Shown here: in pieces, positions 1-37,202 of the stretch
Layout of the letters: each line of letters opens with the position of its first letter
Numbering within the stretch: position 1 is the first letter of the stretch
Virus record (IMG/VR): IMGVR_UViG_3300046513_000114
Span: 1-37,202 of that record
DNA length: 37,202 bases
Source of the DNA: a virus
Strand: one strand, 5' to 3'
The notes under the pieces: generated by a model
Told to the model about the DNA's origin: nothing
Databases searched by the model: none
Seen by the model: only the letters and a program-made list of their open reading frames with translations
Translations under genes and position numbers: made by a program

Positions 1-29
1 TCGGGCGCCGGTAAACTGCGCAGCTCTTC

Positions 30-104
30 GGGCGGTTAGCTCAGCGGTAGAGCACTACCTTGACATGGTAGGGGTCACAAGTTCGATCCTTGTACCGCCC
101 ACCA
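30..104 (+). tRNA. tRNA-Val (anticodon GAC)
   Basis: A full cloverleaf can be folded. The acceptor stem GGGCGGT pairs with ACCGCCC, the D stem GCTC with GAGC, the anticodon stem CTACC with GGTAG around loop TTGACAT (anticodon GAC, valine), and the T stem ACAAG with CTTGT. The discriminator is A and CCA is encoded at 102-104. An integrase gene ends 50 nt downstream, so this is the probable bacterial attachment gene of the prophage. The tRNA is complete, as expected when integration restores the 3' end from phage DNA. Confidence 0.96.
60..104. other. Probable attL core region (3' half of tRNA-Val)
   Basis: Tyrosine integrases of tRNA-targeting phages usually recombine within the anticodon or T-arm half of the tRNA, and here the integrase gene lies directly next to that end. 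The exact core cannot be fixed because attR is outside the window. The coordinates mark only the anticodon-loop to 3'-end segment in which the identity block is expected. Confidence 0.4.
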
Positions 105-127
105 CTTTTCCATAAAGCGAGAAGTGG
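102..127 (+). other. Hairpin at the tRNA 3' end
   Basis: CCACTTTTC (102-110) pairs with GAGAAGTGG (119-127), 8 of 9 positions, around the loop CATAAAGC. The left arm includes the encoded CCA end of the tRNA. It may shape the 3' trailer of the tRNA transcript or be part of the attachment site; its role is unknown. Confidence 0.4.
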
Positions 128-145
128 CATAGAGACAACGATTTA

Positions 146-169
146 GGAGCATTTCACGGCTCCTTTTTT
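146..169 (+). terminator. Intrinsic terminator after tRNA-Val, overlapping the end of int
   Basis: GGAGC (146-150) pairs with GCTCC (159-163), 8-nt loop, followed by TTTTTT. The orientation fits termination of plus-strand tRNA transcription. It overlaps the last codons of the convergent integrase gene, so it is on the phage side and would replace the terminator separated from the tRNA by integration. Confidence 0.6.
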
Positions 170-1254
170 CTTGCCTTACGCTCAGGCAAATATCCCGGAT
201 CTGGCACGCAACTGACACGCAGCGCGTCCATGTATCCGTCGATGACGGCGACCGCCTGGCCCAGATAGTCGGGCCGATACTTCGCGTAAATCTCCGTCTT
301 GCCGCCATATGCGCGGTGACCGATGAAGCCGTTGATCTCGGCCTCCGGAACCGCCTTCGCGCGCATCTCCGTGGCCATGGTGTGCCGGATGTCCTTCGCG
401 ACGAAGTGACGGGGTAGCTTCGCCCGGGCGCGCATCTTTCGCCAAGCCGTCTTGAAGCTGTCGATGGGCTTGCCTCTCCACGTCACCAGCGGTCCCTCCT
501 GCGCCTGCTCAAGCCACGGAAGGAGAAACCGGCCCACCGGTACGACCGGGCGGTGCTTGCGCGTCTGCCGACGCCCCGGAGGATTGGAGTTGATGAGTCG
601 CCGGTCGAAGTCCACGAAGCTACGGTGCAGGTCAAGGATCGTTTCCGGGCGGGACGCCATGCCGTAAGCCAGGGCCAGATACATGCGCTCATGCGGCAGC
701 TCTGCGGCGTTCCACAGAGCGATCGACTGGTCGACGGTCAGGACGACCTCTCGCGGCGGCCCATCCCTCCCCGGGATTACGTAAGGCACCGTGTCGATCT
801 CGCCCTCTTTCCATGCACGATTGAGGGCCGACTTCCCGACAGTCATGATCCGCTTGATATAGCCGTCGGCGAGCCCACGCGCTTCCAGCCAGGCGACGAA
901 CTCACGCTGACGATGCGGAGTGACTTCCGCAACAGTGGCACCGGCGAAGAAGTCGGACCAGTACCCCAGTGCGACGCGCGCCATTTCCGCCGAAGCCAAA
1001 CCCTCGCCGTGCTGCTGGTAGTAGCGCACAAAGACAAGCTCGAGGCTGGTCTCGTGCGCCGCTTGCTTCCCGACCCGACCGTACTTCGCAAACCACTCCC
1101 AAAGGATCAGCTTCGCCGCTTGAAGATCGTCTGTGCCAAGTGATGCGCGTCGCGTTTGTCGAGCATCTGCATCGAACCATGTTCGATACCACTGCGCCGA
1201 TCCGCTGCGCTTGCTGAGCCAGTAGTCGCCGATTTGGCCGGTGCGTTCCTGCAT
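154..1254 (-). CDS. int: Tyrosine-type site-specific integrase
   Basis: A 366-aa tyrosine recombinase for integration and excision of the prophage at tRNA-Val. The N-terminal part (about 1-70) looks like an arm-binding domain, 70-165 like the SAM-like core-binding domain, and the rest is the catalytic domain. Catalytic residues that can be seen are Arg202 (in ASRPET), Arg290 (in KDIRHT), His313 (IGH) and the nucleophile Tyr323 (EIYAKY). The His of the HxxR box is replaced by Lys287, a tolerated variant. The ATG at 1254 lies inside the upstream putative excisionase gene, so the two are probably translationally linked. It is the last gene of the leftward operon and points towards the tRNA. Confidence 0.95.
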   Translation of the reverse strand: MQERTGQIGDYWLSKRSGSAQWYRTWFDADARQTRRASLGTDDLQAAKLILWEWFAKYGRVGKQAAHETSLELVFVRYYQQHGEGLASAEMARVALGYWSDFFAGATVAEVTPHRQREFVAWLEARGLADGYIKRIMTVGKSALNRAWKEGEIDTVPYVIPGRDGPPREVVLTVDQSIALWNAAELPHERMYLALAYGMASRPETILDLHRSFVDFDRRLINSNPPGRRQTRKHRPVVPVGRFLLPWLEQAQEGPLVTWRGKPIDSFKTAWRKMRARAKLPRHFVAKDIRHTMATEMRAKAVPEAEINGFIGHRAYGGKTEIYAKYRPDYLGQAVAVIDGYMDALRVSCVPDPGYLPERKARKKEP

Positions 1255-1430
1255 TGCTGTCGATACTCGTCGAGGATGGATTCGGTGTAGCGGATGATTC
1301 GTTGCCCCATCCGCATGGGGTGGACCTTGCCGGCGACACGCTCTCGCATCAGCGTGGCCTTGCTTACGCCAAGTCGCCGGGCCGCCTCGGCCTCGTCGAA
1401 AGGCGCGTGTAGGTCTTCAGCTGCCCCCAT
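1107..1430 (-). CDS. Putative excisionase / MerR-like HTH protein
   Basis: About 107 aa. The N-terminal part has an AlpA/excisionase-like winged HTH pattern: FDEAEAARRLGVSKATLMRE at about 10-30 with a wing at HPMRMGQRIIRY. Small proteins of this type bind next to att sites and act as directionality factors. The start at 1430 is chosen because AGGAGGT lies 5 nt before it; an upstream in-frame ATG at 1445 has no such site. The C-terminal 148 nt overlap int in another frame, an unusually long overlap. Excisionase is inferred from fold and position; it could instead be an Alp-like regulator. Confidence 0.7.
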   Translation of the reverse strand: MGAAEDLHAPFDEAEAARRLGVSKATLMRERVAGKVHPMRMGQRIIRYTESILDEYRQQCRNAPAKSATTGSASAADRRSGIEHGSMQMLDKRDAHHLAQTIFKRRS

Positions 1431-1650
1431 TGGGCACCTCCTCATTCTTGTTGCAGTCGGGGCATGGCATGCCGCGCTTGACGTCCGCGCGCGTGCTGCA
1501 CTCCATCAGTTCGGATTGCGCGCCGCACTTCGAGCACACGAAGGTCGCCAAGTAACCGAAGGTGCCTATGCCGACGTTGTCGGCGTGCATGAGCACGCGT
1601 GGTGAGGCGCGCGGTGGCTTTAGCTCGGCGAACATGCCAGTCGTTCCCAC
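1417..1650 (-). CDS. Small zinc-ribbon protein
   Basis: A 77-aa protein with CSKC (about 39-42) and CPDC (about 63-66), a CxxC...CxxC zinc-ribbon pair. Such small phage proteins often bind nucleic acid or a host enzyme, but no specific function can be assigned. The start is GTG at 1650, preceded by AAGGAG at 7 nt; an ATG 14 nt further on has no clear ribosome site. It overlaps the excisionase start by 14 nt, placing it in the int operon. Confidence 0.7.
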   Translation of the reverse strand: MGTTGMFAELKPPRASPRVLMHADNVGIGTFGYLATFVCSKCGAQSELMECSTRADVKRGMPCPDCNKNEEVPNGGS

Positions 1651-1900
1651 GGCGGGACTCCTTCAACGTTTCCAAGCACGTGCGCCTATCTGGCGGCGCG
1701 CTATGTTTCTTCCGGCATCGCCGGCAGGTTTCATACGTGCCGATTCCATAGAGCTGCGACACGTAAGCCTGCTGGCCGCAAGCTGCCACGGCTACGTCAC
1801 CGACGCCGATCCGGCGGAAATGGTGGCCCATGCCAAAGTTGCCGAGCACGATGGCCCATCCAGTGCGGAACGCACGCACCTGCCCTCCGGAGATCGTCAT
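1442..1900 (-). CDS. Unknown phage protein overlapping the zinc-ribbon gene
   Basis: The ATG at 1900 overlaps the stop of the ASCH gene as ATGA, a typical coupled start, and the first 75 or so residues look like normal coding sequence with a CRRC pair. From about 1650 the frame runs over the zinc-ribbon gene and becomes very rich in arginine, the usual sign of reading out of frame. Either the two genes truly overlap by 209 nt or a frameshift has removed the original stop and this gene is damaged. The function is unknown. Confidence 0.5.
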   Translation of the reverse strand: MTISGGQVRAFRTGWAIVLGNFGMGHHFRRIGVGDVAVAACGQQAYVSQLYGIGTYETCRRCRKKHSAPPDRRTCLETLKESRRGNDWHVRRAKATARLTTRAHARRQRRHRHLRLLGDLRVLEVRRAIRTDGVQHARGRQARHAMPRLQQE

Positions 1901-2547
1901 GCGTTCGGCCCTTCCACTCGGCGGAACTCCGCGACCCACACCCATGGGTTGTCGGCCCACCGCGTACCTGGCTTCGCTAGCGCATCCCATAGATGTGCAA
2001 AACCGTGCACGGTCGCCGGAAGGCAGTCGCCCCGTGTCGAATCAGTGCCGACGGCAGCGGCTGCCATGTGGTTGTCGACACCCTCGGCGTGGGCCTGGTC
2101 CTCGGTGATGTCCTGCAGCCGCTCGACGCGGACGGCAGTCACCTCAAGCCAGATCCGAGCGGCCCACTTGGGCATGTGGATGCTCGGCGTCCAGACGATC
2201 CTCTCGCCCTCGAAGTCCCCGTAGCCGTCGGCGCGGTAGTGGATCTCTCGCTCGTCCTCGGGCTCGTCGGGGTGGGCGAAGTGGTTTCCGAAGTAGGTCT
2301 CGCGCACGTACAGCCGGTCGCCGACTTGGTAGGGACCTGTGACATCGCACTCGCGCACGGCGCCGCCGCCGACGGCCTCAGCCGAGAAGTAGGCCACGCC
2401 GTCCTTGACCAGGTCTAAGAAGACGGAATCCTGGTAGTAGCGGTCGTCGAACGGTTGCGGCTTCACGAGGCGCCGGGTCACCGTCTTGCGGCCTTCGAGG
2501 ATGGCGCGCACCATCGGGCCACTAAAGAGAATAGGACGCTCAGCCAT
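1897..2547 (-). CDS. ASCH-domain phage protein
   Basis: A 216-aa protein. The N-terminal pattern ILFSGPMVRAILEGRKTVTRR, then a strand with VGDRLYVRETY, and a late WVWVAEFRRVE strand fit the ASCH (PUA-like, RNA-binding) fold seen in many phage proteins of unknown role. The start has GGAG 6 nt upstream. Its ATG overlaps the ATG of the divergent gene at 2546, so the two genes share one CATG. The domain call is from pattern recognition. Confidence 0.75.
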   Translation of the reverse strand: MAERPILFSGPMVRAILEGRKTVTRRLVKPQPFDDRYYQDSVFLDLVKDGVAYFSAEAVGGGAVRECDVTGPYQVGDRLYVRETYFGNHFAHPDEPEDEREIHYRADGYGDFEGERIVWTPSIHMPKWAARIWLEVTAVRVERLQDITEDQAHAEGVDNHMAAAAVGTDSTRGDCLPATVHGFAHLWDALAKPGTRWADNPWVWVAEFRRVEGPNA

Positions 2548-2806
2548 GATCGACTCCGTGGGTAACTACGTGGTGATGTTCAGCGCAACGAGCATCTCGG
2601 ATACCGGTCGACACAACTGGTACGGCTCGTGGACGATCTTCGAGCGCCAGGACGACGGCGACCTTCGGAGGGTCGAGAGCGATCGTGACGACATGGGCTT
2701 CGACCACATGGAACCGGCGTGGAACGTCGCGCGTGCCCGAGGCATCGAGCGTGTTCGGGTGCTCAGCAACGATCGAACGCTGCAGCCCGAGCCCTACCGC
2801 GGTTAG
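2546..2806 (+). CDS. Unknown small protein, first gene of plus-strand island
   Basis: About 86 aa with a mixed composition and Trp/Tyr-rich middle (WYGSWTIFER), no membrane segment and no known motif. The start at 2546 is uncertain: AGGA lies 9 nt upstream, and a later ATG at 2575 is possible. Together with the next two genes it forms a plus-strand island inside an otherwise leftward region. The DIM-like acidic middle and the divergent position suggest independent expression, but no clear promoter was found. Confidence 0.55.
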   Translation: MIDSVGNYVVMFSATSISDTGRHNWYGSWTIFERQDDGDLRRVESDRDDMGFDHMEPAWNVARARGIERVRVLSNDRTLQPEPYRG

Positions 2807-2867
2807 CTTGCCGAGCGCCGCCGCGGCGCGCACCATAGCGCCATTCATCAGGGTGGGGAGTTCACGC

Positions 2868-3377
2868 ATGGCATATACATCCGACGACAAAGACCCGCTT
2901 CAGGACGGAGCGCTGGCGATCGCCGTAAACACAGGGGACGCGTTGATCGCCACCGGCGTGTTCTCGAGAGAGCCTCACCCCATGGTGAGCTTTCAGGCCT
3001 CGGTGGTACTGATGCTGATGGCCACCAACGACCTTCTTCAGCGCGCTTCCCGAATGGGCGCGCGCGTGGATTGGCGAGAGGGCATTCCCCAGGCCCCTGC
3101 GAAGGCCGACGTGACCGACGTCATCAGCTGGATGCGTAACGCTGCCTGCCACACCGGTTCTAATCGCAGCGTTCTTGACGGCAACCGGTTCGTGTTCAAC
3201 GTCCTTCGCGGCAAGGGTGTCAAGATGAAAGGTGGAGATGCCGTGCTCGAATGCGAGTACGACGACGATCTGGCGGTCTTCTTTGGATCGACCCGGATAT
3301 ATCTTCACCGACAGCTGATCGCGGCGTTCAACGATGCAAAACTTCGACTCATGACGGATCCGAAACTCACCGTTTAA
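2868..3377 (+). CDS. Putative HEPN-like protein (RX4H motif), possible defence cargo
   Basis: 169 aa, mostly helical in the first half. The segment ISWMRNAACHTGS holds Arg90-Asn-Ala-Ala-Cys-His95, which fits the RX4-6H motif with a polar residue after Arg that marks many HEPN ribonucleases. The C-terminal half carries an acidic EYDDD stretch and a helix starting at YLHRQLIAAF. The start has GGGGAG 8 nt upstream. HEPN proteins occur in toxin-antitoxin and abortive-infection systems; that role is inferred only from one motif and from the island context. No homologous protein was identified by name. Confidence 0.6.
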   Translation: MAYTSDDKDPLQDGALAIAVNTGDALIATGVFSREPHPMVSFQASVVLMLMATNDLLQRASRMGARVDWREGIPQAPAKADVTDVISWMRNAACHTGSNRSVLDGNRFVFNVLRGKGVKMKGGDAVLECEYDDDLAVFFGSTRIYLHRQLIAAFNDAKLRLMTDPKLTV

Positions 3378-3404
3378 CGAGCCTGATGAGAGGAGAATCA
3401 CAAC

Positions 3405-3632
3405 ATGGCTGAATTCAAAGGCGAGTTCGACGGGCATACGTACGAGGTGATGTGGGATCGAGCCTCGGCGGATCGACTCACCTGGACGGCGACCGTCCGT
3501 CGAGGTGGCGAATGGGTCGGGTCGCCGAGCGGAAAGCTTCTCGCCAGCCACGCTGATGACGCTTCGGCCGCTCTTATGGTGCGTCTCGCGGTAGAGACGG
3601 CGATCGACGGTGGGGTGGGCGTGCAGCGCTGA
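3405..3632 (+). CDS. Unknown 75-aa protein, last gene of plus-strand island
   Basis: A small protein beginning with strands typical of a compact alpha/beta fold (EFDGHTYEVMWDR) and ending in a helix (DDASAALMVRLAVETAID). A very good ribosome site, GAGGAGA, lies about 10 nt before the ATG. It follows the HEPN-like gene by 27 nt and is probably cotranscribed with it. It could be a partner (for example an antitoxin) of that protein, but nothing in the sequence proves it. Confidence 0.65.
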   Translation: MAEFKGEFDGHTYEVMWDRASADRLTWTATVRRGGEWVGSPSGKLLASHADDASAALMVRLAVETAIDGGVGVQR

Positions 3633-3637
3633 GGTCA

Positions 3638-4354
3638 TCATGACTTCACCCCTGTGGCGGTGGCTAGCTCGTGGCAACCTGCGTAGCCGAGCGGCTCATC
3701 GCCCAGGGCGGCGCGCCGGCAGTCGTTCCAGCCGGAACGGTAGGCGAGAGCACTATCTTCCCAGCCGCGTACGCGGCACTCGCTCAGGTGGACAATGGCG
3801 GCTGGTATGGCCAAGGAGGCAGCAGGGACCGCCTGGCTGTCGGCTCGCAGCTCGGCGATAAACGCCGGCCACAGCTTTTCCCAGAAGCCGAGCGCCTGCG
3901 GATTTTCCGAGTGCGAGGGTATGCACCATATCTCCCAGTCACGCATCCGGTCGTTCTCAGCGAGCATGTGGAAGAACCGGTCCTCGCTTCCGTTGCAGTC
4001 GCTCTCAGCGGTAGCTACTTCGTCGAACAGGTCACGGGCTTCTCCTTTGGAGATGTCCCCGGAGCGGCGATGCTCAGCGATCTCCTTACGGGCCTCACGC
4101 GAGGCTTTGTCGGCGTCGAACACCGTCGACTGCTTACCCATGAGCTTGTTCATCAGGTAGGCGTAGTCGACCTTGGCGAGGAATTCAGCCGGCGCGCCGC
4201 CGATCGATCCGAACGTGTAGCCAAATGTCCCAAAGGTTGAGTTGATCGTCAGCTCAAGCCAGGCGTTGGTGAAGCGGTTGATGCCCGAGCGCACAAAGAA
4301 AGTGCCGTGCTCGCCATCGACGGTGATGGAGTAGGCAGTCGCGGAGGTCTTCAT
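3638..4354 (-). CDS. Unknown phage protein, 238 aa
   Basis: A soluble protein beginning with a strand-rich part (ITVDGEHGTFFVRSG, about 9-60), then a charged helical stretch (DADKASREARKEIAEHRR, about 80-120). The last third contains WEDSALAYRSGWNDCR, a pattern seen in phage proteins of unknown role. The start overlaps the stop of the upstream gene as ATGA. Coding on this strand resumes here after the plus-strand island, so any transcript continuing left must run antisense through that island. Confidence 0.75.
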   Translation of the reverse strand: MKTSATAYSITVDGEHGTFFVRSGINRFTNAWLELTINSTFGTFGYTFGSIGGAPAEFLAKVDYAYLMNKLMGKQSTVFDADKASREARKEIAEHRRSGDISKGEARDLFDEVATAESDCNGSEDRFFHMLAENDRMRDWEIWCIPSHSENPQALGFWEKLWPAFIAELRADSQAVPAASLAIPAAIVHLSECRVRGWEDSALAYRSGWNDCRRAALGDEPLGYAGCHELATATGVKS

Positions 4355-4617
4355 GCGTCGGTGTCCTTTGCCAGGGGCAGTGCGTAGAAGTTGAGCTCGC
4401 CGACGTTGCCGTTCGTGACGACGACTGCGTGCTTCAGGAGGCGAGCGGTCCGAATCTTCGCGGCGGTGATGTCGGACACAGTGTGCGACCCGATGTGGTG
4501 GCCGCCGGGGTAGTCGTTGAACCAGTTCCCGCGACGGTTCTCCTCGCGCCGCTCAAGCTCGGCGACCCGAGCCTTCAGGGCGCGCGCCTCGCGCTGGGTG
4601 ATGGGCTTGGTGGTCAT
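4351..4617 (-). CDS. Unknown small protein with N-terminal coiled coil
   Basis: 88 aa. Residues 5-30 form a charged helix (REARALKARVAELERREENR) able to make a coiled coil; the rest resembles a small beta domain. The start overlaps the stop of the adenine methyltransferase gene by 4 nt, so translation is coupled. No family is recognised. Confidence 0.7.
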   Translation of the reverse strand: MTTKPITQREARALKARVAELERREENRRGNWFNDYPGGHHIGSHTVSDITAAKIRTARLLKHAVVVTNGNVGELNFYALPLAKDTDA

Positions 4618-5366
4618 GCGGCCTCTCCTTGTGCAAACAGCGGCGCGTCGTCACGGAGGCGGCGGACCATCGCGGGATAGTGGTCATCGTCGTTTTCGAT
4701 GAGCGTCGCGTCGCATCCATGGATGCGAGCGGCGATGCCGGTGGTGCCGCTGCCGGCGAAGCAGTCCAGAACCTTGCCGCCTGGCGGGCAGGCATAGGCC
4801 AGCATCGGCAGAACGAGCTCGACCGGCTTCTGGGTCGGGTGGATGGCCCGACCGTGTTCGTTTCTGGCATAGATCACGCTGGTCATCAGCAGCGGTCCAC
4901 CGTCTTCAGTGGTGTAGCTGCTGTTATCCGTCACGCCCATATGTGTAGGCCGCGTCTTCCGCCGCACCTGTTTTGCCCGCGCCGTCGGCGTCGTCTGTGC
5001 CTGGTGATACACATCGGCCCAGGCGCCGCGATAGAACAGAGCGGCATGCTCGTGCACCCTGCGGAATCGATCGTTATGGAACCCGGTGCCGTTCTGCTTC
5101 TCCCAGATGATGTCTTGGGAATAGATGAACCCGTTGGCGTCCATGGCGTCGAAGACGAAGCCCATAGACCGCAGAGAGCCAAACACCCAGATCGAGGCAG
5201 CGGGCTTCAGGGCATCCGCTACGCGCTCCAGCCAGCCGTCGCAGCGCTTGTCCCAAGCGAGCGACGTGTCGGCATACGGCGGATCGGTGAGGCAGCAATC
5301 GGCCCAGCCCCCGCCGAGCGAGGGTAGGACCTCGCGGCAATCGCCGAAGTGAGTAGTGACGGTCAT
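4614..5366 (-). CDS. DNA N6-adenine (beta-class) methyltransferase
   Basis: 250 aa. It carries the catalytic motif IV DPPY at 28-31 near the N terminus and the SAM-binding motif DCFAGSGTTG at 201-210 near the C terminus; this order (IV before I) is that of beta-class amino-methyltransferases, and HPTQKP at 176-181 is the usual flanking motif. It transfers a methyl group from SAM to adenine (less likely N4-cytosine) in DNA. No restriction enzyme gene is next to it, so it is an orphan enzyme, most likely protecting phage DNA from host restriction or altering gene control. It overlaps the C5 methyltransferase gene by 4 nt. Specificity cannot be read from the sequence. Confidence 0.92.
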   Translation of the reverse strand: MTVTTHFGDCREVLPSLGGGWADCCLTDPPYADTSLAWDKRCDGWLERVADALKPAASIWVFGSLRSMGFVFDAMDANGFIYSQDIIWEKQNGTGFHNDRFRRVHEHAALFYRGAWADVYHQAQTTPTARAKQVRRKTRPTHMGVTDNSSYTTEDGGPLLMTSVIYARNEHGRAIHPTQKPVELVLPMLAYACPPGGKVLDCFAGSGTTGIAARIHGCDATLIENDDDHYPAMVRRLRDDAPLFAQGEAA

Positions 5367-7201
5367 GCTGCCATCGCCATGGGCTCGGACGCCGTGTCGA
5401 GATTTGCGCGCACGATCACCCGTAGGGCTGGCGGGCTGACCGAGTTGCCAACCATGCGGACCTGCTCGGACTTCGTAAGCTTTCGGCCGTCAGCTGTGCG
5501 GTCAATGATGTAATCGCGCGGGAAGCCCTGGGCGTTGAACAGCTCACGCGGCTTGAGCATGCGAAGCGTGATATCGACGATGACAAACGGGTCGCCCTGG
5601 ATCCAGACCGTTACCAGCGCAAGCCGATCCTTAGTGGTCGCTGTGTCCAATGGGTCGGTCAGGGACTCGCCGTGGGCTGTCCCGTAGTACTTGATCAGGA
5701 ACGACGCGACCCGGAGAGCGCACGCCTCGTGCTCAGGTGTCAAACCACTTCCGTCAGTAAGCTCGCAGCGAACGACGCCGTGGTGTTCGCCGCCAGCGCT
5801 GATCGCGTGGACAGGCTCATTGGCACCCGCCGCGTTGCTCGTGCCCCGAAGCTTGACCAGATGAGCTGTCGACATGCCCAAGGCATGCGCAGCCCCTGCG
5901 GGCCGCTCGGCGCCCGCCCCGGAGGTAATGGCGGGCATCGGGTTGGTTGCCTCGGCTCCCTTGGAGTCCCCGCGGAACTTCACCAGGTGAGGCGTCACGA
6001 CCGAAAAATGGCCGCCCTTGACACCGGCACAAAGCGTTCGAAGTGACTCATCCGCTCGGTGAACACGTTGCGTCGACGAGTTCGCGTGCTCATTGATGAA
6101 TGGCGCGAGGACAGGGTAGATACCCGCAAGCTCCCCCCGATTCGCGGCAGTGATCGCAGGAAACGGCGAGTTCCCGCCGTAGACCCGGATATCGCCACAA
6201 TGCGTGAGCGGGATGAAAAACGGTTCCGCATTGTCGATGACGAAGTCTTTCGTGCCGCGCGCTATGCGGCGGCAGGTCTTGTCCTTCAACGGCCGCTTGC
6301 GCCCGAAGATGGACTTGCCCAAGTCGGTGAAATCGATGCTGTCGGCCGCGACGATGGTCGGTTCGAGGCCTTCTTCACTTCCGTAGGTGGCATCTGGCCA
6401 GACGATGGGCCGGTCGTCGAAACGAACGACCGCGAAGAGCCGGGAGCGCGTCGTTCCTGCGCCATGCCGGCTGGCCACCCAGCGTTTCTGCCACTCGATG
6501 CTCTTCGCACCGATGGAGCGGAGGAGGCCGATGAACCGGCACCACGTTTGACCTTGCCGCTTTTTATCGGGGACGAGAAACTGATCCTGCACCGGCACAC
6601 GCTCGCCTGCCGCTGCAACGACGTGGATGGTCTTCATTTTCGGGGTGCCGTCACGCATGAACTTGCCAGTCGGCACACGGACAAGCTTGATCACACGTCC
6701 CGTTACCTTGTCACGCTTGGCAATGAGCGGACCCCATTTCAGGATCTGCTCGACGTTCTCGATGCTGATGATCCGGATCGGGCGGCCGGCCTTCGCCATC
6801 TTGCCCGCCCACTTGAGGACGACCCACGACAGGGAGCGCGTTGCGCGCGATCGCGGCTGACCGCCGAGCGCCTGGGAAAAGTGAGTGCAGTCCGGGGAAG
6901 CGTGTAACCAGCCGATCCAGCGGCCTGCTGTCGCGGCGAGCGGACAGACCTCGTAGATATCCTCGATCATGTGGCGCGTCTGCGGATGATTCGCAGCATG
7001 CATGCCGATAGCGAGGGGGTCGTGGTTGATGGCGAGGTCCGGATCGCGTCCTATGGCCTCCTTGATTGCTTGGCCTGCACCACCGCCGCCCGCGAAAAGG
7101 TCGACAACCATCTCGTCCGAATTGAGCAGTGCGAACGACGTCGCCTTTGCCAGGTCATTGCGAGGGAAGTTGAACCCGAACTGGGAGCCGCCGTCAGCCA
7201 C
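5363..7201 (-). CDS. DNA C5-cytosine methyltransferase
   Basis: 612 aa, longer than the typical 350-450 aa. Motif I VDLFAGGGGAGQ (33-44), motif IV ASPDCTHFS with catalytic Cys105 (PDC in place of PPC), motif VI ENVEQ (148-152), motif VIII GAGTTRSRLF and motif X GNSVSPPALRV near the C terminus are all present, so it should be active. The long part between VIII and X should hold the target recognition domain. The GTG start at 7201 overlaps the end of the upstream gene; an ATG at codon 31 just before motif I is an alternative. With the next gene it forms a pair of orphan methyltransferases. Confidence 0.92.
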   Translation of the reverse strand: MADGGSQFGFNFPRNDLAKATSFALLNSDEMVVDLFAGGGGAGQAIKEAIGRDPDLAINHDPLAIGMHAANHPQTRHMIEDIYEVCPLAATAGRWIGWLHASPDCTHFSQALGGQPRSRATRSLSWVVLKWAGKMAKAGRPIRIISIENVEQILKWGPLIAKRDKVTGRVIKLVRVPTGKFMRDGTPKMKTIHVVAAAGERVPVQDQFLVPDKKRQGQTWCRFIGLLRSIGAKSIEWQKRWVASRHGAGTTRSRLFAVVRFDDRPIVWPDATYGSEEGLEPTIVAADSIDFTDLGKSIFGRKRPLKDKTCRRIARGTKDFVIDNAEPFFIPLTHCGDIRVYGGNSPFPAITAANRGELAGIYPVLAPFINEHANSSTQRVHRADESLRTLCAGVKGGHFSVVTPHLVKFRGDSKGAEATNPMPAITSGAGAERPAGAAHALGMSTAHLVKLRGTSNAAGANEPVHAISAGGEHHGVVRCELTDGSGLTPEHEACALRVASFLIKYYGTAHGESLTDPLDTATTKDRLALVTVWIQGDPFVIVDITLRMLKPRELFNAQGFPRDYIIDRTADGRKLTKSEQVRMVGNSVSPPALRVIVRANLDTASEPMAMAA

Positions 7202-7442
7202 CGTTCTTCTCCAGCAGCTCGCGAATCTGTGCCTGCTGTGCTGGCGTCCGCAGCTCAGCAGGCCACGCGCACGGCGGCGCCTCGGTCAGGTAAACCATCT
7301 TGTGTGCGTCGATTGCATGGGCCTTTGAGAAGACGTCGGCAATGACAAAGGAGGATGGGAAGCCCATGTGAGACATGAGCTCCTGGCCGCGAAGCAGCCG
7401 TTTAATCGTCCGGTCTGAAAGTCTGTAGCCACGGTCAGCCAT
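7194..7442 (-). CDS. Unknown small protein, 82 aa
   Basis: The proposed ATG at 7442 overlaps the end of the upstream gene by 8 nt. The N-terminal half (YRLSDRTIKRLLRGQELM) is helical, and the C-terminal end (TPAQQAQIRELLEKNGG) forms another helix. It overlaps the methyltransferase start by 8 nt. A longer reading starting at 7556 is possible but covers the neighbouring gene in another frame and is rejected. No family is recognised. Confidence 0.65.
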   Translation of the reverse strand: MADRGYRLSDRTIKRLLRGQELMSHMGFPSSFVIADVFSKAHAIDAHKMVYLTEAPPCAWPAELRTPAQQAQIRELLEKNGG

Positions 7443-7647
7443 GTGCGCGAAGCTCCTGTGGTGCGTTGGCGTTCTGCGGAAGATCGGGATAGGTGCCCCA
7501 CGGCGCGCGTAGTTCGCGCCACGGGTTGTCGGAGGCGATGGCGGAGCGATGCGCATACCGGCCGCGCACGCCGTTGTCCCAGAGCTCGCGGCACCTGGTG
7601 GTCTGGTTGTCGAACCAGCCGGAGAAGAGGTCGGGCGTGCGCGGCAT
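7435..7647 (-). CDS. Unknown small protein, weakly Rmf/CrpP-like
   Basis: 70 aa with GVRGRYAHRS followed by SDNPWRELRAPWG. This G..A......NPW.....W layout recalls the small ribosome-modulation-factor/CrpP-like proteins common in phages, but the second half of that motif is not clear, so the link is weak. It starts 3 nt after the stop of the clamp-like gene and overlaps the next gene by 8 nt. Confidence 0.6.
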   Translation of the reverse strand: MPRTPDLFSGWFDNQTTRCRELWDNGVRGRYAHRSAIASDNPWRELRAPWGTYPDLPQNANAPQELRAHG

Positions 7648-7649
7648 GG

Positions 7650-8312
7650 TCAGGCTGCGATGCGCAGGGCAGAGGGGAGGACTTCAGTCAGCGTCTTGCC
7701 GCTCATGGGCATGACCAGGCCGATGCCATGGCGGCCGGTACGCTCGGGCTCGAACGTGAAGAGCGCGCTACCGTTCGTGTCCGCGCCCCGGTGGTAAAAC
7801 CTGACGCAGCCGGGAAGAGCCAATGCGCGGTTCAACAGGCGCGTATTGAATCCTCCGAGGAGGCCCTCGTTCCACGTGGTGAAGTCGCCCATGACCGCCG
7901 GAATATCCGGGTACTTGCACTCGATCACGGCCTTACCGGGCTCGATGTACACAGTCGCTTCGTCGCGATCGACGATGCGAAGCGAGCTGCCGTCCTCGAT
8001 CGCCTTACCGGCTTCGTTGCGACTCGCTTCAACGATCACGCGGTTGCCTGCCTTCAGGAACGGCTTGGCCGTGCGGCTGATGCTCAGCGTGACATCTACG
8101 ATGGCCTTCCCGTACCTGTCCTCTTCGCAGTAGGCAATGTGACCGTCGGAGGCCATGAGAAGCGGTCGCTCGTGTGCCCGTACATGGACGCCGTTCAAGT
8201 AGTAGCGGATGTCCGCCACCGCCGTGAAGCCGAGTACGTTGCGGAACACGGACGCATCAACTTCGACGATGGGTTCGCGCGGGAGGACGGCTTTGTCGGT
8301 CTTGCTGGTCAC
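7650..8312 (-). CDS. Possible sliding-clamp-like phage protein
   Basis: 220 aa. The N-terminal part reads FRNVLGFTAVADIRYYLNGV, then LLMASDGHIAYCEE; this resembles the DnaN-type layout in which a short helix is followed by 'YLNGV' and a '(A/T)DGH' strand. The rest is strand-rich. A phage beta-clamp-like role in replication or recombination is plausible beside the exonuclease and annealing protein, but it is shorter than a normal clamp subunit and the call rests on these motifs only. GTG start with AAAGGA 6 nt upstream, immediately after a GCCGGY hairpin. Confidence 0.5.
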   Translation of the reverse strand: MTSKTDKAVLPREPIVEVDASVFRNVLGFTAVADIRYYLNGVHVRAHERPLLMASDGHIAYCEEDRYGKAIVDVTLSISRTAKPFLKAGNRVIVEASRNEAGKAIEDGSSLRIVDRDEATVYIEPGKAVIECKYPDIPAVMGDFTTWNEGLLGGFNTRLLNRALALPGCVRFYHRGADTNGSALFTFEPERTGRHGIGLVMPMSGKTLTEVLPSALRIAA

Positions 8313-8324
8313 GATTAGTCCTTT

Positions 8325-8339
8325 GCCGGCCAGACCGGC
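8325..8339 (-). repeat. GCCGGC hairpin A before the clamp-like gene
   Basis: On the minus strand GCCGGTCTGGCCGGC forms a 6-bp stem (one G-U pair) with a 3-nt loop and ends 1-2 nt before the AAGGA ribosome site of the gene starting at 8312. There is no U tract, so it is not an intrinsic terminator. Related elements lie at 10888, 11205 and 12126. Confidence 0.7.
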
Positions 8340-8353
8340 ACTGTTGAACGGGG

Positions 8354-10111
8354 TTAGGCGGCTTTCTTCAGATCGTTGACTGCACCCTGGATGACGCTCC
8401 AGAGCCCGCGGTAGATCGCGATTAGGTCGCTCTCGGCGTAGAGCTTCGCGCCGCGCTCGGTGCCGGCAGGTTTGAAGCCGATGGAGGCGAGGCCGTCGGC
8501 GGTGATCGACAGCGGCGCGATCTTTGCGTTGATGTCGCCGAGTTTGATCAGCGTGCTAGGTGCCTGGTCGGCCTTCGGCTTGTCGGCCGCGAAAATCACG
8601 AGGGACGGCGCGAAGGCATCGAAGGGTTCGGACGAAAGGACGGCGCGGCGCGGCTCCGGCGAGGTCGTCGGCTCCGGGTCCGGAACAACAGGCGCCACCT
8701 CGTTCGCCTTACGCGCAGCTTCGGCGGTCGCTTCTTCCTCGGCTCGCTCGCGAGCGAGCTTGTCCGCCTCTTCCTGACGGATCTTCGCGCGCTCGCGCTC
8801 CGCACGCGCCTCCAGCTTCGCCTGGTGTTCGGCGATGCGTGCCTTGATCGCGAGTATGAAGTCGTCCATCGGCTTCACCGCGAGCTGCTGAACGTCCGGC
8901 AGGAGGGCTCGGTACTGGTACTCCGTGTCGTTTTCTTCGATCCATGCCAGCTTCTTCCGGAAGTCCGCGGCCTGGCGGTCGGCGATGATCTTCCCGTTCG
9001 CCAGTGCGGTGGCCAACTTGTCATCGATGCTGCTGATCGTCTTCAGGCCCTTGATGGCACCTGCGAAGTCGGGCATGACCACGTCGAGACGGAGGCCGGT
9101 GATCTCACGCTGCAGTTCGGCAACGTGGGCCGTGAAAGCCTTGCGCGCCGCTTCTATCTTCTCGGCGCGTCGGCGGGCCTTCTCGCTTTCGAACAGCTTC
9201 TCGGCCATGAGGCGGTTGTCCCGCACTAGCTTGAGAAGCATGTCCTTCTGCCGCTTCGCCTGGTCGACGCTCGCGATCTGGGCGAGCATCATCGATTCGG
9301 CAGCGTCGAGCGTTTCCTCAGCCTTCTTCATGGCCTTGATCTGCTGATCGAGGTCAACGAAGTCCTGATCGGTCTGTGGCTCGCGGATCAGCTTATTTTC
9401 GAGGAAATGGCGCAGCGCCTGCTCGAACTTGGCAAAGTTCTCGCGGACGGCGATCTCGCCGCTGATCTGCACGGACACCGCCGGCAGTGCCTGCACGGCT
9501 TCTCCGACGAGCATCGGTTGCGGTTCCGGAAGGACGTAGTTAAGGAGGTCACGATCGAACTGGGCCCATCCGTCGACGATGCGCTCGAACCAAGCCGCAT
9601 CAGGCCACACTTCAGTCGAGACGAAGTTCGCCGGGGTGCCGTCAGACACAGTGAAGATGACGCGCTTGGCACCGGTGATCATCATGACCTGCTGGCACTG
9701 AGGCATGTGCGAATCGGGGACCACTCCAGCCGTGACCGACGCGGCGAGTTCCTCGTTCCACTGCTTGTGCTCGAAGGCGGTATTGCCGGCCATGGTCAGG
9801 CCATCGCAGGACGCAGAGAGATGGCCGCCGGCATCCTCGTTGGAGCACGTCACAGGGTAGAGGTCTTCGCCAATCATCTGCTCGACCAAGGGCCGAGCGA
9901 GGGCTTCCACCTCATGGCCATAGTCGAGGATGTTCTCCTGCACCCAATCACTGAATTCCTTCGGATCGCCTGTGTGCTTGACGCGCAGCAACTCGGAGCG
10001 CGTGGTGAGCTTGGAAAGGCCGAGCATGGCTGCCGCTTCGCTGGCGCCGTGGCTGGACAGGCGGAACGCTGCCCACTCGTCGCTACCCTGGATGAGGTTG
10101 GTAATCTTCAC
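8354..10111 (-). CDS. YqaJ-type phage exonuclease with long helical C-terminal part
   Basis: About 585 aa. Residues 1-210 match the YqaJ / lambda-Exo-like nuclease fold: QGSDEWAAFRLSSHGASEAAAMLG near the N terminus, then GHEVEALARP (about 65-74), an Asp in ASCDGL (about 103) and the ExK in AFEHKQW (Glu114, Lys116). The enzyme should resect double-stranded DNA for annealing by the RecT-type protein encoded just upstream. Residues 230 to about 540 are charged and helical with coiled-coil character, far longer than lambda Exo (226 aa). GTG start at 10111 overlaps the RecT stop as GTGA and has GGGGAG 6 nt upstream. Confidence 0.88.
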   Translation of the reverse strand: MKITNLIQGSDEWAAFRLSSHGASEAAAMLGLSKLTTRSELLRVKHTGDPKEFSDWVQENILDYGHEVEALARPLVEQMIGEDLYPVTCSNEDAGGHLSASCDGLTMAGNTAFEHKQWNEELAASVTAGVVPDSHMPQCQQVMMITGAKRVIFTVSDGTPANFVSTEVWPDAAWFERIVDGWAQFDRDLLNYVLPEPQPMLVGEAVQALPAVSVQISGEIAVRENFAKFEQALRHFLENKLIREPQTDQDFVDLDQQIKAMKKAEETLDAAESMMLAQIASVDQAKRQKDMLLKLVRDNRLMAEKLFESEKARRRAEKIEAARKAFTAHVAELQREITGLRLDVVMPDFAGAIKGLKTISSIDDKLATALANGKIIADRQAADFRKKLAWIEENDTEYQYRALLPDVQQLAVKPMDDFILAIKARIAEHQAKLEARAERERAKIRQEEADKLARERAEEEATAEAARKANEVAPVVPDPEPTTSPEPRRAVLSSEPFDAFAPSLVIFAADKPKADQAPSTLIKLGDINAKIAPLSITADGLASIGFKPAGTERGAKLYAESDLIAIYRGLWSVIQGAVNDLKKAA

Positions 10112-10875
10112 TTGTCGCTCCCCTCGGATTCGGTGTGCGGCTTGGCGCGGATCTTGGACTTCTGCTCGTCCGTCAGCCGGCCCTTCGTTTCGGCCATGGC
10201 AACGATGTCGTCGGCGCTGCGAACGCCGCGCTCGATTACGCTCAGCCAAGTGGGCAGGTTCTTCTCGAAGTCTTCCGTCGGATAGGAAACCGGTTCGGTG
10301 CGGACAACCGTCGCTCGATGGGCCTCGGCTGAGGGTTGGATATCCATGATCTCCTCGGCGATCGGCATGCCCTTAAGGACGTCCGTGAACACGTCACGAA
10401 GTGCGAAAGCGCGGGCGCGCATCTGCCGCATGCGCTTCGGGTACTGAGTCCACGTACCGCTCTTGCCGAACAGGCCTGCGGTCTTGGCGTCGTCGGTGCT
10501 GAACGTGCGGACTTCCTCGTCTTCGCCGCGGCGCTTAGCGCGGCAGGTTGCCGTGTGACCGTCATCCGATTCCTTGACGTACTCGCACAGCGGTGAGCTG
10601 CGAACAAGCGCGAGCACGGCGTCACCCCATAGCGCCGGGCGGCCATTAATGATCGCGATGTTCTGGATGGCCTGCAGGGGCTTCAGACCAAGCTCCGCGC
10701 CCCACTGGATTGCAATCATGCAGTTCGCCGGCTTGCCCTTAAAGTCCTTGGGCACCAGGTCGCTGTCCGCGAGGTAATCGCAGAACGTCAGAGCCTGATC
10801 AAACGTCTGGGGGCTGAGGTCGAGCTGCTGGCGGGGCTGCGAAACGACCGCGACCTGGGATGCCGGAGCATTCAT
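10108..10875 (-). CDS. recT: RecT-type single-strand annealing protein
   Basis: 255 aa. The segment CMIAIQWGAELGLKPLQAIQ followed by NIAIINGRPALWGD is the signature region of RecT/Bet-like recombinases. It should bind single-stranded DNA made by the exonuclease and anneal it to a complementary strand. The ATG at 10875 has AAGGA about 7 nt upstream right after hairpin B. The acidic tail (EGSDK) and the 4-nt overlap with the exonuclease gene fit a coupled exonuclease-annealing pair. Confidence 0.9.
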   Translation of the reverse strand: MNAPASQVAVVSQPRQQLDLSPQTFDQALTFCDYLADSDLVPKDFKGKPANCMIAIQWGAELGLKPLQAIQNIAIINGRPALWGDAVLALVRSSPLCEYVKESDDGHTATCRAKRRGEDEEVRTFSTDDAKTAGLFGKSGTWTQYPKRMRQMRARAFALRDVFTDVLKGMPIAEEIMDIQPSAEAHRATVVRTEPVSYPTEDFEKNLPTWLSVIERGVRSADDIVAMAETKGRLTDEQKSKIRAKPHTESEGSDK

Positions 10876-10887
10876 CGAAATTCCTTC

Positions 10888-10902
10888 GCCGGCCAGGCCG
10901 GC
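10888..10902 (-). repeat. GCCGGC hairpin B before recT
   Basis: GCCGGCCTGGCCGGC gives a perfect 6-bp stem with loop CTG, ending directly before the GAAGGA ribosome site of recT. It sits in the 56-nt gap between the KTSC gene and recT. Confidence 0.75.
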
Positions 10903-10931
10903 GTTTCTGTGAGAGGGTTTGCGAACCGAGA

Positions 10932-11192
10932 TCAGCCTTCGAAGTTGACCCGGCGATACGGGTACTTCTCGGTCGCCGACTTGATGTGCTTGCCGAAGTG
11001 CGAGCCGATCGACTCCGCGCCCTGAAACGCGGCGAAGTCCTCGGCGGTGAAGTTGTCGTAGTGGTAGACGCTGCTCGGCTCGCCCTTGCTGTTCTTGAAG
11101 CGGATGGCGAGCGTGTTGCTGGCCGCGTCGTGACCGATGCTGTGGATCTGCGAGGACTCGACGGGCTTGAGAGCTATCAGGTTGGTCGTCAT
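10932..11192 (-). CDS. KTSC-domain protein
   Basis: 86 aa. The layout SSQIHSIGHD, LAIRFKNSKGEPSSVYHYDN, FAAFQGAESIGSHFGKHIKS is that of the KTSC domain, a short beta-rich domain of unknown function seen in phage and bacterial proteins. It is encoded just before the recombination genes and may assist them. The ribosome site AAGGA lies 7 nt before the start, after hairpin C. Confidence 0.85.
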   Translation of the reverse strand: MTTNLIALKPVESSQIHSIGHDAASNTLAIRFKNSKGEPSSVYHYDNFTAEDFAAFQGAESIGSHFGKHIKSATEKYPYRRVNFEG

Positions 11193-11204
11193 TGCGAATT
11201 CCTT

Positions 11205-11219
11205 GCCGGCGCTGCCGGC
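11205..11219 (-). repeat. GCCGGC hairpin C before the KTSC gene
   Basis: GCCGGCAGCGCCGGC is a perfect 6-bp stem with a 3-nt loop, directly followed by AAGGA. It lies in the 36-nt gap between two genes. The stem sequence equals that of hairpin B while the loop differs. Confidence 0.75.
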
Positions 11220-11228
11220 GTGTTGTGA

Positions 11229-11366
11229 TTAGTGGCCGGTAGCGAGCGCAATGAGTGTCGTGATCGCTACAAGGCCGAGGTAGACGCCGATGAACTGCCA
11301 CTCGGCACGGGTGAGGGGCTTGCGTGCATTCGCTGCAGCGCGGATGTGGGTGAGGTATTCGTTCAT
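11229..11366 (-). CDS. Small one-segment membrane protein, 45 aa
   Basis: A charged N-terminal 22 residues (NARKPLTRAEW) are followed by one membrane helix, FIGVYLGLVAITTLIALAT. The ATG overlaps the stop of the upstream gene as ATGA. Small membrane proteins from the early-left operon can affect host membranes or exclusion, but there is no direct evidence for a role. Confidence 0.7.
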   Translation of the reverse strand: MNEYLTHIRAAANARKPLTRAEWQFIGVYLGLVAITTLIALATGH

Positions 11367-11569
11367 GCCGCAGTCGTCCCGGTCGGCACGACGTTGCGGA
11401 AGCGGCGGCCGTGCTCGTACGAGACCGACTCGGGCGTGCGCTCTTCGAGCAGCGGCAGACCGGCGTGGATCGCGGCACGCATCTCCGCCTCGGTGACGCC
11501 GTGCTGTCGGCCGTAGCGGCGAATGCGGCGGGCGTACTGCATGTGGGTGGTCGGGACGACGGTGCTCAT
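11363..11569 (-). CDS. Unknown 68-aa protein
   Basis: The sequence is basic (YARRIRRYGRQHGVTEAEMR) and mostly helical, possibly nucleic-acid binding, though no fold is recognised. Start and stop overlap the neighbouring genes by 4 nt each as ATGA, strong support that the frame is used. Confidence 0.7.
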   Translation of the reverse strand: MSTVVPTTHMQYARRIRRYGRQHGVTEAEMRAAIHAGLPLLEERTPESVSYEHGRRFRNVVPTGTTAA

Positions 11570-11853
11570 ACACGGAACTCCTTGTTGGCTTTGGTCTCGG
11601 CCTTCTCGGCCACATAGGTCGGGACGTGGTCCCGCATCAGCTCGGCGGCGCGCACTAGGTCGCCGTCGCGGAAGAGGGCGACGATGCGATTGCAGGTCCG
11701 GGGATCGAAGAGCGCGTCGCTCAAGCCTTCGGCGAAGGTCTCGTCGTCGGCGAGCAGCTGCGTCTCGGTGGTCGCGATGAAGTCGCGAACCTGAGCCTCG
11801 TGGTCGAAGGCGTCGCATACAGCGCGGTCGACGCGGGGTTCGTAGGCGCTCAT
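11566..11853 (-). CDS. Unknown 95-aa protein
   Basis: Acidic, helical protein (ATTETQLLADDETFAEGLSD) without membrane segments or cysteine clusters. It shares 4-nt overlaps with both neighbours, so it belongs to the coupled early-left series. No family is recognised. Confidence 0.7.
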   Translation of the reverse strand: MSAYEPRVDRAVCDAFDHEAQVRDFIATTETQLLADDETFAEGLSDALFDPRTCNRIVALFRDGDLVRAAELMRDHVPTYVAEKAETKANKEFRV

Positions 11854-12113
11854 TCCGCACCGTCCAGCGCCTGGGCGGCGAGATCGGTGTAGTGGCCCTT
11901 GGCCTTGGCGATGCCGATGGCACGCTCGAACAAGGAGATGGATGCGCGGTTGAGGGCCTCGTAGGCCGTGTACGCCTCACGGAGGACCGCCGGCGGCGTT
12001 GCCGTGTCGGCTTCGAGCTCGGCGATCAGGTCGTTGACCTTCATCGCCTGGCCACCGACGCGCACGCCGGCGGCGAAGGCCGGGCTATCTGCGCTGACGA
12101 AGGTGAGGGACAT
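11850..12113 (-). CDS. Unknown 87-aa protein, first gene of the leftward operon
   Basis: Helical protein with a short strand-forming start (MSLTFVSAD) and a helix-rich rest. The ATG at 12113 is chosen because GGAG lies 6 nt upstream; an ATG at 12119 would sit directly on the ribosome site. It is the first gene after promoter pL and hairpin D. Confidence 0.7.
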   Translation of the reverse strand: MSLTFVSADSPAFAAGVRVGGQAMKVNDLIAELEADTATPPAVLREAYTAYEALNRASISLFERAIGIAKAKGHYTDLAAQALDGAE

Positions 12114-12125
12114 GGGCATCTCCAA

Positions 12126-12141
12126 GCCGGGGTTGTCCGGC
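12126..12141 (-). repeat. Hairpin D at the 5' end of the leftward transcript
   Basis: GCCGG (minus strand, from 12141) pairs with CCGGC around ACAACC, a 5-bp variant of hairpins A-C, followed by TTGGAG and the first gene. The predicted start point of the pL transcript is about 12145, so the hairpin would be almost at the 5' end. Confidence 0.6.
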
Positions 12142-12151
12142 GCTGGAGAGA

Positions 12152-12181
12152 AGTCTAGAGAAATGAACTTTACTAAGTCAA
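12152..12181 (-). promoter_or_regulatory. Early leftward promoter (pL)
   Basis: On the minus strand TTGACT (12181-12176) and TAGACT (12157-12152) are separated by 18 nt. The spacer contains AAGTTCAT. The same hexamers, spacer length and AAGTTCAT position occur at the rightward promoter 13771-13800. It drives the operon ending in int. Confidence 0.75.
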
Positions 12182-12224
12182 GGAAAATGAACTTCCGTAG
12201 TTCAGCTTAATGAACTTGTGTTCA
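12163..12224. promoter_or_regulatory. Repressor operator cluster at pL
   Basis: ATGAACTT occurs at 12163-12170 (within the promoter spacer), 12187-12194 and 12210-12217. The second and third are part of dyads TGAAC-N7-GTTCA (12188-12204) and TGAAC-N4-GTTCA (12211-12224). They are probable binding sites for the CI and/or Cro proteins. Confidence 0.65.
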
Positions 12225-12232
12225 GGGACCGT

Positions 12233-12988
12233 TTACTTTCGCGGAATGAGCTGGGAGGCAAGGCTAGGTTGGCGGCTGACGCTCAGCGTCTCGCTGGTGC
12301 GCGAAACGACGATGTCTTCCCCGCGGTTCCAGTAGAGGATCTTTCGCGAGCCACCTTTGCGGATCGACGGCTGCCCCAAGGTCGCGGTGACGGCTGGCAT
12401 AACCGACGCATTGACGCCAACTCTTATCTGGCTTGCAGTGGCCGGCGCGCCGGCGAAGCTGATGTGACCGCGGGAGTAGGGCGCTCCGAAGGCGTTGCCG
12501 TCGGGTATGGAGCACTCTTGGCCCTGCGTGGATGTCTTGCAGTTCGTCGCTCCGAGCCGCTTCGCCTCTTCGATTCCCATCCCAATGGTGTAGCCACCGA
12601 TGGAATGCCAAGGAGAGGTGGTTGGAGATGCTGGCGCGGCGCTCGTCGCGGGTTTCTCGGACGCGGGAGCCTTAGCTGGATCGCGGTTTGTTCCCAGCCA
12701 GACGCCGCCGCCGATGATGGCCATCAGAATAAGTCCCGAGATCTTCTGCGCGGCTGGACTGGGCTGTCGCGTTTGAGCGGTAGAACCGCGCGTCGCCTTG
12801 GAGCCACCTATCTTTTGGCGGTAGCTAACCCCTGTGCCTGGTATGCCTGTGTTGACGTAGGTGCCGCTCCTTCCGACTGATACGCTCGATCCACGCGGAC
12901 CGATGGTTACGCTGCTAGCGCCGCGCTTCCCGATGTTCACACGTAGACCCGGAGCGATCTTGATCGACTTGCGGAACCTGAAGCCCAT
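12233..12988 (-). CDS. DUF4236-domain membrane protein, probable lysogenic conversion gene
   Basis: 251 aa. Residues 1-60 are glycine-rich (FRFRKSIKIAPGLRVNIGK then GPRGSSVSVGRSGTYVNTG), the mark of DUF4236; one membrane helix follows at about 83-99, then an Ala/Pro/Ser linker and a C-terminal domain of about 125 aa that is likely outside the inner membrane. It starts 22 nt after the repressor stop with AAGGA upstream, so it should be expressed with cI in the lysogen. Function unknown; superinfection exclusion or host-surface change are reasonable guesses. Confidence 0.8.
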   Translation of the reverse strand: MGFRFRKSIKIAPGLRVNIGKRGASSVTIGPRGSSVSVGRSGTYVNTGIPGTGVSYRQKIGGSKATRGSTAQTRQPSPAAQKISGLILMAIIGGGVWLGTNRDPAKAPASEKPATSAAPASPTTSPWHSIGGYTIGMGIEEAKRLGATNCKTSTQGQECSIPDGNAFGAPYSRGHISFAGAPATASQIRVGVNASVMPAVTATLGQPSIRKGGSRKILYWNRGEDIVVSRTSETLSVSRQPSLASQLIPRK

Positions 12989-13009
12989 GGCTTTTCCTTG
13001 CGAGCGTAG

Positions 13010-13735
13010 TTAGAGGCCCCCTGGGCCGCTGCGGTCGATAACCCGACCGATGACTAGGAACCGATCACTGTCCTGACTGATGTACTCGTCGGGGTAGGTG
13101 GCTTTATCGACACTGTCCGACACGATCCGAATCTGTCCGTCGGCCATTTTGAAGATCCGCTTGATCTTCACCTCGTCGCCGAGGGCGACGACGAAGACGC
13201 GGCCGCTGACAATCTTTGTGGACCCGAGGTCTATCACCGCACGGTCGCCGTGGAACAGCGTGCGCTCCATGCTGTTGCCCCGTACGCCCATCACCCGAAG
13301 GTTCTCGGCTTTTGCGCCCATCCTCTGGAGCCAGTCGATCGTGAACCGCTGACGGTACTTGGTCGGGATGAATTCGGGCGTCAATGCGCCGGGACCCGCG
13401 CTCACTTCGATATCCACGCCCTGCACCCAGACCTCCTTGTTCGCATCGAACTCCTCGTCATCCTCCACCGCCTCGATCTCGTAGGCTGGGATGATGACGC
13501 GTCTGGGGCCGGTTTCGTCCATCGGTAGCTCGCCGGTCAGCAACCACTCGCGGCGAATGTGGAGTGCAGCACATATGCCGTCTACGGTGGTTGCGCGCAC
13601 CTTCTCCGGCCTCGTGAGGTCGTTCAGGATGTTGTAGACGGTCCCCTTCGATACGGACAGCCTGGCGATCAGCCAAGGCGCCTTCTGTTCCCGGGCGTCC
13701 AGCGCGGCTTGAAGCCGCTTCCCCATAGTAGTCAT
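13010..13735 (-). CDS. cI: CI-type prophage repressor (S24/LexA-like)
   Basis: 241 aa. Residues 1-65 hold the HTH (SVSKGTVYNILNDLTRPEKV). The C-terminal half is a LexA-like self-cleaving domain with Ser155 in GNSMERT and Lys192 in VKIKRIF; Ala113-Gly114 in VSAGPG is a probable cleavage site. It keeps the prophage silent by binding the AAGTTCAT-type operators and should be inactivated after RecA activation. ATG at 13735 (or 13726) has no ribosome site, and a TAGAAT -10 element just upstream suggests a leaderless message as in lambda cI from pRM. Confidence 0.93.
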   Translation of the reverse strand: MTTMGKRLQAALDAREQKAPWLIARLSVSKGTVYNILNDLTRPEKVRATTVDGICAALHIRREWLLTGELPMDETGPRRVIIPAYEIEAVEDDEEFDANKEVWVQGVDIEVSAGPGALTPEFIPTKYRQRFTIDWLQRMGAKAENLRVMGVRGNSMERTLFHGDRAVIDLGSTKIVSGRVFVVALGDEVKIKRIFKMADGQIRIVSDSVDKATYPDEYISQDSDRFLVIGRVIDRSGPGGL

Positions 13736-13742
13736 GTCTAGA

Positions 13743-13795
13743 ATTCTAAACTTTTGACAGTCCAGAGTGCTTGACTGTCGTAAGTTCATAGAACT
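13743..13795. promoter_or_regulatory. cI-cro intergenic operator region, with possible pRM -10
   Basis: Visible elements are AGTTC-ATA-GAACT (13783-13795, perfect 5-bp arms), an inverted repeat GACAGTC (13756-13762)/GACTGTC (13773-13779), and TAAACTT near 13747, one mismatch from the operator half site. TAGAAT on the minus strand (13748-13743) is about 7 nt before the repressor ATG and may be the pRM -10; no good -35 was seen. Confidence 0.6.
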
Positions 13796-13800
13796 AGACT
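13771..13800 (+). promoter_or_regulatory. Early rightward promoter (pR)
   Basis: TTGACT (13771-13776) and TAGACT (13795-13800) with an 18-nt spacer that includes AAGTTCAT; nearly the twin of pL. The start point would be about 13807, next to the cro ATG at 13808, so the transcript is probably leaderless. Confidence 0.75.
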
Positions 13801-13807
13801 CGCGCCC

Positions 13808-14002
13808 ATGGAAATGACCAAGCGCAACGTACGCCGTGCCCTCGGCTTTCGCCGAGACATCGAACTCGCCCGCTTCTTCGGCGTCAGCAAGGGCGCGGTA
13901 AGCCAGTGGCCGGAGGGCGAAGCCATCCCCGAGGTCCGTCAATGGCAGGCCAAGGCTAAGCGGCCGGATCTCTTCGGCGATGAGTCGATCAAGGCAGCCT
14001 GA
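13808..14002 (+). CDS. cro: Cro-like repressor
   Basis: 64 aa, about the size of lambda Cro (66 aa). FGVSKGAVSQWPEGEAIPEV is a Cro-family HTH recognition segment. It should bind the same operators as CI and favour the lytic pathway. No ribosome site precedes the ATG; the pR start point is predicted at the ATG. A second ATG lies two codons on. Confidence 0.9.
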   Translation: MEMTKRNVRRALGFRRDIELARFFGVSKGAVSQWPEGEAIPEVRQWQAKAKRPDLFGDESIKAA

Positions 14003-14072
14003 TCTCCCCTCTGGTTCCAGCTTCCCTGTGTCCATGGTGTGCACCTTAGCGCCGGACCACCGCCAATTCTCC

Positions 14073-14555
14073 ATGAACACGAGAGCACGTCTCATGCATT
14101 ACCTCGACGCAGCCTTGCAGACCGTTTCCGACTACCCGGGTGGGGCGGCCTCGCTCGCGCCACGTGTAGGCATGACGGCGGGCATCCTGAGCAACAAGGT
14201 CAATCCCAACTGCTCGACCAACCACCTTAGCCTGGTGGATGCGGATCGGATCATGTCTGTGACGAATGACTTCTCGATCCTTCAGGCGCTCAACGCCAAG
14301 CACGGCTTCGCTACGGTCCGCATCGAGAATCCTGACAACGCCAAGGGTGTCCTGCACGGCATGCTCGATCTCGGCGTTGCTGAGGGCGACTTCTCCCGCG
14401 AGCTGCACGATGCCCTGGCCGACGGACGCATTACGCCCAACGAGATGAGCGCGCTCGGGAAGGCCTCGCTCTCTTACCAAGGCGCTTTGATTGGATTGCT
14501 TCGCCGCCTGCACGATGAGCATTCGAGGCAGGGCGGGAGCACGGTGGGGGTCTGA
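14073..14555 (+). CDS. CII-like regulatory protein (CP76 type)
   Basis: 160 aa. The N-terminal half with GMTAGILSNKVNP, LSLVDADRIMSVTND and FSILQALNAKHG resembles the phage regulatory protein CII of the 186/CP76 family rather than lambda CII. It is expected to activate lysogeny genes. The start is uncertain: ATG 14073 has no clear ribosome site; ATG 14034 would add 13 residues. It overlaps the next gene as TGATG. Confidence 0.75.
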   Translation: MNTRARLMHYLDAALQTVSDYPGGAASLAPRVGMTAGILSNKVNPNCSTNHLSLVDADRIMSVTNDFSILQALNAKHGFATVRIENPDNAKGVLHGMLDLGVAEGDFSRELHDALADGRITPNEMSALGKASLSYQGALIGLLRRLHDEHSRQGGSTVGV

Positions 14556-14986
14556 TGTCTGCCGCAGAAGACCAGCTCGAACTGTTCCAGCGGCGAAACC
14601 GCGCGGCTGACGCGGTCATTTCTCCCGGTGGATCGGTCCGTGGTGTGAATAATGGGGTGGGACCAACCAACGAGGTCCCGCCTGTGTCGACCCTGCGCCG
14701 AATCGAAACACCAGCCGCACGTTCCACCGATCCCCAATCTTCCCATGACGCCGCTGATCTGCACATGGCGCGCGGCCTTCGGCAGACCCACATCGCCGTG
14801 GTCGCTGCTGCCGTGCGCGCGTGCCCAGGCCTCACCAGCGCGGAGATAGCTGCGCGCACTGACCTAGAGCGCCACGAGGCCGCACGTCGTCTCCCTGATG
14901 CAATGACCGCGGGTGTCGTGCGGAAGGGCCCTGCGCGCGTCTGCACGATGAGCGGCAAGCTGGTCACGACATGGTGGCCTGCGTGA
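14555..14986 (+). CDS. Winged-helix protein of the replication region
   Basis: 143 aa. The first 70 residues are low in structure; residues 75-143 (AAVRACPGLTSAEIAART, then AARRLPDAMTAGVVRKG) look like a winged helix. Similar small winged-helix genes recur downstream (16845, 19545). It overlaps the initiator gene start by 16 nt. Probable DNA-binding regulator; target unknown. Confidence 0.65.
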   Translation: MSAAEDQLELFQRRNRAADAVISPGGSVRGVNNGVGPTNEVPPVSTLRRIETPAARSTDPQSSHDAADLHMARGLRQTHIAVVAAAVRACPGLTSAEIAARTDLERHEAARRLPDAMTAGVVRKGPARVCTMSGKLVTTWWPA

Positions 14987-15789
14987 GCACGACGCTTATG
15001 GGCCAGTGCTGGCCGCTCAAGATGCAGCCGACGGCGAAGTCGGTACTGATCTCATTGGCCGACAACGCCAACGATCAGGGCTACTGCTGGCCGTCGATCG
15101 CGACCATCTGCATCCGTACCTGCTTCAGCAAGCGGGCTGTCATTGATGCGATCGCCTGGCTGGAGAGTGCCGGAGCGCTAGTGGCAGATCGGACGAATGG
15201 TCGCCATACAACCTACGTCGTCACTCCTTCGAAGTACGTTGAACCGGTGCAGCAGGCGCACCAGTGCGAGAAAAGCACCGGTGCACCTCCCGCATCGGAA
15301 CCGGTGCAGCAGGCGCACCAACCGGTGCATCTCCCGCACCAACCGGTGCAGCAGCCGCACACTAACCATCAAGAACCATCAATAACCGTCAAGGAAAGCA
15401 ACCGTCAATCTGCGCGTGCGGATGACGCCACGGATCGCTTCGACGAGTTTTGGTCCGCCTACCCCCGGAAGGAGGGGAAGAAGGACGCGGCCAAGGCCTG
15501 GGCGAAGCTCAACCCGAGTTCCGACCTCGTGGCGACGATCCTCGCTGCGCTGAGCGTCCAGTCGAAGAGCCCAAAGTGGTTGGAGAAGGGCGGTCAGTTC
15601 GTACCGCACGGATCCACGTACCTCAACGGCGAGCGCTGGACCGATCAGGTAATTCCTGCGGCGCAAGACGTCGTGGTGACCGGCGCGTTCGCTCCGCGAG
15701 GCAAGCAGCAGCAGCTGGAAGAGCGCAACCAACGCGTCGCCGACGAGTGGCTCGCCGAGCAATCCGCCGCATCACAAAATCAACGCTGA
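14971..15789 (+). CDS. O-like replication initiator carrying the origin
   Basis: 272 aa. Residues about 10-90 form a winged HTH (TAKSVLISLADNANDQGYCW, then CFSKRAVIDAIAWLESAGAL). A linker at about 91-145 is made of PVQQAHQ-like 7-residue repeats; these are the translation of DNA iterons. The C-terminal part (FDEFWSAYPRKEGKKDAAKAW) is found in phage replication proteins that contact the helicase or its loader. The protein should bind iterons within its own gene, as lambda O does. ATG 14971 or GTG 14983 (GTGA overlap with the upstream stop) can be the start. Confidence 0.82.
   Translation: MVACVSTTLMGQCWPLKMQPTAKSVLISLADNANDQGYCWPSIATICIRTCFSKRAVIDAIAWLESAGALVADRTNGRHTTYVVTPSKYVEPVQQAHQCEKSTGAPPASEPVQQAHQPVHLPHQPVQQPHTNHQEPSITVKESNRQSARADDATDRFDEFWSAYPRKEGKKDAAKAWAKLNPSSDLVATILAALSVQSKSPKWLEKGGQFVPHGSTYLNGERWTDQVIPAAQDVVVTGAFAPRGKQQQLEERNQRVADEWLAEQSAASQNQR
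15243..15350. repeat. Five origin iterons inside the initiator gene
   Basis: ACCGGTGCA occurs at 15243, 15277, 15300, 15321 and 15342. The last three are exactly 21 bp apart, each followed by a CAGCAGGCGCAC- or CTCCCGCAC-type second half. A 21-bp period places the sites on the same DNA face. They code for PVQQAHQ/PVHLPHQ/PVQQPHT. Confidence 0.8.
15364..15408. repeat. AT-rich 9-mers next to the iterons (possible unwinding element)
   Basis: AACCRTCAA occurs at 15364, 15374, 15384 and 15400; the first three are spaced 10 bp. The stretch is clearly richer in A/T than its surroundings. It sits directly after the iterons, like the AT-rich region beside the lambda ori iterons. Confidence 0.65.
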
Positions 15790-15802
15790 CCTGGCAACGA
15801 CC

Positions 15803-16486
15803 ATGCAAGACAACGAAAGCACAAAATTCGCTGATCTGTTGACGGCCGCTATGGCGTACTACGGCAAGGAAGCATCGAAGTTCATGCTGAGCATCTTCTG
15901 GGATGCCTTGAAGCGCTTCGAGTTCGACGACGTGTCGCGGGCCTTTAGCCTGCACGCGCAGAATCCCGACAACGGGCAGTGGGCGCCTAAGGTCGCCGAC
16001 ATCGTAAAAATGATCGAGGGGTCGACGCAGACACAGGGCATGCAGGCCTGGGCGAAAGTGGCTGCCGCGATTGCCTCCGTCGGCAAGATGCGTTCGGTGG
16101 CTTTTGATGATCCGCTCGTGCACGTGGTGATCGGCGAGATGGGTGGCTGGTATTCGCTTTGCTCATCGATGGCAGAGGAAATGCCGTTCAAGGCGCGCGA
16201 ATTCGAGAAGCGCTACCAGGGCTACCGCGTCCGCCGCGAGGTTCCGGCGTTCTCTCCGTACCTGATCGGTGGCCACGAGTCCGACAACCGACTCAACGGT
16301 TTCAAGAACCCAACGAAGCCGGTGCTTATCGGTGACCCGGATCGTGCGGCGCTCGTGATCGAGCGTGGCTCGGAGCAGTCCGTGGTTCGCATCACCGACG
16401 GACGCGCCGCCGCAAAGAAGTTGGCGAACCGCCTCGGCGTCGCGCGCCAGGCGAATGACGATCCCGAACCGCCGAGGGCAGCGTGA
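15803..16486 (+). CDS. Replication-region protein in the P position (DUF6475-like)
   Basis: 227 aa. The first half is helical with FWDALKRFEFDDVSRAFSLH and GQWAPKVADIVKMIEG, a layout like DUF6475-type phage proteins and like helicase-loader-type proteins that follow an O gene. The C-terminal part is basic and flexible. A role in loading the host DnaB helicase is inferred from position. It overlaps the next gene as TGATG. Confidence 0.6.
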   Translation: MQDNESTKFADLLTAAMAYYGKEASKFMLSIFWDALKRFEFDDVSRAFSLHAQNPDNGQWAPKVADIVKMIEGSTQTQGMQAWAKVAAAIASVGKMRSVAFDDPLVHVVIGEMGGWYSLCSSMAEEMPFKAREFEKRYQGYRVRREVPAFSPYLIGGHESDNRLNGFKNPTKPVLIGDPDRAALVIERGSEQSVVRITDGRAAAKKLANRLGVARQANDDPEPPRAA

Positions 16487-16848
16487 TGGAGACACTCGAC
16501 CTATTTGTTGCTGACGCAATCGTGCGGCGAGGCGAGGCCGCTGAAGCGCGCGAGGCAAGCCATCGCCGCAGCTGGAAAGTTTGTTGGGGGTGGGATGGAC
16601 CCGTAGCAGGCGAGACGGCATCAATATCATCGGTCTTCGCCCAATGTGTCGACGGCCGGACTATCTACGCCTACACGGAGAAGGTCCGCCTGGTCGAGCA
16701 GCAGGCAGATGGTCGGTGGCTCGCGGTCATAAACATGGGCGAGGTTCGAGGGAAAGCCTGGTGGAAGGACGGCACGCAGGTCCTTCTGGGAATACTCGAC
16801 ATCTGGCCGCCGGTGGATGATCTGCGCGCGGCGCGAGGTGCAGCATGA
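16486..16848 (+). CDS. Unknown 120-aa protein
   Basis: Contains a strand-rich middle (RTIYAYTEKVRLVEQQADGR) and many Trp residues. The ATG at 16486 overlaps the previous stop; a GTG codon one position upstream is also in frame. No family is recognised. Confidence 0.65.
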   Translation: METLDLFVADAIVRRGEAAEAREASHRRSWKVCWGWDGPVAGETASISSVFAQCVDGRTIYAYTEKVRLVEQQADGRWLAVINMGEVRGKAWWKDGTQVLLGILDIWPPVDDLRAARGAA

Positions 16849-17051
16849 GCCGCGTATCTAACCGTATCGTCGCCGCACTTCGGCTTCGCCCGCTGACCAT
16901 CGCGGAGCTGACGCCCATGGTGTTCTCCACGCCGTGCCACGTGCGTAAGTGCCTTGCCGACCTCGCCACGGAAGGAAAGGTCAGGAAGGGGCCGCCGGCG
17001 CCGCGCGCCGGGCGCATGGGCGCGATACCGCACTTCTGGGAGTCCACATGA
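16845..17051 (+). CDS. Small winged-helix protein, 68 aa
   Basis: RPLTIAELTPMVFSTPCHVRK and LADLATEGKVRKGPP match a minimal winged-HTH core. 4-nt overlaps on both sides. Likely DNA-binding; target unknown. Confidence 0.65.
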   Translation: MSRVSNRIVAALRLRPLTIAELTPMVFSTPCHVRKCLADLATEGKVRKGPPAPRAGRMGAIPHFWEST

Positions 17052-17485
17052 GTGCCACCCTCAATATCGGGTTGACGGCCTACTACGTCACCGGCGGCCT
17101 CGTCTTCGTCAAGGTGCCCAGCGAGCGCGGCCGGTACATGCTTACCGACATGTCCGTGATCGCGGTCGAGTGCCCGCACTGTGGTGCGCTGATCGGCGAG
17201 CCCTGCCGGCGCGGCATGTGGCGGAACAAGCAACTGTGGGTCAGCACAATCCACCGCCACGAAAACCAGAAGCCAAACAGCCACGGTATCGGCGTGCATT
17301 GCATCCGAAAGACCGAGGCTCGCCGAGTACATGGATGCGGATGGCAGAAGAAGTTCGCCGCCTACAAGGTCAAGCTCGATATGGCAGATGTCAACGAGGC
17401 TATGGCTGACGCTGCCGATCTGCGTCCTGCTCACGAGGCTGATGTCATCGATTTCGCGGTCACGCGGAAGGTGGATGCCACATGA
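17048..17485 (+). CDS. Phage zinc-binding protein
   Basis: 145 aa with CPHCGALIGEPCRRG (about 38-50) followed by the histidines of IHRHE, a zinc finger type common in phage and actinobacterial proteins. Its N-terminal strands and C-terminal helix have no known motif. The ATG overlaps the previous stop as ATGA. Probably binds DNA; role unknown. Confidence 0.7.
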   Translation: MSATLNIGLTAYYVTGGLVFVKVPSERGRYMLTDMSVIAVECPHCGALIGEPCRRGMWRNKQLWVSTIHRHENQKPNSHGIGVHCIRKTEARRVHGCGWQKKFAAYKVKLDMADVNEAMADAADLRPAHEADVIDFAVTRKVDAT

Positions 17486-17940
17486 CCGCCGTCGTCGTGA
17501 ACAGCGCCGAGCGCCTGCAGAGCATCCTGGGCGATATCCGCGAGCAGTGGGGGAAGCACCATTACCTGCGGGTGACCATCAAGACCGGCAAGGATCGTTC
17601 GCTCGACCAGAACGCCATTTCGCACGCCTGGTACGAGCAGATCTCTCGCGAGCTTCGCGAAGACACACCGGACGACGTCAAGGCTGAGTGCAAGCTGCGT
17701 TTCGGCGTGCCGATCCTGCGCGCGCATGACGACGACTTCCGTGAGATCTACGACGCGTCCATGAAGGGCCACCTGTCGTACGAGCAGAAGCTGCGGGCTA
17801 TGCGCCTGTTGCCGGTGACATCGCTGATGACGGTCCAGCAACTGAGCCAGTACCTCGAGGACATGCAGCGGCACTACGCCCGGGTCGGTGTGATGCTTGA
17901 GTTCCCGGAAGATGCGCGCCCGCGCAGGCGGGCAGCATGA
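17482..17940 (+). CDS. ninB: NinB-type recombination protein
   Basis: 152 aa. RSLDQNAISHAWYEQISREL is the signature start of NinB (lambda Orf) proteins, followed by the usual KLRFGVPIL and RLLPVTSLMT segments. In lambda this protein binds single-stranded DNA and helps replace RecFOR. It starts a recombination/nuclease block. Confidence 0.9.
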   Translation: MTAVVVNSAERLQSILGDIREQWGKHHYLRVTIKTGKDRSLDQNAISHAWYEQISRELREDTPDDVKAECKLRFGVPILRAHDDDFREIYDASMKGHLSYEQKLRAMRLLPVTSLMTVQQLSQYLEDMQRHYARVGVMLEFPEDARPRRRAA

Positions 17941-18296
17941 AGCGGTCAGCCGAGATGAAGCGAACGAAGCCCATGCGGCAGCGCAAGCCCATGGTGAAGC
18001 GGTCACGGCCGAAGATGACCGCCGCTCGCAAGGAGGCGCAGGGCAGGCCGTGCACGATCCGCATCCCGTGCTACTGCGAGCCGAACCCGGAGACGAGCGT
18101 GCTCGCCCATTACCGCCTGGGCACTGGCGGCGGCCAGAAGCCGGACGATGAGCAGGCCGCAGACGCGTGCTTCGTCTGCCACGAGATCGTCGACGGCCGA
18201 ATGGAAGCACCGGAGTTCACGAAAGACCAGATCCGCCTCTGGCATGCCGAGGGCGTGCTGAGGACCCAAGAAGCCCGACGCCAGGAGGCGGCATGA
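17937..18296 (+). CDS. DUF1364 HNH-like nuclease-domain protein
   Basis: 119 aa. A very basic N terminus (about 1-35) precedes GRPCTIRIPCYCEPNPETSV, LAHYRLGTGGGQKPDD and CFVCHEIVDGR; this Cys/His layout is that of DUF1364 proteins, thought to be small HNH-like metal-binding nucleases in lambdoid phages. 4-nt overlap with neighbours. Confidence 0.87.
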   Translation: MKRSAEMKRTKPMRQRKPMVKRSRPKMTAARKEAQGRPCTIRIPCYCEPNPETSVLAHYRLGTGGGQKPDDEQAADACFVCHEIVDGRMEAPEFTKDQIRLWHAEGVLRTQEARRQEAA

Positions 18297-19087
18297 AAGC
18301 GGCAGAGATCAAGACGAAGTTCCCTACCGAAGCGGCCCTGTGCGACCTATTCATTGCCGACATGCGCGAGATGGGCGGCTGGACGATCTACCCAGAAACG
18401 GTGGGCTTCGACATTCTTCTCGTTAGGGACGCTACCGGACACCAGTTGGGGGTCGAGGCGAAGCTGTCACTGAACGCGAAGGTGGCGGACCAGATCATTC
18501 CGGACCTACACATGGGGTACGCGACCGAGGGAAAGGAAGGGCCGGACTTCCGCGCCGTCATCGTGCCTTACATAGGTGAGGCATCCGAGGGTATCGCTAA
18601 GATGCTCCGGATTCTCGGTGTGCAGGTGTGGTCTCCCGACGAATACGAGCGGTCGACTACCTTCATGCACTTCCAGCTAAGCCGACACCGAGGTGATGTG
18701 CGGGAATGCGATGCGACTGCAGGTGATCTTCTACCGTGGGATCTCGCTTGGCACGACTGGAATCCGGCGCGCCGATGCCTCCTCCCCGAGATCGTGCCGG
18801 AGGTGCGCGCAGGCGTCCCGTCGCCAACCATGCTCACCCCGTGGAAAATCGGTGCTCTAAAGGTGATTGCCGATCTCGAAGTATTCGGTTTCGTCACGGC
18901 GAAGAGTGTGCGCGACCACAGTATCGACGCGCGCCGCTTCTGCGCGAGCGACGGATGGCTGACGTCACTGGGCGGCGGACGTTGGGCGCGCGGGAAGCTA
19001 CCGCGTTTCGAGGATCAGCATCCCGAGGCATACGCCCAGGTGTTGGCCGCCACCCGTGAGCGCGCTGCGCAGGCAGTGGCCGCATGA
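18293..19087 (+). CDS. PD-(D/E)XK-like nuclease-fold protein
   Basis: 264 aa. After a short helix, GFDILLV with Asp40 is followed by LGVEAKLSL with Glu55-Ala-Lys57, matching the D...ExK core of PD-(D/E)XK enzymes, and a helix NAKVADQIIPDL. The C-terminal 80 residues (WKIGALKVIADLEVFGFVTA) resemble a winged helix. Substrate unknown; its place between DUF1364 and RuvC-like genes suggests DNA processing. It could have lost activity. Confidence 0.65.
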   Translation: MKAAEIKTKFPTEAALCDLFIADMREMGGWTIYPETVGFDILLVRDATGHQLGVEAKLSLNAKVADQIIPDLHMGYATEGKEGPDFRAVIVPYIGEASEGIAKMLRILGVQVWSPDEYERSTTFMHFQLSRHRGDVRECDATAGDLLPWDLAWHDWNPARRCLLPEIVPEVRAGVPSPTMLTPWKIGALKVIADLEVFGFVTAKSVRDHSIDARRFCASDGWLTSLGGGRWARGKLPRFEDQHPEAYAQVLAATRERAAQAVAA

Positions 19088-19548
19088 TCCTCGCCGTCGA
19101 CCCTGGCACCACTGAATCAGGATGGGCGGCGTACCGTGGCGACCCGTGGGGCGGTGGAGTTGTGGCCGCCTCTGGCGTCATGCCGAACGAGGAAATCCGC
19201 GATCGCTTTCGCAGCGTGGATTTCTCGCCATGGCCAGCCGAGATCGCCATCGAGATGATCGCCAGTTACGGCATGCCCGTTGGCACCGAGGTGTTCGAGA
19301 CCTGCGTCTGGATCGGCCGGTTCATCGAGGCGCTCGATGGCCTCGTCCCGGTGAGGCTCATCTACCGCAAGGACGTGAAGATGCACTTATGCGGCACGAC
19401 GCGAGCGAAGGACTCCAACATCCGTCAGGCGCTTATCGACAAGCTCGGCGCCCCAGGCACGAAGAAAGCGCCCGGCGGTACGTATGGCGTGAAGTCGCAT
19501 GCGTGGCCGGCGCTCGCCGTGGCGGTCACTGCTTCGGAGATCCGATGA
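19084..19548 (+). CDS. RuvC-like Holliday-junction resolvase fold protein
   Basis: 154 aa, RNase H-like. Asp6 in AVDPGTTESGW, Glu57 in IAIEMIAS, and the C-terminal KDSNIRQALIDKLG then KSHAWPALAVAV follow the RuvC layout; the last acidic residue at the HAWxAL helix is not at its usual place. It likely resolves branched DNA during replication or before packaging. Confidence 0.8.
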   Translation: MILAVDPGTTESGWAAYRGDPWGGGVVAASGVMPNEEIRDRFRSVDFSPWPAEIAIEMIASYGMPVGTEVFETCVWIGRFIEALDGLVPVRLIYRKDVKMHLCGTTRAKDSNIRQALIDKLGAPGTKKAPGGTYGVKSHAWPALAVAVTASEIR

Positions 19549-19760
19549 GCCAGCACTCCAAGGCAGCGGCGATCCGCGCCGCGCTCGCCGCAGGCCCAGC
19601 AACCACGTCTGATCTATCCGCCCAGCTCGGCTGGCCTGGGCCGTATGTAGCCGCGCAACTGAGCGTGATGTGCAGGCGCGGCACCATCCGTCGCGCTGAC
19701 TACATCGGCCCCGACAACCGCCGACGCTGCCTCTGGTCGCTCGGCAGGAGGTCCTCTTGA
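19545..19760 (+). CDS. Small winged-helix protein, 71 aa
   Basis: GPATTSDLSAQLGWPGPYVA then LSVMCRRGTIRRADY is a minimal winged helix. ATG overlaps the RuvC-like stop as ATGA. A third copy of this type of gene in the early-right operon; possible regulator. Confidence 0.7.
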   Translation: MSQHSKAAAIRAALAAGPATTSDLSAQLGWPGPYVAAQLSVMCRRGTIRRADYIGPDNRRRCLWSLGRRSS

Positions 19761-20018
19761 ATGACCGTCTACCACCACCTGGCTCACGCGCTGCGGATTA
19801 TGCGGATCGAGCCGGACTACACGAAGTGGGGGCCGCTTCTCGACATGCTGACCCCGGAGGCGCAAGCCGAGTGCCGGCCCTGGCTACGCGAAGAGGTCCG
19901 CATGAAGCGGCTCCCCAGACAGCCACGGGCTTCGAGGGAATCCCCACCAGCATCCTCTCGCTCCAACTTGAGCAGGCCCGCGACGACCTCAAGGCCTCGC
20001 AAAGGCGCTCCGCGCTAA
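19761..20018 (+). CDS. Unknown protein, possibly frameshifted (5' part)
   Basis: The first 50 residues (MTVYHHLAHALRIMRIEP and TKWGPLLDMLTPEAQAE) look like real coding sequence. From about 19910 the frame turns Ser/Pro/Arg-rich and ends at 20018. The -1 frame from there on reads like normal protein. Either a frameshift has split the gene or a -1 shift is used near CTCCCCAG (about 19911). Function unknown. Confidence 0.55.
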   Translation: MTVYHHLAHALRIMRIEPDYTKWGPLLDMLTPEAQAECRPWLREEVRMKRLPRQPRASRESPPASSRSNLSRPATTSRPRKGAPR

Positions 20019-20062
20019 TTCGCCGTGAACTAAAACGCCGTAAACGCCACACCACCAGCTGA
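19910..20062 (+). pseudogene. 3' part of the 19.8-kb gene in the -1 frame
   Basis: In the -1 frame the reading TGFEGIPTSILSLQLEQARD and SQRRSALIRRELKRRKRH is helical and natural, ending at the stop 20060-20062, 18 nt before the next gene. No start codon precedes it in this frame, which supports it being the detached C terminus of the gene at 19761. Confidence 0.5.
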
Positions 20063-20080
20063 CCGATCTCAGGGGACCCT

Positions 20081-20614
20081 ATGAACGAAGCAATCCAGAA
20101 AGACCGCGCCGGTTTCCTTGAGCGCCTTGGCCAGCTCGCCGGCACCACAGCGTGGCGTGAGCCGGGCAGGGTAGGCGGCGGGTCACCGTACGCGGCCCGA
20201 GGCATGACCACGGAGAACACCTTGGCGCTTGCCCTGGCCATGGCACGGAAGAACGATCGTGACGTTGGTCCATGGGTCGCGTACTCGATGGCAACGGGCG
20301 TCGAAGACCATCGCAGCGAGATCGTTACCTGGCTGGCCGACAAGCTGATCGCCGGCGCCGGGCACATCGCATCGCGCAACGCGGACCGGATGCTCGTCGT
20401 TTCCGCGGTGTGCTATCGGAACGTCGTACTGAATCAGCCTCGCTACGACGCACCAAAGCGTAGCCCGAAGGACTTCGATCTGCTGGTGAGCATCGGAGTG
20501 GGCTGGCTGTGGATGACGATGGAGGCGGCGGTCGAGCGGGCAGAGTCAGCACTGAGGGGCAGCGCGGAACGTGGATCGCGCGCGCCCGCGAAAATGTCCC
20601 CGAAAGCCGCTTGA
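20081..20614 (+). CDS. Candidate antiterminator (Q position), unknown family
   Basis: 177 aa, mainly helical: TLALALAMARKNDRD, HRSEIVTWLADKLIAGAG and LLVSIGVGWLWMTMEAAVER. AGGGGA lies 5 nt before the ATG. It is the last gene of the early-right operon, and a strong promoter begins inside its stop codon region followed by a terminator, exactly the place of Q in lambdoid phages. The protein itself has no recognised Q motif, so the function is inferred from position. Confidence 0.5.
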   Translation: MNEAIQKDRAGFLERLGQLAGTTAWREPGRVGGGSPYAARGMTTENTLALALAMARKNDRDVGPWVAYSMATGVEDHRSEIVTWLADKLIAGAGHIASRNADRMLVVSAVCYRNVVLNQPRYDAPKRSPKDFDLLVSIGVGWLWMTMEAAVERAESALRGSAERGSRAPAKMSPKAA

Positions 20615-20639
20615 CGTCAAGGGGGTAAATGCGTAGATT
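20611..20639 (+). promoter_or_regulatory. Late promoter (pR'-like)
   Basis: TTGACG (20611-20616), a 17-nt spacer, then TAGATT (20634-20639): a near-consensus sigma70 promoter starting within the stop codon of the Q-position gene. Start point about 20646. Confidence 0.65.
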
Positions 20640-20666
20640 TCGATACACCTCGGAATCCCACCGAAG

Positions 20667-20696
20667 AAAAGCCCCGGATCGCCTCCGGGGCTTTTT
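20667..20696. terminator. Bidirectional intrinsic terminator (tR'-like)
   Basis: AGCCCCGGA pairs with TCCGGGGCT around a 5-nt loop, flanked by AAAA on the left and TTTTT on the right, so it can act on both strands. It stops the early-right operon or the short RNA from pR' and also ends the convergent 41-aa gene. Confidence 0.88.
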
Positions 20697-20706
20697 GTTT
20701 CTTCGC

Positions 20707-20832
20707 TCAGTCGTACACGCGTTCTCGAACGGTCGTCGCTGGGTGCTTCTCGGCATATTCCTTAGTGACCAACTGTCCGGTCTTCGCATCGCGATAGATG
20801 TAGTGCCAGGTCCCTGATTTCTTCGTTGCCAT
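20707..20832 (-). CDS. Small conserved-type protein, 41 aa
   Basis: Reads MATKKSGTWHYIYRD, then KTGQLVTKEYAEKHPATT: a short RDAKTG(Q/R)xVTKxYAxxHP pattern seen in many very small phage and bacterial proteins of unknown function. The ATG at 20832 has GAGGGA 7-8 nt upstream. It is convergent with the early-right operon, shares its terminator, and lies antisense to the late transcript. Confidence 0.75.
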   Translation of the reverse strand: MATKKSGTWHYIYRDAKTGQLVTKEYAEKHPATTVRERVYD

Positions 20833-21081
20833 CGGTTTTCCCTCGTGTGCCCGCGCATGGGCCATAGGAAGATGTGGCCGGGACCGGTCGCACCAATAGG
20901 AATTTTTCCAAGGTCAGGCCTGTTACATGCACGCCCTCGCCCTGGCGTGAGCCGCTGCGGTGCTGCCACCCCTTGCGCTTTCCTCCCTGGAGCGCGTCCG
21001 GTCTCCCGACGGACATGGCTAGCTGAGCCTGACCACCTTACCAACGGGCCGCAGCGCTAGGCGCGGGCCCATTTCACTGTG
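20833..21081. other. Intergenic region before the lysis genes
   Basis: No convincing gene in either direction. It holds GGTCAGG (20912-20918) and its inverse CCTGACC (21028-21034), and a GTCCG/CGGAC hairpin near 20996-21014. It must include the promoter of the 41-aa minus gene. The stretch may be the untranslated leader of the late transcript. Confidence 0.5.
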
Positions 21082-21717
21082 ATGCCGATGACGACCTCGA
21101 ACTTCCCCGCCAGCCTGAAACTGACGCTGGCCTATGAGGGCGGCTATTCGAACCATCCGAAGGATCCGGGCGCTGCAACCATGCGCGGGATCACTCAGGC
21201 GGTGTACGACGACGACCGCAGCGACCGGCGCCTGCCGAAGCGCGACGTCCGCCAGATCACCGATGCCGAAGTAGAGGCAATCTATCACCGGCGGTACTGG
21301 GACCTGGTCCACGGCGACGAGCTGCCCACCGGCGTCGATTACACGGTGTTCGACTTCGCGGTGAACTCGGGTGTTCGCACCGCAGCTCGCAAGCTGCAGG
21401 AGATAGTTGGCGCGGTCGCCGACGGAGCCATTGGGGCGAAGACGGTCGATGCCGTGGGCAGGTTCGTCGCCTCCCGTGGTGCCGTGGTCCTCGTCGTGCT
21501 GCTCTGCAGGGCGCGGATGGAGTACCTGCGTAGCCTGGACACCTTCTCGACCTTCGGGAAGGGCTGGCAGGCGCGCGTTATGGGCGCACTGGACGGACAG
21601 CAGGATGGCGACACGGGCGTGATCGATCGCGCTGCGGCCATGGTCATAGATAAACCGGCACGCCCGCCCGCCACCGTGGCGGAAACGCCGAAAACGTATA
21701 GCGCGGTGGAATCGTGA
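21082..21717 (+). CDS. Endolysin, GH108-type muramidase
   Basis: About 211 aa. FPASLKLTLAYEGGYSNHPK then DPGAATMRGITQAVYD is the GH108 signature; Glu19 of YEGGY is the catalytic acid. FDFAVNSGVRTAARKLQEIV and DGAIGAKTVDAV form the C-terminal peptidoglycan-binding (PG_binding_3) part. It cuts the glycan backbone once released by the holin. No signal sequence. Start uncertain (ATG 21082 or 21088), no clear ribosome site. Overlaps the holin start by 1 nt. Confidence 0.92.
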   Translation: MPMTTSNFPASLKLTLAYEGGYSNHPKDPGAATMRGITQAVYDDDRSDRRLPKRDVRQITDAEVEAIYHRRYWDLVHGDELPTGVDYTVFDFAVNSGVRTAARKLQEIVGAVADGAIGAKTVDAVGRFVASRGAVVLVVLLCRARMEYLRSLDTFSTFGKGWQARVMGALDGQQDGDTGVIDRAAAMVIDKPARPPATVAETPKTYSAVES

Positions 21718-22055
21718 TGGGCCCGGAAGATCCTAACCACGGATGGCTACAGGCTGCGGCTTTCGCCACCTTCGCGACGCTTGCCGGCGTGTTGGGCCGA
21801 GTGGTCCGCACCCTGGACTCGCATCAACCCGTTCAATTCTGGCCGACGTGCGTGCAGGGGCTCGCGTCTGGCTTCGTGGGGCTGCTCGTGATGTGGCTAT
21901 GCCAGATCGCGGGGCTCAGCCTTCAGTGGACGGCTGTCACGGTCGGCATCAGCGGATGGCTCGGCGCGGAAGCGTCGATTCAAGTCATCCAGCGTGTCGT
22001 GTGGAAGCAGCTGGGCCTCAATCGGAGCAAAGACAATGATCAACCTCCTGCGTAG
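21717..22055 (+). CDS. Holin
   Basis: 112 aa with three likely membrane helices (about 11-30, 46-66, 72-90) and a basic C terminus (VVWKQLGLNRSKDN). The pattern is that of LydA/phage_holin_3-type holins. It forms inner-membrane holes that free the endolysin. The start TGATG overlaps the endolysin stop. Confidence 0.82.
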   Translation: MGPEDPNHGWLQAAAFATFATLAGVLGRVVRTLDSHQPVQFWPTCVQGLASGFVGLLVMWLCQIAGLSLQWTAVTVGISGWLGAEASIQVIQRVVWKQLGLNRSKDNDQPPA

Positions 22056-22512
22056 TGCCTGGACCTTCCTGACGTCGAAGGCCCGCCTGATCATCGAATA
22101 CGGGCTGATCGCCGCCTTCGTGGCGCTCGCCGGCTGGTCGGTCGCCACCTGGTGGATCAACCGGGACACGGTGAACTCGCTGTCCGCGAGCGTGACGGAC
22201 CTCTCCGGGCAACTGGGCGGGGTCACCCACGACCTGAACGCCCAGGTGGAAGCGAATCGGGATCAGGACACGGCGATCGCCGAGCTGAAGCGCCTAAGGG
22301 CGATCGACAGCAAGGCGCTGGATGAGCTTCAAGGCGAGCTGAGCAAGGCCGACACCAAGGGCGACAACGTGCGCCGAAAGGTCGCCGAGCTGGAGAAGAG
22401 CAATGCGGATGCGAAAGCCCTACTGGATACTGCTGTGCCTCCTGACCTTGGCTGCGTGCTCGACGGCACCCCGTGCCCCGGCACCGGTGGTCACCAGCCG
22501 CACGGTGGTTGA
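22036..22512 (+). CDS. Inner-membrane spanin (Rz-like)
   Basis: 158 aa, one N-terminal membrane helix (about 18-40), then a long helical periplasmic part (about 45-145) with many charged residues. GGAG lies about 9 nt before the ATG. It overlaps the holin end by 20 nt and the o-spanin start by 110 nt. It joins the outer-membrane lipoprotein to fuse both membranes at the end of lysis. Confidence 0.85.
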   Translation: MINLLRSAWTFLTSKARLIIEYGLIAAFVALAGWSVATWWINRDTVNSLSASVTDLSGQLGGVTHDLNAQVEANRDQDTAIAELKRLRAIDSKALDELQGELSKADTKGDNVRRKVAELEKSNADAKALLDTAVPPDLGCVLDGTPCPGTGGHQPHGG

Positions 22513-22717
22513 GACCGCCAAGCCCGGCGAAGGCCTGCTGAAGCTCTGCGAAGCACCGGTGTTCAAGCCGACCCTCGTGGTGGGCGACATTCAAGAGAAC
22601 AAGACCCGGGCTGAGGTCGCCTTCGACAAGTGCGCGGCGCGGATGCGCTGCCTTGTCTGGTGGGTGAGTGAAGCCGGGCATGACACGCCGCCGGCAGAGT
22701 GCGCCTCAAGCCACTGA
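22403..22717 (+). CDS. Outer-membrane spanin lipoprotein (Rz1-like)
   Basis: 104 aa, read in the +1 frame from within Rz. The signal MRMRKPYWILLCLLTLAAC ends in a lipobox (LAAC, Cys19), followed by a Pro/Ala-rich stretch (STAPRAPAPVV). An unusually long C-terminal part continues past the end of Rz and has four cysteines. It pairs with the Rz-like protein. Confidence 0.87.
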   Translation: MRMRKPYWILLCLLTLAACSTAPRAPAPVVTSRTVVETAKPGEGLLKLCEAPVFKPTLVVGDIQENKTRAEVAFDKCAARMRCLVWWVSEAGHDTPPAECASSH

Positions 22718-22733
22718 GGAGGACCGAGGGCGC

Positions 22734-23288
22734 TTAATCGACGTAGGACATGCCGGGCGGTGGGCTGGGTCGCTGCGGCTTCGATGGGACGATGTTGTGG
22801 AGGCGACAAAACTCGAGAGCGAGGGCCGTAAGGCCGTATCCGTACCCCAGCCCCATATGAATCGGTTCCACTTTAATCCACCGGGCTTCGGCGAGTGTCT
22901 CGATAGCAAGCTGGATGTCTCGCCTTCCAACGTGGGCAGGAGCGAGCTTGGCTATGTGCTCGACCAGGGCATCGTCTTCGACGGCTTGGTCCGTGGCGCG
23001 CATAACCGCGATCACGGCTTCCGCCACTTCATCCGGAACATACCGACGCGGGCTGAAATATTGCTTGCGACGGCTGCGTGCTCGTATCCACAGCCCCAAA
23101 GCTGAGAGCAGCGCCATGGCAGAGAAGCTCACAACAAGCCATAAGGGAACCGTCACTGGCTGCACTAGCGCCGCGGTGAACGGTTTGATGTCCTTGAGCG
23201 CTGCACCCGCGGTGATGATGCCGGTACTCGCTACCGTGCCGAGAATGGCTACCGTCAATGGATGGGATAGGAAGGCCTTCAGACCCAT
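22734..23288 (-). CDS. Two-segment membrane protein, candidate moron
   Basis: 184 aa. Two membrane helices (about 10-32 and 46-68), then RARSRRKQY and a cytoplasmic domain of about 110 aa with VADEV-type helices and IQLAIETLAEARWIKVEPIH, which looks like a winged-helix ending. AGGGG lies about 7 nt before the ATG. It is inserted against the late operon between lysis and packaging genes, a common site for genes expressed in the lysogen. Function unknown; immunity or exclusion is an inference. Confidence 0.75.
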   Translation of the reverse strand: MGLKAFLSHPLTVAILGTVASTGIITAGAALKDIKPFTAALVQPVTVPLWLVVSFSAMALLSALGLWIRARSRRKQYFSPRRYVPDEVAEAVIAVMRATDQAVEDDALVEHIAKLAPAHVGRRDIQLAIETLAEARWIKVEPIHMGLGYGYGLTALALEFCRLHNIVPSKPQRPSPPPGMSYVD

Positions 23289-23340
23289 TTAGTTCCCCTG
23301 CGTATCCCGCGGTGCGGGAGCGACGTCCCAAGGATAGTAG

Positions 23341-23991
23341 ATGCCAAGCCACGAAAAAAAGGCGCCTGACTGGGAGCGAATCGAAGCCGACTACAGGGCG
23401 GGGCTCCTCTCCGTCCGAGAGATTGCCGTAGCCCAAGGCGTCTCACACGTCGCCATCGGCAAGCGTGCCAAGCGCGATGGGTGGGAGCGCGACCTAGGCG
23501 CGAAGATCAAGGCCAAGGCCGAGGCACTGGTTACCAGTAGGACGGTTACCAAAGAGGTTACCGCTCAGAGGGTGGCAACCGACCGGGCGATCATTGAGGC
23601 AAACGCCGAGGTCATCGCCAACGTCCGTATCCAGCATCGGCAGGACATTGGCCGGGCTCGCACGCTGGCCATGGGCTTGCTGGCGGAGCTGGAGATCCAG
23701 ACATCGAATCGTGAGCTTCTCGAAGAGCTTGGTGAGGTGCTGGGTGGAACGGATACAGAGTCCGGCCTGTCCGACAAGATGATCGCGCTGTACCAGGCGG
23801 TAACCAGCCTGCCGGGTCGGACCAAGACAATGAAGGATCTCGGCGACACGCTGCACAAGCTCATCGGGCTGGAGCGTGACGCCTACAACATAGGTTCCGC
23901 CGGCGACAGTCCGCCGGGCGGTGGTCAGGTGGTGGCAGTCGATGCGCAACAAGTCGCAACCGCTCTCGCCAAGCTCAGAGCCGATTTCTGA
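23341..23991 (+). CDS. terS: Terminase small subunit
   Basis: 216 aa. [20 protein letters not shown] then GKRAKRDGW is the N-terminal HTH of small terminases; a helical oligomerisation part follows and the C terminus is flexible. It recognises phage DNA for packaging. AAGGA lies 7 nt upstream. Overlaps terL by 50 nt. Confidence 0.9.
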
Positions 23992-25519
23992 CGACCCGGT
24001 CTATCACGAGGTCCTGAAGCAGGAGTGCGAGCGCGACCACCTGATGTTCACCCGGGTGTTCTTCAAACACCGGCAGGGCATCAAGTTCCGCGTCAACTGG
24101 CACCACGTGCTGCTCTCTGAGGAGATCGAACGGGTCATAGAAGGCAAGACGCAGAACTTGGTGATCAACGTGCCCCCGGGCTCGTCGAAGACCGAGATGG
24201 TGGCGATCAACCTGATGGCGCGCGGTCTCGCGCGGAACCATCGGGCGCGCTTCCTGCACATCTCGTACTCCGATGACCTGGCGCTGCTCAACTCGCAGAC
24301 CGCGAAAGAGCTGGTGCAATCCGATGAGTTCCAAGCGCTGTGGCCGCTGGCGATCGCCGACGATGCAAAGGCAAAGAAGCGCTGGAACGTGGTGGTCGAC
24401 GGTAAGAAGGCCGGTGGTGTCTACGCCGTCAGCCTTGGCGGCCAGATCACCGGCTTCCGCGCCGGGCACATGGATGACGGGTGGCAGGGCGCGATCGTCA
24501 TAGACGACCCGCTGAAGCCCGAGGACGCATACAGCAAGCCGAAGCGCACCGCGGCCAACCGCCGCCTGCTCTCGACGGTGAAGAGCCGAAAGGCAAACCC
24601 GCGCACGCCGATTATCGTGATCATGCAGCGCTTGGCCGATCAGGATGTCTCCGGCTTCATCGCCGCGGGTAACCTGCCCGGCGAGTGGCGCCACGTGGTG
24701 ATCCCTGCGCTGATCGACGACGCCTACGTTGCCAACCTGCCCGAGCACATCCGGGGAATGGTGGACAGCGGCGAGCGGGACGAGAAAGGCCGCTTCAGCT
24801 ACTGGCCCTACAAGGAGCCTCTAGACGACCTGCTGGCAATGGAAAAGGGAGCGCTCGCTGATCAGGACGGCGCGAAGGTCTCGCGGTTCGTGTTCAACGC
24901 GCAGTACCAGCAACGGCCGACGGCTCTGGGCGGAGACATCATCAAGACGGCGCACTTCGGTCGCTGGTCGGTGCTGCCTCGCCTGGTCGCACGCAAGATA
25001 TTCGCCGACACGGCCCAGAAGACGGCGGAGCGCAACGACTACAGCGTGTTCCTACACGTCGGACTGGGCGACGACGGCAAGCTCTACCTGTTGGACCTGC
25101 TGCGCGGGAAGTGGGAGGCGCCGGAGCTACGGCGGCGTGCCTTCGACTTCTGGGCGAAGCACAAGCCTTATGACCACAAGCTCGGCACGCCGCTGCGAAA
25201 GCTGATGATCGAGGACAAGGCCAGCGGCACCGGCCTCATTCAGGACATCAAGAAGGGCGAGCCGGGAAAGGGCGTCATCCCCGTGGAGGGCATCCAGCGG
25301 TCCACGGACAAGCTCACGCGCGCCATGGACGTCGTGTCCTACATCGAGTCGGGATACGTCATGTTGCCCGCCGATGCTCCCTGGGTGAATGACTTCCTCG
25401 CCGAGTGCGAGGCCTTCACCGCCGACGACACGCACGAGCACGACGATCAGATCGACCCGCTGGTCGACGCCATCAACGACATGCTGGCAAACGGCAGCAA
25501 GAACTGGAGCTGGGTATGA
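23942..25519 (+). CDS. terL: Terminase large subunit
   Basis: About 525 aa. Walker A PPGSSKT at 78-84 and Walker B AIVIDDP at 184-190 mark the packaging ATPase; the C-terminal part is an RNase H-like nuclease with [27 protein letters not shown] and [11 protein letters not shown]. The ATG 23942 (AGGTGG upstream) is chosen over a GTG at 23921. 4-nt overlap with the portal gene. Confidence 0.95.
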
Positions 25520-26970
25520 GCCGACGCAACCGCCGTGGCGGACAGAAAGCCGCGGCGACGACGTCGGACAGGCGCCGGACCTCGTCGTCTGACAGTCTTC
25601 AGAACCTCGTTGCAGGCCTCGGTGACGCCCGCGACAAGGCGAGCTATAGCCGCTATGTCATGGGTCGGGTCATCGAGCAGCAGGAGCTGGAAACGCTGTA
25701 CCGCACGAACTGGATCGCCGGTAAGGTCGTAGACATCCCGGCGGCTGACATGACGCGGGCGTGGGTCACGCGCAAGACGGCGTTGACCGACGAGCAGATG
25801 AAACCGTTCTACGCCCTTGAGAAGCGGCTGAAGCTGAAGGCCAAAGTTCGGGACGCTCTCGCCTGGGGTCGTCTCTACGGCGGCTCCGCGATCTTCATCC
25901 ACGTGAAAGGTCAGGATCCGAAGTCGCCACTTGACCCCGCCACGGTGCAGCAGGGCGCGAACGTGTCGCTGCACGTCTTCGACCGATATCGCGCTACGCG
26001 TGGTGGCGGGTCGGTGGTGCAGGACCCGATCAGCGAGATGTTCGGCCAGCCGGACACGTTCCGGATCGCCGGGACCTCGCTGGAGGTACATCACAGCCGC
26101 ATGATCCAGTTTCAAGGCGCCGAGCTGCCTTGGCAGCAGTACGTCACTAACGGTTACTGGCACGACTCGGCGATCCAGCGCCTGTATGACTCGCTGACGC
26201 GCTACGACACGGTCACGCAGGGCACGGCCTCGATGTTCTTCGAAGCGGTGGTCGACGTGCTGAAGGTCGCCGGCCTGGGCGAGATGCTCTCGACCGACGA
26301 GGGCACGGACCTGGTCAAGAAGCGCTTCGGCCTCGCGGCCATGATGAAGTCGTTCAACCGGGTCCTGCTGATCGACGGCAACGATGACCACAGCCAGAAG
26401 ACCAACAGCTTCGCCGGCGTGAAGGACGTCATACAGCAGTTCATGAGCGATATCGCGGGCGGTGCCGACATTCCGGCCACCCGCCTGTTCGGTAAGTCGC
26501 CGGACGGCATGAACGCCTCGGGTGACAGCGACACGCGGAACTACTACGACCGAGTAAGCGCCGATCAAGAGGACAAGGTGCGGCCTCCGCTGGAGCTTCT
26601 GGACGAGGTGATCTTCCGAGCCAGCATCGGTGTCTACCCCGACGATCTGGAGACGACATTCAACCCGCTCTGGCAGATGTCGGACACGGAGAAGGCCGCG
26701 CTCGAGAAGACCCGCGCCGACCGCGACGCCGTCTACCTGACCAACGGGGTCGTGTCCGAGGGCGTGGTAGCGGCCGAGCTGTTGGAGAACGGCACGTACT
26801 CGAAGATGACCCCGCGTGACGTGGAGCTGGCGAAGCAACTCGCCGGCCCGGTGGACGACCCTGATGCTGACCCTGCCGCAACTATTGAAGCACCAGGGTC
26901 GAAAGATCCGGCGACGCAAGTTGCGTCCGACCCGGCCCAGCCGATCGGCGGAGGCGTCGTACAGGTCTGA
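25516..26970 (+). CDS. Portal protein (DUF1073 type)
   Basis: 484 aa. [20 protein letters not shown], then [24 protein letters not shown] and [20 protein letters not shown] are all hallmarks of DUF1073 portals. Twelve copies form the ring through which DNA is packaged. Domain databases may call this family after an anti-CBASS protein; in this context it is the portal. The C-terminal 36 codons overlap the next gene. Confidence 0.92.
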
Positions 26971-27709
26971 CCTGCTGGATCTGGTCGCGCAGATGCGGGC
27001 CGCTGTCATCGAAGAGGTGTTGCCGGTCCTGCGGTCGGAGCCATCGCTCACGCGTGACGCTCCGGCCGACGGTGGCGGATCATTTGGGGTCAGCTTCGCT
27101 GAGGCAGTGGAGCGCTCGCTGGCGAATGCCTCGAAGCGATTCGGCGGGATCGATCAGTGGGCTTCACGCGTTGCCGCAGCCGCGGCCGGGCGTGTCGACA
27201 AGCAGGCCACCACCACCATCGTCAGCTCGGTGCGGAGCGCCTTCGGGATCGACATCACGCCGCTGATGTCCATGTCCGACGTGCGGGCCACGATCAACCT
27301 GGCGAAGGCCGCGAACGTCAGCCTCATAAAGTCGGTGCACAGCACCTACTTCGACAAGATCGGCAACGCAGTGTTGTCCGGCGTCACGCAGGGCAGGCGG
27401 GCGTCTGACCTTGCCGACGACATCGAGAAGATCACCGGCGTCACCGAGTCAAGGGCAAAGCTCATCGCCCGGGACCAGACAGGAAAGATGAACAGCGCGA
27501 TCACCAAGGCGCGCCACGGGGAGCTCGGGTTGACCGAGTACACGTGGCAGACCTCGGAGGACGAGCGCGTGCGCGACTCACACGCCGCGCATGACGGACA
27601 GGTCTTTCGGTGGGACGACCCGCCGGCGGACACGGGACACCCCGGCGAAGACATTCAGTGCCGGTGCGTGGCGATCCCCTACGTGAAGATCGAAGACGAC
27701 GACGAATGA
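26864..27709 (+). CDS. MuF-like minor head protein
   Basis: 281 aa. The C-terminal part IARDQTGKMNSAITKARH, then YTWQTSEDERVRDSHAAHDG and HPGEDIQCRC is the phage_Mu_F signature. The N terminus ([20 protein letters not shown]) is also seen in such proteins, which supports the start at 26864 despite a 107-nt overlap with portal and no strong ribosome site. It is a minor capsid protein probably acting near the portal. Confidence 0.88.
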   Translation: MLTLPQLLKHQGRKIRRRKLRPTRPSRSAEASYRSDLLDLVAQMRAAVIEEVLPVLRSEPSLTRDAPADGGGSFGVSFAEAVERSLANASKRFGGIDQWASRVAAAAAGRVDKQATTTIVSSVRSAFGIDITPLMSMSDVRATINLAKAANVSLIKSVHSTYFDKIGNAVLSGVTQGRRASDLADDIEKITGVTESRAKLIARDQTGKMNSAITKARHGELGLTEYTWQTSEDERVRDSHAAHDGQVFRWDDPPADTGHPGEDIQCRCVAIPYVKIEDDDE

Positions 27710-28887
27710 AGCTGACCCTCGACCTTCTCAGTGCTCGCCGGATGACGGCCGAGGGCTACCTAATCGTGCCCGCGCGCATCGCGCGTGTCGGTACGCAGGA
27801 GTACCAGGCATCGGAGATAGGCCTCGACGGCGATCCGGATCGGTTTGTAAACGTCTACCGGCCGGAATCCGAAGTATTCGATCCGGAGGCGATTGCCTCG
27901 TTCGATGGCCTGCCCATCACGGACGATCACCCTGGCGAGTCAGTCACGGCCGACAACTGGGGCCAGTACGCGGTCGGCTTCGTACGCAACCCGCGTCGCG
28001 ATGGCGACTACCTCGTTTGCGACCTGTGCATCACCAAGCGCAGCGCGATCGACAAGATCAAGTCAGGGAAGGTCGAGCTCTCGGCCGGCTATGGCGCCGA
28101 TTACATAGACAAGCCTGGCACGACGGCGGACGGGCAACCGTACGACGCCATGCAGGCAAACATCCGCGGCAACCACGTAGCCATCGTGGACGCCGGTCGC
28201 TGCGGCCCTGCTTGCCGGGTGTCGGACAGCAAACCTCAAACCCGAACGGGAGAACCACCCATGGCAAAGCGCCGCATCACCGTGGACGGCATTAACCTCG
28301 AACTCGAAGAGACCGAGGCCAGTGCCGTCGAAAGCATCGCCAGCAAGCTGCAGGCCGCAACCACCCAGGTGGGTCAGCTGGAATCCGACCTCGACGCGGC
28401 CACCGCGCCGATCGACGTCGGCGGTTCGAACATGACCCCGCAGCAGATGGTCGCCGAGATCGCTCGCCTCAAGTCCGAGCTGGCCAAGGCGACGTCTGCC
28501 GACGAAGTGCCGGAAGCCCGTGACGCCGCTATCGCCGCCGCGACGAAGGTCATCGGAGACGCGAAGCGTCTCGTACCGGCCATCGTCACCGACTGCAAGC
28601 CGCTCAATGCGATCCGTCGCGAGGTCGTCGTTGCTGCCTACGCGAACCAGAAGCCGATGCTCGACGCCCTCCTGGGTGGCAAGGCTCCGGCCGATGCCGA
28701 CCAGGCGCACATCGACACGGCGTTCAACGTCCTGTCCGCGTCTGCCCCGGCCGCCGCGAACGTTGACGACGCGGCCAACGATCCGGTCGCCCGGGCGCTG
28801 GCCAGCCAGAAGCACGCCACCGCCGACGCGGAAGACCCGCGCGCGGCGTACGCCACCCGTCTGACCACCGCCTACAAGGGCAAGTAA
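27706..28887 (+). CDS. Prohead protease (DUF2213) fused to scaffold
   Basis: 393 aa. The first 185 residues are a DUF2213 protease with His75 in ITDDHPGES and Ser126 in KVELSAGYG as likely active site residues. The rest is an acidic helical scaffold-like part (EASAVESIASKLQAATTQVG onward) that also has its own start at 28261. It processes head proteins during assembly. Overlaps MuF by 4 nt. Confidence 0.85.
   Translation: MKLTLDLLSARRMTAEGYLIVPARIARVGTQEYQASEIGLDGDPDRFVNVYRPESEVFDPEAIASFDGLPITDDHPGESVTADNWGQYAVGFVRNPRRDGDYLVCDLCITKRSAIDKIKSGKVELSAGYGADYIDKPGTTADGQPYDAMQANIRGNHVAIVDAGRCGPACRVSDSKPQTRTGEPPMAKRRITVDGINLELEETEASAVESIASKLQAATTQVGQLESDLDAATAPIDVGGSNMTPQQMVAEIARLKSELAKATSADEVPEARDAAIAAATKVIGDAKRLVPAIVTDCKPLNAIRREVVVAAYANQKPMLDALLGGKAPADADQAHIDTAFNVLSASAPAAANVDDAANDPVARALASQKHATADAEDPRAAYATRLTTAYKGK
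28261..28887 (+). CDS. Nested in-frame scaffold protein
   Basis: An ATG at 28261 within the protease gene is preceded by GGGAG at 8 nt and opens a 208-aa protein (MAKRRITVDGINLELEETEA...) equal to the helical C-terminal part of the fusion. The linker before it (DSKPQTRTGEPP) is unstructured, and the new start looks like a natural N terminus. This is the arrangement of lambda C/Nu3. The second product is inferred. Confidence 0.6.
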   Translation: MAKRRITVDGINLELEETEASAVESIASKLQAATTQVGQLESDLDAATAPIDVGGSNMTPQQMVAEIARLKSELAKATSADEVPEARDAAIAAATKVIGDAKRLVPAIVTDCKPLNAIRREVVVAAYANQKPMLDALLGGKAPADADQAHIDTAFNVLSASAPAAANVDDAANDPVARALASQKHATADAEDPRAAYATRLTTAYKGK

Positions 28888-28897
28888 GGAGCAACCC

Positions 28898-29380
28898 ATG
28901 TCCCGTCCCGATCTCAGCACCTACGGCGGTCGCCTCCTCGATGAGGGCTACGCTGGCCAGGTCATCGACCTCAACAACCACAGTATCTTCAACTATCGCA
29001 ACGAGGGCGCCGCGGGCATCGACTTCGGCCTGTTCGTCGTTCGCGGCGCCGCTGCCGATACCTGCAAGCTGCCCGGCGCTGCCGGCGACAAGGTCGTCGG
29101 CGTCAGCGTGCGTCACTCGGTGGGCGTCGCCGACATCTCGGGCAACGTCCTCTACCTCCAGAACGCGATGGTTCCGGCGCTGGAGATCGGCCGCATCCGC
29201 GTCGTCTGCGAGAACGGCTGCAACCCGGGTGATCCCGTGTTCGTCCGCTACGCCGGCGCCGGTGTGCTTGGCGCGGGCCGCTCGGTGACCGTCGCGAACG
29301 AAACCCTCGCTTTCCCGGCTGCCGTCTGGGACAGCATCACCGCCGCCGGTGGCCTCGGCGTCATCCGCATCGTGAAGTAA
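28898..29380 (+). CDS. Capsid decoration / structural cement protein
   Basis: 160 aa, mostly beta strands with many Gly and Val (GIDFGLFVVRGAAADTCKLP, VVGVSVRHSVGVADISG). Protein size, composition and position just before the major capsid gene fit the Gp24-like cement protein family. AAGGAG lies 7 nt before the start. Confidence 0.75.
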   Translation: MSRPDLSTYGGRLLDEGYAGQVIDLNNHSIFNYRNEGAAGIDFGLFVVRGAAADTCKLPGAAGDKVVGVSVRHSVGVADISGNVLYLQNAMVPALEIGRIRVVCENGCNPGDPVFVRYAGAGVLGAGRSVTVANETLAFPAAVWDSITAAGGLGVIRIVK

Positions 29381-29393
29381 GGAAACCCTGCCC

Positions 29394-30374
29394 ATGAATT
29401 TCAACGAACTCCGTCGTCGGCAGGTGACCGACGCGGTCGCGCGTGCACTGGCCGGCTCCACCGGTATGCAGACCAACGACGCTCCGGAAGCCATGGCTTT
29501 CGTCGTGTCGCAGCTCGCGCATGTCGAGGCAACCGTCTACAAACGCGAGCATCAGCCGCTCCAGTACGAGGAGCTGGTGCCGATCGACACGTCGGCCGGT
29601 GATTATGCGACTTCAGTCGTCTACCAGATGTACGACTACGCTGGCCGTGGCAAGCGCCACAGTGGTCGTGGTAAGGACATCCCGAAGGTCGATGTGGCCT
29701 ACGCGCAGAAGACCGTCCCGGTCGTCCTGGGCGTGATCGGCTACGACTACTCGACCGAGGAACTGCGTCAGTCGGCGTTCCTGCGTAAGCCGCTGGATAC
29801 CTCCCGCGCCGAAGCTGCGATGGACGGCTACGAGCGTCACATCAACGATGTGGCCCTCTTCGGCGAGGACGAGCTGACCGGCCTATTCAACAACCCCTAC
29901 GTTCCCGTCGTTGCCCCCACCGTCACCGGTTGGATCGGTAAGGATCCGGACACGGTGGTCGCAGCGTTCAGCGCGCTGATCACGCAGATCTGGACCAACA
30001 GCAAGTTCGTCGAGATGCCGACGACCGTGCTGCTTCCCGGTACGGTTGTGGCGTGGATGGTGTCGACCCGCCTCCCGAACACGACGATGAACCTTCTCCA
30101 GTACGTCAAGGCGAACAACATTGCGAAGGTCGAGAAGAACATCGACCTCGACATTCGCACGGGTTATGACCTCGACACCGCGGGCGCCGGTGGCACGAAG
30201 CGCGCCATGATTTACACGAAAAACCCGAGCAAGCTGAAGATGCACTTGCCGATGCCGATCAAGTTCCTCCCACCGCAGGCCGACGGCCTGCTGTTCGAGG
30301 TGCCCGGCGAGTACAAGTACAGCGGCGTCGAGTTCATCTACCCGAAGTCGGCTCTCTACGCCGACGGCCTGTAA
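29394..30374 (+). CDS. Major capsid protein (DUF2184 type)
   Basis: 326 aa. YEELVPIDTSAGDYATSVVY, GVIGYDYSTEELRQSAFLRK, RAEAAMDGYERHINDVALFG and GLFNNPYVPV followed by LLPGTVVAWM fit DUF2184, the HK97-fold capsid or encapsulin-like family. The C terminus SGVEFIYPKSALYADGL is the usual end. AAGGAAA upstream. A terminator-like hairpin lies 17 nt downstream. Confidence 0.9.
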   Translation: MNFNELRRRQVTDAVARALAGSTGMQTNDAPEAMAFVVSQLAHVEATVYKREHQPLQYEELVPIDTSAGDYATSVVYQMYDYAGRGKRHSGRGKDIPKVDVAYAQKTVPVVLGVIGYDYSTEELRQSAFLRKPLDTSRAEAAMDGYERHINDVALFGEDELTGLFNNPYVPVVAPTVTGWIGKDPDTVVAAFSALITQIWTNSKFVEMPTTVLLPGTVVAWMVSTRLPNTTMNLLQYVKANNIAKVEKNIDLDIRTGYDLDTAGAGGTKRAMIYTKNPSKLKMHLPMPIKFLPPQADGLLFEVPGEYKYSGVEFIYPKSALYADGL

Positions 30375-30390
30375 GACCACCATCACCATG

Positions 30391-30421
30391 CGACGAAAGG
30401 CGGCTACGGCCGCCTTCGTCG
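30391..30421 (+). terminator. Strong hairpin after the capsid gene
   Basis: CGACGAAAGGCGGC (30391-30404) pairs with GCCGCCTTCGTCG (30409-30421) with one bulged A and loop TACG. Only TTT follows, so termination is partial at best. It could lower downstream transcription relative to the capsid gene or protect the capsid message. Confidence 0.65.
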
Positions 30422-30437
30422 TTTCCGGAGCATTGAA

Positions 30438-30680
30438 ATGGCGAAAGTCACTCTGAAGAACAACCGTCTCGGCGATCTCATCGTCGGCGACGTGATCATC
30501 CCGCGCGATGGCGGCACCGCCGAGGTCGAAGCGGATGCGCTGAAGGAACACAAGAAGAACCCGGCCGTCGAAGCCTGGTTCGACGACGGTTGGCTGGTCG
30601 AGGTGAAGGCTACGAAGGGCGACAAGGCCGAGAAGCCCGCCACGCCTCCGGCAAATCCTCCGGCCCCGCCGGCGCCCTGA
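30438..30680 (+). CDS. Unknown 80-aa head protein
   Basis: A beta-rich start (KVTLKNNRLGDLIVGDVIIP) and a Pro/Ala-rich, basic tail (EKPATPPANPPAPPAP). GGAG lies 7 nt before the ATG. Located between capsid and connector genes, probably a small head or neck component. No family is recognised. Confidence 0.7.
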   Translation: MAKVTLKNNRLGDLIVGDVIIPRDGGTAEVEADALKEHKKNPAVEAWFDDGWLVEVKATKGDKAEKPATPPANPPAPPAP

Positions 30681-30682
30681 CC

Positions 30683-31057
30683 ATGACGACGCTGACCGTG
30701 GTGGCATTCCGGGACCGATACCCCGAGTTCGCCCCACCGGCGGCGTCGGATGCCCAGGTACAGATCGCGATCGATGACGCCGTTCCGTGGATCTCTGATG
30801 TGCGGTGGGGCCCGTTCTACACGCAGGGCCTCGCCGCGCTCGCCGCGCACTTCCTGAAGGGGTCGATTGCCTCGGGCCGGGGACAGTCCGGCGCCGCCGG
30901 TGCAGTCACTTCGAAGAAGGCTGGCGACATCCAGCTGACGTATGCCGCGCCCTCCGCAGGATCCGCAGCCGACGTCTGGCTGGCGTCCAGTGCATATGGC
31001 CAGCGCTTCCTCGCGCTCCGTCGCTTGGCCGGGATGGGCGCCGTGGTGGCCCCATGA
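30683..31057 (+). CDS. Head-tail connector protein (DUF4054-like)
   Basis: 124 aa. FRDRYPEFAPPAASDAQVQI then QGLAALAAHFLKG and SSAYGQRFLALRRLAG fit DUF4054, an alpha-helical connector subunit that joins portal to neck. Starts 3 nt after the previous stop and overlaps the next gene by 4 nt. Confidence 0.83.
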   Translation: MTTLTVVAFRDRYPEFAPPAASDAQVQIAIDDAVPWISDVRWGPFYTQGLAALAAHFLKGSIASGRGQSGAAGAVTSKKAGDIQLTYAAPSAGSAADVWLASSAYGQRFLALRRLAGMGAVVAP

Positions 31058-31530
31058 AGCCGGTCACGGTGGTGAAGGACGTCGATCCGAAGAAGTACGC
31101 CGACCTGATGCGACGGTTCGCCGAGTTGGCGGGCCACTCGGTGATGGTCGGCATTCCGGAGGGTGAGAACGGCCGCACGGACGAGGACGAGATCGGATCA
31201 GCCGGCATCCTCGCCGTTCACGAGTTCGGCGCGCCGAATCTGGGCATACCGGAGCGATCGGTCGTCCGCCGTGCAATCCGCGAAAACATTGGCAAGTACC
31301 GCAAGCTCAACGAGCAGAACCTACGCAAGGTGGTACGTGGCGATATGTCGGTGGCTCAAGCCCTCGGCATCCTCGGCGCCGTCGCGGCTGGTGATGTGCA
31401 GTTGACGATTCGGAACGCGGACCTCGCGCCGCTGAAGCCGGAGACGATCCGGCGGAAGGGTTCGAGTAAGCCCCTGATCGACACCGGGCAGGTGATCCAG
31501 TCCATCACGTTCGAGGTTCGCGATGATTGA
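31054..31530 (+). CDS. Neck / tail-completion-type protein (gp10-like)
   Basis: 158 aa. HSVMVGIPEGENGR, AGILAVHEFGAPNLGIPERS and the final GQVIQSITFEVR are the pattern of HK97 gp10 / virion-morphogenesis-like proteins which complete head-tail joining. 4-8 nt overlaps with neighbours. Confidence 0.75.
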   Translation: MKPVTVVKDVDPKKYADLMRRFAELAGHSVMVGIPEGENGRTDEDEIGSAGILAVHEFGAPNLGIPERSVVRRAIRENIGKYRKLNEQNLRKVVRGDMSVAQALGILGAVAAGDVQLTIRNADLAPLKPETIRRKGSSKPLIDTGQVIQSITFEVRDD

Positions 31531-31891
31531 TGTAGGCGAGATCTTCGACGATCCCGAGTTCGCGCAGGTCATCCCCGTGCAGCGAGGGCAGGGCGAATAC
31601 CTTCCCGACGGCACATGGTCGCAGGGCTACAAGGCGGGCACCGCGCTGGCCATCGTCCATCCGGTGAAGCCTGACGACCTGCAGCTCCTCGACGAGGGAG
31701 AGCGGCATCTGGCGTGCAAGAAGGTGATGAGTTACGACCCCATTGGGATCGGCGACCTCATTGAATACCAGGGCCACACGTGGCGCCTGTCGCAGCTCTC
31801 TGACTGGTCGGACTATGGCTACTACAACGGTATCGCGGTTCGACATGAAGGAACTGCGCAACCTGGTGCGCCGGCTTTTGTCGTTACCTGA
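31523..31891 (+). CDS. Head-closure/neck protein, 122 aa
   Basis: Acidic beta-rich protein (TALAIVHPVKPDDLQLLDEG, GDLIEYQGHTWRLSQLSDWS). The layout is that of head-tail joining proteins; exact family not certain. It overlaps the next gene by 47 nt. Confidence 0.65.
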   Translation: MIDVGEIFDDPEFAQVIPVQRGQGEYLPDGTWSQGYKAGTALAIVHPVKPDDLQLLDEGERHLACKKVMSYDPIGIGDLIEYQGHTWRLSQLSDWSDYGYYNGIAVRHEGTAQPGAPAFVVT

Positions 31892-32354
31892 TGGATCGGT
31901 CCGTCCTGCCAAACAGGCGGGGCCAACCGGAGGCCAGCCGTTCGTCACGGTCTACCGCACACGCACGCAGCCCCTTGGTGTCGAGACCCGGGCCTTCGAC
32001 GGGGCAGCGGAGCGCGAGACCATCCGGAGCTCGTACCTCTCGTTCGTGAGCATCAACGCCTTCGGCACCGAGGCGTACGAGCTGATGCTCAAGCTTCGGT
32101 CCGTTCTCGCTTCGTCCAGCGGCATCGACGGCATGAAAGCCATCGGTGGTGGCGTCGTCGATTCCAGCGACGTCCTCGACCTTAGCACCATCGTCGGCGC
32201 CGGCTACGAAGAGCGGGCGCGGATCGAGCTCCAGATTTCCCATACGCACACCGTCGTCGCCGATCAGTCTCGCATCGACGAGGCCCGTATCGACGCCTAC
32301 ACCGACACCGGGCTGAGTGCCTCGGTGGACATCATCCCCATGGAGAGCACGTAA
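31845..32354 (+). CDS. Neck terminator / tail-end protein (LIC_12616-like)
   Basis: 169 aa. ELRNLVRRLLSLPDGSVRPA, QPFVTVYRT then SYLSFVSINAFGTEAYELML fits LIC_12616-type phage proteins that terminate the tail tube and sheath. The end VVADQSRIDEARID. The start has no good ribosome site and is chosen for the natural protein start within the upstream gene. Confidence 0.72.
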   Translation: MKELRNLVRRLLSLPDGSVRPAKQAGPTGGQPFVTVYRTRTQPLGVETRAFDGAAERETIRSSYLSFVSINAFGTEAYELMLKLRSVLASSSGIDGMKAIGGGVVDSSDVLDLSTIVGAGYEERARIELQISHTHTVVADQSRIDEARIDAYTDTGLSASVDIIPMEST

Positions 32355-33850
32355 TGTCGCTGCCCCTTTCTCAGATCGTCAACGTGCAGTTGAATGTCCC
32401 GCCGGTGTCTGCCGCACGGCGCGACTTTGGCCTGCTCGCCTTGTTTACTTCCGAACCGGGTTCGCCCTTCTTGGGCGCCACGGGTCGCTACGTCTATGCC
32501 GCGAGCCAGTCGGAGATCGAAAGTCTCTTCGGCACGAACTCGCAGACCGCCCAGGCCACGCAGCGTTTCTTCGCACAGACGCCGAAGCCCAAGCAGATCA
32601 TGGTTGCTCGCTGGAACAAGGCCGAGCGCAACCTCGCGGCAACTGCGTCGGTCCTCCGCGGCGGCGTGGTCACTACGACCCTCGCGGCGTTCAAGGCCAT
32701 CCTCGACGGCCGCTTCCGCATTACCGTCGGTGCGACGACTGTCAACGCCACCGCCATCGATTTCTCGGGCGCCGCCGATATGGCCGCCGTCGCCGCGCTG
32801 ATCTCGGCTAAGGTCGCCGGCACCACGATCACGTGGGACGCCGTCGGCAAACGTTTCGTGGTCACGGCCGCCGCTACCGGTGTCGCGAGCAATATCGGCT
32901 TCGTGACTGACCAGGGCGGCGCCGGCACCTTCATCGGCGGCAGCATCATGCTGCAGGATGGCCAGGCATCGGCGACGCCGGGCAGCGCCGCTGTGACGAT
33001 CCCGGCCGAGACCCTGCCCGAGGCCTTCGCAGCTCTGCAGGACGTCAACCCGGGCTGGTACGCCGCCGCGGTGGCGGACGCGGGCCTGACCGACGACGAG
33101 ATCGAGGCGGCTTCGGATTGGATCCAGGCAGCGCCGAGCAAGATCATCGGTTTCACCACCACCAACGCCGACCAGATCGAGGACGATCCGGACAACATCT
33201 ACCGCGTTCTCTTCGACAAGAAAAACGACCGCACCGTGGCTCTCTACGACAAGACCGACTCCTACGGCGTCCTGTCCATGTTGGCCCGCGGCCTGTCGGT
33301 CAACTTCGCTGCGAACAACTCGACGATCACGCTGAAGTTCAAGCAGCTGCCCAGCGTGGCTGCCGACGACCTTACGCTGACCGAGGCGAACAAGTGCCGA
33401 GCGCTCGGCATCAACTTCTACGCCTACTTCGACGAATCGCCGATGGTGGCCGAGGGCACGATGATTGGCGGGCGCTTCTTCGACGAGGTACAGATCCTCG
33501 ACTGGTTCGTGGACGGAGCTCAGAAGGAGGTTTTTTCGGCGCTGTATAGCAGCCCGACCAAGATCCCGCTGACCGACGCCGGCAACCACAAGCTGATCGC
33601 CCGCGTGCAGAAGGTCTGCCGCGAAGGCGTGAACAACGGGGCCTTTGCGCCGGGCGTGTGGAATGGCGATGGCTTCGGCGCGCTTGAGACGGGTGACCGC
33701 CTTGAGGACGGCTTCTACGTCTGGGCCGATACCGTCGACAACCTCTCGACGTCGGACCGTGAGGCCCGCCGCACCACGCCGATTCAGGTGGCTCTCAAAC
33801 TGGCCAGCGCTACCCACTCTGTGGATGTGCTGGTGAACTTCGACCGCTAA
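32354..33850 (+). CDS. Contractile tail sheath protein (DUF3383)
   Basis: 498 aa. SLPLSQIVNVQLNVPPVSAA, FGLLALFTSEPGS, ETLPEAFAALQDVNPGWYAA and YGVLSMLARGLSVNFAANNS are hallmarks of the DUF3383 sheath family. It forms the contractile sheath and defines the phage as a myovirus. Start overlaps the previous stop by 1 nt (TAATG). Confidence 0.93.
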   Translation: MSLPLSQIVNVQLNVPPVSAARRDFGLLALFTSEPGSPFLGATGRYVYAASQSEIESLFGTNSQTAQATQRFFAQTPKPKQIMVARWNKAERNLAATASVLRGGVVTTTLAAFKAILDGRFRITVGATTVNATAIDFSGAADMAAVAALISAKVAGTTITWDAVGKRFVVTAAATGVASNIGFVTDQGGAGTFIGGSIMLQDGQASATPGSAAVTIPAETLPEAFAALQDVNPGWYAAAVADAGLTDDEIEAASDWIQAAPSKIIGFTTTNADQIEDDPDNIYRVLFDKKNDRTVALYDKTDSYGVLSMLARGLSVNFAANNSTITLKFKQLPSVAADDLTLTEANKCRALGINFYAYFDESPMVAEGTMIGGRFFDEVQILDWFVDGAQKEVFSALYSSPTKIPLTDAGNHKLIARVQKVCREGVNNGAFAPGVWNGDGFGALETGDRLEDGFYVWADTVDNLSTSDREARRTTPIQVALKLASATHSVDVLVNFDR

Positions 33851-33860
33851 GGAGCGCCGC

Positions 33861-34295
33861 ATGTCTCGTTTCGACCCCAAGCAGGTATCGGTGCTTATCG
33901 ACGGCGTCCTCATCGACGACTGGTCTGATGGCTCCGACGTCATCGATGCCAAGAACGCCACCGATGCCGGCGCCCTCACCGTGGGTGCCAATGGCACCGG
34001 CGTCTTCGTCTCCAACCCCGATAAATCGGGCACCTTGGCACTGAAAATCAAGCAGCACTCGGCCAACAACAAGTACCTGGCGGGCCGGATGGCCCAGCAG
34101 CGCAACTCGTTGAAGGCCTTCACCCCCGTCACCCTTGAGATTCGCGACCTCCTCAACGAGGACGTGGTCACCGGCGTCGAGGGCTACTTCACCACGCCGC
34201 CGGGCTTCACGCGCGGCAACGGACACAACCCGGAAGTCTGGACGCTTGTATTCGTCCAGCTGGACATCAAGCTCGAACGGGGGCTCGGTAACTGA
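33861..34295 (+). CDS. Tail tube protein (DUF3277)
   Basis: 144 aa. FDPKQVSVLIDGVLIDDWSD then GVFVSNPDKSGTLALKIKQH and the end WTLVFVQLDIKLERGLGN fit DUF3277, the tube protein family usually paired with DUF3383 sheaths. AAGGAG lies 6-7 nt upstream. Confidence 0.92.
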   Translation: MSRFDPKQVSVLIDGVLIDDWSDGSDVIDAKNATDAGALTVGANGTGVFVSNPDKSGTLALKIKQHSANNKYLAGRMAQQRNSLKAFTPVTLEIRDLLNEDVVTGVEGYFTTPPGFTRGNGHNPEVWTLVFVQLDIKLERGLGN

Positions 34296-34726
34296 TGGAA
34301 CGCGAACTTCGATTTACCATTGATGGCGTCCAGTACCTTATGACGCCTGGCAACGCCATGGCTGCATGGAACGCTCTGAAGCGCGCGGCCTCGCTCTTCA
34401 AGGGCGTGGACATTGAAGAGGTCAAGGGTGCCAACGGCCAGGACGGCAAAACGTCCGTGGCGATCGGCACGCTCTTGGCGAACCTCGGCGATCCGTCCAT
34501 CTCGGAGGTGGAAGCGATCGTCTTCGCCGGGACCGTCGCCCAAGAACCGGGCGGCAAAGCCTATCGGATCTCCGACAGCCTGGACGCCCACTTCAACCAG
34601 CACCGCTCGCACCTCTTCAAGGTGCTGGTAGAGGGGGTGAAGTACCAGTACGGCGATTTTTTCGCTGGCGGCATGGAGGCGCTCAAGGAAATGGGTCTCT
34701 TCAAGAAACCCTCTCCGAGCAGCTGA
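34295..34726 (+). CDS. Tail assembly chaperone, short form
   Basis: 143 aa. It sits between tube and tape measure, the fixed place of tail chaperones, and begins with strands (RELRFTIDGVQYLMTPGNA) then helices (AAWNALKRAASLFKG). A TTTTTTC slippery site at 34657-34663 lets part of the ribosomes enter the -1 frame; see next entry. The short form ends SPSS. Confidence 0.85.
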   Translation: MERELRFTIDGVQYLMTPGNAMAAWNALKRAASLFKGVDIEEVKGANGQDGKTSVAIGTLLANLGDPSISEVEAIVFAGTVAQEPGGKAYRISDSLDAHFNQHRSHLFKVLVEGVKYQYGDFFAGGMEALKEMGLFKKPSPSS

Positions 34727-34887
34727 CCGACTGGTTCATCTGGGCACCTGTGATGCGGCGTCACTGTACGCCGCACGAGCTGCGCACCATCTACAGCCTT
34801 TCCGACCTCTGCGACTTCCACACGGCAATGGCCGAGTGGGACGAAATGCAGCGCCTCGCCACCGAGAAGCCCAATGATTATCGATGA
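34295..34887 (+). CDS. Tail assembly chaperone, -1 frameshift product
   Basis: Slippage at T TTT TTC (34657-34663, in the correct phase) joins residue 123 of the short form to a -1 frame open from there to 34887, giving about 197 aa. The added part contains LQETLSEQLTDWFIWAPVM, RRHCTPHELRTIYSLSDL and FHTAMAEWDEMQRLA, a natural helical chaperone tail. The -1 frame has no start codon of its own suited to it before 34752. It ends 14 nt into the tape-measure gene. Confidence 0.78.
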
Positions 34888-36676
34888 GTTCCTCGTACGG
34901 CTCGGCGCGCTGGTTGACGACTCGGGCATTGCCAAGTTCGCCGGCGGCCTTGCTGGTCTCGGCGGCATTGCCGCCGCGGCCGGCGCGATCGTCGGCGGCG
35001 CCCTGACGAAGATCAACGACTTCGTTGGTGAGACGCTGGATTCGCTGGACCACATGAACGACCTGGCAGACCGCACTGGGACAAGCCTGGAGTTCATTCA
35101 GGAGTTCGGCTACGCCGCGCAGATCAACGGATCATCGGTCGAGAAGGCTTCGGCATCGATCGAGGGCCTGTCTCAGGTGATCGGCGAGGCGGCCAACGGT
35201 CTCGGCCGCGGTGCCATGACCTTCCAGAAGCTCGGGCTGTCGGCGAAGAATGCCGACGGCTCGGTGAAGAGCGTGGGCCAGGTGATCGGCGAGGTGCAGG
35301 ACAAGATCAAGAACCTGTCCGCGCAGCAACAGCAGTCGATTCTTGCGAAGCTGGGCATTGATGCGTCGATGATCCAGACGCTCAGGCTGAGCCGCGACGA
35401 GCTGGCCAAGTTCTATCAGGAAGCGCATGACCTGGGCGTCATCACCGCAGATGGTGCTGATGCCGCCGGCGACTACAACGACGCCATGGACCGGCTCCGC
35501 ATGGTCCAGAACGCTGTGCGTACGAACATCGCCGTAGGCTTGGCCCCGACCTTCATCAAGCTGATCGGCACGCTGAAGGACTTCCTGATCGCGAACAAGG
35601 ATGTGATTCGCGACGGCGTTGGCAAGCTGGTATCGATCCTCGTGTCGGCGGGCGGTGCTCTTTGGAACTTCTTCCGAGCTATTGACCAAGTCATCTCGAA
35701 GACGATCGGCTGGAAGGCGGCGCTGATCGCGCTCGCCGCCACGCTGGGGCTGATCTTCGCCACGAACCCCTTTGTGCTTCTGGCGGTGGCGCTCGTCGGC
35801 ATCGTCGCGCTCGTCGACGATTTCATGACGTACATGGACGGCGGTGAGTCCGAGTTCGGGCCGTTCTGGCAGAAACTGATCGACTACGCGAAGCAGGCGC
35901 AGGACTTCATTCAAGGCAACGCCGACGCCTTCAAGGCGCTTGGCGTAGTCATCGCCGGCTTGGCATTAGGGCGGGTCGTCGCAGGCTACCAGGCGATCAT
36001 CCTGAACGTGGCGAAGCTGATCGGTCTCTTCACGGGTCCGCTGATCTCCACCATTCGAACGGTGGCTGTCGTGTTCCGCGCAGCGTTCATGTCGAACCCC
36101 ATAGGATTGATCATCGCGTTGGTGGCGCTTCTCGCCTACGCCATTTACGAGAACTTCGACCAGATCAAGGAATGGGTTGGGGCAGCCTGGGACTGGATAT
36201 CCAAGCGTACGGGTGAGGCGGTGGCAGCCATCATGGAGCTGTTCGCTCCCACGGTGGACTACTTCAAGACCTTGTTCGGTGTCATCGGGGACGTGCTCAC
36301 GGGCAACTTCTCCGGAGCGTTCGACAAGATTGAAGCGTTCTGGGCCCGCACGGTGGGCCGGATCATGGCCGGCGTGGAAAAGGTGAAGGGATTCTTCCGT
36401 TCGATCGGCAAGACCCTGGGCGTCGTTAACGAGGATGTCGCCGATGTCAGTAAGTCGGTTAACGACAAGGTCAGCGCGGCGTCGAGCACGGCAACCCAGT
36501 CGGCCGCCAATGGCGCGACGCCAGTCGGTGGCAATACCAGCGTCACCGTGCAGCAGGACGTCAAGATGGACGTACGCACCGACGATCCGACGCTGGCCGG
36601 CAACACCGCGGCCAACAACCTGAAGCGCGAGGCGCAGCTTGCCTCCCGAAACGCGCGTGGCGCGGTGGCGTACTGA
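34874..36676 (+). CDS. Tail tape measure protein
   Basis: 600 aa. It starts with DEFLVRLGALVDDSGIAKFA followed by Gly/Ala-rich and helical sequence; hydrophobic segments lie at about 275-315 and 355-425. The C terminus (VTVQQDVKMDVRTDDP, NNLKREAQLASRN) is typical. It sets tail length and passes into the host envelope at injection. The size would predict a tail of moderate length (about 90 nm if 0.15 nm per residue applies). Confidence 0.9.
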   Translation: MIIDEFLVRLGALVDDSGIAKFAGGLAGLGGIAAAAGAIVGGALTKINDFVGETLDSLDHMNDLADRTGTSLEFIQEFGYAAQINGSSVEKASASIEGLSQVIGEAANGLGRGAMTFQKLGLSAKNADGSVKSVGQVIGEVQDKIKNLSAQQQQSILAKLGIDASMIQTLRLSRDELAKFYQEAHDLGVITADGADAAGDYNDAMDRLRMVQNAVRTNIAVGLAPTFIKLIGTLKDFLIANKDVIRDGVGKLVSILVSAGGALWNFFRAIDQVISKTIGWKAALIALAATLGLIFATNPFVLLAVALVGIVALVDDFMTYMDGGESEFGPFWQKLIDYAKQAQDFIQGNADAFKALGVVIAGLALGRVVAGYQAIILNVAKLIGLFTGPLISTIRTVAVVFRAAFMSNPIGLIIALVALLAYAIYENFDQIKEWVGAAWDWISKRTGEAVAAIMELFAPTVDYFKTLFGVIGDVLTGNFSGAFDKIEAFWARTVGRIMAGVEKVKGFFRSIGKTLGVVNEDVADVSKSVNDKVSAASSTATQSAANGATPVGGNTSVTVQQDVKMDVRTDDPTLAGNTAANNLKREAQLASRNARGAVAY

Positions 36677-36677
36677 C

Positions 36678-37202
36678 ATGGCAACGACGACCCTCACCAG
36701 CCGACGGATCGGCTCCATCACTCTGGACGTGGTGACCGAAGAGACCCACCAGTCGGACCTCACCGTCACGGAGAACCCGGTTGAGTCCGGCGCGCTGGTT
36801 GCCGATCACGCGGTGCTCAATCCGCAGCAGGTCACCATCTCGGGAATGATCGTCGATTACGAGCCGCCGGCGCTGACCACGCCAGCGGCCGACGACTCAT
36901 TGATTGGCCAGGCCGACGCCTTGATCGACCGGGCAGACCTTCCCGGGCCTGTCGCCGCGTTTACGCCACAGACGCTCGTGCGCGCGCAGCGAGAGCTGAG
37001 CTCGTACGTCGATCAGGCGCGGATCCTTCAGTACAAGGCGCAAAGCTCGGTTCGAGCGATCGCCGACTGGCTGCCTGGCGGGGACGTCAGCGGCACGGAT
37101 ACCTCCGCGAGTGAAGACCGGGTAGCTCGGGTGTATGCACAACTGAAGGCGCTCCAGAAGAGCGGCGGGACGATCGACGTCCAGACTGGTCTGCAGCTCT
37201 AC
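36678..37202 (+). CDS. Dit-like baseplate protein (partial, runs off the end)
   Basis: 175 codons open to the end of the window. IGSITLDVVTEETHQSDLTV then ENPVESGALVADHAVLNPQQ and VTISGMIVDY match the N-terminal domain of Dit-like/baseplate hub proteins in this phage type. The following part is helical (SLIGQADALIDRADLPGPVA). The stop is beyond 37202. It starts 1 nt after the tape measure stop. Confidence 0.8.
   Translation, partial: MATTTLTSRRIGSITLDVVTEETHQSDLTVTENPVESGALVADHAVLNPQQVTISGMIVDYEPPALTTPAADDSLIGQADALIDRADLPGPVAAFTPQTLVRAQRELSSYVDQARILQYKAQSSVRAIADWLPGGDVSGTDTSASEDRVARVYAQLKALQKSGGTIDVQTGLQLY

Follow-up and report, generated by a model that had tools for sequence, protein, structure and literature searches.

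Descriptions of O-type phage origins usually take one phage at a time and centre on the iterons, which vary between phages. In the lambda origin four iterons lie in the middle of the initiator gene and a less stable tract adjoins them; the initiator has an N-terminal DNA-binding domain and the loader gene comes next. For lambda-type phages, the available part of a published account describes the second half of the origin as an AT-rich tract, without a phased direct repeat (PMC7466680). In iteron plasmids (RK2 oriV with TrfA; RepE) the iterons adjoin direct repeats in the opening region. One study reports that the plasmid Rep proteins, which have two winged helices, bind one specific single strand of the repeats of the DUE together with the iterons, that all of these repeats are needed, and that changing them abolishes replication (PMC4081077). 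For Pseudomonas phage MD8, the authors noted internal repeats in the O-like gene gp56, and the available portion of their account names neither a second motif nor conservation across phages (PMC8508860). Among the matches listed from the open-licence full-text literature on the 9-mer spellings, intragenic phage origins and DUE repeats, we found no prior description of the array reported below. The 9-mer spellings in open-access papers returned no title on phage origins among the matches listed. One literature match of AACCATCA together with iteron, phage and replication was discarded, the letters belonging to a PCR primer.

We analysed a virus record of 37202 bases (the window, over whose length all window-wide counts were taken). 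The window shares with lambda the O-like initiator, several intragenic iterons and the adjoining less stable tract. Next to its initiator gene lies a DUF6475 / phrog_10105 gene, a candidate helicase loader by its position. It differs from lambda in an array of AACCRTCA words, which lambda lacks. It resembles the iteron plasmids in that its iterons adjoin direct repeats; compared with the plasmid DUE 13-mers, the phage repeats recur every 10-11 bp and form part of a coding region. MD8 gp56 carries the same array type as the window. Upstream, Pfam and PHROG matches show genes for a CII-like protein and an S24 repressor, and we therefore take this to be the replication region of a lambda-like phage. 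The coordinates of all features are collected in Table 1.

Table 1. Features of the initiator gene and its putative origin in the window
Feature	Position	Strand	Basis or remark
O-like replication initiator gene	14971..15789	+	272 aa as listed; HTH_36, phrog_270 and phrog_391 matches
Part of the N-terminal winged-helix domain matched by Pfam HTH_36	15025..15174	+	profile match
Iteron 1, ACCGGTGCA with imperfect dyad arm GCGCA	15243..15260	+	word count
Iteron 2, frame differs from the other iterons	15277..15294	+	word count, frame check
Iteron 3	15300..15317	+	word count
Iteron 4	15321..15338	+	word count
Iteron 5	15342..15359	+	word count
Least stable 40-bp stretch of the origin, candidate strand-opening element	15361..15400		GC 0.40, neighbours 0.5-0.7; coincides with the array
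Array 9-mer 1, AACCATCAA	15364..15372	+	frame 0, NHQ
Array 9-mer 2, AACCATCAA	15374..15382	+	frame 1, EPS
Array 9-mer 3, AACCGTCAA	15384..15392	+	frame 2, TVK
Array 9-mer 4, AACCGTCAA	15400..15408	+	frame 0, NRQ
Initiator C-terminal part, FDEFWSAYPRK type	15409..15786	+	PHROG and comparison with relatives; low-confidence helices in the model
Next gene, DUF6475 / phrog_10105	15803..16486	+	profile matches; candidate helicase loader by position

The original prediction of an O-like initiator with a two-part origin inside its gene was supported. The product matches Pfam HTH_36 (8.4e-11), phrog_270 (1.6e-45) and phrog_391 'replication initiation O-like' (1.6e-29). Homologues begin with MS, which makes the GTG at 14983 the likelier start. 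In an AlphaFold2 model beginning at codon 14989, residues 1-80 form a confidently predicted winged helix (pLDDT 94-98), followed by a linker predicted to be disordered (pLDDT about 52-63) and then by a less confident helical C-terminal part. The iterons and 9-mers encode residues 85-140, almost exactly this linker. Profile searches against solved structures gave weak matches, the best being 2vn2 (DnaD-like, E 0.0015, titled chromosome replication initiation protein), which we take to be DnaD. Foldseek matched the model to generic winged helices at E 1.6e-3 or worse. Its winged-helix fold aligned with PDB 4pql (Z 9.1, rmsd 3.1, 81 aligned) and 4pt7 (Z 9.0, rmsd 7.2, 92 aligned), presumably the N-terminal domain of the plasmid initiator RepA (titles 'DNA binding protein' and 'initiator'); both tie with many unrelated winged helices and were absent from the sequence matches at E <= 0.1, so the likeness is one of fold only. 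Compared with the two winged helices of plasmid Rep proteins, one was confidently predicted here, and the low-confidence C-terminal part was barely probed by the fold comparison. For the DUF6475/phrog_10105 product, a search for a solved structural relative found none.

The iteron word ACCGGTGCA occurs five times in the window, all at 15243-15350 inside the initiator gene as predicted and nowhere else, against 0.34 copies expected from dinucleotide shuffles; the last three copies have a period of 21 bp. The reading of the iterons as PVQQAHQ-like heptads held for four of the five and failed for the iteron at 15277, which lies in another frame and reads TGAPPAS. The four AACCRTCAA copies proposed at 15364-15408 were likewise confirmed, are the only ones in the window and are far above chance (0.23 expected in the window). 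The first three are 10 bp apart, and the fourth follows 16 bp further, out of helical phase. They coincide with the lowest GC of the scanned stretch 15201-15480.

As a test on genes that had not been selected for the motif, we gathered 254 viral loci by similarity of the N-terminal domain only and, staying inside the ORF, took the 450 nt that follow the domain on its 3' side. Nine loci with less than 200 nt of linker were dropped and near-duplicates were merged, leaving 138 non-redundant regions. With no motif supplied, the two commonest 8-mers were AACCATCA (79/138) and AACCGTCA (75/138). AACCRTCA was present on the sense strand at least once in 106 and at least twice in 86 of the 138 regions, on the antisense strand in none, and in 20 Markov shuffles in about 3 (range 0-8); the search queries besides the window's own came from array-bearing phages, so that 106/138 is not a prevalence for the whole family. 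With the window's own domain as query, the exact 9-mer lay within 360 nt in 43 of 80 loci; it was missing from most enterobacterial-type loci, which came towards the bottom of the ranking. Copies per locus numbered 0, 1, 2, 3 and 4 in 32, 20, 32, 42 and 12 loci, respectively, and some of the 32 initiators without an exact copy bear variants. One such linker (locus L215) has a variant array of ATCCACCAATAG-like repeats with a 12-bp period behind AAAGGGTGACATC iterons.

The copies are always head to tail. Among 152 neighbouring pairs the spacing was 10 bp in 56 and 11 bp in 59, about one helical turn in 115 pairs together; 12 bp (13 pairs), 9 bp (4), 16 bp (5) and 20-24 bp (9) were rarer. Upstream of the array, a 7-mer was repeated at least three times in 97 of 106 array loci, and the gap from iterons to array had a median of 18 nt. 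The upstream words fell into 16 iteron groups by single linkage, a low estimate, as one group of 72 arose by chaining over CCCCCG-like ends that its words have in common.

When viral contigs were scanned for AACCRTCAANAACCRTCAA, at least 100 stretches came up. Among the 100 listed, 79 had the same kind of winged helix in the ORF over the array; by eye, the other 21 comprised 9 cut or frame-limited initiators and 12 that look like chance. In the true cases the pair lies just 3' of iterons of many sequences, for example AAAGGGTGCAAC, CCCCCGCAGCAGCTGC, GTCCGCCAGGCGGAC and CCCTGAACACGGTTC. A search of bacterial reference genomes for the doublet whose copies are separated by G yielded 24 stretches, of which 16, by eye, lay behind iteron-like repeats in an O-like frame (two of these, L197 and L204, show the same stretch). 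Bacterial chromosomes were rejected as survey ground, since doublets (24/369 and 15/289 genomes) were little above the chance level given by the reversed pattern (13/369 and 8/289), and loci L220-L262 of this survey were left out of the analysis. A further set of 80 loci, identical to their query at 100%, was also set aside. A 30-nt array probe gave 19 weak matches in plasmid records, none convincing, those with annotation mostly in lysozyme or peptidase genes.

The array is common to initiators with different iterons, different C-terminal domains by PHROG matches and different downstream genes (of 85 listed downstream genes 82 were carried into the comparison, and of 86 C-terminal parts 84). 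The C-terminal part is exchangeable between relatives whose origin is the same. One of them (locus L104) shares iterons and array with the window and has LPSWLPADLW in its C-terminal domain where the window has FWSAYPRK; judged from this pair, the array sits at the junction of exchangeable protein modules. The array is a DNA-level, oriented and phased element that initiators have in common even where their iterons, their C-terminal domains and the loader or helicase gene downstream of them differ.

That selection acts on the DNA and not on the encoded peptide follows from the reading frames and the synonymous sites. The 258 array sites are spread over all three frames, with 55, 136 and 67 in each. 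Within the linker, the serine of EPS/KPS is TCA in 135 of 144 cases (0.14 elsewhere in the gene), its proline is CCA or CCG in 137 of 144 (0.53 elsewhere), and glutamate is GAA in 116 of 116 (0.48 elsewhere). At the purine position A and G are used about equally in the three frames (25:27, 60:59 and 36:27), and the choice is silent in one frame only. A T precedes AACC at 25/55 and 30/67 sites in two frames and at 0/136 where it would give a TAA stop, so coding limits the DNA and not the reverse. The opposite reading, that selection is for the repeated peptides (NRQ/EPS/TVK) and the repetition of the DNA is a by-product, can draw on this need of the linker to remain open, but it is almost certainly wrong: one DNA word gives three different peptides, the synonymous sites are frozen, the choice of A or G is indifferent to silence, and the linker is predicted to be disordered. 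The idea that protein repeats and DNA are under equal constraint was also not supported, as iteron 2 and the 9-mers lie in different frames and the DNA is kept where the peptide is not. For the 9-mers, we looked for a peptide kept while synonymous changes destroy the DNA repeat, and the data showed the reverse; the 144 EPS/KPS peptides contained no recoded DNA apart from the 9 serines that are not TCA. For the iterons, the same question was addressed by comparing close relatives by eye. It is also improbable that the array is a mere AT-rich melting stretch whose sequence is held by composition and codon use without a binder. The array does coincide with the least stable stretch, with a GC of 0.43 against 0.59 on both sides (84 loci), and in 57 of the 84 its stability is below that of 90% of stretches of equal length. 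Melting, however, needs no fixed sequence, strand, spacing or frozen synonymous sites, and when AACCATCA was compared with its 280 rearrangements it led with its 79 loci, followed by its one-base shift ACCATCAA with 50, the next with 14, and a median of 0. In the 8 loci with a flank GC below 0.5 the array is still there and is little AT-richer than its surroundings (0.39 vs 0.45). Conservation of sequence, strand, spacing and synonymous sites supports the earlier suggestion that the phased 9-mers are a specific site rather than a mere melting region.

The varied iterons, C-terminal domains and downstream genes leave two candidates for what reads the array: a property that initiators conserve, or a host factor. 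The phage's own neighbouring product, a helicase loader or helicase reading the array in place of the initiator, is very improbable. The downstream gene is often of this kind (P-like 10, DnaB-like 8, DnaC-like 6 and phrog_10105 12 of 82), yet the same motif is accompanied by no single partner family, and a common partner was rejected on this mixture; DUF6475 lies directly 3' of 9 and phrog_10105 of 12 of the 82 other array-bearing initiators. A host protein common to many bacteria (DnaA, IHF, DciA or another replication factor), on which phages converge, is unlikely, though it deserves some weight: type A arrays (AACCRTCA) occur with varied iterons, C-terminal domains and downstream genes in phages of hosts as distant as Bordetella, Pseudomonas, Vibrio, Sphingopyxis and Microcystis, which suits a common host partner. 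The DnaA box has the consensus TTWTNCACA. The array word is no DnaA box, such boxes are rare in the initiator regions (4 of 138), and phages of one host genus differ in array type, all of which makes the proposed binding of DnaA to the 9-mers unlikely. To our knowledge the array does not match the IHF consensus either. The array type varies with initiator clade within Vibrio (A 2, B 3), Pseudomonas (A 3, B 1, none 1), Stenotrophomonas (A 1, B 1) and Klebsiella (B 1, D 1). One linker (locus L210) carries a DnaA-box-like TTATCCACA adjoining the iterons, a rare case in this set.

Related initiator clades bear the variant arrays AACCAGTCA and ATACATCA. Twenty-six named phages with the domain, lambda apart, comprised 9 of type A, 12 of type B (AACCAGTCA), 2 of type D ([AG]ATCCRTCA) and 3, Pseudomonas phage Itty13, Aeromonas phage 56 and mEp021, in which none of the four array types was found. 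Mapped onto a tree of 184 domains, of which 117 go with type A, 24 with B, 9 with C, 3 with D and 31 with none, the array types required 33 changes against a shuffled mean of 63.0, and none of 200 shuffles was as low; this tree has 78 columns and many open forks, and near-copies cluster by inheritance alone. Type B required 6 changes against 23.0 and type C 3 against 8.9, where types B, C and D were named after viewing the same data. In the sequences compared, the array variant tracks the initiator clade and not the host genus. This clustering favours the initiator over a host factor as the reader without proving it, as linked inheritance predicts clustering too.

We read the array as the probable second half of a lambda-style origin, a strand-opening element of specific sequence that the initiator would probably recognise, in the manner of the iteron-plasmid 13-mers. 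By analogy with lambda O, the N-terminal winged helix of the initiator would bind the fast-changing iterons as duplex, and the iteron-bound initiator would then melt the adjoining AACCRTCA array. The initiator, rather than a host protein, would read the array and hold it sequence-specifically, first on one helix face, or as one of the single strands, or in both ways. A repeat interval of 10-11 bp suggests that one face of the duplex is recognised, and single-strand binding would also be compatible with it. The held array would fix the site, strand and direction of helicase loading. On balance we lean towards this account as a whole, in which an iteron-bound initiator opens and holds the array of a two-half origin. 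We put forward a wider reading more tentatively, as possible though somewhat short of probable. AACCRTCA at every helical turn would be a single strand-opening code, common to a large part of the O-type phage origins across distant hosts and almost fixed while the iterons change. Initiators would then have two readers. The variable one would serve self-recognition through the iterons, and the conserved one would act on the array to open the strands and load the helicase directionally; whole clades would switch to new array words such as AACCAGTCA and ATACATCA. The array points to a putative strand-opening step common to phage origins. With a second element that stays fixed, the sequence by itself is enough to locate origins in unannotated phage genomes and to tell their orientation. 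It also brings an old question within reach of silent mutations, namely how an initiator other than DnaA opens DNA and gives the helicase its direction, because the different reading frames allow constraint from coding to be told apart from constraint on the DNA.

Two further observations concern the 3' side of the array. Five short array-bearing initiators (loci L019, L025, L046, L077 and L092) have, right after the array, a CxxC...C-rich, zinc-ribbon-like tail that replaces the usual C-terminal domain. GCGCG or CGCGC was found within 60 nt 3' of the last array copy in 54 of 105 loci, a modest excess over the 23 expected (largest of 50 shuffles, 32), and this block is possibly a GC-rich border.
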